64,000 nt of DNA from a filamentous cyanobacterium ESFC-1. GTDB taxonomy: Bacteria; Cyanobacteriota; Cyanobacteriia; Cyanobacteriales; Spirulinaceae. Below, in pieces: positions 1-64,000 of the stretch. Below the pieces are notes generated by a model. It was not told where the DNA came from. It searched no databases and saw only the letters and a list, made by a program, of their open reading frames with translations. Location of the stretch: contig KB904821.1 in the NCBI GenBank assembly GCA_000380225.1, positions 62,001-126,000 of the forward strand, in the 5' to 3' direction. The translations under genes were made by a program, and so were the position numbers. Position 1 is the first letter of the stretch. Each line of letters opens with the position of its first letter.

Positions 1-513
1 AAGACCTACGCTCACCAATCCAGTAGCGATCGCAAAGAAGTGGCACAAGTGACCCACAGCATTGAAACGGTGTTGGAATTGTATTACAACCAACTCAAAA
101 AAGGGGTAGAAGTCAATCGCGATTATCAAGAAGTCCCGCCCATTCCTTGTTATCCTGACGAACTGATGCAAGTCTGGACAAATTTAATTCATAATGCTTT
201 GCAAGCGATGAATTATCAAGGTACATTAGATATCCGTGTTTTCCCGGAAGGAAATGATCTCGCTGTGGCAATTTCAGATTCGGGTTGTGGTATTTCCGAT
301 GAACTCAAAGCTAAAATATTTGAACCCTTTTTTACAACAAAAGCAGCAGGAGAAGGCAGTGGCTTAGGATTAGATATTGTGCATAAAATCGTCAAAAAAC
401 ACGAAGGACGCATTGATTTAACCAGTCAACCCGGACAAACAACGTTTACTGTTTGGTTACCCATTAATGATACCGACTCCCCTTCAATTTTGCCGGAATC
501 TCCGACTACCTAG
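1..513 (+). CDS. Sensor histidine kinase, C-terminal fragment (5' end outside window)
   Basis: The frame is open from base 1, so the gene starts upstream of the window; the GTG at 40 is internal. The visible 170 residues are the end of a dimerisation helix and a complete HATPase_c domain: N box (NLIHNALQAM), G1 box (ISDSGCGI), F box (FEPFFTTK) and G2 box (GSGLGLDIV). It would bind ATP and autophosphorylate a His lying upstream. The protein ends about 20 residues after the ATPase domain, so no C-terminal receiver is fused. A stand-alone receiver follows 94 bases downstream on the same strand and is the obvious candidate partner. The input domain cannot be seen. Confidence 0.9.
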   Translation, partial: KTYAHQSSSDRKEVAQVTHSIETVLELYYNQLKKGVEVNRDYQEVPPIPCYPDELMQVWTNLIHNALQAMNYQGTLDIRVFPEGNDLAVAISDSGCGISDELKAKIFEPFFTTKAAGEGSGLGLDIVHKIVKKHEGRIDLTSQPGQTTFTVWLPINDTDSPSILPESPTT

Positions 514-607
514 GCCGGTTTCCCTAAACCGCAAAAATTCCGTTTAAAATAAAGTCAAAGTCCTTAATATCTTTATCCTTATAGATTTTAGTTGAATTTC
601 TAAGCCC

Positions 608-997
608 ATGGCTAATACTGCAATTTTATGTGTTGATGACGAACCTGTGATTTTAGATAGTCTCAAAGAGCAATTGCGTCGTCGTTTTGGCAATCGCTAT
701 CTTTATGAAGTCGCCGAATGTGCTGATGATGCTTGGGAAATTATCGAAGAATTAAACGAGGAAGAAGTGGAAATTCTCGTCATTGTTTCCGATTGGTTGA
801 TGCCGGGAATCAAAGGGGATGAATTTTTAACAAAGGTTCATCAAAAGTATCCCAAAATTGTGAAAGTAATGCTCACAGGTCAAGCGGATGCTGAGGCCAT
901 AAAACGAGCAACGCGGGATGCAAATTTACACGGTTGCTTGTATAAACCTTGGTCAGAAGATGAGTTAGCCGAAACGATTATTTCAGGACTGGAGTAA
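608..997 (+). CDS. Single-domain response regulator (REC)
   Basis: A 129-residue stand-alone receiver with all catalytic positions: acidic pair D10/D11 in CVDDEP, phosphoacceptor D62 in SDWLMP, T90 in MLTGQAD and K113 in YKPW. It has no output domain, so it probably acts by phosphotransfer or protein-protein interaction. It is closely related to the first receiver of the next gene (shared CVDDEP, ILDSLKEQL, SD.LMP, KVMLTGQADA and KPW blocks at identical spacing), which points to a local duplication. Its stop is 3 bases before the ATG of the hybrid kinase, so the two are almost certainly co-transcribed and translationally coupled. Confidence 0.93.
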   Translation: MANTAILCVDDEPVILDSLKEQLRRRFGNRYLYEVAECADDAWEIIEELNEEEVEILVIVSDWLMPGIKGDEFLTKVHQKYPKIVKVMLTGQADAEAIKRATRDANLHGCLYKPWSEDELAETIISGLE

Positions 998-1000
998 ATC

Positions 1001-2956
1001 ATGAATCGTTTGACCATTGTTTGTGTGGACGATGAGCCGATTATTTTAGATAGTCTCAAAGAACAGCTTAAGCGATCGCTACCCGATACCATTGACATCG
1101 AAATCGCAGATAGTGGTGAAGAAGCCCTAGAGATTATCGAAGACTTGGCCGAGGAGGACATTGAAGTTCCGGTGATTGTGTCGGATCAGTTGATGCCGGA
1201 TATGCCAGGGGATGTGTTATTGACGATTTTACACGAAAATTACCCCAAAATGCTCAAAGTCATGCTCACGGGGCAAGCAGACGCGCAAGCGGTGGGAAAT
1301 GCGGTCAATACGGCGAATTTATATCGCTATATTGCCAAGCCTTGGGACGAAACTGATTTGATGTTGACGATTAAAGAGGCGTTGCGGTGTTACGAACAAG
1401 ACCGACAATTAGCCGAACAAAATCACATTTTACAAGAATTGAATGCGTCCTTAGAGCAGAAAGTGATCGATCGCACCCAAGCCCTAGAAAAAGAAATTAG
1501 CGATCGCAAGCGGGCCGAAATCGCCCTCAAACAAGCCAAGGAAGCCGCAGAAGCCGCCAGTCACGCTAAAAGTGAGTTTTTAGCCAATATGAGCCATGAG
1601 TTGCGAACGCCCCTTAATTCCATCTTAGGCTTTACCCAAATACTCGATCGCGATCGCACCCTCGGCGCACCTCAAAAACAATACCTCAACATTATCAGCA
1701 GCAGCAGCGAGCATTTACTCGATCTGATTAACGATGTGTTGGAAATGTCGAAAATCGAAGCGCGACGCATCACCCTCAATACCACCCAGTTTGATTTATT
1801 AGAATTGCTCAACGCCCTTGAATCCATGCTGCGTCTCAAAGCCGAGGCCAAAGATTTACAATTCGATTTTGACCTGGCCGCGGATTTACCCAGCTACATC
1901 GAAGGGGATGAAAGTAAATTGCGTCAAGTGTTGCTGAATTTACTCAGCAATGCCATTAAATTTACCCATCAGGGTAGCGTCAGCCTCAAAGTCAGCCATC
2001 AAGCCCAGAGCAACACCACCACTCAGTTACATTTTGCCGTTACCGACACCGGAGAAGGCATTGCTACCCCGGAATTAAGCACCATTTTTGAACCCTTTGT
2101 GCAAACCGAAAGTGGTCGTCGCGCCAGTCAGGGAACGGGATTGGGGTTAGCCATTAGTCAGCAATTTGTCACCCTGATGGGGGGGCAGATGAGCGTCGAA
2201 AGTTGTATTAACCAAGGTAGTTGTTTTCGCTGCCAAATTCCCGTTAAAATCGTCGAGCGATCGCGCCGTCAGATTCAGTCCCAACCGCAACAAGCGATCG
2301 CGATCGCCGGAAACCCCCAACAGTATCGCATTCTGGTAGTAGACGATAAATGGGAAAATCGCCGCTTATTGGTAGAAATCATGAAAAACCTCGATTTAAC
2401 CGTGCGAGAAGCCGAAAATGGAGCCGACGCGATCGCCCTGTGGCAAGAATGGCAACCCCACCTGATCTGGATGGACTTACGAATGCCCGTCCTTGATGGT
2501 TATCAAACCACCCGCCGCATTCGCGAACTCGAACAACAACATTCCCAACCCCATCCCACCAAAATTATCGCCGTAACCGCCAGTGTTTTAGCCGGAGAAG
2601 AAACCGCCATCATGGCCGCAGGTTGTGATGATTTTGCCCGCAAGCCCTTTCGAGAAAACCTGTTGTGGGAAAAAATGGCCCGGCATTTAGAGTTAAGCTA
2701 CATTTATGAAGATTTACCCGCGACTGTCGTTGATTCAGACTCAACCAACCAAGCCGCTATGGGTTTAATCGACCAAATGCCCAAACCTTGGATTGCCGAC
2801 TTACATCAAGCCGCCAAAGCTGGAGATGATGTGCTAATCTACGACCTGATCGAGCAAATTCCACCGGAATACCAAGCTTTAGCCGAAAAGTTAACCGATC
2901 TTGCCGATAACTTTGATTTTCGTCAACTGAAACAATTAACTCAATTGTCCTCATGA
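1001..2956 (+). CDS. Hybrid histidine kinase, REC-HisKA-HATPase-REC
   Basis: A 651-residue cytoplasmic hybrid kinase without membrane segments. Order: REC1 (about 1-125; D62, T90, K113), a coiled coil (about 135-190), HisKA with phospho-His H199 in NMSHELRTPLNS, HATPase_c (N box LLNLLSNAIKFT, G1 VTDTGEGI, G2 GTGLGLAIS), then REC2 (about 437-560; VVDDKWEN, MDLRMPVLDG, KPFRE) and a short helical tail resembling an Hpt-like or linker region. Because a receiver is the only recognisable input, it probably integrates phosphate from another kinase such as the one at 1-513. It overlaps the next gene by 4 bases (ATGA), so it is coupled to the diguanylate cyclase downstream. Confidence 0.93.
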   Translation: MNRLTIVCVDDEPIILDSLKEQLKRSLPDTIDIEIADSGEEALEIIEDLAEEDIEVPVIVSDQLMPDMPGDVLLTILHENYPKMLKVMLTGQADAQAVGNAVNTANLYRYIAKPWDETDLMLTIKEALRCYEQDRQLAEQNHILQELNASLEQKVIDRTQALEKEISDRKRAEIALKQAKEAAEAASHAKSEFLANMSHELRTPLNSILGFTQILDRDRTLGAPQKQYLNIISSSSEHLLDLINDVLEMSKIEARRITLNTTQFDLLELLNALESMLRLKAEAKDLQFDFDLAADLPSYIEGDESKLRQVLLNLLSNAIKFTHQGSVSLKVSHQAQSNTTTQLHFAVTDTGEGIATPELSTIFEPFVQTESGRRASQGTGLGLAISQQFVTLMGGQMSVESCINQGSCFRCQIPVKIVERSRRQIQSQPQQAIAIAGNPQQYRILVVDDKWENRRLLVEIMKNLDLTVREAENGADAIALWQEWQPHLIWMDLRMPVLDGYQTTRRIRELEQQHSQPHPTKIIAVTASVLAGEETAIMAAGCDDFARKPFRENLLWEKMARHLELSYIYEDLPATVVDSDSTNQAAMGLIDQMPKPWIADLHQAAKAGDDVLIYDLIEQIPPEYQALAEKLTDLADNFDFRQLKQLTQLSS

Positions 2957-4374
2957 GCGATCGCGCCGCCCAACCCCCGAAAGCTGATATCCTCGTCGTA
3001 GACGATCGCCCCAACAATCTACGCTTGCTTTCTACTATGTTGTTAGAGCAAGGTTATCAAGTCCGCAAAGCCGTCGATGCGGAAATGGCTCTCACCGCCA
3101 TTGAAACCGCTTATCCCGATTTGATTTTACTCGACATCTTGATGCCGAATATGAACGGTTATGACCTGTGTCAGTTGTTGAAAAATCGGGAAGACACCCG
3201 CGACATTCCCATTATCTTTTTAAGCGCCCTCGAAGAACCCTTAGATAAAGTTACCGCCTTTGAAGTCGGGGGGGCAGACTACATCAGCAAACCCTTTCAA
3301 CTCGAAGAAGTTTTAGCCCGCATTAATTATCAACTCACCATTCAGCGACAACGCCAAGAACTCGCGGCCAAAAATCAGCATTTGCAGCAAGAAATTTACG
3401 AACGCCAACAAGCCCAAGAAATCTTGCATCAATCCCGCGCTTTGTTGTCGAGTATTTTGAATTGTTCCCTAGATGGCGTGGCGGCCATGGAAGCAGTCCG
3501 TAATACTAAAGGTGATATCCGCGATTTTCGCTGTTTGGTGGTCAATCCCCTGGCGGTGCGGGTAGTGGGACGCGAACGGGAGGATTTGGTGGGCAAAGTA
3601 GTTTTTAAAAAACTACTTGCACCCATCGATGCGGGACTTTTTGACGTGTTTGTGGAGTTAGTAGAAACCGGAAAAGCCGTCAAACAAGAAGTTTCCTTAC
3701 AACGAGACGATGAGGAAACGTGGTATCAGTTTGTAGCGGTGAAATTAGGGGATGGGTTTGCAGTCACCTTTCGCGATGTGACGGAGTACAAACAAGTAGC
3801 ATTGTCTTTGTCTCAAGCCAATCACGAATTACAGCGTCTTTCAACTATGGACGGCTTGACTCAAGTGGCGAATCGTCGTTATTTTGATTTGTACTTTGAG
3901 CAAACTTGGCAGCAATGTCGCAAAAACCAAAAGCCTTTGGCCTTGATTTTGGGGGATGTGGATTATTTTAAACGGTATAACGATACTTATGGTCATCAAT
4001 CAGGCGATCGCTGCTTGCAAAAGGTGGCTCGCACCATCGAACAACGCCTCAAGCGTCCTGGGGAATTAGTCGCTCGTTACGGCGGTGAGGAATTTGCGAT
4101 TTTGTTACCCAACGCTGATGAATATTGGTCGCTGCAAGTGGCTGAGTTGATTCGGGCCGATATCCAAGCTTTAGAAATTGAGCATCAATCGTCCGATGTG
4201 AATGAATATATTACGATTAGTTTGGGCATTGCCAATGCGATCGCCGATGACGAGACGACCCTTGAGACAATTCTGCAAATGGCAGATCAAGCCATGTATC
4301 AAGCTAAAAATCAGGGACGCAACCGCTCTATCGCTTTTAACCAAAATTTAGAACTCCTAGACTTTGATGATTAA
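2953..4374 (+). CDS. Response-regulator diguanylate cyclase, REC-PAS-GGDEF
   Basis: 473 residues. An intact receiver (about 10-130; D17/D18, phosphoacceptor D61 in LLDILMP, K113 in SKPF) is followed by a short coiled coil, a PAS domain (about 160-280) and a GGDEF domain (about 290-460). The active-site motif is GGEEF (377-381), a functional variant, so synthesis of c-di-GMP from two GTP is expected. The position of the inhibitory I-site reads RPGE rather than RxxD, so product feedback inhibition may be weakened. The 4-base overlap with the hybrid kinase makes that kinase the likely phosphodonor. No EAL or HD-GYP domain is attached. Confidence 0.93.
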   Translation: MSDRAAQPPKADILVVDDRPNNLRLLSTMLLEQGYQVRKAVDAEMALTAIETAYPDLILLDILMPNMNGYDLCQLLKNREDTRDIPIIFLSALEEPLDKVTAFEVGGADYISKPFQLEEVLARINYQLTIQRQRQELAAKNQHLQQEIYERQQAQEILHQSRALLSSILNCSLDGVAAMEAVRNTKGDIRDFRCLVVNPLAVRVVGREREDLVGKVVFKKLLAPIDAGLFDVFVELVETGKAVKQEVSLQRDDEETWYQFVAVKLGDGFAVTFRDVTEYKQVALSLSQANHELQRLSTMDGLTQVANRRYFDLYFEQTWQQCRKNQKPLALILGDVDYFKRYNDTYGHQSGDRCLQKVARTIEQRLKRPGELVARYGGEEFAILLPNADEYWSLQVAELIRADIQALEIEHQSSDVNEYITISLGIANAIADDETTLETILQMADQAMYQAKNQGRNRSIAFNQNLELLDFDD

Positions 4375-5743
4375 CGTTCTCAAGTCCTCGCAAATTTGGA
4401 TTATTGGTCGCAACAGCGATCGCAGCGCCTTAGTGTTAAAGTTGCTGTCTCAACAAGGCGATCGCGTCTACCCTTTTACAACCGCCGCCGACACCTTGCA
4501 AGCCCTCGCTGAAAGTTTACCCGATGCGATCGTTTTGTTTTTAGATTTACCCGACGCGAATAGTTATGAGTTTTGCGATCGCCTCAAAAATACGCCTAAA
4601 GCCAGTGCAATTCCCGTGATTTTTATGGCCGATACCGCCGCCGATTTGGATATTGCCAAAGCCTTTGAAGTTGGGGCCGCAGACTATATTACTTCCCCCA
4701 ACAACAAAAGCGAAATTTTAGCGCGGGTGCAAAATCAACTCAACATCCAAAATGCCCTCAAACTGCTCACCGAACAGAATTTGCTCTTAGTCGAAGAAAT
4801 CCGCGATCGCGCCACGGCAGAAGGCGCTCTGAGACTGTCTGAGGAGAAATTCGCCAAGGTCTTTCAAGCCAATCCCAGCGCGATCGCGATCGCCCGTCGC
4901 AGCGATGGCCGCTTGATCGACATGAACGAAATGTTCAGCAGCCTCACCGGATACGCCACCGCCGAAGCCTTTGGCCGCACCGCCGCCGAACTCAACCTCT
5001 GGCTCAATCCTCACACCCCCACCCGCCTTCACCGCAAACTCCTCAAAGAAGGCAACTTTCGCAACGCCCAACTCGAAATTCGCTCTAAAAACAACATTAT
5101 TCACACCGTCCTCCTTTCGATTGAAAGCATTAACCTGCAAGGAGAACCCTGTTTGCTCACCCTAGCCAACGACATCACCGAACGAGTCAAAGCCGAAACC
5201 GCCCTACAAAAAGCCAATCAAGATTTGCAACGCCTAGCCACCCTCGACGAACTCACCCAAGTGGCCAATCGTCGCTCGTTCCAAGAAGTATTACACAAAG
5301 AATGGCGACGACTGCGCCGGGAAAATCAGCCCATTTCCTTGATTTTGTGCGATATTGACCACTTTAAGCTGTATAACGACACCTACGGTCATCAAGTGGG
5401 GGATTATTGCCTCAAACAAATCGGCGGCGCGATCGCCCAAAGTGTCAACCGTCCCGCCGATTTAGTAGCCCGTTACGGCGGCGAAGAATTTGCCGTCATT
5501 CTGCCCAACACCGACTTAGCCGGGGCCACCATCGTCGCCGAAAAAATCCGAGCCAATATCGAAGCTCAGAATTTAACCCATATTAAATCAAAAACTGCCG
5601 ATTACGTCACCGCCAGTTTCGGCGTAGCCACCTCCATCCCCGACCACATTCTCTCCCCCGAAACCTTAATTTGTGTCGCGGATTTATGTCTCTACGAAGC
5701 GAAAAAGCAAGGCCGCAACCGCGTTGTAGCTGAAACGTTTTAG
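4367..5743 (+). CDS. Diguanylate cyclase with degenerate receiver, pseudoREC-PAS-GGDEF
   Basis: 458 residues, paralogous to the preceding cyclase and overlapping it by 8 bases. I place the start at the ATG at 4367; a TTG lies one codon upstream. The receiver fold is recognisable but has lost its phosphorylation chemistry: the acidic pair is G14/R15, the phosphoacceptor position aligns with F58, and the conserved Lys aligns with S110. The PAS domain (about 160-280) and GGDEF domain (about 290-455) look intact, with GGEEF and an upstream RPAD that fits the inhibitory I-site RxxD. So this enzyme should be active and product-inhibited but not controlled by phosphorylation. It may pair with its neighbour or respond to a PAS ligand. 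Confidence 0.9.
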   Translation: MINVLKSSQIWIIGRNSDRSALVLKLLSQQGDRVYPFTTAADTLQALAESLPDAIVLFLDLPDANSYEFCDRLKNTPKASAIPVIFMADTAADLDIAKAFEVGAADYITSPNNKSEILARVQNQLNIQNALKLLTEQNLLLVEEIRDRATAEGALRLSEEKFAKVFQANPSAIAIARRSDGRLIDMNEMFSSLTGYATAEAFGRTAAELNLWLNPHTPTRLHRKLLKEGNFRNAQLEIRSKNNIIHTVLLSIESINLQGEPCLLTLANDITERVKAETALQKANQDLQRLATLDELTQVANRRSFQEVLHKEWRRLRRENQPISLILCDIDHFKLYNDTYGHQVGDYCLKQIGGAIAQSVNRPADLVARYGGEEFAVILPNTDLAGATIVAEKIRANIEAQNLTHIKSKTADYVTASFGVATSIPDHILSPETLICVADLCLYEAKKQGRNRVVAETF

Positions 5744-6228
5744 GTGTTGGTTATTGGTTGTTGGTTGTTGGTTATTAGTTGTTGGTTATTAGTTGTTGGT
5801 TATTAGTTGTTGGTTATTAGTTATTAGTTATTAGTTATTGGTTATTAGTTATTGGTTATTAGTTATTGGTTATTGGTTGTTGGTTATTAGTTGTTGGTTA
5901 TTAGTTGTTGGTTATTAGTTGTTGGTTATTGGTTATTGGTTATTGGTTGTTGGTTATTAGTTATTGGTTATTAGTTGTTGGTTGTTGGTTGTTGGTTATT
6001 AGTTATTAGTTATTGGTTATTAGTTATTGGTTGTTGGTTATTAGTTATTGGTTATTAGTTATTAGATTAATTATTCTTTGTTAATTGTAAATTATTAATT
6101 GTAAATTGTTCATTGTAAATTGTTAATTGTAAATTATTAATTGTAAATTGTTCATTGTAAATTGTTAATTATTAATTGTACATTGTAAATTGTTAATTGT
6201 AAATTGTACATTGTAAATTGTACATTAT
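5744..6228. repeat. Short tandem repeats with 7-nt periodicity (TTGGTTR/TTAGTTR) followed by AATTGTAA-type repeats
   Basis: The whole spacer between the convergent diguanylate and adenylate cyclase genes is low-complexity. From about 5744 to 6062 it is an uninterrupted run of heptamers TTGGTTA, TTGGTTG and TTAGTTG/A in varying order. From about 6066 to 6228 it changes to a second family built from TTAATTGTAAATT and TTCATTGTAAATT. This resembles the short tandemly repeated repetitive (STRR) sequences of filamentous cyanobacteria, though the unit differs from the classical ones. No gene is visible here. Confidence 0.9.
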
Positions 6229-8793
6229 TCACTTATGCGTCATCGTGTTAATACCATCCCAACTATCCGGGGGGGGAGAATTAAGATACTTTTGCGATCG
6301 CGCAATATGAATAAGAGTAGCGCGGTCTTGCGGATAAAGATCGCGAGCCGCCATAAAGTAATTCAAAGCCTGATTAAAATGCCGTTGATTGTAAGCAGAA
6401 CGGCCTTGGTGATACAACCCCAAAAATGATTCTAACTCGCTATCAACGCGATCGCCCGCCAACCCAATCAACTCATAAATACTCACCGCCTGCGTTTTCC
6501 CCTTCACCCGCGTTTTATCCAACTCCCGCGTAATCAGCTTGTCTCCCCCACACAAATGGCGCGTAAACTCACTGATAATAATGTCGCAGCCGTACTCCTT
6601 CGTCAAACTCTCCAAACGAGAACTCAAATTCACCCCATCCCCAATCGCCGTATAATCCATCCGCTTACTCGAACCAATATTCCCCGAAACCACCTCTCCC
6701 GAACTCACCCCAATCCCAATCCGAATTAGAGGCTGATTCTCAAACAAGCGATTCTTATTAAACTCCACCAAACGGCGACGCATATCCAACGCCGACAACA
6801 CCGACAGCCAAGCGTGATTTTCCTGCAACGGTAACGGCGCACCAAACACCGCCATCAACGCATCCCCAATAAACTTATCCAGCGTCCCCTCATAATTAAA
6901 CACCGCCTCCACCATCGTTTCAAAATACTGATTCAGCAGCGTCACCACTTCCGTTGCTTCCAAGTTTTCCGTCATCGTCGTATAGCCACGAATATCCGCA
7001 AACAAAATCGACACCTCCTTGCGTTCCCCCACCATCAGGGCTTCGTCCCCCAACTCCATCACCCGGTCAGCCACCCCAGGGGTCATATAGCGATACAGCG
7101 TCGATTTCATGCGCTTCTCGCTGCTGATATCCTCCAAAACGACCAATCCCCCCCGCGCCTCCCCTTCCGGGTTAGTCAGAGGATTTACCGTCAAGTTGAC
7201 ATTACGTTCCAAAATCCGCACTTGGTCTGCCGTTAACGTCGCCCCGGTTTGATTCTCCACAGGTTTCTCATTCCAGGGTAAATAAACTTCAGGATTCTCC
7301 CCTTGAGGAATCGCCAGAATAGATGCACTGTCCTGACTCACTTTCGGATTGGTATAAATCCCCACCTTGAGAGTTTGTTCGGGAACATAATGCTTCGCCC
7401 CCATATTGAGGCTATCTTGAACGCGAAACTGAAGATGGTCTACCGGAACCACCTCCCACACATACCGCCCGACAAGCTTGCATTCCCAAAACGACCGCAC
7501 CTTGGGGTTATGAAACTCCGACTCTGGACAGCCCAACAATTCAATCGCTGCATCATTAATCGTGACAATCTTGCCATCTAAATCCGTCGAAATCACCGCA
7601 TCCGATAAACTTTCGAGAATATCCTTTTGATACTGCTTTTCGGTTAAAACCGTTTCAAATAACTTGGCATTTTCAATCGCAATCCCCGCTTGAATATTAA
7701 ACGCCTGCATAAATTCTTCATCAGACGTGGTGAAACTGCCTTGTTCTTTATTAATCAACTGCGTCACACCAATTAACTCACCACTAGAGTTATAAACAGG
7801 CATACACAAAATATTGCGGGTGAGATAACCCGTGCGTTTATCCGCCGATGGGTCAAAACGGGGGTCTTTATAAGCATCAGTAATATTGAGACTTTTACCC
7901 GTCGAAGCCACATAACCCGCAATACCGCGATTCACCGGAATCCGTAAATCCAGAGTTTTTTTGCCATCTGCGGTGTTAACTTTTGTCCACAACTCGCCTT
8001 TTTCTTTACTCAATAACCATAAAGTACTGCGGTCAGCTTTCATCAAGCGCCGGGCTTGTTCCATCACCGCTTTGAGCGTCGCTTCGAGGTCGAGGCTTTG
8101 CCCCAAACTAGAAGTCGCCTTGAGCAATGCCGAAGCCCCCCGTTGATTGCGAGCCGCCATGTAGAAAGATTGGCAAGTTTCGAGGATAATGCCAATCGAA
8201 GACGCAAAATCGTGGAAACGGGCCTCGTCTTCTTCATCAAACGGCACATCTCCCGCTTTATTAAGCAGTTGCACCACCGCCACCACTTGGCCGCGACTGC
8301 TCACAATGGGCATACACAGCAAAGTTTTAGTATTGTAGCCCGGACGCTCGTCAATTTCCGGGTTAAAAATCGGGTGTTGATAAGCGTTAGGGATATTGAG
8401 AGATTTTCCCGTCGCGGCTACATAACCAGAAACCCCCACATTAATCGGGATACGGAGGTCTTTCGGTTCGCCATTTTCTGTATTAACTTTTGCCCAGAGC
8501 AATCCTTTGGTAGAATCAACCAGGAAAATGATCGTGCGATCGGCTTTGAGGATTTGGCCGATTTTCAGGGTAAAGGCTTCCATAACCTGTTCGAGCATGG
8601 TTTCGAGAGCCTCGTTGTTGATCATATCGAGGGCCCGGAGAAACTGCTGAAACTCCGCCGTGATAAAATCCAGCAAACAGATAAACTCGGCAATCGATAA
8701 ATCCTTAACCCGATTGGTTAAGGCATTGGCTCGATTAAATTGTGTTAATTGTGTGAGGGTTGCGAGGATACTTCCCGTGTTGGATAGTGTCAT
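6229..8793 (-). CDS. cyaB: Class III adenylate cyclase, GAF-GAF-PAS-CHD (CyaB type)
   Basis: 854 residues from the ATG at 8793 (an in-frame TTG lies three codons upstream). Domain order is GAF-A, GAF-B, PAS and a class III catalytic domain (about 590-780), then a short TPR-like tail. This is the architecture and length of Anabaena CyaB1/CyaB2 (about 860 residues), whose GAF domains bind cAMP. Both GAF domains end with NK-plus-acidic (NKFDE-like) stretches. Catalytic residues are all present: metal ligands D600 (FADIRGYT) and D644 (FIGDALMAVFG), purine-selecting K640 and T715, and transition-state N722 and R726. K640/T715 indicates ATP rather than GTP. It is predicted to be soluble. The symbol is by architecture; a specific CyaB1/CyaB2 assignment is not possible. 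Confidence 0.9.
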   Translation of the reverse strand: MTLSNTGSILATLTQLTQFNRANALTNRVKDLSIAEFICLLDFITAEFQQFLRALDMINNEALETMLEQVMEAFTLKIGQILKADRTIIFLVDSTKGLLWAKVNTENGEPKDLRIPINVGVSGYVAATGKSLNIPNAYQHPIFNPEIDERPGYNTKTLLCMPIVSSRGQVVAVVQLLNKAGDVPFDEEDEARFHDFASSIGIILETCQSFYMAARNQRGASALLKATSSLGQSLDLEATLKAVMEQARRLMKADRSTLWLLSKEKGELWTKVNTADGKKTLDLRIPVNRGIAGYVASTGKSLNITDAYKDPRFDPSADKRTGYLTRNILCMPVYNSSGELIGVTQLINKEQGSFTTSDEEFMQAFNIQAGIAIENAKLFETVLTEKQYQKDILESLSDAVISTDLDGKIVTINDAAIELLGCPESEFHNPKVRSFWECKLVGRYVWEVVPVDHLQFRVQDSLNMGAKHYVPEQTLKVGIYTNPKVSQDSASILAIPQGENPEVYLPWNEKPVENQTGATLTADQVRILERNVNLTVNPLTNPEGEARGGLVVLEDISSEKRMKSTLYRYMTPGVADRVMELGDEALMVGERKEVSILFADIRGYTTMTENLEATEVVTLLNQYFETMVEAVFNYEGTLDKFIGDALMAVFGAPLPLQENHAWLSVLSALDMRRRLVEFNKNRLFENQPLIRIGIGVSSGEVVSGNIGSSKRMDYTAIGDGVNLSSRLESLTKEYGCDIIISEFTRHLCGGDKLITRELDKTRVKGKTQAVSIYELIGLAGDRVDSELESFLGLYHQGRSAYNQRHFNQALNYFMAARDLYPQDRATLIHIARSQKYLNSPPPDSWDGINTMTHK

Positions 8794-9312
8794 GGAGAGC
8801 AAGGATTCAAGGATTTAGCTCGATTGGTGCGGTTTAAGGGGAGTGCGGCGGTGATGTAGGTAGACTGACCTGGGAACCGAAAAAGAAGTTTAGATTTGAG
8901 CCGATTTTAACAATCTTTTCAAGATAGCCGTTGTTTTATACATTACCGAACAGATGCACCCAGAGCATCAAGCCCCCTCGACAGCGACAAACTTCTATTA
9001 ACCAATGTATCTGTTTAGTTCGTCTCGTTCAAACCGCAATCCTACGGAATATTGGGAAAAAACAAGTCAGTTAGGTTTCTGTTTAAAGCCCTTCTCTCTA
9101 CAAGGGTCTACGGTAGAACGACTCTAGAACCCCGGTTTCGTCGAATCTCAGCTTTAACGCAGGGTGGGTTAGGCGGCTAGAATCTAGGCTATGACTTTAA
9201 TCTAGCAATCCGCCGTAACCCACCGTTTAAGATGTGTCACGACACTAGAACCCCGGTTTCTCGAATATTTAACTCGATTGGGCAAGCATACAAGAAACCG
9301 GGGTTCTGACAC
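8794..9312. other. Intergenic region with dispersed repeats
   Basis: About 520 bases between two minus-strand genes. The part nearest the cyclase (8794-9110) presumably holds its promoter, but I see no clear site. From 9120 on it carries repeats: a lone AGAACCCCGGTTTC copy at 9126, a diverged copy (9163-9235) of the GGTGGGTT...GGCGG / CCGCCG...ACCCACC unit that is tandemly duplicated at 32433-32776, and the CCCCGG inverted repeat at 9247-9307. Confidence 0.7.
9247..9308. repeat. CCCCGG inverted repeat, MITE-like hairpin (copy 1)
   Basis: AGAACCCCGGTTTCT and its exact reverse complement AGAAACCGGGGTTCT enclose about 30 bases. The element is about 62 bp long and ends a few bases beyond the stop of the TPR-CHAT gene. 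A second copy of the same design is at 18396-18464. It could form a long cruciform or RNA hairpin and serve as a 3' end for the TPR-CHAT mRNA. No transposase is associated. Confidence 0.8.
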
Positions 9313-12114
9313 CTATTCCATCGCAGCCCATTCCCCCGACGGAATAAACGCCGCCCAAAAATAGGGATGTTGATACCGAGGATGATTCAGCATTTCTAAC
9401 TGCACTTCTCGCAACGCTGCGCTGCGTCCCTCCCCCAACAACAAACGCTGGTAATAATCCACCATCAAATCCTTCGTCCCTTCATCCGAAACCTTCCACA
9501 AGCTAATCAACTGACTCTGGGCCCCCGCAATGGCCAAAGCCCGACGCAAACCATACACCCCCTCACCGTTGGCTACATCTCCCACTCCCGTTTCGCAAGC
9601 CGAAAGGACGACCAACTGCGTTCCCCGCAGATTCAAGCCCGCCGTTTCTAATGCCGTGAGTACCCCATCCTCGTTATGACCGCTAGAGCGAGTATTAAAG
9701 CCTGCCAATGCCAAACCCGAACGTAAAAGCGGATTTTCTTGTTCTTTTGAGGTTATCCCTCGCATTACCACATCCGGGCGACTTTGTACTCCGACAATCC
9801 CGCGATTTTCCCAGGGATTCCCCGTTGGTGCGACTAAATCCACATCCAAGAAAAAGCCGTGGGTCGCGATATGCAGGATTCTGGGGGCTTCTACTTGCTT
9901 AATCGCTTGTTCGGTTGCTTCTAATTGCGTCAAAACCGTAGCATTAGGCAATAAAGGTGCAATGGCTTCGGCTTCTTGGGCGGTTCCGGGTAACTCGTCA
10001 AAACTCAGTCTGGCAATATCGGATGAGCGTTGATTAGTGCTGCGATTGAGAGCAACTACAGCGTTGGTGACACCGGGTTTGTCGTAGTCAGGATTAGCGA
10101 CAATCACTGAGGCTTGACGGGGTTGTTGCGAGTTCTCTAGACGCAGTAAATCTCGTCCGGTGGTGAGGTAAGTAATTTGATAATTCTCCACTATATACTG
10201 GTTATTTTCATCGACTAAAGCGGCAAAGGGAATGAGATTAAGCTGGCTATCGGGAGAAAGCAGAATATGAGTTTTATCGCCTAATTTCGCTCGAATCGGC
10301 TGCATCAGTAGGTAATCGAGTTCGCGGGCGGTTGCTTGTAAGGCACTCAGACTTCCCATACTATTGACGAGGGAACTTTGTAAAGCTTTTGCGGCTTCGT
10401 TGATGGGGGCCGCTTCCCCTAAATCCACCCATTGGGTTGCACCTGTGCCATAAAGAATATAAGCCGCATAACGAGGCTCACCCCATTGTCTTGTTTGCCC
10501 GTCGAAAGGTTCGTAAAGGGTTAATTCCACCAATGCTGCATTCTCTGGAATTTGTTGCTGTACAGTTTCCAGGGTGACGGGTTGGCTGATGGTGCGAAAC
10601 TCCGCACTACGACGGGAAAGTTCGGCTTCGAGTTGGTTGGCTTGGGCTTTGAGGTTCGCGACTTGGGTTTTGTATGCTTCTCCGTCTAGGTTTTCCGGTT
10701 TGTTGTAAATCAGTTGTGCCAGTTGGGTGCGAGTAGCGGCGAGTTGGTCGAGGAGTTGTTGGTTTTCTGGCGTTAAGTTTTCTCGCAGTAGTTGTACATT
10801 ATCGGTGAGAGCGTCCAGAATGCGTCCCTTGCGCCGTAACAGAGTGGTTAATGCCAGTTGTGCAGCTTCGGGGTTGTTGGGGGCATCTTGGAGATGCAGG
10901 GAAATTGCGCCGTGAGTTGTACCGACGAGGGTATTCATGTAAGCCTGTTTTTGGGCTTCTGACCCCGTGGTAAAAATTAGGGAGAGGTTTTCTTCTTCGA
11001 TATCGAGTCCGCGACTGAGGTAATCAATCGCTGAAGTAATGTCTCCTTGAACTTGGTACAGTCCTGCCAAGTTATTGAGGCTAGTGGCAACATTAGGATG
11101 GTTACTACTGTAGACTTGTTCTGAGATAGTCAGAGAGCGTTGATAAAGGGTTTCAGCTTCGCGGTATTTCCCCATCGCTTGGTACAAATGTGCCAGGTTG
11201 TTGAGGTCGATAGCAACTTCTGGATGATTACTACCTAAAGCGAGTTCATCAATGGCTAGGGCGCGTTGGTAGAGGGTTTTAGCTTCGCGGTAGTTCCCCA
11301 TCTCTTGGTACAGTCCTGCCAAATTGCTAAGAGTCGTTGCCATAAGGGGATGGTCACTATCCAAAGTTTGTTCGCGGATGGCTAAGGCACGTTGAAAGAG
11401 GGATTCGGCTTCTGTATAACGCCCCATCTCTTTGTGCAGTAATGCCAAGTTATTGAGGTTGGCAGCAACTAAGGGATGGTCGTCGCCCAAAGTTTGTTCG
11501 AGGATGGTGAGGGAGCGTTGGAATAAGGGTTCGGCTTCACTGTAGTTTCCCATCGCTTGGTACAGGTATGCCAAGTTGTTGAGACTGATAGCAACGTTGG
11601 GATGGTCGCTATCTAAAGTTTGTTCGAGGATGGCTAAGGCACGTTGAAAGAGGGGTTCGGCTTCACTGTAGTTCCCCATCTCTTTGTACAGTAATGCCAA
11701 GTTGTTGAGGGTTTTTGCTAAACGGAGATGGTCGTCGTCCGCATTTTGCTCAAGGATGGTTAGGGAGCGTTGAAAGAGGGATTCAGCTTCACTGTAGTTT
11801 CCTATCTCTTTGTGCAGTGTTGCCAAGTTATTGAGGCTAGTGGCAACGTTGGGATGGTTGTCACCGAGGGTTTGTTCGTAGATGGCTAAAATTTGTTCAG
11901 CAAGGGGTAATGCCGCTTCATATTGCCCTTCCCTAAGCATCTGTGAAACTTGCTGATGAAGACGTTTGGCTTTTTTAAGTTGGTTGATTCTTTGGATAGC
12001 AAGGGTGGGAGTAGGTTCGGTTTGGGCGAGGGTGGGAGGACTAATCAGGTGGAGGCTGAGGAGGAGTAAGCCGCTAGTAAGGTGTTTGAGGGGGTTTTTG
12101 GGGGTTTTTGTCAT
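9313..12114 (-). CDS. Exported TPR-CHAT domain protein
   Basis: 933 residues from the ATG at 12114 (an in-frame TTG is six codons upstream). Residues 1 to about 31 look like a signal peptide (basic start, LLLLSLHLISPPTLAQ). About eight 42-residue kinesin-light-chain-type TPR units follow (LNNLA.LY.EMGNY.EAE pattern), then a helical linker and a C-terminal CHAT domain (about 600-930). The caspase-like dyad is present: H752 in HIATHGFF and C840 in LSACETG, with the usual GLRRALAIAGA and FWAAFIPSGEW blocks. CHAT proteins are caspase-family peptidases or pseudo-peptidases; substrate unknown. The signal peptide suggests a periplasmic or exported role. It is transcribed divergently from the AI-2E permease with no other partner. 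No CRISPR or gasdermin-like gene is near. Confidence 0.9.
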   Translation of the reverse strand: MTKTPKNPLKHLTSGLLLLSLHLISPPTLAQTEPTPTLAIQRINQLKKAKRLHQQVSQMLREGQYEAALPLAEQILAIYEQTLGDNHPNVATSLNNLATLHKEIGNYSEAESLFQRSLTILEQNADDDHLRLAKTLNNLALLYKEMGNYSEAEPLFQRALAILEQTLDSDHPNVAISLNNLAYLYQAMGNYSEAEPLFQRSLTILEQTLGDDHPLVAANLNNLALLHKEMGRYTEAESLFQRALAIREQTLDSDHPLMATTLSNLAGLYQEMGNYREAKTLYQRALAIDELALGSNHPEVAIDLNNLAHLYQAMGKYREAETLYQRSLTISEQVYSSNHPNVATSLNNLAGLYQVQGDITSAIDYLSRGLDIEEENLSLIFTTGSEAQKQAYMNTLVGTTHGAISLHLQDAPNNPEAAQLALTTLLRRKGRILDALTDNVQLLRENLTPENQQLLDQLAATRTQLAQLIYNKPENLDGEAYKTQVANLKAQANQLEAELSRRSAEFRTISQPVTLETVQQQIPENAALVELTLYEPFDGQTRQWGEPRYAAYILYGTGATQWVDLGEAAPINEAAKALQSSLVNSMGSLSALQATARELDYLLMQPIRAKLGDKTHILLSPDSQLNLIPFAALVDENNQYIVENYQITYLTTGRDLLRLENSQQPRQASVIVANPDYDKPGVTNAVVALNRSTNQRSSDIARLSFDELPGTAQEAEAIAPLLPNATVLTQLEATEQAIKQVEAPRILHIATHGFFLDVDLVAPTGNPWENRGIVGVQSRPDVVMRGITSKEQENPLLRSGLALAGFNTRSSGHNEDGVLTALETAGLNLRGTQLVVLSACETGVGDVANGEGVYGLRRALAIAGAQSQLISLWKVSDEGTKDLMVDYYQRLLLGEGRSAALREVQLEMLNHPRYQHPYFWAAFIPSGEWAAME

Positions 12115-12270
12115 GATTTTTGATAAGCCCAAGTGACGCTGGGGTATATGTCTTTGGTGGTTAAGCTTGGGCTGGATTAGGGGGGTTTAACTGTTTTAAG
12201 TTTTGCCTTTTGGGGGATGCAGGGGGTTCGGAAATTTAACTAAAGTTGCTGTAAACTCAGCAAAAGTTAT

Positions 12271-13344
12271 ATGAGTACCGGGAAATTTTTAGGTTTTATT
12301 GCTTTATTAATTGCACTTTATATTGTTTGGCGGATTCGGCAGGTGATTTTACTGGCGTTTACTGCCGTTATTTTCGCGACGATTCTCAATCGTTTTGTGC
12401 GAAGAATGCAACGGGGGGGCATTCGTCATGGCATCGCCGTCGCGATCGCGGTGTTTTGTGTATTATTAGTTTTATCAGGCTTTTTCGCCATTGTTGTTCC
12501 TTCGATTGCCGAACAATGGGATCAGTTAGTTGATTTAGTCCCCGACGCATTTCAAGAGTTACGAAGCAGTTACGGTTGGGTACAAAATCTTATTCCTTTA
12601 CAACTGCTGCGAGACATCGAGAATTTTGAAGACTTCCAAGGCTTCATGAATCGCATTCCGGCGGTGGATGGTAATTGGGTGGATAATGTCTTTCGGGTTT
12701 TTTCGAGTTCCCTCAGCTTTGTTTTAAATTTGCTCTTGGTTACTTTTGTCTCGGTGATGATATTGGCAAATCCGCGACCCTATCGCCGTATATTTATTTT
12801 ATTATTTCCGGCATTTTATCGCGATCGCATCGATGAAGTCCTCACTCAATCTGAAAGGGCTTTACTGGGCTGGTTTGTGGGCATTTTGTTTAATATGACG
12901 GTGATTGCTGTATTTAGTGGCGTGGGCTTACTTTTTCTGGGTATTCCTCTCGCTCTCGTTAATGCGCTGCTTGCTGGAGTCCTGACCTTCATTCCTAACC
13001 TCGGCCCCGCCCTCAGCGTCATCCCGCCTGCGGCTTTGGGCTTACTGGAAAATCCCTGGAAAGCCCTCGCGGTGATTATCCTCTACATTGCTATTCAACA
13101 AATCGAAAGCAATATTTTGACTCCCTTGGTGATGCAGCATCAAGTCTCTTTGCTGCCTGCCATGACCTTACTATCTCAAGTCGCCTTTGCCCTCTTTTTC
13201 GGCTTACTGGGGCTATTTCTCGCCCTCCCTATCGTCATTGTCGCCCAAGTCTGGTTTAAAGAAATCTTGATTAAAGATATCCTCAACACTTGGGATTCAC
13301 CCCATCGTCGTCACTTTCAACGCTTTGTGCCACAGCAGGAGTAG
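12271..13344 (+). CDS. AI-2E family transporter (PerM/TqsA-like permease)
   Basis: A 357-residue integral membrane protein with about seven or eight hydrophobic segments. Its PerM/AI-2E family features are the N-terminal pair of helices, the long soluble loop (about 80-140), and the conserved LLAGVLTFIPNLGPALSVIPP and IQQIESNILTPLVMQ blocks near the C-terminus. Members export small molecules or act as Na+/H+ antiporters; the cyanobacterial substrate is not known. The ATG at 12271 opens directly after a short AT-rich leader shared with the divergent TPR-CHAT gene. The final residues are basic and cytoplasmic. Confidence 0.88.
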   Translation: MSTGKFLGFIALLIALYIVWRIRQVILLAFTAVIFATILNRFVRRMQRGGIRHGIAVAIAVFCVLLVLSGFFAIVVPSIAEQWDQLVDLVPDAFQELRSSYGWVQNLIPLQLLRDIENFEDFQGFMNRIPAVDGNWVDNVFRVFSSSLSFVLNLLLVTFVSVMILANPRPYRRIFILLFPAFYRDRIDEVLTQSERALLGWFVGILFNMTVIAVFSGVGLLFLGIPLALVNALLAGVLTFIPNLGPALSVIPPAALGLLENPWKALAVIILYIAIQQIESNILTPLVMQHQVSLLPAMTLLSQVAFALFFGLLGLFLALPIVIVAQVWFKEILIKDILNTWDSPHRRHFQRFVPQQE

Positions 13345-13576
13345 TTTGACTCTGCTATCAGGGAGAGGGGGGAGAGTGGGAAGAGTGGGAAGAGGGGGAG
13401 GAGTGGGAGGAGGGGGAAGAAAAAAACTGTGCTTTCATCTTCAAGTTGGTGATTAAGTGGTAATGATGTGAGCGCCAATGACGACAAAATAGGGCGAATG
13501 AGAGTTATTCTCGCCTGCTGAAAATTACACCTTGACAGGGGTAACAATGCCCACCCTATGCCGTGTCTAGATTGTT
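13345..13576. other. Intergenic region with purine-rich low-complexity tract
   Basis: 13360-13428 is an almost pure GGGAGA/GGGAAGAG/GGGGGAGG purine run on the plus strand. The rest holds nothing I recognise. It lies at the convergent boundary between the permease and the minus-strand aspS region, so it may contain termination signals. Confidence 0.6.
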
Positions 13577-13773
13577 TCACCACGTCACAAGATTAGCAAA
13601 TATCTGTTTTGAATGTACTCCAATACCCGGTACTCGTTCAATATCTTGGAATGAAGCAAAAGGTTTTTGTTGTCGTGTGGTAATAACACGTTGAGCAAGT
13701 TTTGAACCGATTCCGGGTAAAGTTTCTCATTCAGCTTGTGTAGCTTTATTGAGGTTTATGTTATTGACTCGTC
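13577..13773 (-). pseudogene. ComEA-like helix-hairpin-helix remnant with internal stop
   Basis: Read on the minus strand, one frame gives [13 protein letters not shown], then a TGA, then ETLPGIGSKLAQRVITTR, then about 35 residues ending DIERVPGIG and IFANLV before a terminal TGA at 13577. This is the tandem helix-hairpin-helix DNA-binding module of ComEA and of small HhH proteins. The TGA sits exactly where the family has Leu (AEELETLPGIG). The 5' end overlaps the last codons of aspS in another frame and shows no convincing start. I read it as a decayed small HhH gene or gene fragment. Confidence 0.72.
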
Positions 13774-15555
13774 TTCCGGTTGATAGGTCGAAGCAACATA
13801 CAACTCTTTCAACTGGGTTTCATCCACCCCAGAAGGGGCTTTTGTCAGGAGACAACTCGCTTGCTGGGTTTTCGGGAAAGCAATCGTATTGCGGATCGAA
13901 TCTTCCCCGGCTAATAACATCACCAAACGGTCTAAACCGTAAGCGATACCGCCATGAGGGGGTGTGCCATATTCAAAAGCATCGAGTAGGAAACCAAATT
14001 TTGCTTTTGCTTCTTCTTCTGAAAGGCCAATGGCTGCAAAAACTTTTTCTTGTACGTCTCGTTGGTGAATCCGAATGCTGCCGCCGCCGACTTCTAAGCC
14101 GTTGTACACTAAATCGTAAGCTTGCGATCGCGCCGTTTTGAGGTCGTCGATATCTTCAAGCTTCGGGGCAGTAAAAGGGTGGTGTAAGGCTTCGAGGCGC
14201 TTTTCGTCTTCATTCCACTCAAACATGGGGAATTCTGTCACCCAAAGCAAATTAATTTTATCATCGTCAATTAAGCCCATTTCGCGACCGACAACTTGCC
14301 GCAAGCGGTCGAGGGATTTATTAACAGTAGCAGTATCCCCTGCCCCAAACAGTAACAAATGCCCCGGTTGTGCGCCTGTGCGTTGCAGCAATTCTTGTTT
14401 TTGTGCGTCGCTGAGGTTGTCTTTAATTGCGCCAATGGTGTCAATTTCGCCCCCTTCGCGGACACGGACGTAAGCAATCCCTTTGGCCCCGGCGATGGTG
14501 GCTTCTTTGAACAAGTCACCCCCTGGCTTAATCCGCACATTGGAAATGCTGTCATTGCCCCCCGGAATCGGTAAAACTTTGACAATCCCCCCCTGTTTCA
14601 CTGCCCCAGAAAACACTTTAAAGCCGCTATCAGCCACGATATCCGACACATCGACTAATTCCAAGCCAAAGCGGGTATCGGGGCGGTCTGTGCCGTATTT
14701 GTCCATGGCTTCGGCATAGGTCAGACGGGGGAAGGGACGGGGCAGATCGATATTTTTAACGGTTTTGAAGATATAGCAAACCAAATCTTCATTCAACGCC
14801 AGAATTTCCGCCTCGGTCATGAAACTCATTTCCATGTCGAGTTGGGTAAATTCCGGTTGACGGTCAGCCCGTAAGTCTTCGTCGCGGAAGCAACGGGCGA
14901 TTTGATAATAGCGGTCGATCCCCGACACCATCAGCATTTGCTTAAACAGTTGCGGCGATTGGGGTAGGGCGTACCATTCCCCCGGATTGACGCGGGAGGG
15001 AACTAGGTAATCTCGCGCCCCTTCTGGGGTGGATTTGGTGAGGATGGGGGTTTCGATTTCGACAAAGTGGGCTTGGTCTTCGAGAAAGCGACGCATGGCT
15101 TTAACAACGGCGTGACGCAAGCGGAGATTGCGATTCATGCGATCGCGTCGCAAGTCAAGATAGCGATATTTGAGTCGCACATCTTCGCGGATGGACTCGT
15201 TATCGGTGTTGGAAATCGGGAAGGGGAGTTGTTTGCGGACGGCGTTGAGGAGTTCGATTTTATCGGCGTAAATTTCAATTTCCCCGGTGGGGAGTTTAGG
15301 GTTGAGGGATTCGGGAGGTCGTTGGCTGACTCGTCCGGTAATTTGCACAACGTATTCGTTGCGGAGTCCGTCCGCCGTCGGGTAAGATGCCGGAGTTCGT
15401 TCGGGGTCGCTCACAATCTGCACAATGCCGGTGCGATCGCGCAGATCGATGAAGATTACACCCCCATGATCGCGACGGCGATCGACCCAACCGCAGAGGG
15501 TTACTGTTTCGCCCAGATGATTGCTTCTAATTTCGCCACAGTAATGAGTTCGCAT
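13756..15555 (-). CDS. aspS: Aspartyl-tRNA synthetase
   Basis: 599 residues from the ATG at 15555, the canonical bacterial AspRS start MRTHYCGEI; the frame extends 40 codons further upstream, but those residues do not belong to the family. It charges tRNA-Asp (class II synthetase, cytoplasmic). Visible parts are the OB-fold anticodon-binding domain (about 15-105, with the Asp-tRNA-type [18 protein letters not shown]), class II motif 2 region ([19 protein letters not shown]), the bacterial GAD insertion (about 290-410) and motif 3 ([15 protein letters not shown]). Length matches the family. It stands between two pseudogenes, apparently as a single gene. Confidence 0.97.
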
Positions 15556-15687
15556 GAGGAATGCCGCAACAGTTTTTTGGTACAAAGAATTATCTAGAGT
15601 AACAAAAGATCGACCCCTTTGCCTATCTTCTGTTATACCGAGGTCGGGCGCGATCGCGAATAACTCCGATCTCAAATCAGGCTCAAG

Positions 15688-16430
15688 TTAACTTTCTGGA
15701 GAATCTTCATTTTCAGCTTGCGACGGTAACAAAGCCTGAAACTCCTCTAAAGTCGCGATCGTGATTGCTTGTCGCAGAAGGCTTTTCAACACCGCCCCAT
15801 CCTCGATTTGATTCACCGCATTCGCGATCGTCTCTGGAACCGCCTCAAAGCGCACCTGGAGCACCTCAAGCACATACTCACGGGCTTTTCGTAATTCTCC
15901 ACGGGCGATGCCGAAACGTTCAATACTGGTAATGTATGGCATACGATTTTCCTCCTCGAAGCGTTGGATTTCTTGCTGAAAATTACTTTGCTGGCGTTCG
16001 GGTAACGCCATGATCCAGTCAATTAAACGGAATAATTCTCTTGTTATCTTGTCGGCTCAAACCGCGTCGATATAATCCTTTAATGATGCTGATTTTGGCT
16101 TGGTAGCGTTGTTGGGGATTTCGGCGAGTTTTTTGGGTTTCTAGATGGGCCGCGATAATGGGGGCGAAGACGTTTTGATTTTGAGATAAGGTTTCGGGGT
16201 CGTAGTCGAGGAGTTTAGCTGTCGGAAACTCCAGAGACACGCGACACCCCCAGAGGCCATAACTGAATTGTTGGGGTCGCCAAGAGGCTTGTTCGTCGGC
16301 TAAGATGGCGAGACTGACGACAGGACGGCGATAACGATCCTATCGAAGATACGGTTGTTGTAAACATACATCCGTTCGGCAAATTCCCTCTGGGGTTGGC
16401 TTTGGATTTCAATTGAGGTTGTCTAAGCTG
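15688..16430 (-). pseudogene. Frameshifted Rpn/DUF4351-type PD-(D/E)XK nuclease-transposase family gene
   Basis: Three minus-strand frames together reconstruct one gene of a family common in cyanobacteria (Rpn-like recombination-promoting nuclease/putative transposase). 16430-16340 encodes IEIQSQPQREFAERMYVYNN; then a frame change leads to VVSLAILADEQASWRPQQF and SYGLWGCRVSLEFPTAKLLD (about 16330-16200); a second shift near 16030, by about two lost bases after RQD, restores LFRLIDWIMALPERQQ and runs to the stop at 15688 (FEEENRMPYITSIERFGIAR). A stop codon lies just upstream of IEIQSQ, and the N-terminal third is missing. So the gene is truncated and carries at least two frameshifts. The last 107-residue piece is open and could be mistaken for a gene. 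Confidence 0.8.
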
Positions 16431-16607
16431 TAACTCTGATTTTGTAAGAGATTTGGCTGTTTTTGAGGCTGGACGTAAAATTGAGGATTTGACTTAACTA
16501 TAGCAAGGCGATCGCGCATCTAAAATTATCCGATAAAACTGACTTTTGGGTTCAAAATTAACGCAAGTTAAGTTAAAATCAAGCCAGATTTATCCAAAAA
16601 CTGAATT

Positions 16608-18359
16608 ATGGCGGAATATCAATACGAAAGCGTCATTTTTGTCGCCGGAGGCACAGGATTTGGGGCAAGTGTCGCGGCTACCGTGGGAAATGTCGGCATT
16701 GTGGGGAGTTTCGGTGGTGCAAGCTTGGGTTTGGGAGCATTATCTGGGGTGGGCGCTGTCACAGGAATGGCGGCTTATGGTGCGGTAGAGGCGATCGCGT
16801 CGGGGGATAAAACCGCGATCGCGGCCATGGGTTTGGGAGCAATCGGCGGGGCGGGTTTATCTGCGAGTGCGGGGGGTGTTGGTTTGGGTTTTGGGGGAAC
16901 CGCGATCGGGTTGGGGATGGGGTCAATGGCAATGATGGGGGGTGTTGTAGGCTTGGGATTATACGGAATAGCTCGAACCCTCAATAAAGCAGCTATAAAA
17001 GAGTCTCCCAGTCAAGTTTTTGATCGTATGGCGGATAAGATTTTAGATGAGGCGGATTATGCGGAAGCTTACACTGAGGCTTTATTAGAATTAGAAATGT
17101 TATCGCCAAACAGTGTTTTAGGCGAAATACTATGGCGCTCTAAAATGATTGGCTATGAGATTGAGGAAGAATTGCAAGCATTGAAGCAACAATCGGTATC
17201 TATTCCTGAAAACCCGCCAAATCCAGCCACAGAAATTGAATTTGTAGAAGTGCGAGAGTTGCAAATCTGGCAGTGCGATCGCGTCCTCAAACAGCATTTT
17301 GCACCCATTCAATCCCTAGCTTTTCACCCCAATCAGCCCATTTTTGCCAGTGCTGGCGACGATAAAACCATTAATATTTGGGATTTAAACACGAATAAAT
17401 TAATTTATAGCTTCTTCGGACATACTCAACCTGTTCAATCTCTCGCTTTTCACCCTTCAGGCAATACCCTCATTGCCGGAGATTTTAACAATCAAATCAC
17501 AAGCTGGAATCTCCAAACCCGCTTTTACTGCAACTTTGAAAGTCATCGTCGTACCCGTCACGATGGTTTGGTGTATGCTGTTGCTTGTAACCGCAATTAT
17601 GTTATTAGTGGTAGCGCCGATAAAACCCTGCGACTTTGGCATCCTGTAACGGGAAAACTCCTCAAAACGATTCAGGCCCATGAAGGGGTAGTTTGTGCCG
17701 TAACGCTCCATCCTGACGGTAACACAGGGATTACTGGAGGGAGCGATCGCGCTATCAAAATCTGGGATTTAAACCAAGGTCAATTATTACGTCAATTTGG
17801 ACAACATAGCAACTGGATAACAGGAATTGCCCTCACTCCCGATGGTGAAACTCTGATGAGTTGTAGCAGCGATTGTACTATTAAAATTTGGCATTTTCCG
17901 ACCGGGGAATTGCAGCAAACTTTAACTCATCATACCGCCCCCATTTGGTCAATTTCTATTCATCCGAGTGGTTTATTTTTTGCCAGTGCAAGTTTAGATA
18001 ATACCGTTAAAATTTGGCGTTTACCGGATGGAAAACTATTACAAACCCTTGAAGGATTACCGCCTCTTTCTTTTAGCCCTGACGGGCAATTTTTGATTAC
18101 TGCGGGAAAAGGAAATTTTCTCAAAATTTGGCAACAAACCCGTCTCACCAACGCCGAAGATATTCTACAATTTCAGCAATGGTGGGAAGTTTTAAACGTT
18201 GCTCCAGATGCAGTTTTTGAGGAAGTAAAGGCGGCTTATCGTCGTCTGGTTAAACAATATCATCCAGACATCAATTCAACCCCCCAAGCCAAAACCAGAA
18301 TGCAGATCATTAATCAAGCTTATCGCGAGTTTGAGGATAGCTGGTTTAGAGCAACTTAA
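16608..18359 (+). CDS. Glycine-zipper / seven-WD40 / C-terminal J-domain fusion protein
   Basis: 583 residues in three parts. Residues 8 to about 125 are Gly/Ala-rich and hydrophobic with repeated GxxxG spacing and almost no charges, like membrane-inserting glycine-zipper segments; there is no signal peptide. An acidic helical linker (about 130-215) follows. Seven WD40 repeats fill about 225-515 (endings INIWDL, ITSWNL, LRLWHP, IKIWDL, IKIWHF, VKIWRL, LKIWQQ), enough for a closed propeller. A J domain occupies about 523-577 with the HPD motif at 552-554 (KQYHPDIN), which would stimulate an Hsp70. The combination suggests a membrane-associated sensor or scaffold that recruits DnaK. The gene stands alone, with a CCCCGG repeat immediately downstream. 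Function unknown; domain calls are firm, the N-terminal role is inference. Confidence 0.85.
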   Translation: MAEYQYESVIFVAGGTGFGASVAATVGNVGIVGSFGGASLGLGALSGVGAVTGMAAYGAVEAIASGDKTAIAAMGLGAIGGAGLSASAGGVGLGFGGTAIGLGMGSMAMMGGVVGLGLYGIARTLNKAAIKESPSQVFDRMADKILDEADYAEAYTEALLELEMLSPNSVLGEILWRSKMIGYEIEEELQALKQQSVSIPENPPNPATEIEFVEVRELQIWQCDRVLKQHFAPIQSLAFHPNQPIFASAGDDKTINIWDLNTNKLIYSFFGHTQPVQSLAFHPSGNTLIAGDFNNQITSWNLQTRFYCNFESHRRTRHDGLVYAVACNRNYVISGSADKTLRLWHPVTGKLLKTIQAHEGVVCAVTLHPDGNTGITGGSDRAIKIWDLNQGQLLRQFGQHSNWITGIALTPDGETLMSCSSDCTIKIWHFPTGELQQTLTHHTAPIWSISIHPSGLFFASASLDNTVKIWRLPDGKLLQTLEGLPPLSFSPDGQFLITAGKGNFLKIWQQTRLTNAEDILQFQQWWEVLNVAPDAVFEEVKAAYRRLVKQYHPDINSTPQAKTRMQIINQAYREFEDSWFRAT

Positions 18360-18395
18360 TGGTTATATTAAATCCGATCGGAAAGTAGGGTTTAA

Positions 18396-18464
18396 GAACC
18401 CCGGTTTCTGAGGTAAAATCCTAAATCTAGCGGCTAGGCAAATAAGAAACCGGGGTTCTAGAAA
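18396..18464. repeat. CCCCGG inverted repeat, MITE-like hairpin (copy 2)
   Basis: AGAACCCCGGTTTCT at the left end and AGAAACCGGGGTTCT at the right enclose about 35 bases, the same design and length as at 9247-9308. The internal sequences share only fragments (GGCTAGGCAAATAAG here, GGGCAAGCATACAAG there). It lies 40 bases after the stop of the WD40-J gene, between it and a convergent gene, and may terminate transcription from both sides. Confidence 0.8.
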
Positions 18465-18492
18465 ATTTAATGCTAACCAAGAAATTCAACAA

Positions 18493-19584
18493 TTACTGTT
18501 GAGAATTGGTGGTGTTTTGATTGGAATTAAACGGATTGTTGAAGGGACTATTCGGTGTAAACGGTTGATTGGTGGGTGTACCGTTTACATTATTAGGATT
18601 AGTATTGGGAGCAGTTTGTTGCGGGGGGGTGTATCCGGTTGTGCCGCGATCGCGAGGATAGGAATAAGTGCCTTGGGGCGTTACTGTGGTACTGGTTCCC
18701 CCTCGTTGCGGTAAGGGAATATAACTACCTTGAGGCGTTACCGTATAGCCCGTTGTGCCGCGTTCGTGTAGCGGTGAATAGGTGCCTTGAGGTGTGACCA
18801 CATAGCCACCACCCCCCCGCGACCCGACGTTAGCCGAAATCCCCGGCGTAGGGGGATTGTAGCCCGTAACTCCTGCTTGATTGGGATAAGCGTAAGTCCC
18901 GGCAAGAGAGGGGGCTGGCATATTTACACCTGTTGGGGTTTGGGATAAGGGTAAAGCCGCGTTGGGGTTAGCTTGATTAGTCGTAAGCGGTTGATTGGGA
19001 TTGGCGTTGGGGTTGTTAGTCTGAAGATTACTCAGGGCTTGTTGAAGCGGATCGCTGTTGTTTTGAGGATTGGCGGAGGTAGAGCCTAAAATCGGGGAAA
19101 ACTGGGCAGGATTGTCAGGAGGACTGGCACTACTACTTACATTGCGGTTGAGTAAGTCTTGAATGGCGCTGGCAAAGGGATTATTGGCTTCAGGGTTATT
19201 CGCCCCAGAAGGGGGTTGTAAGAGTTGATTGACTAAGTTAGGGGTCGAGTCTTCTTCTTCGCCGCGATCGCTGGTTTGAGAGGCTTGGGCGGCTTGTTCG
19301 AGCAACGCGGCTAAGTCGCTGGTATTGTTAGTCGTTGTGTCGGGGTCGAGGTCGAGGTCGGCGCTGGTGACGGGGCTATCGGGATCGGTAGACAGAGCTT
19401 TCCCGGTGCGGGCCGAGCGTTCGTTGGTGGCTTCTAACCATTGGGGATTGCTGCTGTAAGCCCACAGCGCGATCGCGAATAGGGGAATTGTGACAGAAGG
19501 AATCCACACCGACGGCTTTTTGGCAAATTGCCACAGCCCTTTAATTTCTTCGATTAATGGAGAGGATGGAGTCGGTGCAGACAT
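18493..19584 (-). CDS. Membrane-anchored Pro/Asn/Gln-rich repeat protein, unknown function
   Basis: 363 residues from the ATG at 19584 (start MSAPTPSSPLIEEIKG). There is one hydrophobic segment (about residues 29-46, WIPSVTIPLFAIALWAY), so the protein is probably a single-pass membrane protein with the long C-terminal part outside. That part is low-complexity and disordered, rich in N, P, S, T and Q. Near 240-330 it has four or five copies of a roughly 17-residue unit of the form (T)GYxVTPQGTYxPLxxRG. I recognise no catalytic domain. It is convergent with the WD40-J gene and upstream of the lpt operon's end, but shares no obvious role with either. Confidence 0.7.
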   Translation of the reverse strand: MSAPTPSSPLIEEIKGLWQFAKKPSVWIPSVTIPLFAIALWAYSSNPQWLEATNERSARTGKALSTDPDSPVTSADLDLDPDTTTNNTSDLAALLEQAAQASQTSDRGEEEDSTPNLVNQLLQPPSGANNPEANNPFASAIQDLLNRNVSSSASPPDNPAQFSPILGSTSANPQNNSDPLQQALSNLQTNNPNANPNQPLTTNQANPNAALPLSQTPTGVNMPAPSLAGTYAYPNQAGVTGYNPPTPGISANVGSRGGGGYVVTPQGTYSPLHERGTTGYTVTPQGSYIPLPQRGGTSTTVTPQGTYSYPRDRGTTGYTPPQQTAPNTNPNNVNGTPTNQPFTPNSPFNNPFNSNQNTTNSQQ

Positions 19585-19639
19585 TGTATAAAAACTCCCA
19601 ACGCGCCGTTTGCTGTTTCTATTGTAGTTGATTGAAGCA

Positions 19640-19756
19640 ATGACCAACTAATTAACAATTAACAATTAACAATTAACAATTAACAATTAATTAGGAAGCA
19701 GTAGATTGACGAGCAACAAATAACCAAGGACGAAGGACGAAGGACGAAGGACTAAC
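19640..19756. repeat. AATTAAC tandem repeat and GGACGAA repeat
   Basis: 19648-19690 consists of AATTAAC heptamers and 19727-19752 of GGACGAA heptamers. Both families recur elsewhere in the window (AATTAAC at 23000-23100, GTCCTT/TTCGTCC near 33710 and 53700). The block separates the gene starting at 19584 from the end of lptF. Confidence 0.85.
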
Positions 19757-19758
19757 AA

Positions 19759-20925
19759 CTACTGAGCCGATTTAACCAGTAAACCCGCACCAATCGCGAA
19801 GCCAAAGATATTGGCAACCCAAGCGGCCAGCAGGGGGGGAAGGACTCCCACAGACCCCATTGCCGTCATCACAAAGTTGAGGACATAGTAAACAAACACC
19901 ACCGCTACAGCAACACTAAAACTGGCGGCCCGTCCGCCTTGTTGGGGTCGCGTCCCCATGGCTGCACCGAGCAAACAAAAGACAACGCAGACAAAGGGAA
20001 ACGCGATCGCGCGGTGAATGCGAGCTTTGAGTTGTCGTAAGCCCTTTTCGTCATTGGATACCCGCAGCACTTCCATATATTCGACGGCTTGGCTAATATT
20101 CATTTCACTGGGATCGATATCCCGTTGGGCAAAATCCAAAGCCGATCGCGGTAGTTGCAGGAGTTGGCGGTCAAAGCGCAAAATATTACGATAAGAGCCA
20201 TCGGGGGCAACCAGATAGATTGTACCGTTGTTAAAATCCCATTTATTTTCCCGTAAATTCCAAGAAGCCGATTGTGCTGAGATAATCTGGTTTACGCCGT
20301 CTTGAGAACGGTCAAAAATGGTCACCCCATACATTTCGCGGCCATTGAATTGTTCGGCATAAAATAAGCGACTGAGAACTTTACGGCGATCGCCATCTTC
20401 GTCTTGTACTTCGGTATATTCGGGATAAAAGATATTTTCTTCTTTGAAAGTGGGTCGGTCTTGACCCAGGGCTTTTTCGAGAATAACGGCGGCTTGATAG
20501 TTCGCCGACTGCACAATATATTCGTTAAAAGCAAAAGTCAGCCCCGACACGAATAAGCTAAAAATGAGGGCGGGAATGACCAAGCGATACACGCTAACCC
20601 CAACGCTGCGTAAGGCAATTAATTCGCTTTGGGTAGACAAGCGACTATAAGCCATCAAAGTCGCTAACAAGATCGAAACTGGGAAGGCATAGGCGACGAA
20701 TTGGGGCAGTTTGAGAAAAATGTATTGCAACGCCACACTGAGCATCAGGCCGTATTCAGTGATTTGGCGCACGATATCAAAAATCGTCCCGGCGGCCAAG
20801 CCGAGGGAAGACACCAAGCCGACAATGAATAAAAAGGGCAGAATAATCTCTGTGGCGATATAGCGGTCGAGCAGAGAAAAGCCCCAAAGACCTTGGGTTG
20901 AGATTTTGGGTTTGTTCGAGGCCAT
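19759..20925 (-). CDS. LptF/LptG family permease of lipopolysaccharide export
   Basis: 388 residues of the YjgP/YjgQ family: transmembrane helices cluster at the N-terminus (about 15-125) and C-terminus (about 300-385), with a periplasmic jelly-roll-like domain between. Such permeases extract LPS from the inner membrane with LptB as ATPase. Cyanobacteria often have a single LptF/G-type protein, so I give no F or G symbol. The ATG at 20925 follows lptB by 33 bases on the same strand and lptA lies further upstream, making an lptA-lptB-lptF-type operon. Confidence 0.92.
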   Translation of the reverse strand: MASNKPKISTQGLWGFSLLDRYIATEIILPFLFIVGLVSSLGLAAGTIFDIVRQITEYGLMLSVALQYIFLKLPQFVAYAFPVSILLATLMAYSRLSTQSELIALRSVGVSVYRLVIPALIFSLFVSGLTFAFNEYIVQSANYQAAVILEKALGQDRPTFKEENIFYPEYTEVQDEDGDRRKVLSRLFYAEQFNGREMYGVTIFDRSQDGVNQIISAQSASWNLRENKWDFNNGTIYLVAPDGSYRNILRFDRQLLQLPRSALDFAQRDIDPSEMNISQAVEYMEVLRVSNDEKGLRQLKARIHRAIAFPFVCVVFCLLGAAMGTRPQQGGRAASFSVAVAVVFVYYVLNFVMTAMGSVGVLPPLLAAWVANIFGFAIGAGLLVKSAQ

Positions 20926-20958
20926 AGCGGTTGGGTTGAAAATAAAGGGAAAAACCTA

Positions 20959-21687
20959 CTACATTTGGAAGTCTTCTCCCAAGTAATACTGTCTTACGAG
21001 GGGGTCATTGTAAAGTTCTGAGGTGGTTCCCGCGGCCAGAATTTGACCGTCGCGCATGATGTAGGCGCGATCGACAATGGCGAGGGTTTCTCGGACGTTG
21101 TGGTCGGTGATCAAAATACCCATTTCGCGATCGCGCAGTTGGGCGATGAGCTTCTGAATCTCTGACACCGCAATGGGATCGACCCCCGCAAAAGGTTCAT
21201 CAAGTAACAAAAAATCTGGCCCGTCATTCCCCACGGCTAAAGCGCGAGCAATTTCGGTGCGTCGGCGCTCTCCCCCAGATACTTGGCCACCTTTGGTATC
21301 GATGACTTTGTGCAGGCGAAATTCGTCGATTAATTCGTGCAAGCGGACGGCATATCGCGATCGCGCAATACCGCTTTGCTCTAATACCAATAGCAGATTT
21401 TCTTTGACGCTCAAGTTGCGGAAAATACTGGCTTGTTGGGGTAGATAGCCAATCCCCAGATGAGCGCGTTGGTTAATGGGCAGTTTGGTCACATCGCGGT
21501 CGTTGAGCCAGACTGTGCCGCGATCGGGTTTAATTAAGCCCGTGGCAATATAAAAGGTGGTGGTTTTACCCGCCCCATTGGGCCCAAGTAAACCGACAAT
21601 TTCCCCTTGCGCCACACTGAGGTTAACCCGGTTGACAACGGCGCGTTTACCGTAGGATTTATGAATATTTTTGAGCGTAATCGTCAA
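20959..21687 (-). CDS. lptB: LPS export ABC transporter ATP-binding protein
   Basis: I choose the TTG at 21687: it gives 242 residues, the usual LptB length (LptB of E. coli is 241), starts MTITLKNIHKSYGKR and has AGGGAG 9 bases upstream. A TTG at 21708 would add seven residues. Motifs: Walker A GPNGAGKTT, Q-loop LPQQASIF, signature VSGGERRR, Walker B FLLLDEPFAGVD and switch His in ITDHNVRE. It energises LPS transfer from the inner membrane through the Lpt bridge. It is flanked in operon by an LptA-like gene upstream and an LptF/G permease downstream. Confidence 0.95.
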   Translation of the reverse strand: MTITLKNIHKSYGKRAVVNRVNLSVAQGEIVGLLGPNGAGKTTTFYIATGLIKPDRGTVWLNDRDVTKLPINQRAHLGIGYLPQQASIFRNLSVKENLLLVLEQSGIARSRYAVRLHELIDEFRLHKVIDTKGGQVSGGERRRTEIARALAVGNDGPDFLLLDEPFAGVDPIAVSEIQKLIAQLRDREMGILITDHNVRETLAIVDRAYIMRDGQILAAGTTSELYNDPLVRQYYLGEDFQM

Positions 21688-21718
21688 AACTGGACACTCC
21701 CTTGGCAATAATTCGGGC

Positions 21719-22261
21719 TTATTCGCTTACAGGCGTTTTAAAGGCGGGTTTAGGGTTGAAAGGGGGTGTGGCAGGCGCAACGGCGGGGGTGGTCGGCGCG
21801 TCGGGATCGGAGAGCATATAGGTAGACTCGACTTGGCGGTTGCTTTGCGGCACAGCAACAAAGCGTTGCTCGTTTACGAGATAGGTGACAGTTTCAGCGC
21901 GAATGCTGTTTCCCCCCTGTTGTTGGACGTAAACGTTACCCGTCATCACGATTTTATTTTCGTTTTGGAAGTATTGCGCTTGGGCTGCGGTTGCCGTCAT
22001 TTGTCGGGCAGGATAGTTAATGACAACGTTGCCAATCGCCGTAACCACTCCGGTTAAGCGGTTGGCTTCTTGGACATCGGAAGTAATGGTAATGGGTCTT
22101 GCACCCCCGGCACTTTGAGCGCGAGCATTGGGGAGGTTGAGTTGGGGGGAGAGTAAGAATGCCGACGCGATCGCGACGGGAATAATTAATCCCTTTTTGA
22201 TAATTTTTGACGATAAAGGCATTTTCAGAGCCACGAGAAATTGCTGTTTAAAAGGTGTCAT
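21719..22261 (-). CDS. lptA: LptA/OstA-like periplasmic LPS transport protein
   Basis: 180 residues. A long basic-hydrophobic N-terminus (about 1-49, ending NARAQS) is a signal peptide or signal anchor. The OstA/LptA beta-jelly-roll core (about 55-145) is recognisable from ITSDVQEANRLTGVVTAIGN, the AQAQYFQNENKIVMTGNV block and the AETVTYLVNEQRFV strand. LptA forms the periplasmic bridge for LPS. The C-terminal tail is Pro/Thr/Ala-rich. It is the first gene of a minus-strand operon with lptB (11-32 bases downstream, depending on its start) and the permease, which strengthens the assignment. Confidence 0.88.
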   Translation of the reverse strand: MTPFKQQFLVALKMPLSSKIIKKGLIIPVAIASAFLLSPQLNLPNARAQSAGGARPITITSDVQEANRLTGVVTAIGNVVINYPARQMTATAAQAQYFQNENKIVMTGNVYVQQQGGNSIRAETVTYLVNEQRFVAVPQSNRQVESTYMLSDPDAPTTPAVAPATPPFNPKPAFKTPVSE

Positions 22262-22392
22262 AACGATTTTAGCCTCTTGGCTTAGTTTATCAAGTTGTTG
22301 TCTTTCTTATCGGGATTGTTTTCGCAAAACTCTCCTGATTGAGGGGGCGCGATCGCGAAAAACCTTTTTATGCTTTTTGTAGAGGGAATTTT

Positions 22393-23004
22393 ATGGTTGC
22401 ATTATCCGGGGGCATTGTTACTCTACCGATTTTGGCCAGTTCTTTAATCGCTGTTACCTTGATTGGAGAGCGTTTGTGGTTTTGGACGAAGCTACACCGC
22501 CGCCAGCGTCGCCTCGCGCGGGAGGTGTTGCTGTCTTATGGGGATCGGACGCAATTTATTCTTCAGAAGTTGCGTCAAAACACCGATTTACCGATCGCTC
22601 GCATTTCCCTCAAAGCCTTAACTCGCGATCGCCTTTCTCCTGATGAGTTTCGCCTCGCTCTCGAAAGTGCCGCCCAAGCCGAAATTCCTCGGCTACGCCG
22701 CTTTAATACCGTATTTGAAACAATCATAACCACGGCTCCGTTACTGGGGCTTCTAGGCACAATTTTGGGCTTAATCTCGGCGTTTTCAGCCCTCAAGCTC
22801 GGCGATGTGGCTAACAGCGAAACCCTCCAAGTTACTGCCGGTATTAGTGAGGCGTTAGTGTCAACCGTTTTGGGGTTAATGGTGGCCATTTTTACGTTAG
22901 TTTTTGCCAATTTGTTTCGCGGTTTTTATCGCCGTCAATTGGCTTTTTTACAAGAATATGGCGGCGAGTTGGAGTTATTACATCGCCTAACAATGCACAA
23001 TTAA
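22393..23004 (+). CDS. exbB: MotA/TolQ/ExbB proton channel family protein
   Basis: 203 residues from the ATG at 22393, preceded by GAGGG at good distance; the frame is open further upstream without family similarity. Three hydrophobic segments (about 8-25, 105-130, 150-175) and the conserved TolQ/ExbB blocks LLGLLGTILGLISAFSAL and ISEALVSTVLGLMVAIF identify the family. With ExbD it forms a proton channel that powers TonB-dependent transport or an equivalent Tol function. The partner gene follows on the same strand but 226 bases of tandem repeats separate them. ExbB versus TolQ cannot be decided; no tonB is in the window. Confidence 0.88.
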   Translation: MVALSGGIVTLPILASSLIAVTLIGERLWFWTKLHRRQRRLAREVLLSYGDRTQFILQKLRQNTDLPIARISLKALTRDRLSPDEFRLALESAAQAEIPRLRRFNTVFETIITTAPLLGLLGTILGLISAFSALKLGDVANSETLQVTAGISEALVSTVLGLMVAIFTLVFANLFRGFYRRQLAFLQEYGGELELLHRLTMHN

Positions 23005-23226
23005 CAATTAATAATTAACAATTAACAATTAATAATTAACAATTAACAATTAACAATTAACAATTAACAATTAACAATTAACAATTAACAATGCACAATT
23101 TTTAGTTATTCGTGATAACCAACAACCAACAACCAACAACCAATAACCAACAACCAACAACCAATAACCAACAACCAATAACCAATAACCAACAACCAAC
23201 AACCAACAACCAATAACCAACAACAA
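23005..23226. repeat. Two tandem repeat families between exbB and exbD
   Basis: 23005-23095 is built from AACAATTA/AATTAAC units and 23118-23226 from CCAACAA and CCAATAA heptamers, the reverse complement of the TTGGTTR family at 5744. The block begins within a few bases of the exbB stop and ends next to the exbD start, so it replaces the normal intergenic spacer. Confidence 0.9.
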
Positions 23227-23230
23227 AACC

Positions 23231-23644
23231 ATGCGTTTACCCGAAGAAAACGAAACCCCATTAAACATCAATCTTGTTCCCATGATTGATGTAATTTTCG
23301 CCATCTTAGCCGTATTTATCATTGCCAGTTTATTTCTGACGCGATCGCAAGGATTAGAAGTCAATTTACCCCAAGCGGCAACAGTAGCATTACAGCAAAA
23401 AATTGACCTCACCGTTACCATTACCGCCGAGGGGGAGTTGGCTTTAAATCGTCAACCCGTGACATTAGAAGATTTGGTTCCGGCAATTCGCAACCAAATC
23501 AAAGATTCATCTCAGACTAATGTAGTGACAATTCATGCCGATGAAGCTGTTAGTCACGGACGAGTTGTGGCAGTGATGGATCGCTTGCGAGAAGTGGATA
23601 GTATTAAACTCGCGATCGCGGCCCAAAATTCCTCCGAAAATTAA
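23231..23644 (+). CDS. exbD: ExbD/TolR family biopolymer transport protein
   Basis: 137 residues: a short cytoplasmic N-terminus, one transmembrane helix (about 14-36) carrying the essential protonatable D20 in LVPMIDVIF, and a periplasmic domain (about 45-130). The LNINLVPMIDVIFAILAVF stretch is typical of the family. It should form the proton channel with the ExbB-like protein upstream. The ribosome-binding region lies inside the CCAATAACC repeats and shows no clear Shine-Dalgarno, so translation initiation may be weak or coupled. It is convergent with the next gene with only 6 bases between stops. Confidence 0.9.
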   Translation: MRLPEENETPLNINLVPMIDVIFAILAVFIIASLFLTRSQGLEVNLPQAATVALQQKIDLTVTITAEGELALNRQPVTLEDLVPAIRNQIKDSSQTNVVTIHADEAVSHGRVVAVMDRLREVDSIKLAIAAQNSSEN

Positions 23645-23650
23645 TAAAAA

Positions 23651-24160
23651 TTAGCCTTGTATCACTTTTTGTACGTTGCGAACCAGAGTACCAACAGACT
23701 GTTTAAACTGGCGTTTTCTTTCCCACCGTTCAAAAGCTTGTTCGTAGATTTCGCCTTGGGTTTGATACACTTTCCAAGCGTTTAAAGCAACTAACGAACC
23801 GGAACTGACTAAAACATAAAGCGACCAGCTAATCGTTCCTAAGCCGCCACTCAAGAAGTCAATCGCGAAGAAAAAGCCGCTAACGATTAAATATTTACCA
23901 GATTTATGTTTGAATTGTTGGCGACGATATACATCGAATTCTTGATGGCGAAGATTAACTTGTTTTTGAACCAGCCATTCTTTTTCGGCTTGTTGTAAAG
24001 TATTGAGACTAATGCCCAATTCATCAGCAATTTCTAGGAGTTGATCGCGAGAAAATTCGCTGTCTTCGCCATCGGCTTGACGGGCGATCGCGAGGTGTAG
24101 AATTTGCTGGATATCTTCGTGGTGATAGGTGGGAGTCGATTCAGGCGAAGAAACCATCAT
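23651..24160 (-). CDS. 2TM domain-containing protein
   Basis: 169 residues. Residues 12-70 form an HTH-like or small helical N-terminal part (YHHEDIQQILHLAIARQ, then DELGISLNTLQQAEKEW, in the style of SHOCT or scaffold domains), followed by a pair of hydrophobic helices (about 93-135) flanked by charged segments, as in the 2TM family (PF13239-like). Similar proteins are frequent in cyanobacteria and have no known biochemical role. Two start Mets are adjacent (24160 and 24157). It stands alone, convergent with exbD and divergent from the protease gene. Confidence 0.75.
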   Translation of the reverse strand: MMVSSPESTPTYHHEDIQQILHLAIARQADGEDSEFSRDQLLEIADELGISLNTLQQAEKEWLVQKQVNLRHQEFDVYRRQQFKHKSGKYLIVSGFFFAIDFLSGGLGTISWSLYVLVSSGSLVALNAWKVYQTQGEIYEQAFERWERKRQFKQSVGTLVRNVQKVIQG

Positions 24161-24269
24161 GTTTGCGAAACGTTAACAAATGTCGGGGAACGCGCCTTAA
24201 AGAATTAAAATAACGGAAAGGCGTTTTCATTATTTCTATTATGCCCGATATTCGAGGTAACAGAACAGC

Positions 24270-24313
24270 CCAAACCCGGTTCTTAACCGAACGTAGGAGG
24301 TCGGGTTTTACGG
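24270..24313. promoter_or_regulatory. Imperfect hairpin in divergent spacer
   Basis: AAACCCGGTTC and GGTCGGGTTTT can pair around a 20-base loop in the 265-base spacer upstream of the site-2 protease gene. It could be a terminator for an upstream transcript or part of the leader. It belongs loosely to the AACCCCGG-type hairpins seen elsewhere. Confidence 0.4.
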
Positions 24314-24425
24314 CATTTGACGGGCAGAATGCTGCTTAAAACTTCGTTACAATGGGCATAACAAGCGAAATCGGTAGATCGCATCGAGCGCGATCGCCAC
24401 TTAGTTAAGGAGTTATATATATTTT

Positions 24426-25550
24426 ATGAACGGTAATATTCGAGTCGGTAATTTATTCGGCATTCCATTTTTTGTTAATCCGTCCTGGTTTCTGGTCTTA
24501 GGATTGGTCACCTTATCCTTTGGCGGTTCTATTGCTGCGGCTTTTCCGGGTTTAGGACTTGCTTTACCCTGGTTATTGGGCTTTATCTCGGCGCTACTGC
24601 TCTTTGCGTCGGTTCTCGCCCACGAACTCGGTCACAGCTTTGTCGCCATTACCCAAGGCATTGATGTCAAGTCCATCACCCTGTTTATCTTCGGGGGCTT
24701 GGCCATGCTGGACAAAGAATCAGAAACCCCGGAACAATCATTCCTCGTCGCGATCGCCGGGCCTGGCGTTAGTTTGCTGTTATTTGGCTTATTTACCGTC
24801 ATGGGCTTGACTTTACCCTTGGCAGGGCCGGTAGCTGCCATTGTCGGCTTGCTGGCGCAAATTAACCTGGTTCTGGCGTTATTTAACCTCATCCCCGGAC
24901 TGCCCCTTGATGGCGGTAACATCCTCAAGTCTATTGTCTGGAAAGTCACCGGAAACCCGAATACAGGCTTATTATTTGCCAGTCGGGCCGGTCAAGTTCT
25001 CGGTTGGGTTGGGATTGCTATTGGTTTACTCGGCGTTCTTGGTATCACCCAAATTGGTAGTTTCTGGACATTACTAATCGGTTTCTTCGTCCTGCAAAAT
25101 GCGGGTCGCTACGCCCAAACTGCCCGCGTCCAAGACAAACTCGACCACTATACGGCGGCTGATGCGATTAATCCCAATAACCCCGTCGTTTCAGAAGACA
25201 TAACCATTCGCGAGTTTGTGAACAACTATGTGATTGGTCAAGCAGCCCGCAATGAGTTTATCGTGACAGATGCAGAAGGACATCTTCTCGGTGTCATTGA
25301 TGTCAACGACCTCAAAACTGTAGCAACTTCGTTATGGACAGAACGTTCTATCAGCGAATTAATTAAGCCCATCAATGCTGATAAAGAAGTTAGCGCCAAT
25401 CTTTCTTTGCTAAAAGTCGTGAAGATGTTAGAAGCGAAGCCCGAACAAAAATTACTCGTAATTAACGATAATGGCGTAGTTCTGGGTTTACTAGAAAAAG
25501 CTTCAATTCTGAATCTTTTAGAAAAAGAAGCCCAAGCTAAAATTGCTTAA
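24426..25550 (+). CDS. Site-2 protease family zinc metalloprotease with CBS domains (M50)
   Basis: 374 residues. About six membrane segments occupy 15-225. The zinc site is complete: HELGH at H66/E67/H70 and the third ligand D162 in LPLDGGN. Residues about 245-370 are a pair of CBS domains (TAADAINPNNPVV..., ISELIKPINADKEV...), which bind adenine nucleotides and regulate many M50 proteases. Such intramembrane proteases cleave anti-sigma factors or other membrane proteins. The ATG at 24426 has AAGGAG about 13 bases upstream. A strong hairpin follows the stop. No anti-sigma factor gene is adjacent, so the substrate is unknown. Confidence 0.93.
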   Translation: MNGNIRVGNLFGIPFFVNPSWFLVLGLVTLSFGGSIAAAFPGLGLALPWLLGFISALLLFASVLAHELGHSFVAITQGIDVKSITLFIFGGLAMLDKESETPEQSFLVAIAGPGVSLLLFGLFTVMGLTLPLAGPVAAIVGLLAQINLVLALFNLIPGLPLDGGNILKSIVWKVTGNPNTGLLFASRAGQVLGWVGIAIGLLGVLGITQIGSFWTLLIGFFVLQNAGRYAQTARVQDKLDHYTAADAINPNNPVVSEDITIREFVNNYVIGQAARNEFIVTDAEGHLLGVIDVNDLKTVATSLWTERSISELIKPINADKEVSANLSLLKVVKMLEAKPEQKLLVINDNGVVLGLLEKASILNLLEKEAQAKIA

Positions 25551-25568
25551 TTGCTTCAAGTTTATCTC

Positions 25569-25605
25569 AAACCCCGGTTTGTTCAACAAGCCGGGGTTTT
25601 GTTTT
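25569..25605. terminator. Bidirectional AACCCCGG hairpin terminator
   Basis: AACCCCGG...CCGGGGTT with an AT-rich loop, followed by TTTGTTTT on the plus strand and preceded by TTGAGATAAA-type A/T sequence on the other. It sits between the convergent site-2 protease gene and the gene ending at 25604. Its core is the same CCCCGG sequence as the MITE-like repeats. Confidence 0.85.
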
Positions 25606-26482
25606 AGGATTCTGATTCTTCCGTTACACTTTCCCCTTCCACTTCAACGGTTTCTGCCAATTCTTGTTTTTCGGCTTCGATGATTTTCTTGAGTTCTTCG
25701 ATGTCTTCTTCAGAGGCATTATTCAAGAAGTTTAAAAATTCTTCCTTAGCTTCTCTTTCTTCCATTTCATGTAATAGATCGTACTGAGTAATAGAATTAC
25801 CTCGCCAACGTTCTAAAGCTTCAATAGCGTGAAATTCAATTACTAAATTCAAGCCAGCTAACCCTTCTTCGTAATAGTGAACGGGGAGTTCTTGGATTTC
25901 TGGAAGGGGTTGTTTCGTTGTTTCTGCCATGTAGTCGTTTAAGGCTTGTAGGCGATCTTCTTCGCTATCGTGAGTGTCGATAATTTCTTGAAACTTGTCT
26001 TCGGGAGGCAAAACGACGCGATCGCTATCGAGGGTATATTGACGATTAGTGGCTTGTTCCTCGTCGTCTTCAGTGGAATAAAAACGATTAACTAAACGCA
26101 TTTTGATCGCTTCCGCCGCCCGGCGATTAACCCGTTTATCAAAGAACTCAATCGCAACGGGAACGTGAAACGCCGAGTCGAGTTCCAGGATCATTTCGGT
26201 GTCGCTACGAAAGAAAAATGCACCGAGTAAAAGGGGTCGTTCTTCTTTCGGAATTTTGTTATAAGAATTTTCAAATCGCAGTTTTTGGGCTTCGGCTTCG
26301 TAGTACCAATCCCAAGATTGAGATTTAGGATCGTATTTGATACAGCGTAGTTTTTCAAAAGCCCTCACAACCGTTTTTTTATTGTGAATGGTGTAGTAAA
26401 GGCGGGCAGGCTGATAAGGTTCTCCGGTAGGGTTAATAATCAGTTGTTTGGGGGTTTGTTCTTCTGGATTGGCGTAAATCAT
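25604..26482 (-). CDS. Conserved hypothetical protein with acidic C-terminus
   Basis: 292 residues, no signal peptide or membrane segment. The N-terminal two thirds look like a mixed alpha/beta domain (…LYYTIHNKKTVVRAFEKLRC…, DPKSQSWDWYYEAEAQKL, RPLLLGAFFFRSDTEMILEL), and the last 60 residues are strongly acidic and helical (EEREAKEEFLNFLNNASEED). I do not recognise the family beyond a general resemblance to cyanobacterial conserved hypothetical proteins. It follows asnB... in the opposite reading sense: asnB is upstream on the same strand, 40 bases away, so the two are probably co-transcribed. Confidence 0.75.
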   Translation of the reverse strand: MIYANPEEQTPKQLIINPTGEPYQPARLYYTIHNKKTVVRAFEKLRCIKYDPKSQSWDWYYEAEAQKLRFENSYNKIPKEERPLLLGAFFFRSDTEMILELDSAFHVPVAIEFFDKRVNRRAAEAIKMRLVNRFYSTEDDEEQATNRQYTLDSDRVVLPPEDKFQEIIDTHDSEEDRLQALNDYMAETTKQPLPEIQELPVHYYEEGLAGLNLVIEFHAIEALERWRGNSITQYDLLHEMEEREAKEEFLNFLNNASEEDIEELKKIIEAEKQELAETVEVEGESVTEESES

Positions 26483-26522
26483 AAGATAATTTGGTGAGAG
26501 ATTACCGTTGACGAAAGGGGAT

Positions 26523-28418
26523 TTAATTCATACCCCAATGTTCGTACCACAATTCAAATACTAATAATGTCCAGAGAAGTTTGCGATGGTCGGCTTGGCC
26601 GTTTAGATGTTGGCTGAGGAGTTGTTGGACGTAATCGGCGTTGAAAAAGCCTTCTCGTTGCAGGCGATCGCGCGATAACATATCTTCAACGAGGGGACGC
26701 AGATCGCTGGTCAACCATTTCGCCACGGGCATATTAAACCCTTTTTTACCCCGTTTTAGGATTTCTGGGGGCAAATGCTGGCGCATCGCCCGCCGTAAGA
26801 TATATTTTGAGGTCAGACCCCGCAGTTTAACCCTATGGGGCAGTTTAGCGGCATATTCAACTAGGGTATGGTTGAGAAAGGGAACGCGGACTTCGAGGGA
26901 GTTGGCCATACTCGCCCGGTCTACTTTCGTGAGGATATCCCCTTCAAGATAAAGTTTCAAGTCGCAATATAGCAGTTGATTGAGGGCTTCTTGGGCTTGG
27001 GAGTTGCGTTGATGTTCAAAGGCGACGTGATAGGTGTCTTTTTCTAAAAGTTGCGTCCAGGGTTGCAGGAGTTGGCGTTTTTGGGCAGTGGTAAAAGACC
27101 CCAACCATTGATGATGGCGCATCATAATGGGAATGCCACGACCGGCGATAAAGCGACGCACTTTGAAGTCTAGGCTGATGTTATCAAAAGATACGGGCAG
27201 GCGATCGACCATCCAGGGAATAAGGCGATGGCGAATCATCCCCGGTAACAGCATTTCGTAGTATTCGACGAGGCGATGGGCTTGTAGGGTGGAGTAGCCT
27301 GCGAATAGTTCGTCTCCCCCGTCTCCCCCCAAGGCAACTTTGACGTGGTGACGGGTGAATTGAGACAGCAAGAAGGTGGGAATAATGGAGGAGTCCCCCA
27401 GGGGTTCGTCGAGGAATTTGGCGAGTTGGGGGACGAGTTCGAGGGTGAGTTTGGGGGTGAGGGTGAGTTCGTGATGTTCGGTTTTGAGGTAATCGGCGAC
27501 GAGACGGGCGTAGTTGGATTCGTCGAAGGAGGGGTCGTCAAAGCGAATCGAGAAGCTTTTGACGCTTTCCGGGGCGATTTTGGCCATAATGGCGGCGATG
27601 CTGCTGGAGTCGAGGCCGCCACTAAGGAGGACTCCTACGGGTACGTCGCTGACCATTTCTTTCGAGACGGCTTCGGTGAGGACTTCGAGGAGTTCTTGTT
27701 CGTAGTCTTGGATGGGTTTGGCTTGCAGGTTTTCGCTGCGACCGAGGTTGATGTCCCAGTATTGCCAGAGGTCGAGTTTGCCTTCGCGGTAGCTGAGGGC
27801 GTGTCCTGGGGGCAGTTTGTGGATGTTTTGGAAGATGCTGCGGGGGGTGGGGATGTATTCAAAGCTGAGGTATTCGTTGAGGGCGACGAGATCGACGCTA
27901 CGGGAGACACCGGGGTAGGCGAGTAGGGTTTTGAGTTCTGACCCGAAGATCAGGGCGTTGTCGTGACGGGTGTAGTAGAGGGGTTTGATACCCATGCGAT
28001 CGCGGGCGACAATGATTCGTTGCTGTCGTTCGTCCCACAGGGCAAAGGCGTACATCCCGTTGAGATATTCGAGAAATTCGTCGCCAAATTCTTCGTAGGC
28101 GTGGACGAGAACTTCGGTATCGGTGGCGGTGTAGAATTTGTGGCCGCGACGTTTGAGGGAGTGGGTGAGTTCGCGATAGTTGTAGAGTTCGCCGTTGAAT
28201 ACGACCCAGATGCTTTTGTCTTCGTTGTGGATGGGTTGCTGGCCGCCGTCGAGGTCAATGATGGAAAGCCGCCGCGACCCTAACCCGACGTTGTTTTGAC
28301 GATAAATTCCTTGTTGGTCGGGGCCGCGATGGGTAATCGTGGCGGTCATAATTTCGATGAGACCGGGATCGATGGGGCGATCGCCATCGGCATAGACTAC
28401 GCCACAAATTCCACACAT
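26523..28418 (-). CDS. asnB: Asparagine synthase (glutamine-hydrolysing)
   Basis: 631 residues. Class II glutamine amidotransferase domain at the N-terminus with nucleophile Cys2 (MCGICGVVYADG) and the RRLSIIDLDGGQQPI and FNGELYNYREL blocks; asparagine synthetase domain in the C-terminal half with the PP-loop VLLSGGLDSSSIAAI and GGDGGDELFAGY. It makes Asn from Asp, Gln and ATP, or a similar amidation. The length fits the family. Large forms like this are often associated with exopolysaccharide or exosortase loci, and a GT39-type glycosyltransferase lies 530 bases upstream on the same strand, but a role beyond Asn synthesis is speculation. A downstream gene is 40 bases away. Confidence 0.95.
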   Translation of the reverse strand: MCGICGVVYADGDRPIDPGLIEIMTATITHRGPDQQGIYRQNNVGLGSRRLSIIDLDGGQQPIHNEDKSIWVVFNGELYNYRELTHSLKRRGHKFYTATDTEVLVHAYEEFGDEFLEYLNGMYAFALWDERQQRIIVARDRMGIKPLYYTRHDNALIFGSELKTLLAYPGVSRSVDLVALNEYLSFEYIPTPRSIFQNIHKLPPGHALSYREGKLDLWQYWDINLGRSENLQAKPIQDYEQELLEVLTEAVSKEMVSDVPVGVLLSGGLDSSSIAAIMAKIAPESVKSFSIRFDDPSFDESNYARLVADYLKTEHHELTLTPKLTLELVPQLAKFLDEPLGDSSIIPTFLLSQFTRHHVKVALGGDGGDELFAGYSTLQAHRLVEYYEMLLPGMIRHRLIPWMVDRLPVSFDNISLDFKVRRFIAGRGIPIMMRHHQWLGSFTTAQKRQLLQPWTQLLEKDTYHVAFEHQRNSQAQEALNQLLYCDLKLYLEGDILTKVDRASMANSLEVRVPFLNHTLVEYAAKLPHRVKLRGLTSKYILRRAMRQHLPPEILKRGKKGFNMPVAKWLTSDLRPLVEDMLSRDRLQREGFFNADYVQQLLSQHLNGQADHRKLLWTLLVFELWYEHWGMN

Positions 28419-28476
28419 TTAGACATTCCTCTCTACCAAAATCAAGGGTAGGGAAATTATAACGAGATTTGGCAAT

Positions 28477-28920
28477 TTAACTTTGCATGGGTTCGCTGAG
28501 TATGTTGCGGTCGAGTCCTCTTTTGACCCAACTGAGGCATTCAGGGGCAGTATAGAACAGTTTGGGGGCGGCAATGTTGCGTAGTTCGTTGGGGGGGTAG
28601 TGGTCGTAAAAACATTTTCCGGCTTCTTCGTGGAGGATTAAGAGGTTGTCCCGGTAAACGTAGCGTTGGCGAAAGTAGTCGATATCGTGGCTTTCTTCGG
28701 TTTTTTCGTTGAGGTGGGTTTGGGCGATTTCGATAATTTCTTTGAGATTACTCGAATACAATTGGGCGGGGTTTTTGGCTTTATGAAACGATCCTTTATA
28801 GCCTTTGTCTGATAGCAAGATGTAACTGTAGACCATTTCGTTATCAAACTTGGCAAACTCAAAGGGAATAATAAGATAGTTCCGATGAGAGACGGATTGG
28901 GTGTAGAGGAATTTCGTCAT
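28477..28920 (-). CDS. Conserved hypothetical protein
   Basis: 147 residues, soluble, rich in aromatic residues (FLYTQSVSHRNYLIIPFEF, YFRQRYVYRDNL, CFYDHYPPNELR). No known domain is recognisable. It lies between the glycosyltransferase gene (30 bases upstream) and asnB (58 bases downstream) on the same strand, so it is probably part of one transcript with them. Codon use and HIP1 content look native. Confidence 0.7.
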   Translation of the reverse strand: MTKFLYTQSVSHRNYLIIPFEFAKFDNEMVYSYILLSDKGYKGSFHKAKNPAQLYSSNLKEIIEIAQTHLNEKTEESHDIDYFRQRYVYRDNLLILHEEAGKCFYDHYPPNELRNIAAPKLFYTAPECLSWVKRGLDRNILSEPMQS

Positions 28921-28950
28921 TTTTATTAACGCGACTTACAAAAAAGGTTA

Positions 28951-30462
28951 TCAAAAGTTTAAAGAATTTAACAAAAAATGTTCGATATTGGGTTTTGATT
29001 CTATTTTAGAATAGTTTGCTTGTAAATTGGGTGCGATCGCGCCACGAACTTCAGGAAAACGCTCTATAATAATTTGTTCGGGATCGTAGCGATCTAGTAA
29101 GCTTTGCAGGTATTCGGGGGTCATCTCCCCAGATGCAACTCGCTTGCGCGATAACACGGCGATCTCTGGCGGTACTTTTAGGCCAGTATAAAAGGCATAA
29201 CCAGGATTGTCAGTAAACAGCCAATTTGTTTGGGTTTTATAGCGTTCGATCTCTGCGACGATTTCCCAGGAAACTTGAGAATTGCGGATAAAGATTTGAT
29301 TCTGCCATTGGAGAACAGCGATTTTAATCGGCATTGCGATCGCGGCAAAAAGACATAAACCTAGGGCAATTTTCCTTAAATTGACAGATTTTCTGTTTTG
29401 AAAATGTATAGATTCATACCAATGTTTTGATTTTTGTAAAGAAAAAGCCAGGTGCAATCCGTAAAGGGCTAACCAAGTTAGGGGAATGGATAATAACAGG
29501 TAGTGATGATACCAAACGGGTTTATGACGAATGAGGATTAAACTGGCAACGATCAGCCAGAATACCGGGATTTTGGGTAGCCAAGCGCGAGATTTAACAA
29601 TAGTTCCTAAGCCGAAAATTGCTAATAGGGTGTAGTCGATTTCTTGGAGATACATCAAGGCAACATCGGCTAAACTATTTTCATTGACGAAGACATTTTT
29701 TAAGTTGGAGGTAAGGTGAAATTGCAAAAATGATTCGAGTTGAAGGGAGTTAAAAGTGAAGCCAATTATTAAAAAGGTAGACGCGATCGCCCCGATCCAA
29801 ATTGCAGTTTTTATAACAACATTTCTAACCCAAACGTCTCTAGGTTTTTGCCATTCTGGTTCAATAATTAGAATGCTCCAAATCGGAATCAAGAAAACTG
29901 TAAACATTTTGAATTGGAGGGAAATCGCAAAACTAATACCAGAAAGCAATAAAAAACATAGTTTATTTTGCTTTTGATAAAGTACCAAAAAATATAAAGA
30001 CAAAATCGCCAAAGCCAAACAGGGAATCCCAATCATCACCGAAACACTGAGTCGCAGGAAATTACAAGAAATTGCCAACATAACCACTGCTACAATCGCT
30101 GCGATTTTACCCAAGCTGAGGCGAATAATATGAGAAAACGCCCAGATTAAAAGGGTTGCAAAGATTAAAATGAGCGATCGCGCCGCGATAATCGACTCTC
30201 CCCACAGATTAAACCAAGCAGATAATAAAATCGTGAATAACGGCGGTTGATCGCTCCAAATTGGGTCATATAAACTGTAACCTTGAGAATATAAAACCGC
30301 TTTGATTAACTCCTGGCCTTCGTCCGTATCGAAGACAAAAACTTGAGAAATCGGCATCATTAAAAAAGCCAATCCTAAAAATAGAATTGGCACAATAATA
30401 TTAAAGATATAAAACGTAGAATCAAAAGGCAGTCTAATCAAATCCCTGGCTTTAACACCCAC
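28951..30462 (-). CDS. GT-C family glycosyltransferase (GT39/ArnT-like)
   Basis: 503 residues with about ten hydrophobic segments. The N-terminal loop after the first helix has the acidic pair typical of GT-C enzymes (VFDTDEGQELIKAVLY) and the SDQPPLFTILLSAWFNLWG block that marks dolichyl-phosphate-mannose/ArnT-like transferases (PMT_2). Such enzymes move a sugar from a polyprenyl-phosphate donor to protein, lipid or polysaccharide outside the inner membrane. The start is a GTG at 30462. Several downstream genes on the strand (28477, asnB, 25604) may share its transcript. The acceptor is unknown. Confidence 0.85.
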   Translation of the reverse strand: MGVKARDLIRLPFDSTFYIFNIIVPILFLGLAFLMMPISQVFVFDTDEGQELIKAVLYSQGYSLYDPIWSDQPPLFTILLSAWFNLWGESIIAARSLILIFATLLIWAFSHIIRLSLGKIAAIVAVVMLAISCNFLRLSVSVMIGIPCLALAILSLYFLVLYQKQNKLCFLLLSGISFAISLQFKMFTVFLIPIWSILIIEPEWQKPRDVWVRNVVIKTAIWIGAIASTFLIIGFTFNSLQLESFLQFHLTSNLKNVFVNENSLADVALMYLQEIDYTLLAIFGLGTIVKSRAWLPKIPVFWLIVASLILIRHKPVWYHHYLLLSIPLTWLALYGLHLAFSLQKSKHWYESIHFQNRKSVNLRKIALGLCLFAAIAMPIKIAVLQWQNQIFIRNSQVSWEIVAEIERYKTQTNWLFTDNPGYAFYTGLKVPPEIAVLSRKRVASGEMTPEYLQSLLDRYDPEQIIIERFPEVRGAIAPNLQANYSKIESKPNIEHFLLNSLNF

Positions 30463-30554
30463 AATCGCGACTCCGCAGCTAAAGATGACATTCTAGAATA
30501 GCTTACAAAAAATTGAGCCGTTTGTAATAAGCCCTTAAGGACTTTCCCAATCAC

Positions 30555-30583
30555 AAAGGACGACCGTTTTAGTCGTCCTTTTA
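30555..30583. terminator. Hairpin terminator AAAGGACGAC/GTCGTCCTTT
   Basis: A perfect 10-bp stem with a 7-base loop, followed by TT on the plus strand. It lies 28 bases beyond the stop of the PIN/TRAM gene and before the start of the GT39-like gene, so it most probably ends the PIN/TRAM transcript. Confidence 0.8.
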
Positions 30584-30610
30584 TCCAAAATTAGGTGATT
30601 CATTGCTGTT

Positions 30611-31690
30611 TTAAGCCATAACCGAAGTATGGGGTTTAGCAAAAATCATGCGTCCGGCAGAAGTTTGTAACGCCGAAGTGACCACAACAGGTAACTCAGC
30701 CCCAACGTATCCTTGGCCTTCTTCTACGACTACCATTGTCCCATCATTAAGATATCCTACCCCTTGTTCGGGTTCTTTGCCCTGACGCAAGATTTTTAAC
30801 TCGATGGTGTCTCCGGGGAGGTAAATGGGACGGACGGCTTGGGCTAAATCATTAACATTCAATACCGAGACTTTTTTCAAACTCGCAACCTTACTCAAGT
30901 TGTAGTCATTGGTCAGCAATACGCCGTTGATTTCTTGGGTAAAGCGAACTAATTTCGTGTCTACGGGGATGTTCTCTTCATAATCGATCGGGTGCATCGC
31001 AATCTGGTCGGGATAGGCTTGCTGCATACGGTTGAGGATATCTAAGCCCCGTCGGCCGCGCGATCGCTTTTGGTCGTTGGTAGAGTCGGCCAGCAGTTGC
31101 AACTCCTCGATGATAAACTGCGGCACTAAAATCTGCCCTTCTACAAAACCTGTATTCAGTAATTCTTCAATACGACCGTCAATAATACAGCTTGTATCTA
31201 ATACTTTAGTAAAGGCGGCTTGTAAAGTACCTTCGGCCACCAACATAGATTCGATGCTGTTGGGATTGATTAAACGCAAAAATATGCGACCGTGGGTATC
31301 GGCCAAGTTAATGCCCAAGACTGAAAAACCAATACTGGCTAAAATCGCCACAGTGGGCTTGATAAAAGCAATTTGGTTAGGAATGGGTAAGAAAAAGATA
31401 GGGGCCAGCATTAAGTTAGCCAACAGCAAACCAATAGCCCATCCCACAGCCCGCGTTAAAATTACCTCGATAGGTAGACTGCGGACTTTGGTTTCGATGC
31501 GGCGATAAGTGGTTTGGGCTGTTAGCCCTAACGCCAAACCGATAATGCCGCTAAAAGACGCGACAATTAAGCGGACAGCTTCGATGTTGGTAACCTGGAC
31601 TAATACGTCACTGGGCAACAACGTCACCGCTTCATAGCCAACGCCTGCGGCTGCTACGATAAATATAGAAATAATAATGACATCTAACAT
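30611..31690 (-). CDS. PIN/TRAM domain membrane protein (YacL-like)
   Basis: 359 residues from the ATG at 31690 (start MLDVIIISIFIVAAAG); the frame is open for 27 more codons. Four transmembrane helices (about 1-140) precede a PIN nuclease domain (about 165-290; acidic residues in VLDTSCIIDGRIEEL, ELQLLADSTNDQKRSRG and LLTNDYNLSKVA) and a TRAM RNA-binding domain (about 295-355; GQGYVGAELPVVVTSALQTS). This is the YacL family, membrane-bound putative RNases. Divergent from xseB. Confidence 0.92.
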   Translation of the reverse strand: MLDVIIISIFIVAAAGVGYEAVTLLPSDVLVQVTNIEAVRLIVASFSGIIGLALGLTAQTTYRRIETKVRSLPIEVILTRAVGWAIGLLLANLMLAPIFFLPIPNQIAFIKPTVAILASIGFSVLGINLADTHGRIFLRLINPNSIESMLVAEGTLQAAFTKVLDTSCIIDGRIEELLNTGFVEGQILVPQFIIEELQLLADSTNDQKRSRGRRGLDILNRMQQAYPDQIAMHPIDYEENIPVDTKLVRFTQEINGVLLTNDYNLSKVASLKKVSVLNVNDLAQAVRPIYLPGDTIELKILRQGKEPEQGVGYLNDGTMVVVEEGQGYVGAELPVVVTSALQTSAGRMIFAKPHTSVMA

Positions 31691-31818
31691 GGTTCTCGCC
31701 CGTAATGGGGTTGAAAAAAAAATGAGACAATAGGTTGTGGTCAGTCTTGCCAGGCTGTCCACTGATTTCATTATATACTTGTAGCTATTTTGCCGATTTC
31801 GGAAAATTCTACTGTTTT

Positions 31819-31859
31819 TATAATGAAAAATTTACGAAAAGGCGCTATCGCCTTTTTTT
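31819..31859 (+). promoter_or_regulatory. TATAAT box and terminator-like hairpin upstream of xseB
   Basis: TATAAT at 31819-31824 is followed 12 bases later by AAAAGGCG-CTAT-CGCCTTTTTTT (31837-31859), which has all features of an intrinsic terminator. As it lies upstream of xseB on the same strand, it is either the end of a very short transcript, an attenuator, or a 5' stabilising hairpin of the xseB mRNA. No good -35 is visible at 17 bases. Confidence 0.6.
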
Positions 31860-31898
31860 CTGGGCTACTCCAACAAGTCACAACTACTGAACTACTCT

Positions 31899-32111
31899 AT
31901 GTCCGATTGGCAATACGAACAAGAAGTCAGCGCTATTGAAAATATTATCGAACAAATCGAGTCGGGGGACTTACCCCTAGAGGCAGTTTTTGATGAATTT
32001 GCGATCGCAGTTGACAAATTGCAAGCCTGCGAGAAATTTCTCAAACAAGGCCAAGACCGCTTGACGCTGCTTGTCGAGACTTTAAGGGATGACTCTGACC
32101 CAGAATTTTGA
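31899..32111 (+). CDS. xseB: Exodeoxyribonuclease VII small subunit
   Basis: 70 residues with the XseB pattern: YEQEVSAIENIIEQIESGDLPLEAVFDEF, then AVDKLQACEKFLKQGQDRL, two amphipathic helices with a LPLE-type turn, and an acidic tail. It binds the large subunit XseA to make the nuclease that degrades single-stranded DNA to acid-soluble oligonucleotides. xseA is not in the window. The gene is 40 bases after a hairpin and is followed by a small-RNA promoter 30 bases after its stop. Confidence 0.92.
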   Translation: MSDWQYEQEVSAIENIIEQIESGDLPLEAVFDEFAIAVDKLQACEKFLKQGQDRLTLLVETLRDDSDPEF

Positions 32112-32141
32112 ATTTCACCCCCAAAAAGTTAAAAAAAAGAG

Positions 32142-32169
32142 TTGACAAGCACCAAAAATAGTGTAACCT
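32142..32169 (+). promoter_or_regulatory. Sigma70-type promoter of the small RNA
   Basis: A consensus TTGACA (32142-32147), a 16-base spacer and TAACCT (32164-32169). No ORF follows. Transcription would start near 32176 and run into the terminator hairpin ending at 32237. Confidence 0.65.
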
Positions 32170-32175
32170 AATGGT

Positions 32176-32240
32176 GTGTGAGGAGAAAGTAGAGAAAGCG
32201 TTTGGGGTCGAAACACGGCAAGACTCCCAGGCGCTTTTTC
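32176..32240 (+). ncRNA. Small non-coding RNA, Yfr2-like candidate
   Basis: About 62 bases between a good promoter and a T5 run. The 3' part folds as a nested hairpin: AAAGCG/CGCTTTT outer stem, then TGGGGTC pairing perfectly with GACTCCCA around a loop GAAACACGGCAA. The 5' part is GGTGTGTGAGGAGAAAGT, which is complementary to the ACTCCTCACAC element known from the cyanobacterial RNA Yfr1. Length, purine-rich 5' end and GAAACACGGC loop resemble what I remember of the Yfr2 family, whose members are proposed to interact with Yfr1. That assignment is from memory and needs a covariance search. Confidence 0.6.
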
Positions 32241-32432
32241 AGTTATCAGCCTCTAAGGGGCTCCTCGGCAATCGGCAATCGGCAGTCGGGGGGGAGGTGG
32301 GATGCAAGCCCTAGAAAGAAGATCGGAAACTTTGGCCTATAGGGCAGACTTTAGAAAAGGCTCAACGCTAGAATATATCTGGGTTTCAGCGTCAAAAAGC
32401 GAATTTAACGTTTCAAAGAGAGCGCGTAGCGC
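32241..32432. other. Spacer after small RNA, no gene seen
   Basis: Holds a short CGGCAAT/CGGCAGT repeat (about 32266-32288) and an AGCGCGTAGCGCG palindrome next to the tandem duplication. I see no ORF or RNA structure of note. Confidence 0.5.
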
Positions 32433-32776
32433 GTAGGGTGGGTTGGGCGGCTAAAACTCATACTGTGACTGCAATCTAGCTATCCGCCGTGACCCACCTT
32501 AAATTATGCGATCGCCAAAACCGCTAAAATATTTAGATTTCGGTGCGTTACGCTGCGCTAACGACACCCTACCTAAAGCCTCATTTTAGCTGTGTCACGC
32601 CAGTAGGGTGGGTTGGGCGGCTAAAACTCATACTGTGACTGCAATCTAGCTATCCGCCGTGACACACCTTAAATTATGCGATCGCCAAAACCGCTAAAAT
32701 ATTTAGATTTCGGTGCGTTACGCTGCGCTAACGACACCCTACCTAAAGCCTCATTTTAGCTGTGTCACGCCAGTAG
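32433..32776. repeat. 170-bp tandem duplication of a GGTGGGTTGGGCGG repeat element
   Basis: Two copies (32433-32602 and 32603-32776) are identical except for one base in the CCGTGACCCACC / CCGTGACACACC segment. Each copy has terminal GTAGGGTGGGTTGGGCGG, its approximate inverted partner CCGCCGTGACCCACC, a HIP1 site and GGTGCGTTACGCTGCGC-TAACGACACC, another imperfect palindrome. A diverged single copy of the left part is at 9163-9235. The near-identity points to a recent duplication. Confidence 0.9.
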
Positions 32777-32922
32777 GGAAATAAATTGGGTCTGAAGAAA
32801 AACCCCAAGCCGAATTAACAACTTGAGGTAACTTAGTCGGAAAGCACTTATAGAACTATTGTACTATAAATATAAGTTCTCCGTTGTCGGGATTGATTGC
32901 CTTTCCCAAATTTCAGCATTCA

Positions 32923-33645
32923 TCATTCCCCAGAAATAGCCGCTTGCTGTAGCGTGATAATCTCCTCAATCCCTTTTTCAGCCACATCAAGAATTTGATT
33001 GAGTTGCGTCCGGCTAAAACTGTTTTCTTCGGCGGTTCCCTGCATTTCGATCAACTGCATTTCCCCCGTCATCACCACATTAAAATCCACCGCCGCCGTT
33101 ACATCTTCTTCGTATTTCAAATCGAGGAAAATTTCGTCATCAATAATACCGACAGAAGTCGCTGCCACGGGATAGCGTAGGGGAGAGGTGGCGAGGTCTC
33201 CGGCATCCATAAGGCGCTGAATGGCGAGGGCAAGGGCGACATAACCCCCAGTAATGGAAGTTGTGCGAGTTCCGGCATCGGCTTGGAGGACATCGGCATC
33301 TATGGTGATGGTGCGATCGCCCAATTTTGTTAAATCCAACGCAGCCCGTAAACTGCGGCCAATCAGTCGTTGAATTTCCTGGGTTCGTCCTGAAAGCTTC
33401 ATGAGTTCGCGCCTTTGCCGTTGGGGAGTGGCCCCCGGTAGCATTCGGTATTCTGCGGTTAACCAACCTTGGCCGCTGTCGAGAAGAAAGCGGGGGACTC
33501 CTTCACTCACACTGGCCGTACACAGTACCTTCGTATCGCCGCAGTGGGTGAGGACAGAAGCCGCCGCAAAGCGAGTAAAGTCTTTTTCAAAGCGAATGGG
33601 GCGGAGTTGGTTGGGTTGGCGATTGTCTGGCCGTTGCCATGTCAT
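32923..33645 (-). CDS. rph: Ribonuclease PH
   Basis: 240 residues, full length. Family blocks: [20 protein letters not shown] at the N-terminus, [25 protein letters not shown] with the [26 protein letters not shown] helix, and [19 protein letters not shown] at the phosphate/active site. It trims tRNA 3' ends phosphorolytically. Divergent from the aminotransferase gene with repeats in the shared spacer. Confidence 0.97.
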
Positions 33646-33654
33646 AATTCTTGA

Positions 33655-33812
33655 GTTTGCTGAGGATTGCGCGTTCGTTGGTCAGCATACCGTATTTTGT
33701 CATGGGTCATTTGTCCTTCGTCCTTTGTTTGTTGTTCGATTAACGTAAAATTGGGCAGGGAAACCCAGCCCCTACGGGTAATTTGACCAATAACCAATAA
33801 CGCATAACCCAA
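33655..33812. repeat. Divergent spacer with GTCCTTCGTCC and ACCAATA repeats
   Basis: CATTTGTCCTTCGTCCTTTG (33707-33727) and GACCAATAACCAATAACGC (33785-33802) are short samples of the repeat families that fill spacers at 42650, 53700 and 23118. Promoters of both rph and the aminotransferase gene must overlap them. Confidence 0.7.
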
Positions 33813-33814
33813 TC

Positions 33815-34975
33815 ATGCAAAACGCCAGAATGGAAGCGGTACAATCGCCGATTATCCCCGTTGTGGGGGAGTTGATTCGCCAAAATCCGGGGACGATTTC
33901 TTTAGGACAAGGAGTGGTGTATTATCCCCCACCGCAAGAAGCCCTTGAGATGTTGCCGCAGTTTTTGGCTGACCCCGATTTGCATAAATATCAAGCGGTG
34001 ACGGGGATTGCGCCGTTGCGAGAGGCGATCGCGACCAAATTACAAACCGAGAATAATATTGAGATCGGCGATCGCAACGCTGTGGTGGTGACGGCAGGAA
34101 GTAATATGGCGTTTTTGAATGCTATTCTCGCGATCGCGTCTTTTGGGGATGAGATTATTTTACAAACTCCTTATTATTTCAATCACGAAATGGCGATCGC
34201 GATCGCGGGGTGTCGGGCTGTTTGTGTGGAGACGGATGGGAATTATCAACTGCGTTTGGAGGCGATCGCGGCAGCAATTACCCCGAAAACCCGCGCTATT
34301 GTCACGATTTCCCCGAATAATCCCACCGGGGCGGTTTATCCGGCTAAAGATTTACAAGCGGTGAATGATTTGTGTCGCGATCGCGGGTTGTATCATATCC
34401 ACGATGAGGCTTACGAGTATTTTACCTACGACGGTGCAAAATCGGTTTCCCCGGCTTCTTTTCGGGGCAGTTGCGACTACACAATTTCCCTGTTTAGTCT
34501 CTCAAAGGCTTACGGCTTCGCGAGTTGGCGGATTGGGTATATGGTCATTCCCCAACATCTCCTCGATCCAGTCAAAAAAATCCAAGACACAAATTTAATC
34601 TGTGCGTCGGTGGTGTCTCAATATGCGGCGTTAGGGGCGTTACAGGTGGGGAAAGCGTATTGTCAGCAACATTTGGGCGCGATCGCCTCTGTCCGTCAAA
34701 CCCTACTCCAAGCTTTACATCCCCTGGCAGATCGTTGTATTGTTCCGACTGCAAACGGGGCGTTTTACCTCTTTTTGAAACTCAACAGTAATCTTGATGC
34801 CTTTACCGTGGTGAAGCGTTTGATTCGTGAATATGGCGTTGCCGTTATTCCAGGAACAACTTTTGGTATCACCACTGGTTGCTACTTGCGCGTTGCTTAT
34901 GGGGCGCTACAGCAAGAAACCACGCGAGAAGGCATTGGACGGTTAACCCAAGGCTTGAAGGGGATTCTCGCTTAA
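33815..34975 (+). CDS. Pyridoxal-phosphate-dependent aminotransferase, class I/II
   Basis: 386 residues of fold type I. Visible signatures: GQGVVYYPPP near the N-terminus, the TAGSNMAFLNAI cofactor region, TISPNNPTGAVYP, HDEAYEYFTYDG with the Asp that binds the pyridine nitrogen, and the Schiff-base Lys in SLSKAYGFASWRIGYM. The substrate pair cannot be deduced; it resembles aspartate/aromatic/methionine-type aminotransferases. Single gene; tRNA-His follows on the opposite strand. Confidence 0.9.
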   Translation: MQNARMEAVQSPIIPVVGELIRQNPGTISLGQGVVYYPPPQEALEMLPQFLADPDLHKYQAVTGIAPLREAIATKLQTENNIEIGDRNAVVVTAGSNMAFLNAILAIASFGDEIILQTPYYFNHEMAIAIAGCRAVCVETDGNYQLRLEAIAAAITPKTRAIVTISPNNPTGAVYPAKDLQAVNDLCRDRGLYHIHDEAYEYFTYDGAKSVSPASFRGSCDYTISLFSLSKAYGFASWRIGYMVIPQHLLDPVKKIQDTNLICASVVSQYAALGALQVGKAYCQQHLGAIASVRQTLLQALHPLADRCIVPTANGAFYLFLKLNSNLDAFTVVKRLIREYGVAVIPGTTFGITTGCYLRVAYGALQQETTREGIGRLTQGLKGILA

Positions 34976-35016
34976 CCCCACGAACCTTTAAGTTATTTTT
35001 AGCGTCTGTAGTAGGA

Positions 35017-35091
35017 GGGCGAACGACGGGACTTGAACCCGCGAATGGCGGAATCACAATCCGCTGCCTTAACCACTTGGCTACGCTCGCC
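35017..35091 (-). tRNA. tRNA-His (GTG)
   Basis: Cloverleaf on the minus strand: acceptor GGCGAGC/GTTCGCC, anticodon stem GCGGA/TCCGC with loop TTGTGAT (anticodon GTG), T arm with GTTCAAGTC. The discriminator is C73, as bacterial tRNA-His requires. The genome has T at position -1, so G-1 would be generated during processing or by addition. No CCA is encoded. Confidence 0.95.
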
Positions 35092-35285
35092 ATACGATTT
35101 ATTACCTTAGCACACCCATGCAGAAAATGGAAGCCCCCGGCAAAATTTTTTCGAGAAAGACAAAATTAAGCCGAGACAACCTCTGTTTTCCTTTTTTTGA
35201 AGATGAGCTATTTTCCAATGAGGTACGCTACTCTTAGGCTAAATTCTAGACAATTTTGGATGCCAGCATCGCTAGATTATCAATC

Positions 35286-35675
35286 ATGAAATACACTCCG
35301 GTTTTAGTCGGGATAGGCAGTTTTATTTTATTTGTGTTGGGGGGGATGATGATTACAAATCCTTCTTTGGATGACTATCAACATTTTGCCACTCGACGTT
35401 TAACTGAATATCTCAAAGAAAATACTTGTCGGCAACTTCCTCAAGACTTAGGGGCGTTTGTGCTACAGCATTGTCAAACGGTGACCAAAACTATGCTCGA
35501 TCTCGGACAACCCCAGTTGAAAGAGTTGATTGGGAGTACCACACAAAAACATGATTTTCTCTTTTTTAGTATTTATGAAACGACAATTGATTTAAATTCG
35601 TCTCTACCTACTTATGAGTTTGAAACTCTAGCCGTTTTACAAACATTTTATCTCTATTCAATTGAAGAAAATTAG
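35286..35675 (+). CDS. DUF4359 domain-containing protein
   Basis: 129 residues from the ATG at 35286 (an in-frame TTG ten codons upstream is less likely). A single N-terminal hydrophobic segment (about 3-24) serves as signal anchor; the rest, beginning MITNPSLDDYQHFATRRLTEYLK, is the small DUF4359 domain with two Cys (CRQLP…LQHCQ) that may form a disulfide outside the membrane. Function unknown. It is 11 bases from the next gene on the same strand, so the two are co-transcribed. Confidence 0.8.
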   Translation: MKYTPVLVGIGSFILFVLGGMMITNPSLDDYQHFATRRLTEYLKENTCRQLPQDLGAFVLQHCQTVTKTMLDLGQPQLKELIGSTTQKHDFLFFSIYETTIDLNSSLPTYEFETLAVLQTFYLYSIEEN

Positions 35676-35686
35676 AAATTGTAGTA

Positions 35687-36637
35687 ATGAATAAAAAGCG
35701 ACTTTCCCAAATAGGTACATTCCTATTTAGTTTACTAATTTTGGGACTAGCATTAGACGCGATCGCGACTGAACTTCAAGATTACAGTTATCAAGATTTA
35801 CTCCATAGTCTTGAAGTTTTGCCTAATTATCGTTTGATTATTGCCAGTATTTTAGTCATTCTGGGTTATGGCTTTATTACCCTTTATGAAGTCTTAGGAT
35901 TGCATTACGTTAAACAACCCCTCGCTTATGCGAAAGCGGCTTTTGCGGCTTTTACTTGTTACAGTTTTAGTAATACAGTCGGCTTTCCTTTTTTTACGAG
36001 CAGTGCTATTCGTTACCGTTTGTATTTATCCTGGGGTTTAGATTTTATTGAAACCACCCAGTTAATTGCTTTTAGTAATCTCAGTTTTTCTTTAGGAATT
36101 TTAACCCTAGGGGGCTTTTTATTTTTATATGAATCTCCGGCAGTCGCGCGATTATTTGACTTGCCCCTGGCTTCAATTCAACTCCTTGGGGGTTTATCTT
36201 TGGGCTTGATTTCCGCTTATTTACTGTTAGTTACCATTCGCCGACATTCACTCAAGCTCAAAATCAAACAGAAAGTTATTCGACTACCCCCTTTACGATT
36301 TTCTGTCGCGCAAATTATCATTTTTGCTTTAGATTGGGGGGCGGCTGCGGGGATTTTATATAGTTTAATTATGCCGATTGAGCCTTTAAGCTATAGCAAG
36401 TTTATGACCATTTATATTTTAGCAAAACTCGGCGGTGTGGTGAGTAATGTTCCGGGGGGCTTGGGTGTATTTGATACGATTATTATTTTGTTATTAGCCG
36501 GAAAAGTTACCGCCGATGGTATCCTGAGTTCTTTGTTGATTTTCCGCAGTATTTATTACTTTTTACCGTTTCTTTTAGCCGCTTTACTGCTAGGATTGCG
36601 AGAAGTGCGACGGCGCTTTTATTTAAAACTGGAATGA
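35687..36637 (+). CDS. YbhN/UPF0104 (lysylphosphatidylglycerol synthase TM region-like) membrane protein
   Basis: 316 residues with about eight transmembrane helices. Family motifs: ITLYEVLGLHYVKQPLAY, FSNTVGFPFFTSSAIRYRLY and the GGVVSNVPGGLGVFDTIII block, which correspond to the flippase-like domain of MprF without its catalytic half. Such proteins are thought to move lipids across the inner membrane; the substrate is unknown. Co-transcribed with the DUF4359 gene. Its stop is one base from the stop of the convergent mannosyltransferase gene. Confidence 0.88.
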   Translation: MNKKRLSQIGTFLFSLLILGLALDAIATELQDYSYQDLLHSLEVLPNYRLIIASILVILGYGFITLYEVLGLHYVKQPLAYAKAAFAAFTCYSFSNTVGFPFFTSSAIRYRLYLSWGLDFIETTQLIAFSNLSFSLGILTLGGFLFLYESPAVARLFDLPLASIQLLGGLSLGLISAYLLLVTIRRHSLKLKIKQKVIRLPPLRFSVAQIIIFALDWGAAAGILYSLIMPIEPLSYSKFMTIYILAKLGGVVSNVPGGLGVFDTIIILLLAGKVTADGILSSLLIFRSIYYFLPFLLAALLLGLREVRRRFYLKLE

Positions 36638-36638
36638 C

Positions 36639-37916
36639 TCAAGCAACCCAAAGATGTTGGGCAAAGCGAACACAATACAAGGTTAAAAGTAAGACAAAAA
36701 AGCTCAGGGTTGCATAGCCATAGCGGGGATAACGAGACAGGAGTAAACCGAGGGCGATCGCGACAGAGATTGTACTATAGACAAAACGCTCGGCTGAAAT
36801 AGTCCCCCCAGAATTAAAAATAATGAGATAGCTAAACAAGCCATAACCAAAAATCAGACTTCCTAATTTATTTCTAAATTTCCACAAGAGATAACAGCCC
36901 CCAAAAATCGTGAGGATATTAATCAAAGCATCCCCCGCAACAAGCCAAGCGAGAAGAAACAAAACACAAGCTAAATAATAAACAGCATTAACTTGAAGAC
37001 GAGATCGAAAATAAATGATGAGGGACGCGATCGCGAACACAATCCCCATTAAAATAAAATGACTGGGATTGCGAGATAGTCCTTTCATCATATCCTCCGA
37101 TCCAAAAACAAGCTCAGAAAACAGCATTTTCCAGCCTTCCCAGTCCACTCCCGCTTGACGCTCCCAGGCTTGTTGCGTGCGAACAAATGCGAAAAAATCG
37201 CCAAATTGCCAACCACAATATAAGCTATATAAACCAATACCTACCCCAGAGAAAACCGCGCTCAAATAAGCCTGTATGCCGCGTTTTTGCCGCCAGGATA
37301 CCCACAAAAAAGTAGGAATGAGAGCCACCCCATTCGGACGAGTTGCCGTCGCGATCGCGCCCCAGAATGCCGCTTGTTGATACTTTTTTTGGTCAAACGC
37401 TTTTAAAGCCGCAATACTGACAAATAAAAACAAGCCTTCGGTATAAATAAACGTCCCAAAAATCGAAAACGGGCAGAAAGCAACAACCAGAATAATCCAA
37501 GTCACAGTCTGGACTGTATAACGTTGCTTCAGCCAGTTATAAAGTACAACCAAAGCCCCAAGAAACGCACTATTATTAATAATCGTCCCTGCAACATTGA
37601 AAGGCAGTCCCAACTGCATCAACAGCCAACATAGTAAGGGAAAGAAAGGGAAAAAAGCAACATTTTGTCCTTGAATAATATTGCTAGGAATATATTGATA
37701 TCCCTGAGTCGCAATGGATTCGTAAAAGAAGCTATCCCAAGTATTAAAAGCCGACCAATTCGCCTCAACGGGCAGCCCATTGGGAGGAATAGGTACAATA
37801 GGTGCAATACCCAGAATCAGTAAGAATAAAAAACTGCGACTGAGTAAACCAACCAACCCCGGAAACAGCCAATTATTTTGATTGATACCAGACTTATTCG
37901 TTAATTCTTTAACCAT
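36639..37916 (-). CDS. PIG-V-like GT-C mannosyltransferase
   Basis: 425 residues with about nine to eleven hydrophobic segments. The first external loop has WDSFFYESIATQGYQY and NVAFFPFFPLLCWL, the pattern of the PIG-V/bacterial mannosyltransferase family (WD..YY.IA..GY, then FFPL.P), and TATRPNGVALIPTFLW. The Asp in WDSF is the usual GT-C catalytic acid. It probably transfers a sugar from a polyprenyl-phosphate donor on the periplasmic side. Start is an ATG at 37916; downstream of the heptose kinase gene by 68 bases on the same strand, so a surface-glycan role for both is plausible. Confidence 0.88.
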   Translation of the reverse strand: MVKELTNKSGINQNNWLFPGLVGLLSRSFLFLLILGIAPIVPIPPNGLPVEANWSAFNTWDSFFYESIATQGYQYIPSNIIQGQNVAFFPFFPLLCWLLMQLGLPFNVAGTIINNSAFLGALVVLYNWLKQRYTVQTVTWIILVVAFCPFSIFGTFIYTEGLFLFVSIAALKAFDQKKYQQAAFWGAIATATRPNGVALIPTFLWVSWRQKRGIQAYLSAVFSGVGIGLYSLYCGWQFGDFFAFVRTQQAWERQAGVDWEGWKMLFSELVFGSEDMMKGLSRNPSHFILMGIVFAIASLIIYFRSRLQVNAVYYLACVLFLLAWLVAGDALINILTIFGGCYLLWKFRNKLGSLIFGYGLFSYLIIFNSGGTISAERFVYSTISVAIALGLLLSRYPRYGYATLSFFVLLLTLYCVRFAQHLWVA

Positions 37917-37984
37917 AGCAATCGGGTTTGTGACTTAATATTCCAAACTCGATTGTAAAGGCTTTTCGATTACAGAAGTGAACT

Positions 37985-39025
37985 TTAACCCAACAATTCC
38001 TCGTTATCTAATAGCAACTGTAATGCTTCTTTCATTTCCGTTGTCGTTGTCGTCGCAGTCCCAAACTGACGGACAACAATACTCGCTGCAAGATTCCCTA
38101 ACACTGCGGCTTCCCAAAAAGAAGCCCCTGCACATAAACTCAAGGTGAGGGCTGCAACCACCGTATCTCCAGCCCCCGTCACATCAAAAACGTCTGTGCG
38201 ATTAAAAGCCGGAATGCGTTGCTGAGAATCGGGAGAATCAAATAAACTCATTCCTTCTTCCCCCCGCGTAATCAGGACTTGGGACGCTTGGGTGAGGGCT
38301 AAAAGGTCGTTTCCGGCTTGCTGGAGGCTGGTTGTGTCACCGATGGGGTAGCCCACCGCTAACTCGGCTTCGGGGAGGTTGGGGGTGAATAAAGTAGCCC
38401 CTGCGTAGCGATGCAGGGCTTTCTGTGCGTCTACGATGACGCGAGAATGGGTCAAGCCCGCTTTGATGATGGGGGGAGTCATTACCCCTTCCCCGTAATC
38501 GGAAAAAACCACCGCATCCACTTGGGACAGTTGGGAGTCAATATAAGCTGCGAGTTGCTGCTGAATGGACTCGTCGGGGATTTGGTCAGATTTGCGGTCA
38601 ATGCGGACAATTTGTTGGGTGACGGATTGACGAGCGTGACCAGAAATGCGAGTTTTAGTAACGGTGGGTCGGTCGCGATCGCGAATCATCCCCTCAGTAT
38701 CAATGTCTGCGGCTTGGAAAATGCGCTCTAATGCCTCTCCCTGGTCGTCCTTGCCCACTAATCCGGTAACTTTGACGTTTCCGCCCAATTTTGCCATATT
38801 GTAGGCGGTATTGGCTCCACCGCCGGGAATTTGCTCGGTGGTTTCGTGCCGCAAAATCAAAACCGGGGCTTCCCTGGAAAGACGCTCAACTTGTCCGGTG
38901 AGAAATTCGTCGAGGGTGAGGTCACCAATTACCAAGATACGGGAGCGATCGAAATGGTTTAGTAACGAGAATAACCGATCGCCGCGATCGCGCAGTTGTC
39001 GTAAAAACGCATCAGAGTCAGCCAT
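37985..39025 (-). CDS. D-glycero-beta-D-manno-heptose-7-phosphate kinase (PfkB family)
   Basis: 346 residues from the ATG at 39025 (an in-frame TTG is six codons upstream). RfaE1/HldE-type ribokinase-like kinase: DLTLDEFLTGQVERLSREAPV, PGGGANTAYNMAKLGG near the N-terminus, SDYGEGVMTP, and the catalytic GAGDT motif (FDVTGAGDTVVAALTLSL). It phosphorylates heptose 7-phosphate at C1 for ADP-heptose synthesis, the step encoded by the first half of E. coli HldE. The adenylyltransferase half is absent, as in HldA-type enzymes. It fits with the nearby glycosyltransferase and the lpt genes. Confidence 0.9.
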   Translation of the reverse strand: MADSDAFLRQLRDRGDRLFSLLNHFDRSRILVIGDLTLDEFLTGQVERLSREAPVLILRHETTEQIPGGGANTAYNMAKLGGNVKVTGLVGKDDQGEALERIFQAADIDTEGMIRDRDRPTVTKTRISGHARQSVTQQIVRIDRKSDQIPDESIQQQLAAYIDSQLSQVDAVVFSDYGEGVMTPPIIKAGLTHSRVIVDAQKALHRYAGATLFTPNLPEAELAVGYPIGDTTSLQQAGNDLLALTQASQVLITRGEEGMSLFDSPDSQQRIPAFNRTDVFDVTGAGDTVVAALTLSLCAGASFWEAAVLGNLAASIVVRQFGTATTTTTEMKEALQLLLDNEELLG

Positions 39026-39325
39026 AAAGAGGGAGAGAGTCAAATTGCATGGGCATTATACCGCTTTCTTTCTACTGCAATGAGTTTCTATCCGCAAGGT
39101 TTGAATTGTCGTAACTCTGGGTAGACGCGATCGCATCGCTGTATTTGGGGCAAAATTGATAAACTCCAAAAATTTGCTCATTTTTAGTTAACCTTCGTTA
39201 ATCTGTGGGTTGACACTTGCAACTTAAATCCCCTTGATGTTAAAGCTATTTTGTCAGTTGATTAGAGTTTCGGTGTCATCCCTAGTTTAATCAATGGGTG
39301 GTCTTTTTATGGGTTTTATTCTTCA
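39026..39325. other. Divergent promoter region of the heptose kinase and ABC exporter genes
   Basis: 300 bases. TTGACA occurs at about 39209, with no convincing -10 at the right distance. HIP1 is at 39127. No ORF or repeat was seen. Confidence 0.5.
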
Positions 39326-40945
39326 ATGAAGTTATTTTCATTTTTATTAAAATCTTCCTGGCAAATGGTCGCTGTCGCGATCGCGATGGGGTTTATTAGT
39401 GGGGGGAGTAGTGCGGGTTTAATTGCCTTAATTAGTTGGTTGGTGGGGGAAGGGCAAATACCCCCATCTCCCGCAGTGGGCTGGGCATTTTTCGGATTAG
39501 CGTTATTGGCTTTATGTGCCAGCATCATTGCTAGAGTAATGCTGATTCGCTTGTCACAAAATGCTGTTTACCGCTTGCAAATGCGCCTAAGTCGTCAGAT
39601 TTTAGCGGCGGAATTGAGTCAACTAGAAACCTTTGGATCGCCGCGATTATTGGCAACATTAACCGAAGATGTGCAAACCATTTCTAATGCGGTGTTTGTC
39701 TTGCCCTTTGTCTTTATTAATATTGCCATTGTCATCGGGGGCTTATTATATATTACTTGGTTGTCCTGGCAAGTCTTTTTAATGGTTGTCGGATTATCCG
39801 CGATCGCGACCATTAGCGTTCGTATTTCTCTGGGGAAAGGACGCACTTTACTCAGTCTAGCCCGAGAAGAACAAGATCAACTTTTTCAACATTTCCGCAG
39901 CATTACCGAAGGCATCAAAGAATTAAAATTACACGCTCAACGTCGCCAAGATTTTCTCGAAAATACCCTAAAACCCACAGCCACCCAATACCGCCGTCAT
40001 AATATTAAAGGCTTAACCCTTTTTGCCACAACCGATAGTTGGGGAAAACTGATTTTCTTTTTTGCCATTGGTTTAGTTTTATTTGTTCTTCCCTACTGGC
40101 TTGAAATTAATACTACTACCCTTTCTGGTTATGTTCTCACCTTTACTTATCTTGTCGGGCCTTTAGAAAATATTGTAAATAAACTACCGTTAGTTGCCAA
40201 AGCCAATGTCGCTTTAGAAAAAATAGATTCTCTTGGTTTTTCTTTAAAAAATAAAGCCGAAAATGTCGCTGTTTCCCTCAAACAACCGCAAACTTGGCAA
40301 CAACTCGATCTCAAAAATATTACCCACACCTATTACAACGCCCAAGACGATACCCACTTTACCTTAGGCCCGATTAATCTTACCTTTAAACCGGGGGAAA
40401 TTGTTTTTATTATTGGGGGAAATGGTAGCGGAAAATCTACCTTTGCTAAAACCATCACCGGGCTTTACCCTCCCGACGATGGCAAAATTTGTCTCAATGG
40501 TAAACCCATCACCGAAGAAAACCGCGAGGAATATCGTCAGTATTTCTCAGTTGTTTTTTCTGACTTTTATCTCTTTTCAAAGTTATTAGGATTCGATTCT
40601 GAATCCCTCAGCCAAGCCCAAGATTATCTCCAACAATTACAACTCGATCGTAAAGTTACCATCGAAAAAGATGCCCTCTCTACGTTGGCATTATCCCAGG
40701 GACAACGGAAGCGATTAGCCCTTTTAACCGCCTATTTAGAAGATCGACCCATTTATTTATTTGATGAATGGGCTGCCGATCAAGACCCAAGTTTTAAAGA
40801 TTTATTTTATACAAAACTTCTGCCAGAATTACGGCAAAAAGGTAAAACGGTATTAGTAATTAGCCATGATGACCGCTATTTTGACAAAGGCGATCGCATT
40901 ATTAAACTTGATTACGGTCAAATTGCAGAAGACCGTTATTTATAA
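39326..40945 (+). CDS. Cyclic peptide export ABC transporter (SyrD/PvdE type)
   Basis: 539 residues: six transmembrane helices (about 1-300) fused to an ABC ATPase (about 330-535). Walker A GGNGSGKST, signature region LSQGQRKRL in place of LSGGQ, Walker B IYLFDEWAADQDP with the DEWAADQDP ending that marks the cyclic-peptide/siderophore exporter family, and switch His in VISHDDRYF. It functions as a homodimer that moves a peptide or siderophore precursor out of the cytoplasm. No NRPS, RiPP precursor or tailoring gene is nearby, so its substrate is unknown. Confidence 0.9.
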   Translation: MKLFSFLLKSSWQMVAVAIAMGFISGGSSAGLIALISWLVGEGQIPPSPAVGWAFFGLALLALCASIIARVMLIRLSQNAVYRLQMRLSRQILAAELSQLETFGSPRLLATLTEDVQTISNAVFVLPFVFINIAIVIGGLLYITWLSWQVFLMVVGLSAIATISVRISLGKGRTLLSLAREEQDQLFQHFRSITEGIKELKLHAQRRQDFLENTLKPTATQYRRHNIKGLTLFATTDSWGKLIFFFAIGLVLFVLPYWLEINTTTLSGYVLTFTYLVGPLENIVNKLPLVAKANVALEKIDSLGFSLKNKAENVAVSLKQPQTWQQLDLKNITHTYYNAQDDTHFTLGPINLTFKPGEIVFIIGGNGSGKSTFAKTITGLYPPDDGKICLNGKPITEENREEYRQYFSVVFSDFYLFSKLLGFDSESLSQAQDYLQQLQLDRKVTIEKDALSTLALSQGQRKRLALLTAYLEDRPIYLFDEWAADQDPSFKDLFYTKLLPELRQKGKTVLVISHDDRYFDKGDRIIKLDYGQIAEDRYL

Positions 40946-41081
40946 AGATTAAAAAACCAATTTTAATGGGTAAGTATTACTGTTAATGACCGTTAAAAAG
41001 CACAAAAATTGAATAGATGACACCATCGCGATCGCTAGGTTATCATAGTAGATACTTACGGTTGAGGATTAACCGAAAACT

Positions 41082-41378
41082 ATGCCTAAACAAGCGTCTG
41101 ACTACAGTGGGTTGGTTTTAGCGTCGTCGTTTTGTGCGCCTGTAATTGGTGGAGCTATAATCTACTATACACTCCATGGATCGCACCAGAATATAGCCAA
41201 ACTTGGTAATTGGTTTAGCTTTTTGTCTGTTGGGATTTGGTTTATTATTATTATTGCCTTTAATGCTGCGGGGTTGATTGATTTAGTTACGCCGATTATT
41301 CAATTTCTCGGCATAATTGGAATTATCCTTTCGATTTATACCGTGGTGCAAATCAAAAAAACACGACGGACTTCATAG
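41082..41378 (+). CDS. Small membrane protein, unknown
   Basis: 98 residues with three hydrophobic segments (about 9-30, 42-62, 67-90) and a basic C-terminus (QIKKTRRTS), so it is probably a small inner-membrane protein resembling DUF4870-type proteins in layout. The start ATG at 41082 follows a GGTTGAGGATTAACC palindrome. No family is recognised. It follows the exporter gene by 136 bases on the same strand but has no clear relation to it. Confidence 0.6.
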   Translation: MPKQASDYSGLVLASSFCAPVIGGAIIYYTLHGSHQNIAKLGNWFSFLSVGIWFIIIIAFNAAGLIDLVTPIIQFLGIIGIILSIYTVVQIKKTRRTS

Positions 41379-41482
41379 TACTCCCATTCCTCATCAAGCG
41401 CGATCTCATCGGGTTTAATCATTTCCCTTGAAAAAAGCAATGTTGATTGACAACATTGCTGTTAAATATTAGTTGAATGTAA

Positions 41483-41555
41483 TGGAGGTAAGCGGATTCG
41501 AACCGCTGACATCCTGCTTGCAAAGCAGGCGCTCTACCAACTGAGCTATACCCCC
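41483..41555 (-). tRNA. tRNA-Ala (TGC)
   Basis: Minus-strand cloverleaf: acceptor GGGGGTA/TACCTCC with one G-T pair, D arm GCTCAGTTGGTAGAGC, anticodon stem CTGCT/AGCAG with loop TTTGCAA (anticodon TGC), T arm GGTTCGAATCC, discriminator A. No CCA is encoded. Confidence 0.96.
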
Positions 41556-41783
41556 AGGTTTTGAGCGTTGGATGGTTGGGAGAAGCAGTGCTTTTCTCAA
41601 CCCGCCTTTGCTATTATACCGTTTACGATCATTTTGTATAGGGGTTAGCCAAAATTTTTTTGACTTTGGGGGGCATCATCCCCCGAAACCCTCGTAAAAT
41701 ATAGCATTCGAGAGATTTCGTTTGAATCCCCTTCCCCCTCCTCCCCCTCTTAATTCCCATCAACCCACGCTCAAGACTCGATT

Positions 41784-42644
41784 ATGACTGTTGTCGCTAC
41801 ATTTTATAAATTTGTTGCCCTCCCGAATTACCCAGAAATGCGATCGCCCCTGCTGGCATTTTGTCAAGCACAAAATCTCAAAGGCACAATCCTCCTAGCC
41901 CCAGAAGGCATTAACGGCACGATCGCGGGGGCAGCGGCCAACATTCACGCAGTCATTCATTATTTGCGTTCTGACGAACGTTTCACCGATTTAGAGGTTC
42001 GGAAGTCAATCGCTGCGACACCGCCCTTTGAACGGCTAAAAGTGAAGCTGAAGCGGGAGATTGTCACCCTGGGTATTCCTGAAGTCAATCCTAATCAGCA
42101 AGTGGGAACTTACGTCACCCCCAAACAGTGGAATGAGATTATTTCTGACCCGGACGTAGTTGTTATCGACACACGCAACGAGTATGAAGTCAATATTGGT
42201 ACATTTCAGGGCGCAAACAACCCCAAAACCGAATCTTTCCGCGAATTTCCCGATTATGCTCGCCAAACGTTAAATCCCCACCAACACCAAAAAGTCGCCA
42301 TGTTTTGTACTGGGGGGATTCGCTGCGAAAAAGCCTCGTCTTACTTACTACAACAGGGCTTTGAACAGGTTTATCACCTCAAAGGCGGCATTTTAAAGTA
42401 TTTAGAGGAAATTCCCCCCGAAGAAAGCTTATGGTTCGGGGAATGCTTTGTTTTTGACGAACGAGTGGCGGTTAAATCGGGCTTACAACCGGGAAGTTAC
42501 GAAATTTGCCTTGGTTGCGGCTTCCCTATTTCCGAAGCCGACAAAGCCTCTCCTGAGTACGAAGCCGGAGTAAGCTGTCCGTATTGTCGAGAGTCCCTCA
42601 CTCCCGAAAAGCGATCGCGTCTCCTCGCAAAACGCAAGAATTAA
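41784..42644 (+). CDS. trhO: tRNA uridine(34) hydroxylase, rhodanese-related
   Basis: 286 residues. N-terminal ferredoxin-like domain (about 1-95; GTILLAPEGINGTIAG) followed by a rhodanese domain (about 110-225; VVVIDTRNEYEVNIGTFQGA and active-site loop FCTGGIRCEKAS) and a Cys-rich end (CLGCGF, CPYC) that suggests zinc binding. This is TrhO/YceA, which hydroxylates U34 of some tRNAs with oxygen. The family length is matched. It is convergent with the efflux operon, with repeats in between. Confidence 0.93.
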   Translation: MTVVATFYKFVALPNYPEMRSPLLAFCQAQNLKGTILLAPEGINGTIAGAAANIHAVIHYLRSDERFTDLEVRKSIAATPPFERLKVKLKREIVTLGIPEVNPNQQVGTYVTPKQWNEIISDPDVVVIDTRNEYEVNIGTFQGANNPKTESFREFPDYARQTLNPHQHQKVAMFCTGGIRCEKASSYLLQQGFEQVYHLKGGILKYLEEIPPEESLWFGECFVFDERVAVKSGLQPGSYEICLGCGFPISEADKASPEYEAGVSCPYCRESLTPEKRSRLLAKRKN

Positions 42645-42649
42645 TTGTC

Positions 42650-42815
42650 CTTTGTCTTTAGTCATTCGTCCTTTGTTGTGGCAATACATTTTAGGGCTAG
42701 GATATTTAAAAGTTTAGAACTTCCTTGACATGGGGATGGTGTAGCTTAACTTGTCACCAATGACCAATGACGAATGACCAATGACCAATGACCAATGACC
42801 AATGACTAATCACCA
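42650..42815. repeat. Spacer with TGTCCTTT and ATGACCA tandem repeats
   Basis: GTCCTTTGTC-TTTAGTCATTCGTCC at 42651-42676 and about seven copies of ATGACCA/ATGACGA at 42762-42813. The heptamer run reaches up to the stop codon region of the membrane fusion protein gene. Confidence 0.9.
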
Positions 42816-44107
42816 ATCGTAATCGGCGCACCATCAGACAACTTCAGAATCCCCTCCGTGACAATTTCCTCTCCGGCTTCGATACCACTGAGGACTTGAT
42901 ATTGCTGTCCTTGGATCGCCCCCAACTCCACCGGACGCTGCTTGGCCACCAAGCCTTGGTCTTCCCCCGTTTCCGCCACAAATACAAAGGTTTGACCGCC
43001 AATGCGAGAAATCGCCGTGGTGGGAACGAGAATACCCGCTTCGCTGTCCCAAATCACGCGAGCGCGGGCAAACTGACCATCTCGTAAAATACCATCATTG
43101 GGGAAAGTCGCCTTTGCCAAAATTGCCTGGGCTTCTCGGTCTACTTCCGGGGAAACAAAGCTAATTTGACCGCGAATGGTGCGATCGCCCGCTAACAACA
43201 ATTCCACCGGCAAACCCACCCGCAACTCCTCACTGCGTTCAACGGGAACCGACAAACGCAATTCCAAAGCATTATTTTGAATAATCGTGGCCAGCACATC
43301 ATTAGAATCTACAATGTCCCCCACCTCAGCGCGAACGTCCCCTAATACCCCCGAAATTGGCGCGAGAATGCGGTTAAATTCCAAATCTTGACTCACCACA
43401 TCTACTTGGGCTTCCGCTTGGGCTACGGCGGCATTTTCGCGGTCAAGATTCGCCCGTGCCGCTTCGACTCGTTCCTCGGCCACTCGCTTGGCGTTACGGG
43501 TCGCGGCCAAGGCTTGCTGATTAGATTCATAAGACGCTTGCGCCGTATCGAGATCGCGTCTTTTGTTGTCTAATTCTTGCCGGGGTAATACATCTTGCTC
43601 GACTAAACCTTGGGTGCGCTCGTAGTTCACTTTAGCCAGGTTAAGTTCGGCTTGGCGGCGTTGGACTTCCGCTTCTTGTTGTAATACCTGGGCTTCGAGG
43701 CGAGCCACTTCGGCCCGGGCGGCGTTTAGTTCGGCCCGAGCGTTGTTAAAACTGGCTTGACGGGCGGTGACATTAGCCACCGCCGCACTGACTTCGGCTT
43801 GATTTTTGGTCGGTTCGAGTTGAATCACAGGGGTTCCCGTCTCGACGCGATCGCCACTACGAACGAGAATCTGTAACACTCGCCCTTCAATGCGCGGTTG
43901 CAACTCCACCCGGTTTTGGGCTTCTAGGGTTCCCACAAACTCCGAACTGTCTTCGAGGGTATCCGATTCGACCGCTTGCACCGTCACCGGAACCCCAGGT
44001 GCTTGTTCTCCTCGCAACGGCGAACTCCCGCACCCGGTCGCGATCGCGCTGAGGAGCAAAGTTACACCTAACAGCCATCCTGAATGCGGGCTTTTCAGCT
44101 TAACCAT
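42806..44107 (-). CDS. RND efflux periplasmic adaptor (membrane fusion) lipoprotein
   Basis: 433 residues from the ATG at 44107 (24 codons after a TTG that opens the frame). The N-terminus is a lipoprotein signal with lipobox SAIATGC (Cys at about 26). Biotinyl-lipoyl halves (VELQPRIEGRVLQILVRSGDRV, NRILAPISGVLGDVRAEVGDIV) flank a long alpha-hairpin coiled coil (about 100-230), then beta-barrel and membrane-proximal domains. It bridges an RND pump and TolC. It lies 79 bases downstream of the TolC-like gene, in the same operon. No RND pump follows: the next gene is convergent trhO. Confidence 0.93.
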   Translation of the reverse strand: MVKLKSPHSGWLLGVTLLLSAIATGCGSSPLRGEQAPGVPVTVQAVESDTLEDSSEFVGTLEAQNRVELQPRIEGRVLQILVRSGDRVETGTPVIQLEPTKNQAEVSAAVANVTARQASFNNARAELNAARAEVARLEAQVLQQEAEVQRRQAELNLAKVNYERTQGLVEQDVLPRQELDNKRRDLDTAQASYESNQQALAATRNAKRVAEERVEAARANLDRENAAVAQAEAQVDVVSQDLEFNRILAPISGVLGDVRAEVGDIVDSNDVLATIIQNNALELRLSVPVERSEELRVGLPVELLLAGDRTIRGQISFVSPEVDREAQAILAKATFPNDGILRDGQFARARVIWDSEAGILVPTTAISRIGGQTFVFVAETGEDQGLVAKQRPVELGAIQGQQYQVLSGIEAGEEIVTEGILKLSDGAPITIGD

Positions 44108-44186
44108 ATCAACAGCCAGTACACTTGCCTGTCCTATTCTAGAGAGTATCCATCCTTTTGAACGGGATTGAGAAGCCAACTTGGTT

Positions 44187-46901
44187 TTATTCCGGTAAAT
44201 CGAACAAACGATTATCCGGTAAATTGGTCACGGCTCGCTGTAATGCCGCCAAATCCCGATTGTAATTAATAATCGCCGTGAGTAAGTTACCGCGAGCGCG
44301 AGTGAGTTCCGTTTGAGCATTGATCACTTCCGTTTGCGTCCCGACTCCCGCCCCAAAACGCAATCGCGCCAAACGCAAACTTTCTTGGGCCAGTTGTAAG
44401 GCTGTCTGAGCCGTTTGAATATTCTCCTGATTGGCAATTAAACTGCGATACCCCTGCTCGACTTCCAAACGAATTTGATCTTGGCGTTGGTCAAACTGAG
44501 TTTCGGAAATTTCAATATTCGTCGCTTGTTGAGCGGCCCGAGCCTGCGCTGCGCCACCATCAAACAACGTCCATTGCATCCGCGCCCCAAAGGTATAACC
44601 ATCCCCCAAGCCCTGGTCGTCTCCAGTAATGCCTAAAACGTTGTAGTTGGCAAAAACACTAAATTGAGGCTTGATGGCTGCCAAGGCGATTTGCCGTTGC
44701 TGTTCGTTAATTTCTCGCTGCACTAAACTCTGTTCGAGTTCGGCGCGATTTTGATACGCCAAAAGCAGGGTTTCTTCGAGGTTTAAATCCCATTGTCCGG
44801 CGGGTTCAATTTCGTCGGCGGCAGTGATGGCTACTGTCTGCCCCAAACCCAAAACCACCGCTAACTCCCGTTGCGCCACTTCCTGTTGGGATAAAGCATT
44901 GGTCAGGTTTTGAATGTTATTAGCCCGTTGTACCTGGGCTTGTAGCACATCAAAGCGCGTTCCCAGTCCCGCTTCTTCGAGTAACTGAGCATCCCGCAAA
45001 CTTTGTTCGGCATCGGTAACGGCAGCTTGTTCAATGCGAACCCTGGCATCCGCTTCTTGGACGGCGTAATAAGCCCGCAGGGTGTTGAACTTAGTTTCGG
45101 CAGCGATGCGCTCGACTTCCAGTTGATTTAACCGCACACTCCGCTCGGCGGCATTGATTTGGGCAGAGCGTCGTCCGCCGGTATAAACGTTATAACTCAG
45201 TTCGAGCCGACCCTCGGCGCTGGTGTTGGTGCTGTCGCCACTATTAACCCCCAGTTGATCGAGCAAAGCCGAATTATCGCCCCCCGCATTATTGCGAGAT
45301 TGAGCCGAATCGCTCCGGGAAAAGTTGAATTGGGTGCTGAGGGTGGGATATTCCCCTGCCAGGGCTTCTCGCAGGGATTCTTGGGCGACGTTGAGTTCTA
45401 AACGAGTTTGACGCAGGGTGGGATTGTTGCGTAACGCCAGGGCTACGGCTTCTTCGAGGGAAATGGGTTCGTTGAGGTTAACCTGAACGTCGTCAATTTC
45501 GGCAGGCCGCAGCAAGGGATTGGCGTTGGGGGAGAGGGTGTCGTCGGATGGAACTGTGTCTAGGGTTGTCGCGGGTTGCGGGTTTTCAATCAGTTCGCGG
45601 GTGGTGGGGTTTTGGTTGTTGGGGGTAAGGGGTTCGCTGATTTCGGGGGCGGCTTGATTGTCTGTTTCTATTTCTAGGGTGGGGATTGTGTCGTCTTGGG
45701 TGATGACGGTTTCTTCCTGGGGGACAGGAATAATGCTACTCGCAGCTTCGTCTGACGTGACGACGGTTGCCGAAGATGACTGGGGAATGGTATCGAAGGT
45801 GCGACTAAAGGCTGCTGCGATCGCTTGAGTTTCTGGGAGTACGTTGGTTACTGTGGGGCGATCGCGCTCTACGGGCAATTCTGGCGCGGTCGCGATCGCG
45901 GCCTCGGTTTCCCCCCGACCGTCTAAAACCTGGGCAAAGGGGGTAAAGTCTTGATTCTCAAGAGGTTTGGGGGAAGGGGTGGCCGCCAGAGAATCGGGTT
46001 GATGGCGCTGAAAGTGGGATAAGATGCGCTCAAAGGGGGTAAAGTTATTTGGGCTTAAAGGGGTAGGAGGAGCTAGGTTCGGGTCGGCTGCGATGTCCCC
46101 GGCTTCGAGTAAATCCCGGCTGCGATAAGTCGAAATTTTGATGTCGGGGGAGGTGGTCGCGGCGGCTTCAAAGGCACTGAGAACGGTTTGGGTATTGGGT
46201 AAGGTCGATTCCACCATCACCACGGTTTCGGGGGCGGGGGTGGTACGCACCGCGTCTCTAGTTGTGTAGGGCGCGATCGCGGCCTGAATCCGTTCGAGTA
46301 AGTCCTGAGCGTTACCGGGTTTCGCGGTTTCAATGGGGGTGACTTCGACCGGATTGCCTTCGTTATATTGGCTCAACTGCACGTCGGGTGCATCCGCGAT
46401 GGCACTCGTAAAGGCGTTGAGGACGGTTTCGGTATCGGGAAGTTGGGATTCAACCAGGATAATCGGTTCGGAAAAGCCGCGATCGCTGTCTTCGGCTTCG
46501 GGGGGGTTTCCAGAAGCCGTGACGGTTTCTGCCGGGGAAATGGGGGACGAGAAGCCGCGATCGCTGTCTTCAGCTTCGGGGGGATTCCCAGAAGCCGTGA
46601 CGGTTTCTACCGGGGAAATGGGGGACGAGAAGCCGCGATCGCTATCTTCGGCTTCGGGGGGGTTCGTCGCCGCCAAAACCGCTTGGGCTTCTGACGGCAA
46701 GACTTGATGCTGGGAATCGCCCCCGACCCCGGTTTCGCCTTGGGCTTCGGGGCGGGCTTGGGGAAAGGTTGACCGTCTGAGGTCTTCAGATTGTTCTATT
46801 TCAGATGAGGCGAGATCGGCGGCTGAAGTTCCGAGAACTCCCTGCCCTAAAATCATTATCGCCCCTGCACTCACAACCACACAAAATCGAAAAGCTAACA
46901 T
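44187..46901 (-). CDS. TolC-family outer membrane efflux protein with long repetitive N-terminal extension
   Basis: 904 residues. A signal peptide (about 1-28, ending GTSAAD) precedes about 430 residues of Pro/Glu/Ser/Thr-rich sequence before two OEP domains (about 475-900; SLEEAVALALRNNPTLRQTRLEL and the coiled-coil ARLRFGAGVGTQTEVINAQTELTRA). Normal TolC is about 450-500 residues, so the extension roughly doubles it. The extension contains three 26-residue repeats (NPPEAEDSDRGFS..., 46455-46690) and a second module repeated two to three times (VESxLPxTxTVLxAF). Upstream gene of a two-gene operon with the adaptor. The extension may span the wall or bind surface components. Confidence 0.9.
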   Translation of the reverse strand: MLAFRFCVVVSAGAIMILGQGVLGTSAADLASSEIEQSEDLRRSTFPQARPEAQGETGVGGDSQHQVLPSEAQAVLAATNPPEAEDSDRGFSSPISPVETVTASGNPPEAEDSDRGFSSPISPAETVTASGNPPEAEDSDRGFSEPIILVESQLPDTETVLNAFTSAIADAPDVQLSQYNEGNPVEVTPIETAKPGNAQDLLERIQAAIAPYTTRDAVRTTPAPETVVMVESTLPNTQTVLSAFEAAATTSPDIKISTYRSRDLLEAGDIAADPNLAPPTPLSPNNFTPFERILSHFQRHQPDSLAATPSPKPLENQDFTPFAQVLDGRGETEAAIATAPELPVERDRPTVTNVLPETQAIAAAFSRTFDTIPQSSSATVVTSDEAASSIIPVPQEETVITQDDTIPTLEIETDNQAAPEISEPLTPNNQNPTTRELIENPQPATTLDTVPSDDTLSPNANPLLRPAEIDDVQVNLNEPISLEEAVALALRNNPTLRQTRLELNVAQESLREALAGEYPTLSTQFNFSRSDSAQSRNNAGGDNSALLDQLGVNSGDSTNTSAEGRLELSYNVYTGGRRSAQINAAERSVRLNQLEVERIAAETKFNTLRAYYAVQEADARVRIEQAAVTDAEQSLRDAQLLEEAGLGTRFDVLQAQVQRANNIQNLTNALSQQEVAQRELAVVLGLGQTVAITAADEIEPAGQWDLNLEETLLLAYQNRAELEQSLVQREINEQQRQIALAAIKPQFSVFANYNVLGITGDDQGLGDGYTFGARMQWTLFDGGAAQARAAQQATNIEISETQFDQRQDQIRLEVEQGYRSLIANQENIQTAQTALQLAQESLRLARLRFGAGVGTQTEVINAQTELTRARGNLLTAIINYNRDLAALQRAVTNLPDNRLFDLPE
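46440..46690 (-). repeat. Three tandem 78-bp coding repeats in the tolC-like gene
   Basis: Each 78-base unit encodes a 26-residue segment with NPPEAEDSDRGFS and contains a HIP1 octamer in the SDR codons. Copies two and three differ at only a few bases. Tandem coding repeats like this readily change copy number. Confidence 0.88.
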
Positions 46902-47245
46902 CAGTTCACCGAATTTTTGCCTTTAACTGTCATTCAATTCTATTTACACTGGCGATCGCAACCACTCAGACATAAATATAAAGGTTGACATTTTGCCGTT
47001 GACCTTCAGATTACATCAAGTTTTGGCATTCTAAAGTAAGCATTATCCCACCCTAGGGATTGTTTTCCCGTTGGGGCTAGATGGTTGAGTTCAATCGAAC
47101 ATCTTAGAGATTGCCCCGATGTTGATGCAACTGAACCGATCTATTGTGCATTTTTCTTCTGGGTTTTGCCAAGACCACCGTTCAATCTGGGCGGCAGGGT
47201 TAATCGTTTGCGGCTGAAGCGGTTTTTGTGTTAGGGTGATAAACG
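46902..47245. other. Divergent spacer before the SRP RNA
   Basis: About 340 bases between the TolC-like gene start and the SRP RNA. A plausible promoter for the RNA is TTGCGG (about 47208) with TAGGGT 17-18 bases later (about 47232). Apart from a HIP1-like GCGATCGC at 46952, I see nothing else. Confidence 0.5.
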
Positions 47246-47343
47246 ATCCGGACTTACGCGATCTCAACGCCCAAACTTTGTCAGGACCGGAAGGTAGCAG
47301 CAATACGGGATGCTTGGGATAGGCGTAAACTCCGGGTCTTTTT
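47246..47343 (+). ncRNA. ffs: Signal recognition particle RNA, bacterial small type
   Basis: The conserved tip GTCAGGACCGGAAGGTAGCAGC is present (47280-47301; consensus GTCAGGNCCGGAAGGAAGCAGC). The flanks pair as a long rod: CCGGACTTACGC at the 5' end with GCGTAAACTCCGG at the 3' end. A CTTTTTG run follows. This is the roughly 95-100-base small SRP (4.5S-like) RNA that binds Ffh and directs membrane protein insertion. Confidence 0.93.
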
Positions 47344-47550
47344 GTGGGCAGGGGTTTGGATGAAGGCGCGATCGCTTCAAGTCTAGCGCTTCAACTTTGT
47401 TAGCATCAACCCATCACCAAAAACCCGCAAATTCTCAGAAAAATTTTCCCCTTAACTCCTCAAGAAGCCACCCTAGGACAGTAGTCAGTTTCTCGACTTG
47501 CCGCCTATCCTAGTAGGAGTAGCCTTAAACTAAAAGCGAGGTCATTCATT

Positions 47551-47949
47551 ATGCCAAATCTCGGAAATCTGGTTCAAAAAGCCTTTTATTTGGGGGTAGG
47601 TCTAGCGTCCTATGCAGGGGAACAAGCCAATACCAAGTTACAAGATTTACGGGTTCAAGCCCAGAAATTAGCCGATGAAATGGTCAAACGCGGTGAAATG
47701 AGTGCTGAAGATGCCTCCCAGTGGGTAGACGATATGCTCAAACAAGCCCAACAACCCCCTGCTGCTCCCTCTGGAAAATCGGAGTCTTCGGCTTCGGGTC
47801 AACCCCGTCGTATTGAAATTTTAGAAGATGATGATAGCACCAACCCAGCAGGAGAAACGGCGACTTCTTCAGGGGAAAATCCTGATTCCCTACGGCAACA
47901 AGTCGAAGCCCTACAAGAAGAATTACGTCGTCTGCAACGGGAAGAATAA
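47551..47949 (+). CDS. Phasin-like protein
   Basis: 132 residues, soluble and helical. The N-terminal 65 residues (LVQKAFYLGVGLASYAGEQ, VQAQKLADEMVKRGEM, SQWVDDMLKQA) match the cyanobacterial phasin/PhaF-like family. A Ser/Ala/Pro-rich linker and a short coiled coil (LRQQVEALQEELRRLQREE) follow. Phasins coat polyhydroxyalkanoate granules, but members also occur in species without PHA, so function is uncertain. A GAGG site lies 10 bases upstream of the start. It is followed 70 bases later by the next gene on the same strand. Confidence 0.75.
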   Translation: MPNLGNLVQKAFYLGVGLASYAGEQANTKLQDLRVQAQKLADEMVKRGEMSAEDASQWVDDMLKQAQQPPAAPSGKSESSASGQPRRIEILEDDDSTNPAGETATSSGENPDSLRQQVEALQEELRRLQREE

Positions 47950-48019
47950 GGGAAGTCGCGCTCCCCAAATATTGAGAACGTTATGGCCTTGGCTCTGATT
48001 TTACGACCCCTCAAAAGTT

Positions 48020-48451
48020 ATGGAAGACTGGACTAAACATTTGTTTGATTTTTTCGATACGGTGACCTTAGAAGTCGAACAGTTTTTTGATGAAGTGAAC
48101 GACACTGTAACGACAGAAGTAGAGCGTTTTTGGGATGATGTTGATGAAATTGTAGACTGGATCGCTGAAGAAGTCGAACAATCTGTTTCTCCCGATCTAG
48201 AAGACTTTTTTGAAGATTTAGAAGTTTTATTCGACCGCGCTATTGTGGTTTATTATGCCGAATTAGAAGAATTGGTTGAAGATGGGGAGATGATGCCCTT
48301 TGAGCAGTTTGTCGAGCCGAATGCAGTACAAAATCCCGCTTGTCAGGGCTGTCAAAATTATCACGGTCGCGTTTACGGCGGTAATTTATTAGTCTGTGGT
48401 ATGCACCCCTATGGTTGGGACGGCGAGACTTGCCCCGATTGGGAAGGTTAA
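48020..48451 (+). CDS. Conserved protein with C-terminal Cys-rich motif
   Basis: 143 residues. The N-terminal 90 residues are acidic and helical with repeated (V)E.FFDEV..TV..EVE.F pattern (heptad-like amphipathic helices). The C-terminus is a conserved Cys block: NPACQGCQNYHGRVYGG, then LLVCGMHPYGWDGETCPDWE. The spacing CxxC...C...C with the His residues suggests a metal site. It is seen in cyanobacterial hypothetical proteins, but I know no function. The gene ends 60 bases before queF on the same strand. Confidence 0.72.
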   Translation: MEDWTKHLFDFFDTVTLEVEQFFDEVNDTVTTEVERFWDDVDEIVDWIAEEVEQSVSPDLEDFFEDLEVLFDRAIVVYYAELEELVEDGEMMPFEQFVEPNAVQNPACQGCQNYHGRVYGGNLLVCGMHPYGWDGETCPDWEG

Positions 48452-48510
48452 AGCCACAAAAGGTATGCTACTTTATAAATCTTTGTATTGTTGAATTAAA
48501 GGGGTTGGCC

Positions 48511-48927
48511 ATGAATTCAATGTCAAGTGAAACCGAAGTCGCGCAAACGCCAGAGGTCAAGTATGGGGAGCGGGCAATTGCTGATTGCGAGCTAATTACG
48601 TTTCCTAATCCTCGTCCCGGTCGCCGCTACGAAGTTAAGGTGACCTTACCGGAGTTTACTTGTAAATGCCCGTTTTCGGGGTATCCCGATTTTGCGACGA
48701 TTTATTTGACTTATGTCCCGGATCAAACGGTGGTGGAGCTAAAGGCGATTAAGCTTTACATCAACGGCTATCGCGATCGCTACATCTCCCACGAAGAAAC
48801 AGTTAATCAAATTCTCGATGATTTTGTCGCCGCTTGCGATCCTTTAGAAATGAAAGTTTTTGGGGATTTTAACCCCCGAGGTAACGTCCATACCACGGTC
48901 GAAGTTTCTCACCAAAAGCAAGCTTGA
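48511..48927 (+). CDS. queF: NADPH-dependent 7-cyano-7-deazaguanine reductase
   Basis: 138 residues from the ATG at 48511, with GGGG upstream; the open frame before it is not family-like. Unimodular QueF (YkvM type): catalytic Cys53 in FTCKCPFSGYPDF and Asp60, and the NADPH-binding ELKAIKLYINGYRD block. It reduces preQ0 to preQ1 in queuosine synthesis. Length is normal for the short type. A strong terminator lies directly downstream. No preQ1 riboswitch-like stem was seen in the short upstream spacer. Confidence 0.95.
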   Translation: MNSMSSETEVAQTPEVKYGERAIADCELITFPNPRPGRRYEVKVTLPEFTCKCPFSGYPDFATIYLTYVPDQTVVELKAIKLYINGYRDRYISHEETVNQILDDFVAACDPLEMKVFGDFNPRGNVHTTVEVSHQKQA

Positions 48928-48946
48928 GAAAGCCATCTTAAAACTT

Positions 48947-48983
48947 AAACCGCCCTACAACTAAGCTGTAGAGCGGTTTTTTT
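48947..48983 (+). terminator. Rho-independent terminator of queF
   Basis: AAACCGCCCTACA pairs with TGTAGAGCGGTTT around a 7-base loop (ACTAAGC), with one mismatch, followed by TTTT. It ends 1-2 bases before the 3' end of the convergent tRNA gene. Confidence 0.92.
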
Positions 48984-48984
48984 A

Positions 48985-49058
48985 TGGCTCAGGCGTGATT
49001 TGAACACGCGGCACGAGGCTTATGAGTCCCCTGCTCTAACCAACTGAGCTACTGAGCC
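48985..49058 (-). tRNA. tRNA with CAT anticodon (elongator Met, or Ile2)
   Basis: Minus-strand cloverleaf: acceptor GGCTCAG/CTGAGCC, D arm GCTCAGTTGGTTAGAGC, anticodon loop CTCATAA (CAT), T arm GTTCAAATC, discriminator A. The acceptor begins with a full G1-C72 pair, so it is not initiator tRNA-Met. Elongator Met and lysidine-modified Ile2 both have CAT and cannot be told apart safely by eye. Positions 31 and 39 are A and G, leaving the last anticodon-stem pair unpaired. Confidence 0.9.
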
Positions 49059-49178
49059 TTGTTTTTGACCTTAACTACTATAGCACATCATTTCTGAAAA
49101 GAGTAGTTGAATCCCCAAATTTTCCTAAAAATTTCCCCCCGCGAATCGCGAGGGGAGAAAAAGCAGTTGCGTTAACTT

Positions 49179-51443
49179 TTAGCGACCCGGCAAATAAGCC
49201 ATAGGATTCGCTGCGCCCCGACCGTTGGGGTGAAGTTCAAAGTGGAGGTGGGGCCCGGTACTGTAACCTGTGCTGCCCATCAAGGCGATTTGCTGACCTT
49301 GTTGCACCCACTGACCTTTCCGCACTAACAACTTACTGTTGTGAGCGTAACGGGTCATGCTGCCGTCGGGGTGACGGATATCGACTAGGTTGCCATAACC
49401 ACCGGAGTTCCAACCGGAAGAAACGATTTCACCACTAGCGGCGGCGACAATGGGGGTTCCGGTCGGCCCGGCAATATCAATACCTCGGTGCATCCGACCC
49501 CAACGACGACCGTAACCGGAAGTAAATACTCCTTCTGCGGGCCAGATATAGCCATCAAATTGGGGCGGGCTATCGGGCAGATAGTTATCAGGAGATAAGG
49601 GGGGGAGGTTCGGTTCAACCCGTTGGTTGTCGGGTCGCAAGATGGAGTTGTAATTGGTGGGAGGCGTGGGCGCAACAGCTACCTGTACCGATTGGCTAGA
49701 ACGGTTGAGGGGCTGGGTTTGCGGACTCGCTTGTACTTGCGGTGCGGTTAAAGGTTGGCGACGGTCTTGGACTTGCACTTCGATGTAACCATTGCGACTG
49801 TCGCTTTGCCATTCGGGGTTGGTTTCTTCGATGGCAGTGGCTACGGTTGTGGTGTCTGGGGTCGCAGACCGAGAACCGGACAAGTTGGATAAGGGGGTTT
49901 CGGTGGTTGGTTCGCTGTTGTTGCGATTACGGTATTCTTCGCGCATTCGCTCGATGTCGGCTTTTAAGCGCTCAACATAAGGATTCGCTGCTGAATTGTC
50001 ATTGTCGGATGCAGTCGGGGCAACTTCGACGATTTCCTGTTCGGGAACGGCGGTGGGTTGCCAATCACTAATGCTTTCGACGGTTTGCGAAATTAGGGTT
50101 TCTGTGGGAGCGACCACCTCGTTACGGTTGGTTTGGGGGTCGAGGTCGGTGTTGTTGGCGATCGCGCCGTCGGGAATTAAGGTTTCATACTGGGTGCGGT
50201 CGCGATCCCGTGATTGCGGTTCGGGAATTTTGAGTTCTTGGTTAACCCGAATTTGATGGGGATCGGTTAAGCGATTGACTTCGGTGAGGTCAGAGCGAGA
50301 TACCCCGTAGCGCAAGGCAATTTCATCGATGGTATCGCCGGATTGCACGCGGTAAACCTTGGCGGCTTCAGCAACCGGAACGAGCAGTTGTGGCGTGGTT
50401 AACCCTGTACTGGCAAGGTTTTCGTCGATCTGAGGAACGACTACTTCGTCATTAGAGCTGGGAACTTCAATGGCGATCGCGTCGGCTTCTTGAGGCTCAG
50501 GAGTTAATACCGAGTCAGCCGTGGCGGTTTGGGGGGCAGGTACGGGAATAACAACGGGATCGCTGAAGTTGGTTTGGGGTTCAAAATCAGGCGTTTCAAC
50601 TTCAAGGGGAATCGGCTGCGTGAAGGCGACTTCTGGCGCTGGTGTTGCGGCCAAATCGCTACTTTCTGGGGCAATTTCTGGATTCAGTTGATTGCTCTGA
50701 CGAGGAGCAATAACTTTAGGGGCCGTTTTACGGCTTTGCGCCTTGTCTAAGGGGGTGGTGGATTCTAATTCTAAAGCTTCATCCGTGGCGATTTTAGATG
50801 GCTCGGATTGGACTGTGGGGATCGGGGCAGAAGCAACCATCGTAGAAGCTGAAGCGGTATCGGGAATTCTAACTCTAGCCCCAGGTTGTAAAACTGTATC
50901 TGGATTGATGGAATTGACCGCAACAATGGCATCGGCGGAGACTTGATACGTCTGGGATAAAGTCCACAGGGTATCGCCGTTTTGAATGGTGTGTTCGACA
51001 CCTTGCGGACTTTGGACGAGTTCCGGCTTAGGGGCAACTTCGGGTTGGGTTGCGATTGAGGTGCTATCTGGAATCACTTCCGGGGTAGCAGTGACTTCTG
51101 TATCCACGGCCCCAAAAGGATTACCTGATGCTTCTGAGGATAGAGGACGCTGATTTAAGCCCGGTTCTGTGGCTCTTGCTTCTTCGCCGTGACCTGAAAG
51201 TAATACACCAGCAGTTGCGCCCATGGAGAGAGCCGCTAGGCTTAACATCGTTGATGAGCGAGGGCGGCGTAGGGCTTCGGCAGCAGTCGGTTTGCTGGAA
51301 TTTTCCGATGGGGAAGGTGAAGACTCAGGAGTGTTCGGGTTCTTGGCCAAACGGGGAGACATAGGTGTTTGTTTTTGTGTGAGTGAGCGTTTCAACAACG
51401 ACCTCCTAGTTAGTAATGAGCGGTACATCGCCTTGCTTGTCAT
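49179..51443 (-). CDS. M23 family endopeptidase with two LysM domains
   Basis: 754 residues. A single hydrophobic segment near 66-85 (TMLSLAALSMGATAGVLL) anchors or exports the protein after a charged N-terminus. Two LysM domains (about 147-195, HTIQNGDTLWTLSQTYQVS; about 365-410, YRVQSGDTIDEIALRYGVS) bind peptidoglycan. Long disordered Pro/Thr/Glu linkers follow, and the C-terminal LytM/M23 domain (about 630-750) has the zinc ligands in HRGIDIAG and HLHFELHP. It should cleave cross-linked peptidoglycan or act as an amidase activator. AGGGA lies just upstream of the ATG. Confidence 0.93.
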   Translation of the reverse strand: MTSKAMYRSLLTRRSLLKRSLTQKQTPMSPRLAKNPNTPESSPSPSENSSKPTAAEALRRPRSSTMLSLAALSMGATAGVLLSGHGEEARATEPGLNQRPLSSEASGNPFGAVDTEVTATPEVIPDSTSIATQPEVAPKPELVQSPQGVEHTIQNGDTLWTLSQTYQVSADAIVAVNSINPDTVLQPGARVRIPDTASASTMVASAPIPTVQSEPSKIATDEALELESTTPLDKAQSRKTAPKVIAPRQSNQLNPEIAPESSDLAATPAPEVAFTQPIPLEVETPDFEPQTNFSDPVVIPVPAPQTATADSVLTPEPQEADAIAIEVPSSNDEVVVPQIDENLASTGLTTPQLLVPVAEAAKVYRVQSGDTIDEIALRYGVSRSDLTEVNRLTDPHQIRVNQELKIPEPQSRDRDRTQYETLIPDGAIANNTDLDPQTNRNEVVAPTETLISQTVESISDWQPTAVPEQEIVEVAPTASDNDNSAANPYVERLKADIERMREEYRNRNNSEPTTETPLSNLSGSRSATPDTTTVATAIEETNPEWQSDSRNGYIEVQVQDRRQPLTAPQVQASPQTQPLNRSSQSVQVAVAPTPPTNYNSILRPDNQRVEPNLPPLSPDNYLPDSPPQFDGYIWPAEGVFTSGYGRRWGRMHRGIDIAGPTGTPIVAAASGEIVSSGWNSGGYGNLVDIRHPDGSMTRYAHNSKLLVRKGQWVQQGQQIALMGSTGYSTGPHLHFELHPNGRGAANPMAYLPGR

Positions 51444-51964
51444 CGTTCCCTTTAAGGTGAGTTATGACTATCACGCTGGGCGGTGACTCGAATCACTGAC
51501 AGTAAATTTTGTTTAAGCAACCTAGCTAAGAGTACTCTGCTTTTTTAATTTCCACAAGCCGATTTTGATAAGAAAATCTTTTAGATCGACTTAATAAATG
51601 CTTTACCCCTTCGATCGCAACGACTACCGCATCTTTGGTAATCGTTTTAGACTAATTCTGTTAGTTTACAGGAATATCATACTTAGACTCATAAAAGATT
51701 CCCGGAAACTCAGCACAAGATATTTAGATGTATATCATATTCACCCAAAAGTGCAAGAGAACCGCCCGAAAACTTGGGGATGTTTCGGGTTTTTGAAAGC
51801 TTCAAACCAGGGATTGGGCGGCTTTTAGAGAAGTTTTGCTCTCCCTCGCGGCTCTATTCATATAAATTTCTTATCTGAGACGGGGAGGAGGAGGAGGGGA
51901 GGACGGGGTATACCTCAGTCATCGTGGAGATTTGAGCGATTTCTACCCGCAAAAAATACAAGTT
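51444..51964. other. Intergenic region with one terminator hairpin
   Basis: 520 bases between the M23 peptidase start and the convergent-side end of trmL (both minus strand). The only structure I trust is the hairpin at 51765-51796. The GGGGAGGAGGAGGAGGGGAGG run near 51881-51902 is low complexity. A 76-codon ORF at 51598 overlaps the hairpin and looks fortuitous. Confidence 0.6.
51765..51796 (+). terminator. Hairpin with T run, possible terminator
   Basis: CCCGAAA and TTTCGGG pair around an 11-base loop, followed by TTTTTG on the plus strand. A wider GCCGCCC-like pairing with GGGCGGC at 51820-51826 could extend it. No plus-strand gene lies directly upstream, so the transcript it would end is unknown. 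Confidence 0.6.
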
Positions 51965-52426
51965 TTATAACGATGTTCCTAGTTGACGACGGGCTTCAAA
52001 TAAACTGACTGCGACACTGACCGAAAGATTAAGACTGCGGACTTTACTTTGAGTCATCGGAATGTAAACGGTTTCGTCGCATTTTTCGAGGACAGAAGCG
52101 GGGAGTCCTTGAGTTTCACAACCAAAGAGTAACCAATCGCGATCGCGAAAACGACATTCGGTGTAATTTTTTTGACCGCGCACGCTAAACCCCAGACAAC
52201 GACCCCCTCGTTGTTGTTGATAGAGAAAAAACTGCTCGATATTTTCGTGTTGGTGCAGCTTGACATAGGGCCAATAATCTAAACCGGCTCGTTTGAGATA
52301 GCGATCGCTCAACTCAAACCCCAACGGCGCAACCAAATGGAGTTCAGTGGCGGTAGCAGCGCAAGTGCGGGCAATATTTCCCGTATTAGGGGGGATTTCA
52401 GGGTTAACCAGAACAATTTGAGGCAT
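51965..52426 (-). CDS. trmL: tRNA (cytidine(34)-2'-O)-methyltransferase
   Basis: 153 residues from the ATG at 52426 (a TTG five codons upstream is less likely). SPOUT-class methyltransferase: N-terminal VLVNPEIPPNTGNIARTCA (TrmL signature), LHLVAPLGFELSDRYLKRAGLDYW, and the trefoil-knot C-terminus with FGCETQGLP and PMTQSKVRSLNLSVSVAV. It methylates the ribose of the wobble base of certain tRNA-Leu. Family length is matched. Divergence from gshA, which ends 68 bases upstream on the same strand, suggests possible co-transcription. Confidence 0.93.
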   Translation of the reverse strand: MPQIVLVNPEIPPNTGNIARTCAATATELHLVAPLGFELSDRYLKRAGLDYWPYVKLHQHENIEQFFLYQQQRGGRCLGFSVRGQKNYTECRFRDRDWLLFGCETQGLPASVLEKCDETVYIPMTQSKVRSLNLSVSVAVSLFEARRQLGTSL

Positions 52427-52494
52427 TAAAGCAAAATTCAACTAAAGAGTCCCTATGGCGGTATCAAATTCTAGGAACCGCCACAAAAAAAGAA

Positions 52495-53634
52495 TTAAGC
52501 CGCGATCGGTTCGCAAAGCTTATCTTCTAGATCGTACTCCCGATCCGCCGTCCTTTGAATACCTTGTTGCAAAATTTGTTCTGGGGTTAAGCCTTGGTGA
52601 CAAAGGCCAAGCCATTGTTGGGCTGTGTTGCCTTCTCGGAGAATTTTCTGGACGGGAGACAGAAAACAACTAAAACCGTAAGCTTTCGCGGTCGGAACCA
52701 CTTCACGCAGTAGGGCTTGAATCCAATCTCGCGCCTGAATCGGTTGGTTGTCGCGCCAATGGTGTAGGGTGGCATCGAGGCTATTTTGAGCCGCGGCCAT
52801 TTCGTTGCGATCGCTCAGGGTGACTAATTCTTCAGGGGTTAGCTGACTTTGTTGCAGCGGATCGAGGGTCGGGTCTGCTAACAGTTGTAATAAACGGGCT
52901 TCAATAAAAGCAGTGACGGCAAGTAACGCGATCGGATCGTCAATGAGGTCGCAAATTCGTAATTCTAAGCGATTAAGACAGTAGGGACGGCGATCGCCAT
53001 TCGGACGCACCGCAGACCACAAATGACGGACATTCTGCATTGTTCCTAGGGCTAATTGGTCTTCTGTCCAGTCGATGAAATGCTGGTGACTGTCGAACAA
53101 CGGCACAATTTCCGGGGTTTTGGGGAATACTGCCCAACGGCTAGAATGATACCCCGTAGCCTTACCATCGATAAAGGGAGAAGACGCACTAAGCGCGAGA
53201 TAGAGGGGCGCTTCAACCCGCACCAAGCGACAAGCCCGCATCAGCAATTCTGGGTCGCTAATGCCGAGGTTAATATGAACGCTGGCGGTGACAACTTTGG
53301 TGTGATAAGTTTGCTCAATATAGCTGTGATAGGGGTTTTGAGGATCGGAGCGCACAAAGCGATCGCTCCCCGACAGAGACAAGGTACTCCCCGGAATTAA
53401 CGTATAGTTTCCTTGATTTTGCAGGTAATCTCTGAGTTGCTTGCGGGGACGCAGTAAGGCACACAACAGGCGATCGTAGCCACAATAGGGCGCAGTGGTA
53501 TATTCGACGTTACGAGCATCTGGTTCGCGCACAAAGCCGTTTAAATCCCGCACGATGCGATCGGATAAGCCGACGATCTCGCCTTCGGGCGTACCCGTGT
53601 ACATTTCAATTTCAAAGCCTTTCGATAACAGCAC
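52495..53634 (-). CDS. gshA: Glutamate-cysteine ligase, cyanobacterial type
   Basis: 379 residues starting with GTG at 53634 (MLLSKGFEIEMYTGTPEGEIVG). It is the cyanobacteria-specific GCS2-family enzyme, with EMYTGTPEGEIVGLSDRI at the start, REPDARNVEYTTAPYCGYDR and TYHTKVVTASVHINLGI in the active-site half, and LNRLELRICDLI near the C-terminal third. It makes gamma-glutamylcysteine from Glu and Cys, the first step of glutathione synthesis. gshB is not in the window. Its upstream region is occupied by repeats from 53640 on. Confidence 0.95.
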   Translation of the reverse strand: MLLSKGFEIEMYTGTPEGEIVGLSDRIVRDLNGFVREPDARNVEYTTAPYCGYDRLLCALLRPRKQLRDYLQNQGNYTLIPGSTLSLSGSDRFVRSDPQNPYHSYIEQTYHTKVVTASVHINLGISDPELLMRACRLVRVEAPLYLALSASSPFIDGKATGYHSSRWAVFPKTPEIVPLFDSHQHFIDWTEDQLALGTMQNVRHLWSAVRPNGDRRPYCLNRLELRICDLIDDPIALLAVTAFIEARLLQLLADPTLDPLQQSQLTPEELVTLSDRNEMAAAQNSLDATLHHWRDNQPIQARDWIQALLREVVPTAKAYGFSCFLSPVQKILREGNTAQQWLGLCHQGLTPEQILQQGIQRTADREYDLEDKLCEPIAA

Positions 53635-53639
53635 AATGT

Positions 53640-53872
53640 TTCCTCAATGGCCGACAGTACCTTTATTATTATTCGTCCTTGGTCTTTTGTCCTTGGTTGT
53701 TGGTTATTCGTCCTTGGTCTTTGGTCATTTGTCCTTGGTCTTTGGTCATTCGTCCTTGGTCTTTGGTTATTTGTCCTTGGTTGTTGGTTGTTGGTTGTTG
53801 GTTGTTGGTTATTCGTCCTTGGTCTTTGGTCATTTGTCCTTGGTTGTTGGTTGTTGGTTGTTGGCAGAATCC
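53640..53872. repeat. Tandem GTCCTTGGTCTTTGG and TTGGTTG repeats upstream of gshA
   Basis: About 190 bases of GTCCTTG-GTCTTTG-GTCATTC/T heptamer phrases (about 53676-53840) intermixed with TTGGTTG heptamers (about 53776-53860). The block lies directly upstream of the gshA start codon, so the gshA promoter is within or beyond it. A proline-free hydrophobic ORF encoded by it (repeated CWLLVVG) is an artefact of the repeat. Confidence 0.88.
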
Positions 53873-53957
53873 TTTAATTGGTAATTTCCTCCCCCTCCTC
53901 CCCACTCTTGGACGGGGAAAAGAGCGCCCCTACACACCCACTGCCCCTTAGATGCTG

Positions 53958-53996
53958 AAAAAGCGCCCCGATTCTTAAGAACAAGGGCGCTTTTGA
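53958..53996 (-). terminator. Terminator of the SLH-domain gene
   Basis: Stem AAAAGCGCCC/GGGCGCTTTT with a 17-base loop; on the minus strand it is followed by a T run. It lies 20 bases beyond the stop of the DUF3747-SLH gene. Confidence 0.85.
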
Positions 53997-54015
53997 CAAA
54001 ATTATGTTGAATCAA

Positions 54016-55191
54016 CTATTCCACACAATTGAGCATCCGTAACATCGCCGCCGCCGCATAATTCCGTCGTGACGCAGAATCGGGATCAAAGCGATTGCCC
54101 GTTTCATTGAGAGGAGTCGCAATACCGCAATAAGAAGACATTTCTTGAATGGTTTGGTTCGCCCAGTGATTGCTGATATCCGAGAAAGAGCGAGCATTCT
54201 GAGTTGTTTCTAGGGTGGGGGCTTGACCGCGTTGATTTTTAACGAATTGCGCCGCTTTTTTCATCACCGCGATTAATTCAGCCCGCGTGACGTTTTGGGT
54301 GGGGCGGAAAGTTCCGGTCAGATAACCGCTTACAATATCATTGTCCCGCGCCCACTGGATTTTGGCGGCACTCCAGCGATTCGTCGGGACATCGGGAAAC
54401 GGTGAAGTTGTGGGAGCGCCAGCAGAAGGTAAGTTGATGTCATCGAGACTATCAATGGCTTCATAAACAATAGACACCAACTGTTCGCGGGTGAGGGAGG
54501 CAAGGGGACGGAAGGTATTGTCTTCTGGGAAGCCTGCGATAAAGCCAATCTGCACCGCTTGTTCAATTTCAGAACGATAAATATCGCCAGCGATATCGCC
54601 AAAAACGGTACTACCGCCACCATTATTACCGCCGCCCCCTGCGGTGCCTTGAATGCGGCTAAAGTAAATGTGGCCTAAACCTTGGCCATCGTAAGCCCGG
54701 CGGGTAAATTGCCAATTGGGTTCGAGTTGTAATTCGAGAACCCCGTTGGTTAAGCCGTTGGTGCGAGCGATGAGAATTTCTCCCCCTTGTACGCCAACAC
54801 GGGGTTGACCGATTAAGGCTAATTCGTCGCCACGGGGAACAACACTGAGGAGATAGTCTAAACCGTAGTCTTGGCCGTCGATGCGGATTGAGTAGCCGTT
54901 ACTATCTCGGTAGCGGCGACAACTTCCGGTAAAGTCGAAGGTTTCCCAGAGGGGATCGATGACGATGGGGCTAGAGCCAATTTCGTTCCAACAGTTCTGT
55001 CTTCCGGCGATTTGCTCCATCACAATGAGGGTGTAGCCGCGAGCAAAGGGGGAGGCGACAGCGACAAAGTTGTCTTGGGGTAGGGTTTGTTCGCTGAATA
55101 AGGATTGCGCTGAAACGCTACCGAGGGGAGTTAAGGCAGCGAGGGCAAATGTGGTTAAGGCAGCTAATTTACGAGGTAGTGCAAACTTCAT
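54016..55191 (-). CDS. DUF3747 and S-layer homology domain protein
   Basis: 391 residues from the ATG at 55191 (a TTG lies six codons upstream). Signal peptide about 1-24 (LTTFALAALTPLGSVSAQS). The DUF3747 domain covers about 25-180 (ARGYTLIVMEQIAGRQNCWNEI, GSCRRYRDSNGYSIRIDGQDYG). The C-terminal half carries SLH domains (about 205-390, FGDIAGDIYRSEIEQAVQIG, FPDVPTNRWSAAKIQWAR, FSDISNHWANQTIQEMSSY). Cyanobacterial SLH proteins tether the outer membrane to peptidoglycan. It is exported, probably anchored by the SLH part; a porin barrel is absent. Confidence 0.9.
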   Translation of the reverse strand: MKFALPRKLAALTTFALAALTPLGSVSAQSLFSEQTLPQDNFVAVASPFARGYTLIVMEQIAGRQNCWNEIGSSPIVIDPLWETFDFTGSCRRYRDSNGYSIRIDGQDYGLDYLLSVVPRGDELALIGQPRVGVQGGEILIARTNGLTNGVLELQLEPNWQFTRRAYDGQGLGHIYFSRIQGTAGGGGNNGGGSTVFGDIAGDIYRSEIEQAVQIGFIAGFPEDNTFRPLASLTREQLVSIVYEAIDSLDDINLPSAGAPTTSPFPDVPTNRWSAAKIQWARDNDIVSGYLTGTFRPTQNVTRAELIAVMKKAAQFVKNQRGQAPTLETTQNARSFSDISNHWANQTIQEMSSYCGIATPLNETGNRFDPDSASRRNYAAAAMLRMLNCVE

Positions 55192-55510
55192 GGGGAGTTT
55201 TATCGTCAAGATTAAGATTGATTCAATGATTTATTCTGAGATGAGACGGTTCGCTTTGCGTAATACTCTCGTTGCAGTTTTTTGATTGTCTGCTGGGTGG
55301 CGGGTTAGAAATCCACAACCCAGCAGAAATTTAAACCGTTATAACCTTTGTTGAGTGTTGGGTTTAATCGGCTTGATGGCGACGAGGCTCATTCCCGATT
55401 TTTAGAGTCGGGGTGAGACAGTATCACCGATCGTCTCATATTTTCTGGGTGTTGTAGATAAAGAATTAAAAAGGGGCGATTGAGTTCCCACCCAGAGGGG
55501 AGTGGTGGGA
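55192..55510. other. Leader and spacer region upstream of the SLH gene
   Basis: A 9-bp inverted repeat, CTGCTGGGT/ACCCAGCAG (55290-55326), lies in the probable 5' leader of the SLH gene. Near the acyP end, CCCACC/GGTGGG (55476-55508) can pair and is followed on the minus strand by CCCCTTTTT, a weak terminator candidate. No gene was seen. Confidence 0.5.
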
Positions 55511-55807
55511 TTAGTAACGGGTTTCAAAGCCTTTTAAGCCTTTGGCTTTGCGGTGTTCGACGATAATATCGCGCACTTTGGCGGCAGGAGGCCCGTCGTA
55601 GCACCAGTTAATCATTTTTTCGACGGTGGCGCGATCGCCCTCAAAAATGGCTTCGACTCGACCATCATCGAGGTTTCGCACCCAACCTTTTAAGCCGAGT
55701 TGTTGGGCTTTGTTCACAGTAGAATAGCGATAGCCAACGCCCTGTACTGTACCGGAAATGTAAACGTGGGCTTGGGTTTGTTTGTGGGTGGGAGAGGATT
55801 CTGGCAC
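55511..55807 (-). CDS. acyP: Acylphosphatase
   Basis: 98 residues starting with GTG at 55807 (about 12 residues longer at the N-terminus than usual). Signature GTVQGVGYRYST contains the phosphate-binding Arg, and GWVRNLDDGRVEA the catalytic Asn. It hydrolyses acyl phosphates. Divergent from the ABA4-like gene, whose ATG is 81 bases away. Confidence 0.95.
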   Translation of the reverse strand: MPESSPTHKQTQAHVYISGTVQGVGYRYSTVNKAQQLGLKGWVRNLDDGRVEAIFEGDRATVEKMINWCYDGPPAAKVRDIIVEHRKAKGLKGFETRY

Positions 55808-55888
55808 GTTTGGGTTTCTGGGGTGTCTTCTGTTTTGATTTTATCGGTAGACTATTGCCAGGACACTTTACACTTCTTTACAACTGGC

Positions 55889-56347
55889 ATGACTTCGACT
55901 GAACTGTTATTTAATGGCGCAAATTTGTTTGTTTTGCCTTTCTGGGCATTAATGATTGTTTTGCCAAAATGGGGTCTGACGAAAAAGATTATGGCTTCTC
56001 CTCTGCCTTTGGTGGCGTTGGCGTTGTTATATGGCTACTTTTTTATTAATTCCCTCGACCCGGAAACGGCTGAAGCCCTTTCGAGTCCAGAATTGAGCGC
56101 GATCGCGTCGGCGTTTAGCGATAACCGGGTGATGGCAACGGGTTGGGTACATTATCTGGTGATGGATTTATTTGTCGGTCGCTGGATTTACCAAGAAGGA
56201 CTCAAAACCGGAGTTTGGACAATTCACTCGCTGGCTCTTTGTTTGTTTGCTGGGCCGTTGGGGTTGTTGTCCCATTTCGTAACTCGTTGGGTGACTGATT
56301 CTTTTTTCAGTAAGCCAGAAGCAGAATCTACGGCTACGGCTAACTAA
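55889..56347 (+). CDS. ABA4-like family membrane protein (DUF4281)
   Basis: 152 residues from the ATG at 55889. Four hydrophobic segments (about 9-28, 40-58, 85-105, 112-135). Family blocks: NGANLFVLPFWALMIVLPKW, and ATGWVHYLVMDLFVGRWIYQEG near the C-terminal half. In plants ABA4 is needed for neoxanthin formation; the cyanobacterial homologues are of unknown role, with a suggested link to carotenoids. Single gene with a strong hairpin downstream. Confidence 0.85.
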   Translation: MTSTELLFNGANLFVLPFWALMIVLPKWGLTKKIMASPLPLVALALLYGYFFINSLDPETAEALSSPELSAIASAFSDNRVMATGWVHYLVMDLFVGRWIYQEGLKTGVWTIHSLALCLFAGPLGLLSHFVTRWVTDSFFSKPEAESTATAN

Positions 56348-56396
56348 TATATATAGGGCGAGGTGGGAGAGTTTCGCCCCAAACCCCACTTTGTTA

Positions 56397-56431
56397 AAAA
56401 CCCCGGTTGTTGGGAAAAACCGGGGTTGTGT
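56397..56431. terminator. Bidirectional AACCCCGG hairpin terminator
   Basis: AACCCCGGTT and AACCGGGGTT pair around a short A-rich loop, with A runs at the left and T-containing sequence at the right, between the convergent ABA4-like and DUF3086 genes. It has the same core as the hairpin at 25569 and the MITE-like repeats. Confidence 0.88.
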
Positions 56432-57823
56432 TTAGTATAAATAGTTCGAGCCTTGGGACGGATCGGGGGCAAAAGCCAGCCACAGAGGAAACTGCAACAA
56501 CGCCAGATCGATCCGTTCTTCGGTATCGTCAATGACAATCAAAGGCAGTTCTTTGGCGGCAACCAAACGCTCGGCTTTTTGGACAAGGGCTTCTGGGGAT
56601 TCAAACAAAACCACCCCCCGCGACGGGCCGAAATCGCTGCGAGAAATACCCAAGCAATCTTGTAATCCTCGTCGCCATTCCCCTAAACGTTCGGGGGTAT
56701 TGGCTAAAACTAACACCTTGGCGCGATCGCGATACATTTTCCTTAAAATCGAAATCGCCGCCGAAGCCACCAAAATATTCTGTAAGCGGCTCCCCATCGA
56801 ACGCAACGAACCGCGCCCACCTTGGCGCAAAAACCAATCGCTGACGCGCTCGGCGTGAATCGGCTCGAAGGTACGGCGCAACTGCCAAGGGGGCCCGTAA
56901 TAATCGGGGCGGGTGCGGTACTGTTCGAGCAGTTCTCGCACTTGAGCGACGTTATTCTGAAAGCTGGCCCGAGCAAACTGAGGATTGGGAGCCGTATCGC
57001 TGGGCGGTGTTGCCGTTCGCCGTTCGGGGCGGTTCCTGGGGGTTTCGCGACGGGGCGGTTGAAACTCGGGTAAGTCCAGTTGTTCGGCGGCGGCGGCTAA
57101 GTCTTGTAAACTACCGACGAGGTAATCTTTGAAGCCCTGGACGCGAATGGCCATGTTTTGCGAAACCCCGGCAAACGTGGTTTGCATTTCTTCGTTAATG
57201 CGATCGCGACGGCGTTCGAGTTGTTCAATCTGACTTTGTAACTCTTTTTTGCGCTGTTCGAGTTCTTTTAAGCCTTCTTGCACCAAACGCCCTAAAGACG
57301 ATTGCATTTCGGCTGATTGCGCCGAAATCATTTGATTTTTCTGAGCCACCAGGTCTTGGATTTCGACTTGTAGCGCTTGTTTTTGCTGTTGGAGGCGGGC
57401 CACATCGTCTCGGATGGGGTCGGCCTGGTCTTCGGGTTCTGCGATCGCGTCTGGGGGATTTTCCGGCGGCTCGTCCGGCGGGCCGCTGCCTTGGCTTGTT
57501 GCCGGGGGCTGTTCTGGCGGTTCGCTTTCTGCTGGCGTTTCAGGGGTTTCGGGTTCGACTGTCGCCTCAATCTCCACGGAGACTTCTTCGATATCTGCTT
57601 CGGGTGGGGCGGGGGTTGAGTCTGCCGCCGCGTCTTCTCGCAGTTTGAGTTCGGGTAAAGGGGCTAAAGACTCCGCCGCTTCGGTATCTGAAGCCGGGGT
57701 ATCCCAAGGATCGACCGTGAGAGGAGAGTCATCGGCGATCGCTGCGTCTGCCTCATCCCCGGATTCAGCCATAAATGCTTGTTCTAGCTCTTGGTCGGGC
57801 GTTTGGGGTTCATCTGGGTGCAT
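56432..57823 (-). CDS. DUF3086 domain-containing protein
   Basis: 463 residues. An acidic, Pro/Glu-rich disordered N-terminus (about 1-140) precedes a long coiled coil (about 140-225, VARLQQQKQALQVEIQDLV, KELEQRKKELQSQIEQL), then the C-terminal DUF3086 domain (about 225-463; RDRAKVLVLANTPERLGEWRRG, PLIVIDDTEERIDLALLQFP). The family is restricted to cyanobacteria; function unknown. DUF3119 is upstream on the same strand, separated by 48 bases, an arrangement common in these genomes. Confidence 0.9.
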   Translation of the reverse strand: MHPDEPQTPDQELEQAFMAESGDEADAAIADDSPLTVDPWDTPASDTEAAESLAPLPELKLREDAAADSTPAPPEADIEEVSVEIEATVEPETPETPAESEPPEQPPATSQGSGPPDEPPENPPDAIAEPEDQADPIRDDVARLQQQKQALQVEIQDLVAQKNQMISAQSAEMQSSLGRLVQEGLKELEQRKKELQSQIEQLERRRDRINEEMQTTFAGVSQNMAIRVQGFKDYLVGSLQDLAAAAEQLDLPEFQPPRRETPRNRPERRTATPPSDTAPNPQFARASFQNNVAQVRELLEQYRTRPDYYGPPWQLRRTFEPIHAERVSDWFLRQGGRGSLRSMGSRLQNILVASAAISILRKMYRDRAKVLVLANTPERLGEWRRGLQDCLGISRSDFGPSRGVVLFESPEALVQKAERLVAAKELPLIVIDDTEERIDLALLQFPLWLAFAPDPSQGSNYLY

Positions 57824-57871
57824 AAATCAATTATTAATCTTCGCTTACACTGTCAGGAATTCGGTTTACCG

Positions 57872-58261
57872 TTAATCTTGGCGGGGGAGGGGGTCAAGAC
57901 AACTGGCCAGGGTTTCTGGATCGAAAAGAATCGGCAGAAAATGGATGCTATTGACTTCCTTAAAATAAAACAAAATCGGAACGGGTTTCCAGAAAATCCG
58001 CCAGTTGAGCCAATCGCTGTAGGGAAAACGGCGAATCAGTTTGCCCGATCGATAGACATCTAACGCGGTTTCGGTAAACTGTAGGCGAATCGTTAAGGCT
58101 TGGATTAATAAAAATACACCAAACAGGGCGATCGCTAATCCGACCCATCGTTGCCAGAGGACGATGGGAATTGACCCGATGATTAAAACTAAAGGAATGG
58201 CGTAACTTGGCTGGAGTTCTGTGATGGGTTCGTTGGAAACGGAAGATTTAGAAGCAGTCAT
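57872..58261 (-). CDS. DUF3119 family membrane protein
   Basis: 129 residues with two hydrophobic helices (about 18-60) and a PH-like soluble end (RLQFTETALDVYRSGKLIRRF, WRIFWKPVPILFYFKEV). Matches the cyanobacterial DUF3119 family; function unknown. It precedes the DUF3086 gene in a probable operon, 48 bases apart. Start ATG at 58261. Confidence 0.88.
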   Translation of the reverse strand: MTASKSSVSNEPITELQPSYAIPLVLIIGSIPIVLWQRWVGLAIALFGVFLLIQALTIRLQFTETALDVYRSGKLIRRFPYSDWLNWRIFWKPVPILFYFKEVNSIHFLPILFDPETLASCLDPLPRQD

Positions 58262-58698
58262 AAGTTCGAGCCACTGAAAATCATAAAGTTGCGCTACTGA
58301 TTTTCATTTTAAGCCGCCCCGATCAGAGTCAACCCATCATCCCGGAAAAATGCTGGATAATGCGCGCGAATATCGTACTTCGCGGTAGTTTGTTGATCGC
58401 GATTAAGAGGGAGTATCGGAGGAATCGAGGCGTAACTTCGCATCAATATCCTTAGAAGTTGTGAATTAACGATCGCTCAAAAGCTGCGAGAGGAGGTTCT
58501 TGCTTCTGTTGTTCTGACGATATTAATGATTTTTGTGGATCGATGCACCCCAAAAAGCAGAAATCCGCTCGATCCTAAAAAGTACGGTGAAAAGATTGAG
58601 TTGTTCGATTTTGTGCTTATTGAGAACACAACTCTGAGATATTGCGTTGATTCCCAATAAGCACCCGTTGCTGTTGAAGGAGTAGAAGTTTTTGGAGA
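58262..58698. other. Intergenic region, nothing recognised
   Basis: About 440 bases. A 74-codon frame (58523-58747, minus) overlaps the end of the next gene and shows no family, start context or codon bias, so I leave it out. No repeat family or terminator is obvious. Confidence 0.5.
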
Positions 58699-59412
58699 TT
58701 AACTGGATCGGTGGTTGGAACGCTGCAAGGCTTGGCGACAAGTCCAACTAAAGTAAAATAACCAACCGACAATTCCTAACATTTTAAAGATGTCTTCAGG
58801 AACGTGGTGGTGTCGGATGCTAAACATTTCTCCTACGATGTCTATAATGATGGAACAACCAAAACAAGCGAGCGCGATTAAAAAAGCGAATAGGGGAGTT
58901 TGCCTAAAGATTTTACGGAAATAGTAGAAATAAGCACCAACAAACGAGCCATAAAGCCCATAAAGTAAGAAGTCGAATATATATCCGGGAATAAAACCGG
59001 GAATTATTAGTGAAAGTCGATCGAGTCTGAGCCAGACATCGTAGTTTTCGTGAATCAACCATAAATCATCAATGGCTAACCACAAAGTTAATAGCCCTGA
59101 AATGGCGAGAAAGTTCCGCCAATACTGACGTTTGCTGGTTTGGGATGTCAGGATTGAAGCACTAAATAAACAAATGGCAGCAGTGGCACACCAAATTAAA
59201 ATGCCGACTGTGGAAAGCATACCTACATAGACTGGATAATCTGCGCTTACAGCAGGATCTATTAGCAACAGTCCGGTACTAATACCATTTAACTTAGCGA
59301 TCGCCAAGACAACCACCATTGCTACAAATGCAATACAATAAACTACCAACATTTGGGTAAATAAACGTTTATTGTCAAAACATTTTGGCACTTTGGATGT
59401 TTGATTTGACAT
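58699..59412 (-). CDS. Multi-spanning membrane protein, unknown
   Basis: 237 residues from the ATG at 59412 (start MSNQTSKV); the open frame upstream adds 43 non-family residues. About six hydrophobic segments are visible, with conserved-looking acidic residues between them (AIDDLWLIHENYD, and DIVGEMFSIRHHHVPED). This spacing of Asp/Glu and His in loops resembles ceramidase- or CREST-like membrane hydrolases in a very general way, but I do not claim it. It is 214 bases after the SGNH-like gene on the same strand. Confidence 0.7.
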   Translation of the reverse strand: MSNQTSKVPKCFDNKRLFTQMLVVYCIAFVAMVVVLAIAKLNGISTGLLLIDPAVSADYPVYVGMLSTVGILIWCATAAICLFSASILTSQTSKRQYWRNFLAISGLLTLWLAIDDLWLIHENYDVWLRLDRLSLIIPGFIPGYIFDFLLYGLYGSFVGAYFYYFRKIFRQTPLFAFLIALACFGCSIIIDIVGEMFSIRHHHVPEDIFKMLGIVGWLFYFSWTCRQALQRSNHRSS

Positions 59413-59625
59413 TTTGAAATAATGATTTTTAAGATGAGTTGCTGGCAATTTGGGGCTTAACTTCACTTTGAGGATTGATGCGATCGCCTCGCCGCCCAAA
59501 ATCCAAAGATGGAGTCTATCCTTGCCATGACAAGACCTCAAGCTTAACTTAAACTTAAGTTAATTTCATCTTAATTCACTATTAACTTATCAGCCAACCT
59601 ACCGATGGGTAGATTTACTCATTTG

Positions 59626-61029
59626 TCAATCAATCACGAAATTCTCTGGTGTGACTTGAATTTCTGGAGTTGCGGTAACCGCTTGATATAGGCGTTCGGC
59701 TAATACCGCGTTAGCCTCTTCGGTGAGGTGAATCGGATCGATAAATGCTTCGGGTGTGGTTTCTGTGTTTTGAAACAGTTGGTGGAAGTTAAAAATATCG
59801 ATGTTGTTGGGATAAGCTTTTTTGAGTTGATTATTAGCAGTATTTAAGGCAGTGTAGCCCGCTTGGATTTGTTGTTGATAATCATTACTCAACTGCTGAT
59901 AAAGCGCTTGTTCTGAATTACTGAGGGCTTCGGGATTGCGTCCTGTAATTTCCGGTTGAATTGCCACAATTAAAGGAATACCCGCTCCTGCTGTTATTTT
60001 GACCATTTGTTTGTAGTTGCTGCGATACCGATCCACACGACGCTGAAGTTCTTGTTCGTTGCGCGGAAGATGAGCCGCAAGGGTTTTTTGGCGATCGAGA
60101 ATGCCGAGAGTTTTTTGGGTTAAGGGGGGTTCGGGGCGCAAAATAAAGTAATTCAGCGCTCGATAAAACGCGGTACGACTCGCCCATTTTTGTAACGATT
60201 GTTTGACAGAAGCACCATAATGAACCAAGGGATTAGCCAAAAATTCATTAATTCTGGGAATATTGGTGGCTTTTTCAACACTGGGTAGCATTAAATCGGT
60301 ATAACCGCCCACAACGACAATCGCATCCGGTTGATAGGGTAGGATTTGTAACGCCATTTGAGCGAGATGATTGCCAGAGGTGTAGCCCGGAACTGCCGCA
60401 TTAATGGTGCGGTAGGTTTTGTTTTCAATTTTTGGGGGTAATGCCAGGGCTATTTCTCTTTCGGGGGGAAAGAAGCTGAGAACGTCAGGACGGTAGGTTT
60501 CGGGGGATTGCTGTTGGCGCTGCACCCGATTGTTCATGAGGATTTCGAGTTGATGAGCAATGGTAGCCGTGTTGCTGGTGCTACCCACCCCAAAGCCTGT
60601 GGAGTTACCTAAAACAAAGATGCGATATTCGTCTTGGGGTTTAGCGAGGGGGAGTGCTTCGCGATCGCGAAAGCCTTGTTCGTTGATTTGCCAATATTCT
60701 AAATCGCGATCGCCCACCAGTTCATAACCTACACCAATACTTTGCTTGGCGACTAAGTTACCGCGATCGCTTAATCCTCTGTAGGGTTGGTCGTCACTCA
60801 TCAAAAAGTTGAGGCGATACGCATTGACGAGGGACGGTTCTCCTTGATAATTGGCTAATTCTTCTTGTTTTCCTGAAAAGCGAATGGTCAAATGGGCAGC
60901 TAATTCCAGCAGTAGTACCGCCAGGACTAAAGACGGTAAAATCAACCAAAATGAAGGAAAACGGGAACGACGTTTGCCATAGTAAGAATGGCCAGAAGAT
61001 TTGAAAGTGCTACGTTGAGATTTAAACAT
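59626..61029 (-). CDS. SGNH/GDSL hydrolase-like membrane-anchored protein
   Basis: 467 residues. One N-terminal transmembrane segment (about 29-49, ILPSLVLAVLLLELAAHL) after a basic tail, then an external domain of the SGNH type: block I FVLGNSTGFGVGS (GNS in place of GDS), block III VVVGGYTDLMLP, and the DPIHLTEEANAVLAERL region with the catalytic Asp and His. Related proteins act on acylated sugars or polysaccharide. The Ser in GNS aligns with the nucleophile. The substrate is unknown. A TM-rich gene follows downstream. Confidence 0.8.
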   Translation of the reverse strand: MFKSQRSTFKSSGHSYYGKRRSRFPSFWLILPSLVLAVLLLELAAHLTIRFSGKQEELANYQGEPSLVNAYRLNFLMSDDQPYRGLSDRGNLVAKQSIGVGYELVGDRDLEYWQINEQGFRDREALPLAKPQDEYRIFVLGNSTGFGVGSTSNTATIAHQLEILMNNRVQRQQQSPETYRPDVLSFFPPEREIALALPPKIENKTYRTINAAVPGYTSGNHLAQMALQILPYQPDAIVVVGGYTDLMLPSVEKATNIPRINEFLANPLVHYGASVKQSLQKWASRTAFYRALNYFILRPEPPLTQKTLGILDRQKTLAAHLPRNEQELQRRVDRYRSNYKQMVKITAGAGIPLIVAIQPEITGRNPEALSNSEQALYQQLSNDYQQQIQAGYTALNTANNQLKKAYPNNIDIFNFHQLFQNTETTPEAFIDPIHLTEEANAVLAERLYQAVTATPEIQVTPENFVID

Positions 61030-61282
61030 TCGGCTAATTTATGACGAAGGCAATAGTTAAGTGATGAGCAAGATTGAAACAATGCACCTGGGGAAAAGTC
61101 AAGACACGCTGGTTATTTTAAATGAACACAAGAGCTATTGATGATAGTGCCGTTTTTTTGACCGGGGAATAAGAGGCTTGTTCCGGTCAGAGGATAACAT
61201 GAATTGAATTGCTGGAGAAACCCAGTAGCCGTTATGATATCGCGTAGCGATGCTTTCGCTGGTCATTCTCTAAAAGCGCTTC

Positions 61283-61756
61283 ATGCCCTATCAATTATTA
61301 TTCGTTTGTCTTGGTAATATTTGCCGTTCTCCTTCGGCTGAAAATATCATGAATCACGCGATCGCCCAAGCCGGACTGAGCGATCGCATTGTTTGCGACT
61401 CGGCTGGCACTTCGAGTTATCATATTGGTTCGCCCCCGGATCAAAGAATGCAAGCGGCTGCCCTCCGCCGAGGCTTAAAGCTCAAAGGCAGCGCCCGCCA
61501 ATTCCAACCGGAAGATTTTGCCAAATTTGACTTGATTTTGGCGATGGATCGCGAAAATTACCGAGATATTTTAAGTTTAGACCGCCAAAATGTCTATCAA
61601 GATAAAGTCCGCTTGATGTGTGACTATGCTCAAAATTATCGCGATCGCGACGTTCCCGACCCCTACTACGGCGGCGAATCTGGCTTTGATTATGTGATGG
61701 ATTTACTCGAAGATGCTTGTCAGGGTTTATTACAAGAAATCAAACCTAAATTGTGA
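61283..61756 (+). CDS. Low-molecular-weight protein-tyrosine phosphatase
   Basis: 157 residues. Active-site loop CLGNICRSP with nucleophile C9 and R15 near the N-terminus, and general acid in DPYYGG near the C-terminus, the order typical of LMW-PTPs. In cyanobacteria such enzymes dephosphorylate tyrosine kinases linked to polysaccharide export or other targets. It stands alone: no BY-kinase gene is present. The 353-base spacer after it contains a relic of a group II intron on the other strand. Confidence 0.95.
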   Translation: MPYQLLFVCLGNICRSPSAENIMNHAIAQAGLSDRIVCDSAGTSSYHIGSPPDQRMQAAALRRGLKLKGSARQFQPEDFAKFDLILAMDRENYRDILSLDRQNVYQDKVRLMCDYAQNYRDRDVPDPYYGGESGFDYVMDLLEDACQGLLQEIKPKL

Positions 61757-61792
61757 TCCTTAGTCCTCAGTCAATTGTGTCCAGTTCATCTT

Positions 61793-61990
61793 ATAGCGGG
61801 CAAGGTTCGAGAGTTGCCTTTCTCCCCTCCCCTAAGAACCCTGTGTGACAGTCTCCCATCACACGGCTTGAGTCATTTGTAGTGCCGTGACCCGGTAAAA
61901 CGGCAAAAATAAGCGACTATCTGCTTTGATTGCTCTTTAACTCACACCAAAGCGTTAAGATTTCCCTGAGAAACTGGGGGGCGACAAGGG
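61793..61990 (-). mobile_element. Probable relic of a group II intron 3' end (RT tail, domains V-VI)
   Basis: Read on the minus strand, 61990-61870 contains SRLFLPFYRV...MTQAV-stop, like the end of an intron reverse transcriptase. Next comes a domain-V-like hairpin AAGCCGTGTGATGGGAGACT then GTCACACAGGGTTCTT (AGC triad, GTGTGA/TCACAC stem, GAGA tetraloop), then TAGGGGAGGGGAGAAAGGC, a domain-VI-like stem and a CTTGCCCGCTAT end resembling the YTACCCGAYTAT intron end. The RT body and 5' parts are absent. The lower stem of domain V deviates from consensus, so splicing is unlikely. Confidence 0.55.
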
Positions 61991-62109
61991 GGCGGGGAAA
62001 TCAGTCTCAACTTTACAAAGACAAGGGCTGCAATAATACAATAATAAGCTCGGCTACGACAGCAGAAAATACATCGCTCGTCACGAAACTATTACAGGGT
62101 AAATAATTT

Positions 62110-63912
62110 ATGCGACTGTCACAAATGCTATTAGTTACGCTACGGGAAGACTCCGCCGAAGCAGTGATTCCCAGTCACAAACTGCTGCTGCGGGCCGGTT
62201 ATATTCGCCGGATTGGGAGTGGCGTGTATGCGTATTTACCCCTAATGTGGCGGGTGTTGCAGAAAGTATCCCAAATTGTCCGCGAAGAAATGAATGCGAC
62301 TGGGGCCCAAGAATGCCTCCTCCCCCAACTGCAACCCTCGGAATTATGGCAAGAATCCGGTCGTTGGGATACCTATACCAAAGCCGAGGGCATTATGTTT
62401 GCCTTTGCTGACCGTCAGGGGCGGAATGTGGCGATGGGGCCGACTCACGAAGAAGTTATTACGGCGATCGCGCGGGATATGGTACGCTCTTACCGTCAAC
62501 TCCCCCTACATCTGTATCAAATTCAAAATAAATTCCGCGACGAAATCCGCCCCCGTTTCGGCTTGTTACGGGGTCGCGAGTTTATTATGAAAGACGGCTA
62601 TTCCTTCCACACCGACCCAGAAAGCCTCAAAGAAACCTATCAAGACATGGATAAGGCGTATCGGCGGATGCTAGAGCGATCAGGAGCAGAATATCGCGCC
62701 GTAGAAGCTGATTCTGGCGCAATTGGCGGGTCGGGGTCGCAAGAATTTATGGTGTTAGCTGAAGCCGGGGAAGATGAAGTCCTCTACACCGAAGATGGCC
62801 AATATGCAGCCAACGTTGAAAAAGCCATTTCCCTCCCTCCTGACGCAGAAACTTCCCCCTTCAGTCAATACGAGAAGCGGGAAACCCCCAACACCCCCAC
62901 CATTGCCTCCCTGGCCAAATTCCTGAAATGTCCGCCCACCGCGATTGTCAAAAATGTGCTGTATGAAGCTGTTTATGACAATAATAAAGCTGTTTTAGTT
63001 ATCGTCAGCATTCGCGGCGACCAGGATGTGAATGAAGTCAAATTACAAAACGAGATGGCGAAACTCGCCCCTAGTTTCGAGGCTAAAGGACTGCTAGAGT
63101 TAACTGTCCCGGATGCAGAAGCCCAGAAAAAATGGGCAGCAAAACCTCTCCCCCTCGGCTATATGGGGCCGGATTTGAGCGATGACTTTATTTCTGGGAA
63201 AGAGATTCATCCCCAATTTGTCCGCATGGTAGACGAAACCGCCGTGGATTTGGAAAACTTCGTAACGGGGGCTAATGAAACGGATTATCACGTCGTTGGG
63301 GCAAATTGGGACAAAGATTTTAAAAAGCCCGGAATTGTGGTAGATGTAAGAACAGCCATGGTGGGCGATCGCGCTGTTCACGACAACAGCCAAACTCTAC
63401 AAACTGCCAGAGGTATCGAAGTCGGCCATATCTTCCAACTGGGGACAAAATACTCCGAAGCGATGGGTGCAACCTACACCAACGAAAACGGCGAAGAAGT
63501 CCCTCTCGTCATGGGTTGTTACGGCGTTGGAGTCTCCCGTCTGGCGCAAGCAGTGGTGGAGCAGTCTCACGATAAAGATGGTATCATCTGGCCGGTCGCG
63601 ATCGCGCCTTACCATGTAATTATCGTCGTCCCCAACGTTTCCGACGACAAGGCCATGAATGCGGCTCAAAGCCTCTACGATGAGTTAAACGCCCTGGGTA
63701 TCGAAACCCTCCTCGACGACCGCGACGAGCGAGCGGGGGTTAAATTCAAAGATGCCGATTTACTCGGTATTCCTTATCGTATCGTAACGGGGCGATCGCT
63801 CAAACAAGGCAAGGTTGAAGTCGTCCAACGGGCCACCAAAGAAGCCCAAGATATTGCTTTAGATGAAGTGATAACTACCCTCAAGCAATGGGTGGATGAA
63901 GCCATCGGTTAA
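62110..63912 (+). CDS. proS: Prolyl-tRNA synthetase
   Basis: 600 residues, bacterial type. Class II core at the N-terminus ([18 protein letters not shown]; motif 2 region [21 protein letters not shown]), an inserted YbaK-like editing domain (about 230-400, [20 protein letters not shown]) and the C-terminal anticodon-binding domain (about 500-600, [17 protein letters not shown]). It charges tRNA-Pro; the insertion removes Ala mischarged to tRNA-Pro. Family length is normal. Start ATG at 62110 in an AT-rich context. The window ends 88 bases after its stop. Confidence 0.97.
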
Positions 63913-64000
63913 TGATGAGTTAGGGCGGGATTTTCTCGCCCTTAATTAATACTAATCTTGCAGGGTAACGGGGCGGATTCATCCTGATTGGTTTCAGATT

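Follow-up and report, generated by a model that had tools for sequence, protein, structure and literature searches.

What could a protein do that joins a glycine- and alanine-rich N-terminus to a WD40 propeller and a J domain? The question is raised by one gene in a 64,000-nucleotide stretch (the window) of the genome of the filamentous cyanobacterium ESFC-1, for which the original prediction was a conflict-system sensor that frees a pore. The three-part fusion is real, as established by reading of the ORF and by Pfam: the frame starts with ATG, having opened just one codon before it, and encodes 583 amino acids. The stretch between N-terminus and propeller, described beforehand as an acidic linker, is not a plain linker, since profile searches and hhalign reveal that residues ~134-196 are homologous to the alpha4-alpha5 region of Vipp1/PspA. 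The parts of the gene are listed below.

16608..18359, + strand: whole gene, 583 aa; zipper, Vipp1/PspA alpha4-alpha5 segment, WD40 propeller and J domain (Pfam and family alignments)
16629..16982, + strand: Gly/Ala-rich zipper module, residues 8-125, with two repeats (~residues 11-62 and 73-124); probable membrane anchor
17007..17195, + strand: Vipp1/PspA end-of-alpha4 plus alpha5 segment, residues 134-196 (PDB profile search, PF04012 in a homologue, hhalign, conservation)
17268..18143, + strand: seven-bladed WD40 propeller, residues 221-512 (Pfam PF00400, model, Foldseek)
18174..18341, + strand: C-terminal J domain, residues 523-578 (PF00226, E 1.4e-14 over residues 525-578), with the HPD codons at 18261-18269

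The sample used to place this gene comprised 386 genomes of the cyanobacterial phylum, about 31 of which keep the three-part architecture (about 25 with the full architecture and six more with a variant in which the alpha5 segment is reduced). Loss of parts in most homologues would have spoken against a genuine architecture; zipper, WD40 and J parts instead stay joined in most of them. The order of the parts had been said to be undescribed, which holds for the literature searched: no account of the same architecture was found, a search for the zipper together with WD40 or PspA in cyanobacteria yielded nothing relevant, and a plasmid collection gave no match. WD40 genes with DnaJ-domain neighbours are known from a survey of cyanobacteria, the accessible part of which reports an association between neighbours and describes no zipper-alpha5-WD40-J fusion (PMC5587647). 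By the features tested, the protein is both a J-protein and a WD40 protein.

The WD40 repeats form a full propeller, as had been read from the letters. Pfam PF00400 matches seven stretches (E 2e-61), the propeller of the AlphaFold model has pLDDT values mostly >80, and Foldseek places it on solved seven-bladed WD40 structures (7big, rmsd 1.7 Å over 297 columns). The J domain is likewise as described, with an intact HPD at residues 552-554 that is kept in 32 of the 34 family members examined; the two exceptions are truncated in the J domain (L063) or devoid of it (L085). With its HPD intact the J domain looks functional, and DnaK can be accepted as its likely partner. At one locus (L062:4595-7582), a second WD40-J protein of 375 aa, with neither zipper nor alpha5 segment, lies 102 bp after the full-length gene.

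The homology of the former linker is a property of the family more than of the copy in the window. A profile of 24 family segments, from which the zipper was left out, was run against 177,635 PDB sequences; its significant matches were to Vipp1 only (E 3e-11 to 7e-9), over Vipp1 residues 163-217, that is, the end of alpha4 plus alpha5, and the next match, to RNA polymerase, had an E of 2.7. Independently of this profile, the Pfam model PspA_IM30 (PF04012) has matches in two homologues, L011 (model positions 157-213 of 220, E 1.7e-5) and L013 (E 0.0012), while hhalign of the segment profile against the C-termini of Vipp1/PspA gives a probability of 99 and an E of 4e-18. A profile of zipper plus linker, searched across the phylum, matches ORFs of 250-310 aa through the linker part alone, and its match in the window genome is a gene called PspA_IM30 by Pfam, the organism's own Vipp1/PspA. 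The segment of the window copy alone falls below the Pfam PspA model, so that the homology claim rests on the family; this copy is more divergent than most and carries two short insertions. Mean pairwise identity within the family is 0.46 in the alpha4-alpha5 segment against 0.18 in the spacer that follows it, and 0.52, 0.49 and 0.54 in the zipper, WD40 and J parts, respectively. All 33 sequences compared share E188, a residue of the 'EEL..LK' motif at the end of alpha5. One branch (L087, L088, L091, L092 and L093) has only a short alpha5-like end that the linker HMM does not match. In another locus (L083, ORF 6995-8752), a run of ~15 tyrosines, resembling a microsatellite expansion, lies within the segment.

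In Vipp1, the alpha5 helix of one subunit holds the hairpin tip of another (Interface 1). This helix is essential for Vipp1 polymers (PMC8281802). The family has the Interface 1 element, made up of alpha5 and the end of alpha4, but not the core hairpin alpha1-alpha3: only profile positions 157-216 are matched in the homologues. Judged by its sequence, the WD40-J protein is therefore not a PspA, because it has no hairpin; nevertheless, the link of its family to the PspA/Vipp1 family is well supported. In comparison with Vipp1/IM30 and PspA (PF04012; PMC8281802), likeness is confined to residues 134-196, whereas the missing hairpin implies that the protein would form no polymer of its own, and the WD40 and J parts are additions.

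The N-terminus had been characterized as a Gly/Ala-rich hydrophobic segment with GxxxG spacing. Richness (35 G and 23 A in residues 1-125) and a moderate hydrophobicity (19-residue Kyte-Doolittle means of ~0.4-1.3) are borne out, but enrichment of GxxxG is not: the motif occurs 11 times in the zipper versus 9.3 ± 2.2 in composition-preserving shuffles (p 0.29), so that the spacing alone is a composition effect. Conservation tells more, since 11 glycines are invariant among 33 homologues (G15, G19, G27, G30, G49, G77, G81, G89, G92, G103 and G111) and five of these have a counterpart exactly 62 residues further on (15/77, 19/81, 27/89, 30/92 and 49/111), which defines the zipper as a two-fold repeat under selection. 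Its composition makes a membrane anchor probable. The zipper has no match in Pfam, NCBIfam or PHROGs, and its pLDDT is <50 in the AlphaFold model (residues 1-216, shallow alignment).

Homologues of the zipper were found in 14 of 59 relatives. Elsewhere, the module is joined to complete PspA proteins or occurs as stand-alone genes, and a tree of the module keeps its three contexts (stand-alone, with PspA and with WD40-J) largely apart (4 label changes versus 17.8 in shuffles). The zipper can be regarded as a mobile cyanobacterial module of membrane type, common to PspA fusions, co-chaperones and nuclease operons. Stand-alone zippers lie ~40 bp or less upstream of small nuclease-like genes, a pairing that resembles those of conflict systems.

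L104:6630-7414: stand-alone zipper and HNH gene (PF01844, E 3.8e-13)
L108:6683-7285: stand-alone zipper and HNH gene (HNH by sequence)
L112:1255-2020: stand-alone zipper and HNH gene (HNH by sequence)
L110:2064-2885: stand-alone zipper and PD-(D/E)XK-like gene (weak PF08011, E 0.004)
L090:6671-7606: stand-alone zipper and PD-(D/E)XK-like gene (by sequence)
L111:6944-7843: stand-alone zipper and PD-(D/E)XK-like gene (by sequence)
L113:2719-3525: stand-alone zipper and PD-(D/E)XK-like gene (by sequence)

The nuclease-like genes have a common N-terminal motif resembling 'NPLQK..VR..IRD', and the arrangement looks like an exchangeable nuclease behind the membrane-type module. A match of one stand-alone zipper to the pore domain of TcdA/TcdB (E 0.005) is weak and was set aside as composition-driven.

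It is against this background that the sensor proposal has to be weighed, according to which the propeller senses an intruder and frees a pore-forming zipper under the control of DnaK. The nuclease genes (HNH or PD-(D/E)XK-like) adjoining stand-alone zippers favour a conflict or immunity protein, as does the fact that the WD40-J gene is patchily distributed and often broken; yet no defence or toxin genes were found near the full-length gene, either in the neighbourhoods of ~37 loci or, by Pfam, among its neighbours in the window, nor do nuclease- or defence-like genes adjoin it at full-length loci. In addition, PADLOC matches the WD40 repeats only, and both the Vipp1/PspA segment and the linkage to PspA point to membrane maintenance. 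The sensor proposal was thus not borne out; it has little support and is, in our estimation, very improbable. A TPR-CHAT (caspase-like) protein of 939 aa is encoded ~4.5 kb upstream in the window (9316-12132, - strand), and homologous loci give no sign of its linkage to the WD40-J gene.

The WD40-J gene is patchy and accessory. A profile of the Nostocaceae group retrieves four named loci only from a collection of named genomes. Broken copies were encountered at L081, L097 and L098 and, among named Nostoc records, at L116, L118 and L119, two being from MAGs; Nostoc sp. FACHB-152, by contrast, carries an intact copy. Such frameshifted or fragmented copies are recurrent, with the break often within the WD40 repeats, and could reflect gene decay, errors of assembly or on/off switching mediated by the repeats.

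The connection with PspA extends from the segment to whole genes. The same zipper module that the WD40-J protein carries is fused to complete PspA proteins at L024-L026, L086 and L094-L096 (PF04012 E 1e-28 to 1e-47 in the three tested). Within the 386-genome sample, genomes with such fusions contain a WD40-J gene in 4/5 cases versus 27/381 for the others (Fisher p 1.6e-4, with genomes counted as independent and kinship ignored). At L086:5801-7585, the zipper-PspA fusion gene is preceded at 90 bp by a stand-alone zipper gene of the same orientation. Furthermore, in a Nostocaceae-like family (f33), a PspA-like gene precedes the WD40-J gene in the same orientation, at the distances given below.

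L073: PspA-like gene upstream of WD40-J, 14-base overlap
L071: PspA-like gene upstream of WD40-J, 68 bp
L069: PspA-like gene upstream of WD40-J, 737 bp
L077: PspA-like gene upstream of WD40-J, 1409 bp

This linked family was found in 4/386 genomes, each of another genus and always upstream of the WD40-J gene; in a fifth genome (L067), a zipper-PspA gene takes the upstream position, at 296 bp. Three of the linked proteins were tested and match PF04012 over hairpin positions (E 1.6e-13, 2.8e-14 and 5e-18). A strict 'split PspA' model, with the hairpin encoded in one gene and alpha4-alpha5 in the other, was softened: a short motif like alpha5 is still present in the partners, and the strict model therefore does not hold.

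The existence of zipper-PspA fusions would also agree with an origin in which the hairpin was lost from a zipper-PspA gene and WD40-J was acquired, leaving the alpha4-alpha5 piece as a passive spacer that docks on nothing. Variation of the segment in length, its insertions and its near loss in one branch are what such a remnant would display. A passive spacer would not, however, be expected to be far more conserved than the neighbouring spacer and to hold an invariant Glu, nor does it agree with the linkage to a PspA-like partner or with two loci (L061 and L103) that keep zipper and alpha5-like segment without WD40-J. This origin is considered improbable.

A J domain combined with an isolated alpha5 and a module of membrane type points, in the simplest reading, to a membrane-anchored co-chaperone that docks on polymers and recruits DnaK. 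It is on balance probable that the protein is a dedicated membrane-anchored J-domain co-chaperone of polymers of the PspA/Vipp1 family (bacterial ESCRT-III). Anchorage in a membrane, thylakoid or cytoplasmic, would be provided by the zipper; the alpha4-alpha5 segment would dock on the PspA/Vipp1 hairpin tip as the alpha5 of a neighbouring subunit does (Interface 1), so as to cap or tag the polymer; the propeller would serve as scaffold or client picker; and the J domain would stimulate DnaK on the docked polymer, leading to its dismantling or remodelling. That the zipper enters the membrane, that the segment docks, that DnaK is brought to the polymer and that the polymer then comes apart is what we infer. 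Most cyanobacteria lack the gene and several genomes have it in broken form, so it does not encode a general Vipp1 co-chaperone.

The same domain evidence would also fit a membrane-anchored J-protein, general or client-specific, whose propeller picks clients such as photosynthetic membrane proteins and whose alpha5 piece does no more than direct it to Vipp1/PspA-rich parts of the membrane, with Vipp1 as landing site and not as client. Vipp1 puncta hold DnaK2/3 together with membrane biogenesis factors (PMC4297356), and the propeller, to judge by its identity, would offer a large conserved binding surface, both of which agree with such targeting; but it leaves unexplained the constant PspA-like neighbour, wherever that family occurs, and is regarded as not very likely.

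For the dedicated co-chaperone, known systems provide points of comparison. HSP70B, CDJ2 and CGE1 assemble and disassemble VIPP1 in Chlamydomonas (PMC10602608, citing Liu et al. 2005, 2007). Common to that system and the one proposed here would be a J-domain protein devoted to the Vipp1 polymer and Hsp70-driven assembly or disassembly; the former, however, belongs to the Chlamydomonas chloroplast, whereas the zipper-WD40-J family is a prokaryotic accessory gene family. CDJ2 is not known to possess a zipper, a WD40 propeller or a graft of Vipp1 alpha5. With the Vps4 AAA-ATPase of ESCRT-III and with bacterial PspA-associated AAA ATPases, which exist (PMC11237479), the common role would be ATP-driven remodelling of ESCRT-III polymers, but the WD40-J protein would rely on Hsp70, not on an AAA ATPase, and its docking element would be a fragment of the polymer protein itself, not an MIT-type domain.

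How PspA/Vipp1 polymers are disassembled without a Vps4-like ATPase is described as an open question (PMC11237479, PMC8281802). Vipp1 binds DnaK2 and DnaK3 in Synechocystis (PMC4297356), the literature on Vipp1 and DnaK that was searched names no cyanobacterial J-protein for Vipp1, and in a 2026 review CDJ2 is still the named J-protein and the regulation of polymerisation and disassembly is called unclear (PMC13051332). The zipper-WD40-J family offers a concrete candidate for this J-protein, with the putative docking element narrowed to residue level (E188 and the EEL..LK motif), and other laboratories already work with Vipp1 and DnaK proteins suited to testing the candidate role. A bolder form of the proposal, possible rather than probable, is that bacterial ESCRT-III disassembly may here be Hsp70-based instead of relying on Vps4: a membrane-anchored J-protein with a graft of the ESCRT-III subunit's alpha5 would enter PspA/Vipp1 filaments at the domain-swap interface, terminate them and hand them to DnaK, forming in some Nostocaceae-like genomes a small system with the adjacent PspA-like partner.

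Since the window genome lacks both the zipper-PspA fusion and the linked PspA-like family, the client there would be one of its two ordinary Vipp1/PspA proteins or an LRAT-PspA protein. PspA homologues with fusions make up under 2% in a large PSP survey, which includes an NlpC/P60-PspA fusion comparable to LRAT-PspA and whose main text leaves DnaJ, WD40 and zipper unmentioned (PMC11237479). In the LRAT-PspA protein (L029:1099-1779; G000:C1 ~4488596), an LRAT domain (PF04970, E 9e-24) is fused to a PspA hairpin without the C-terminal helices (PF04012 positions 34-117).
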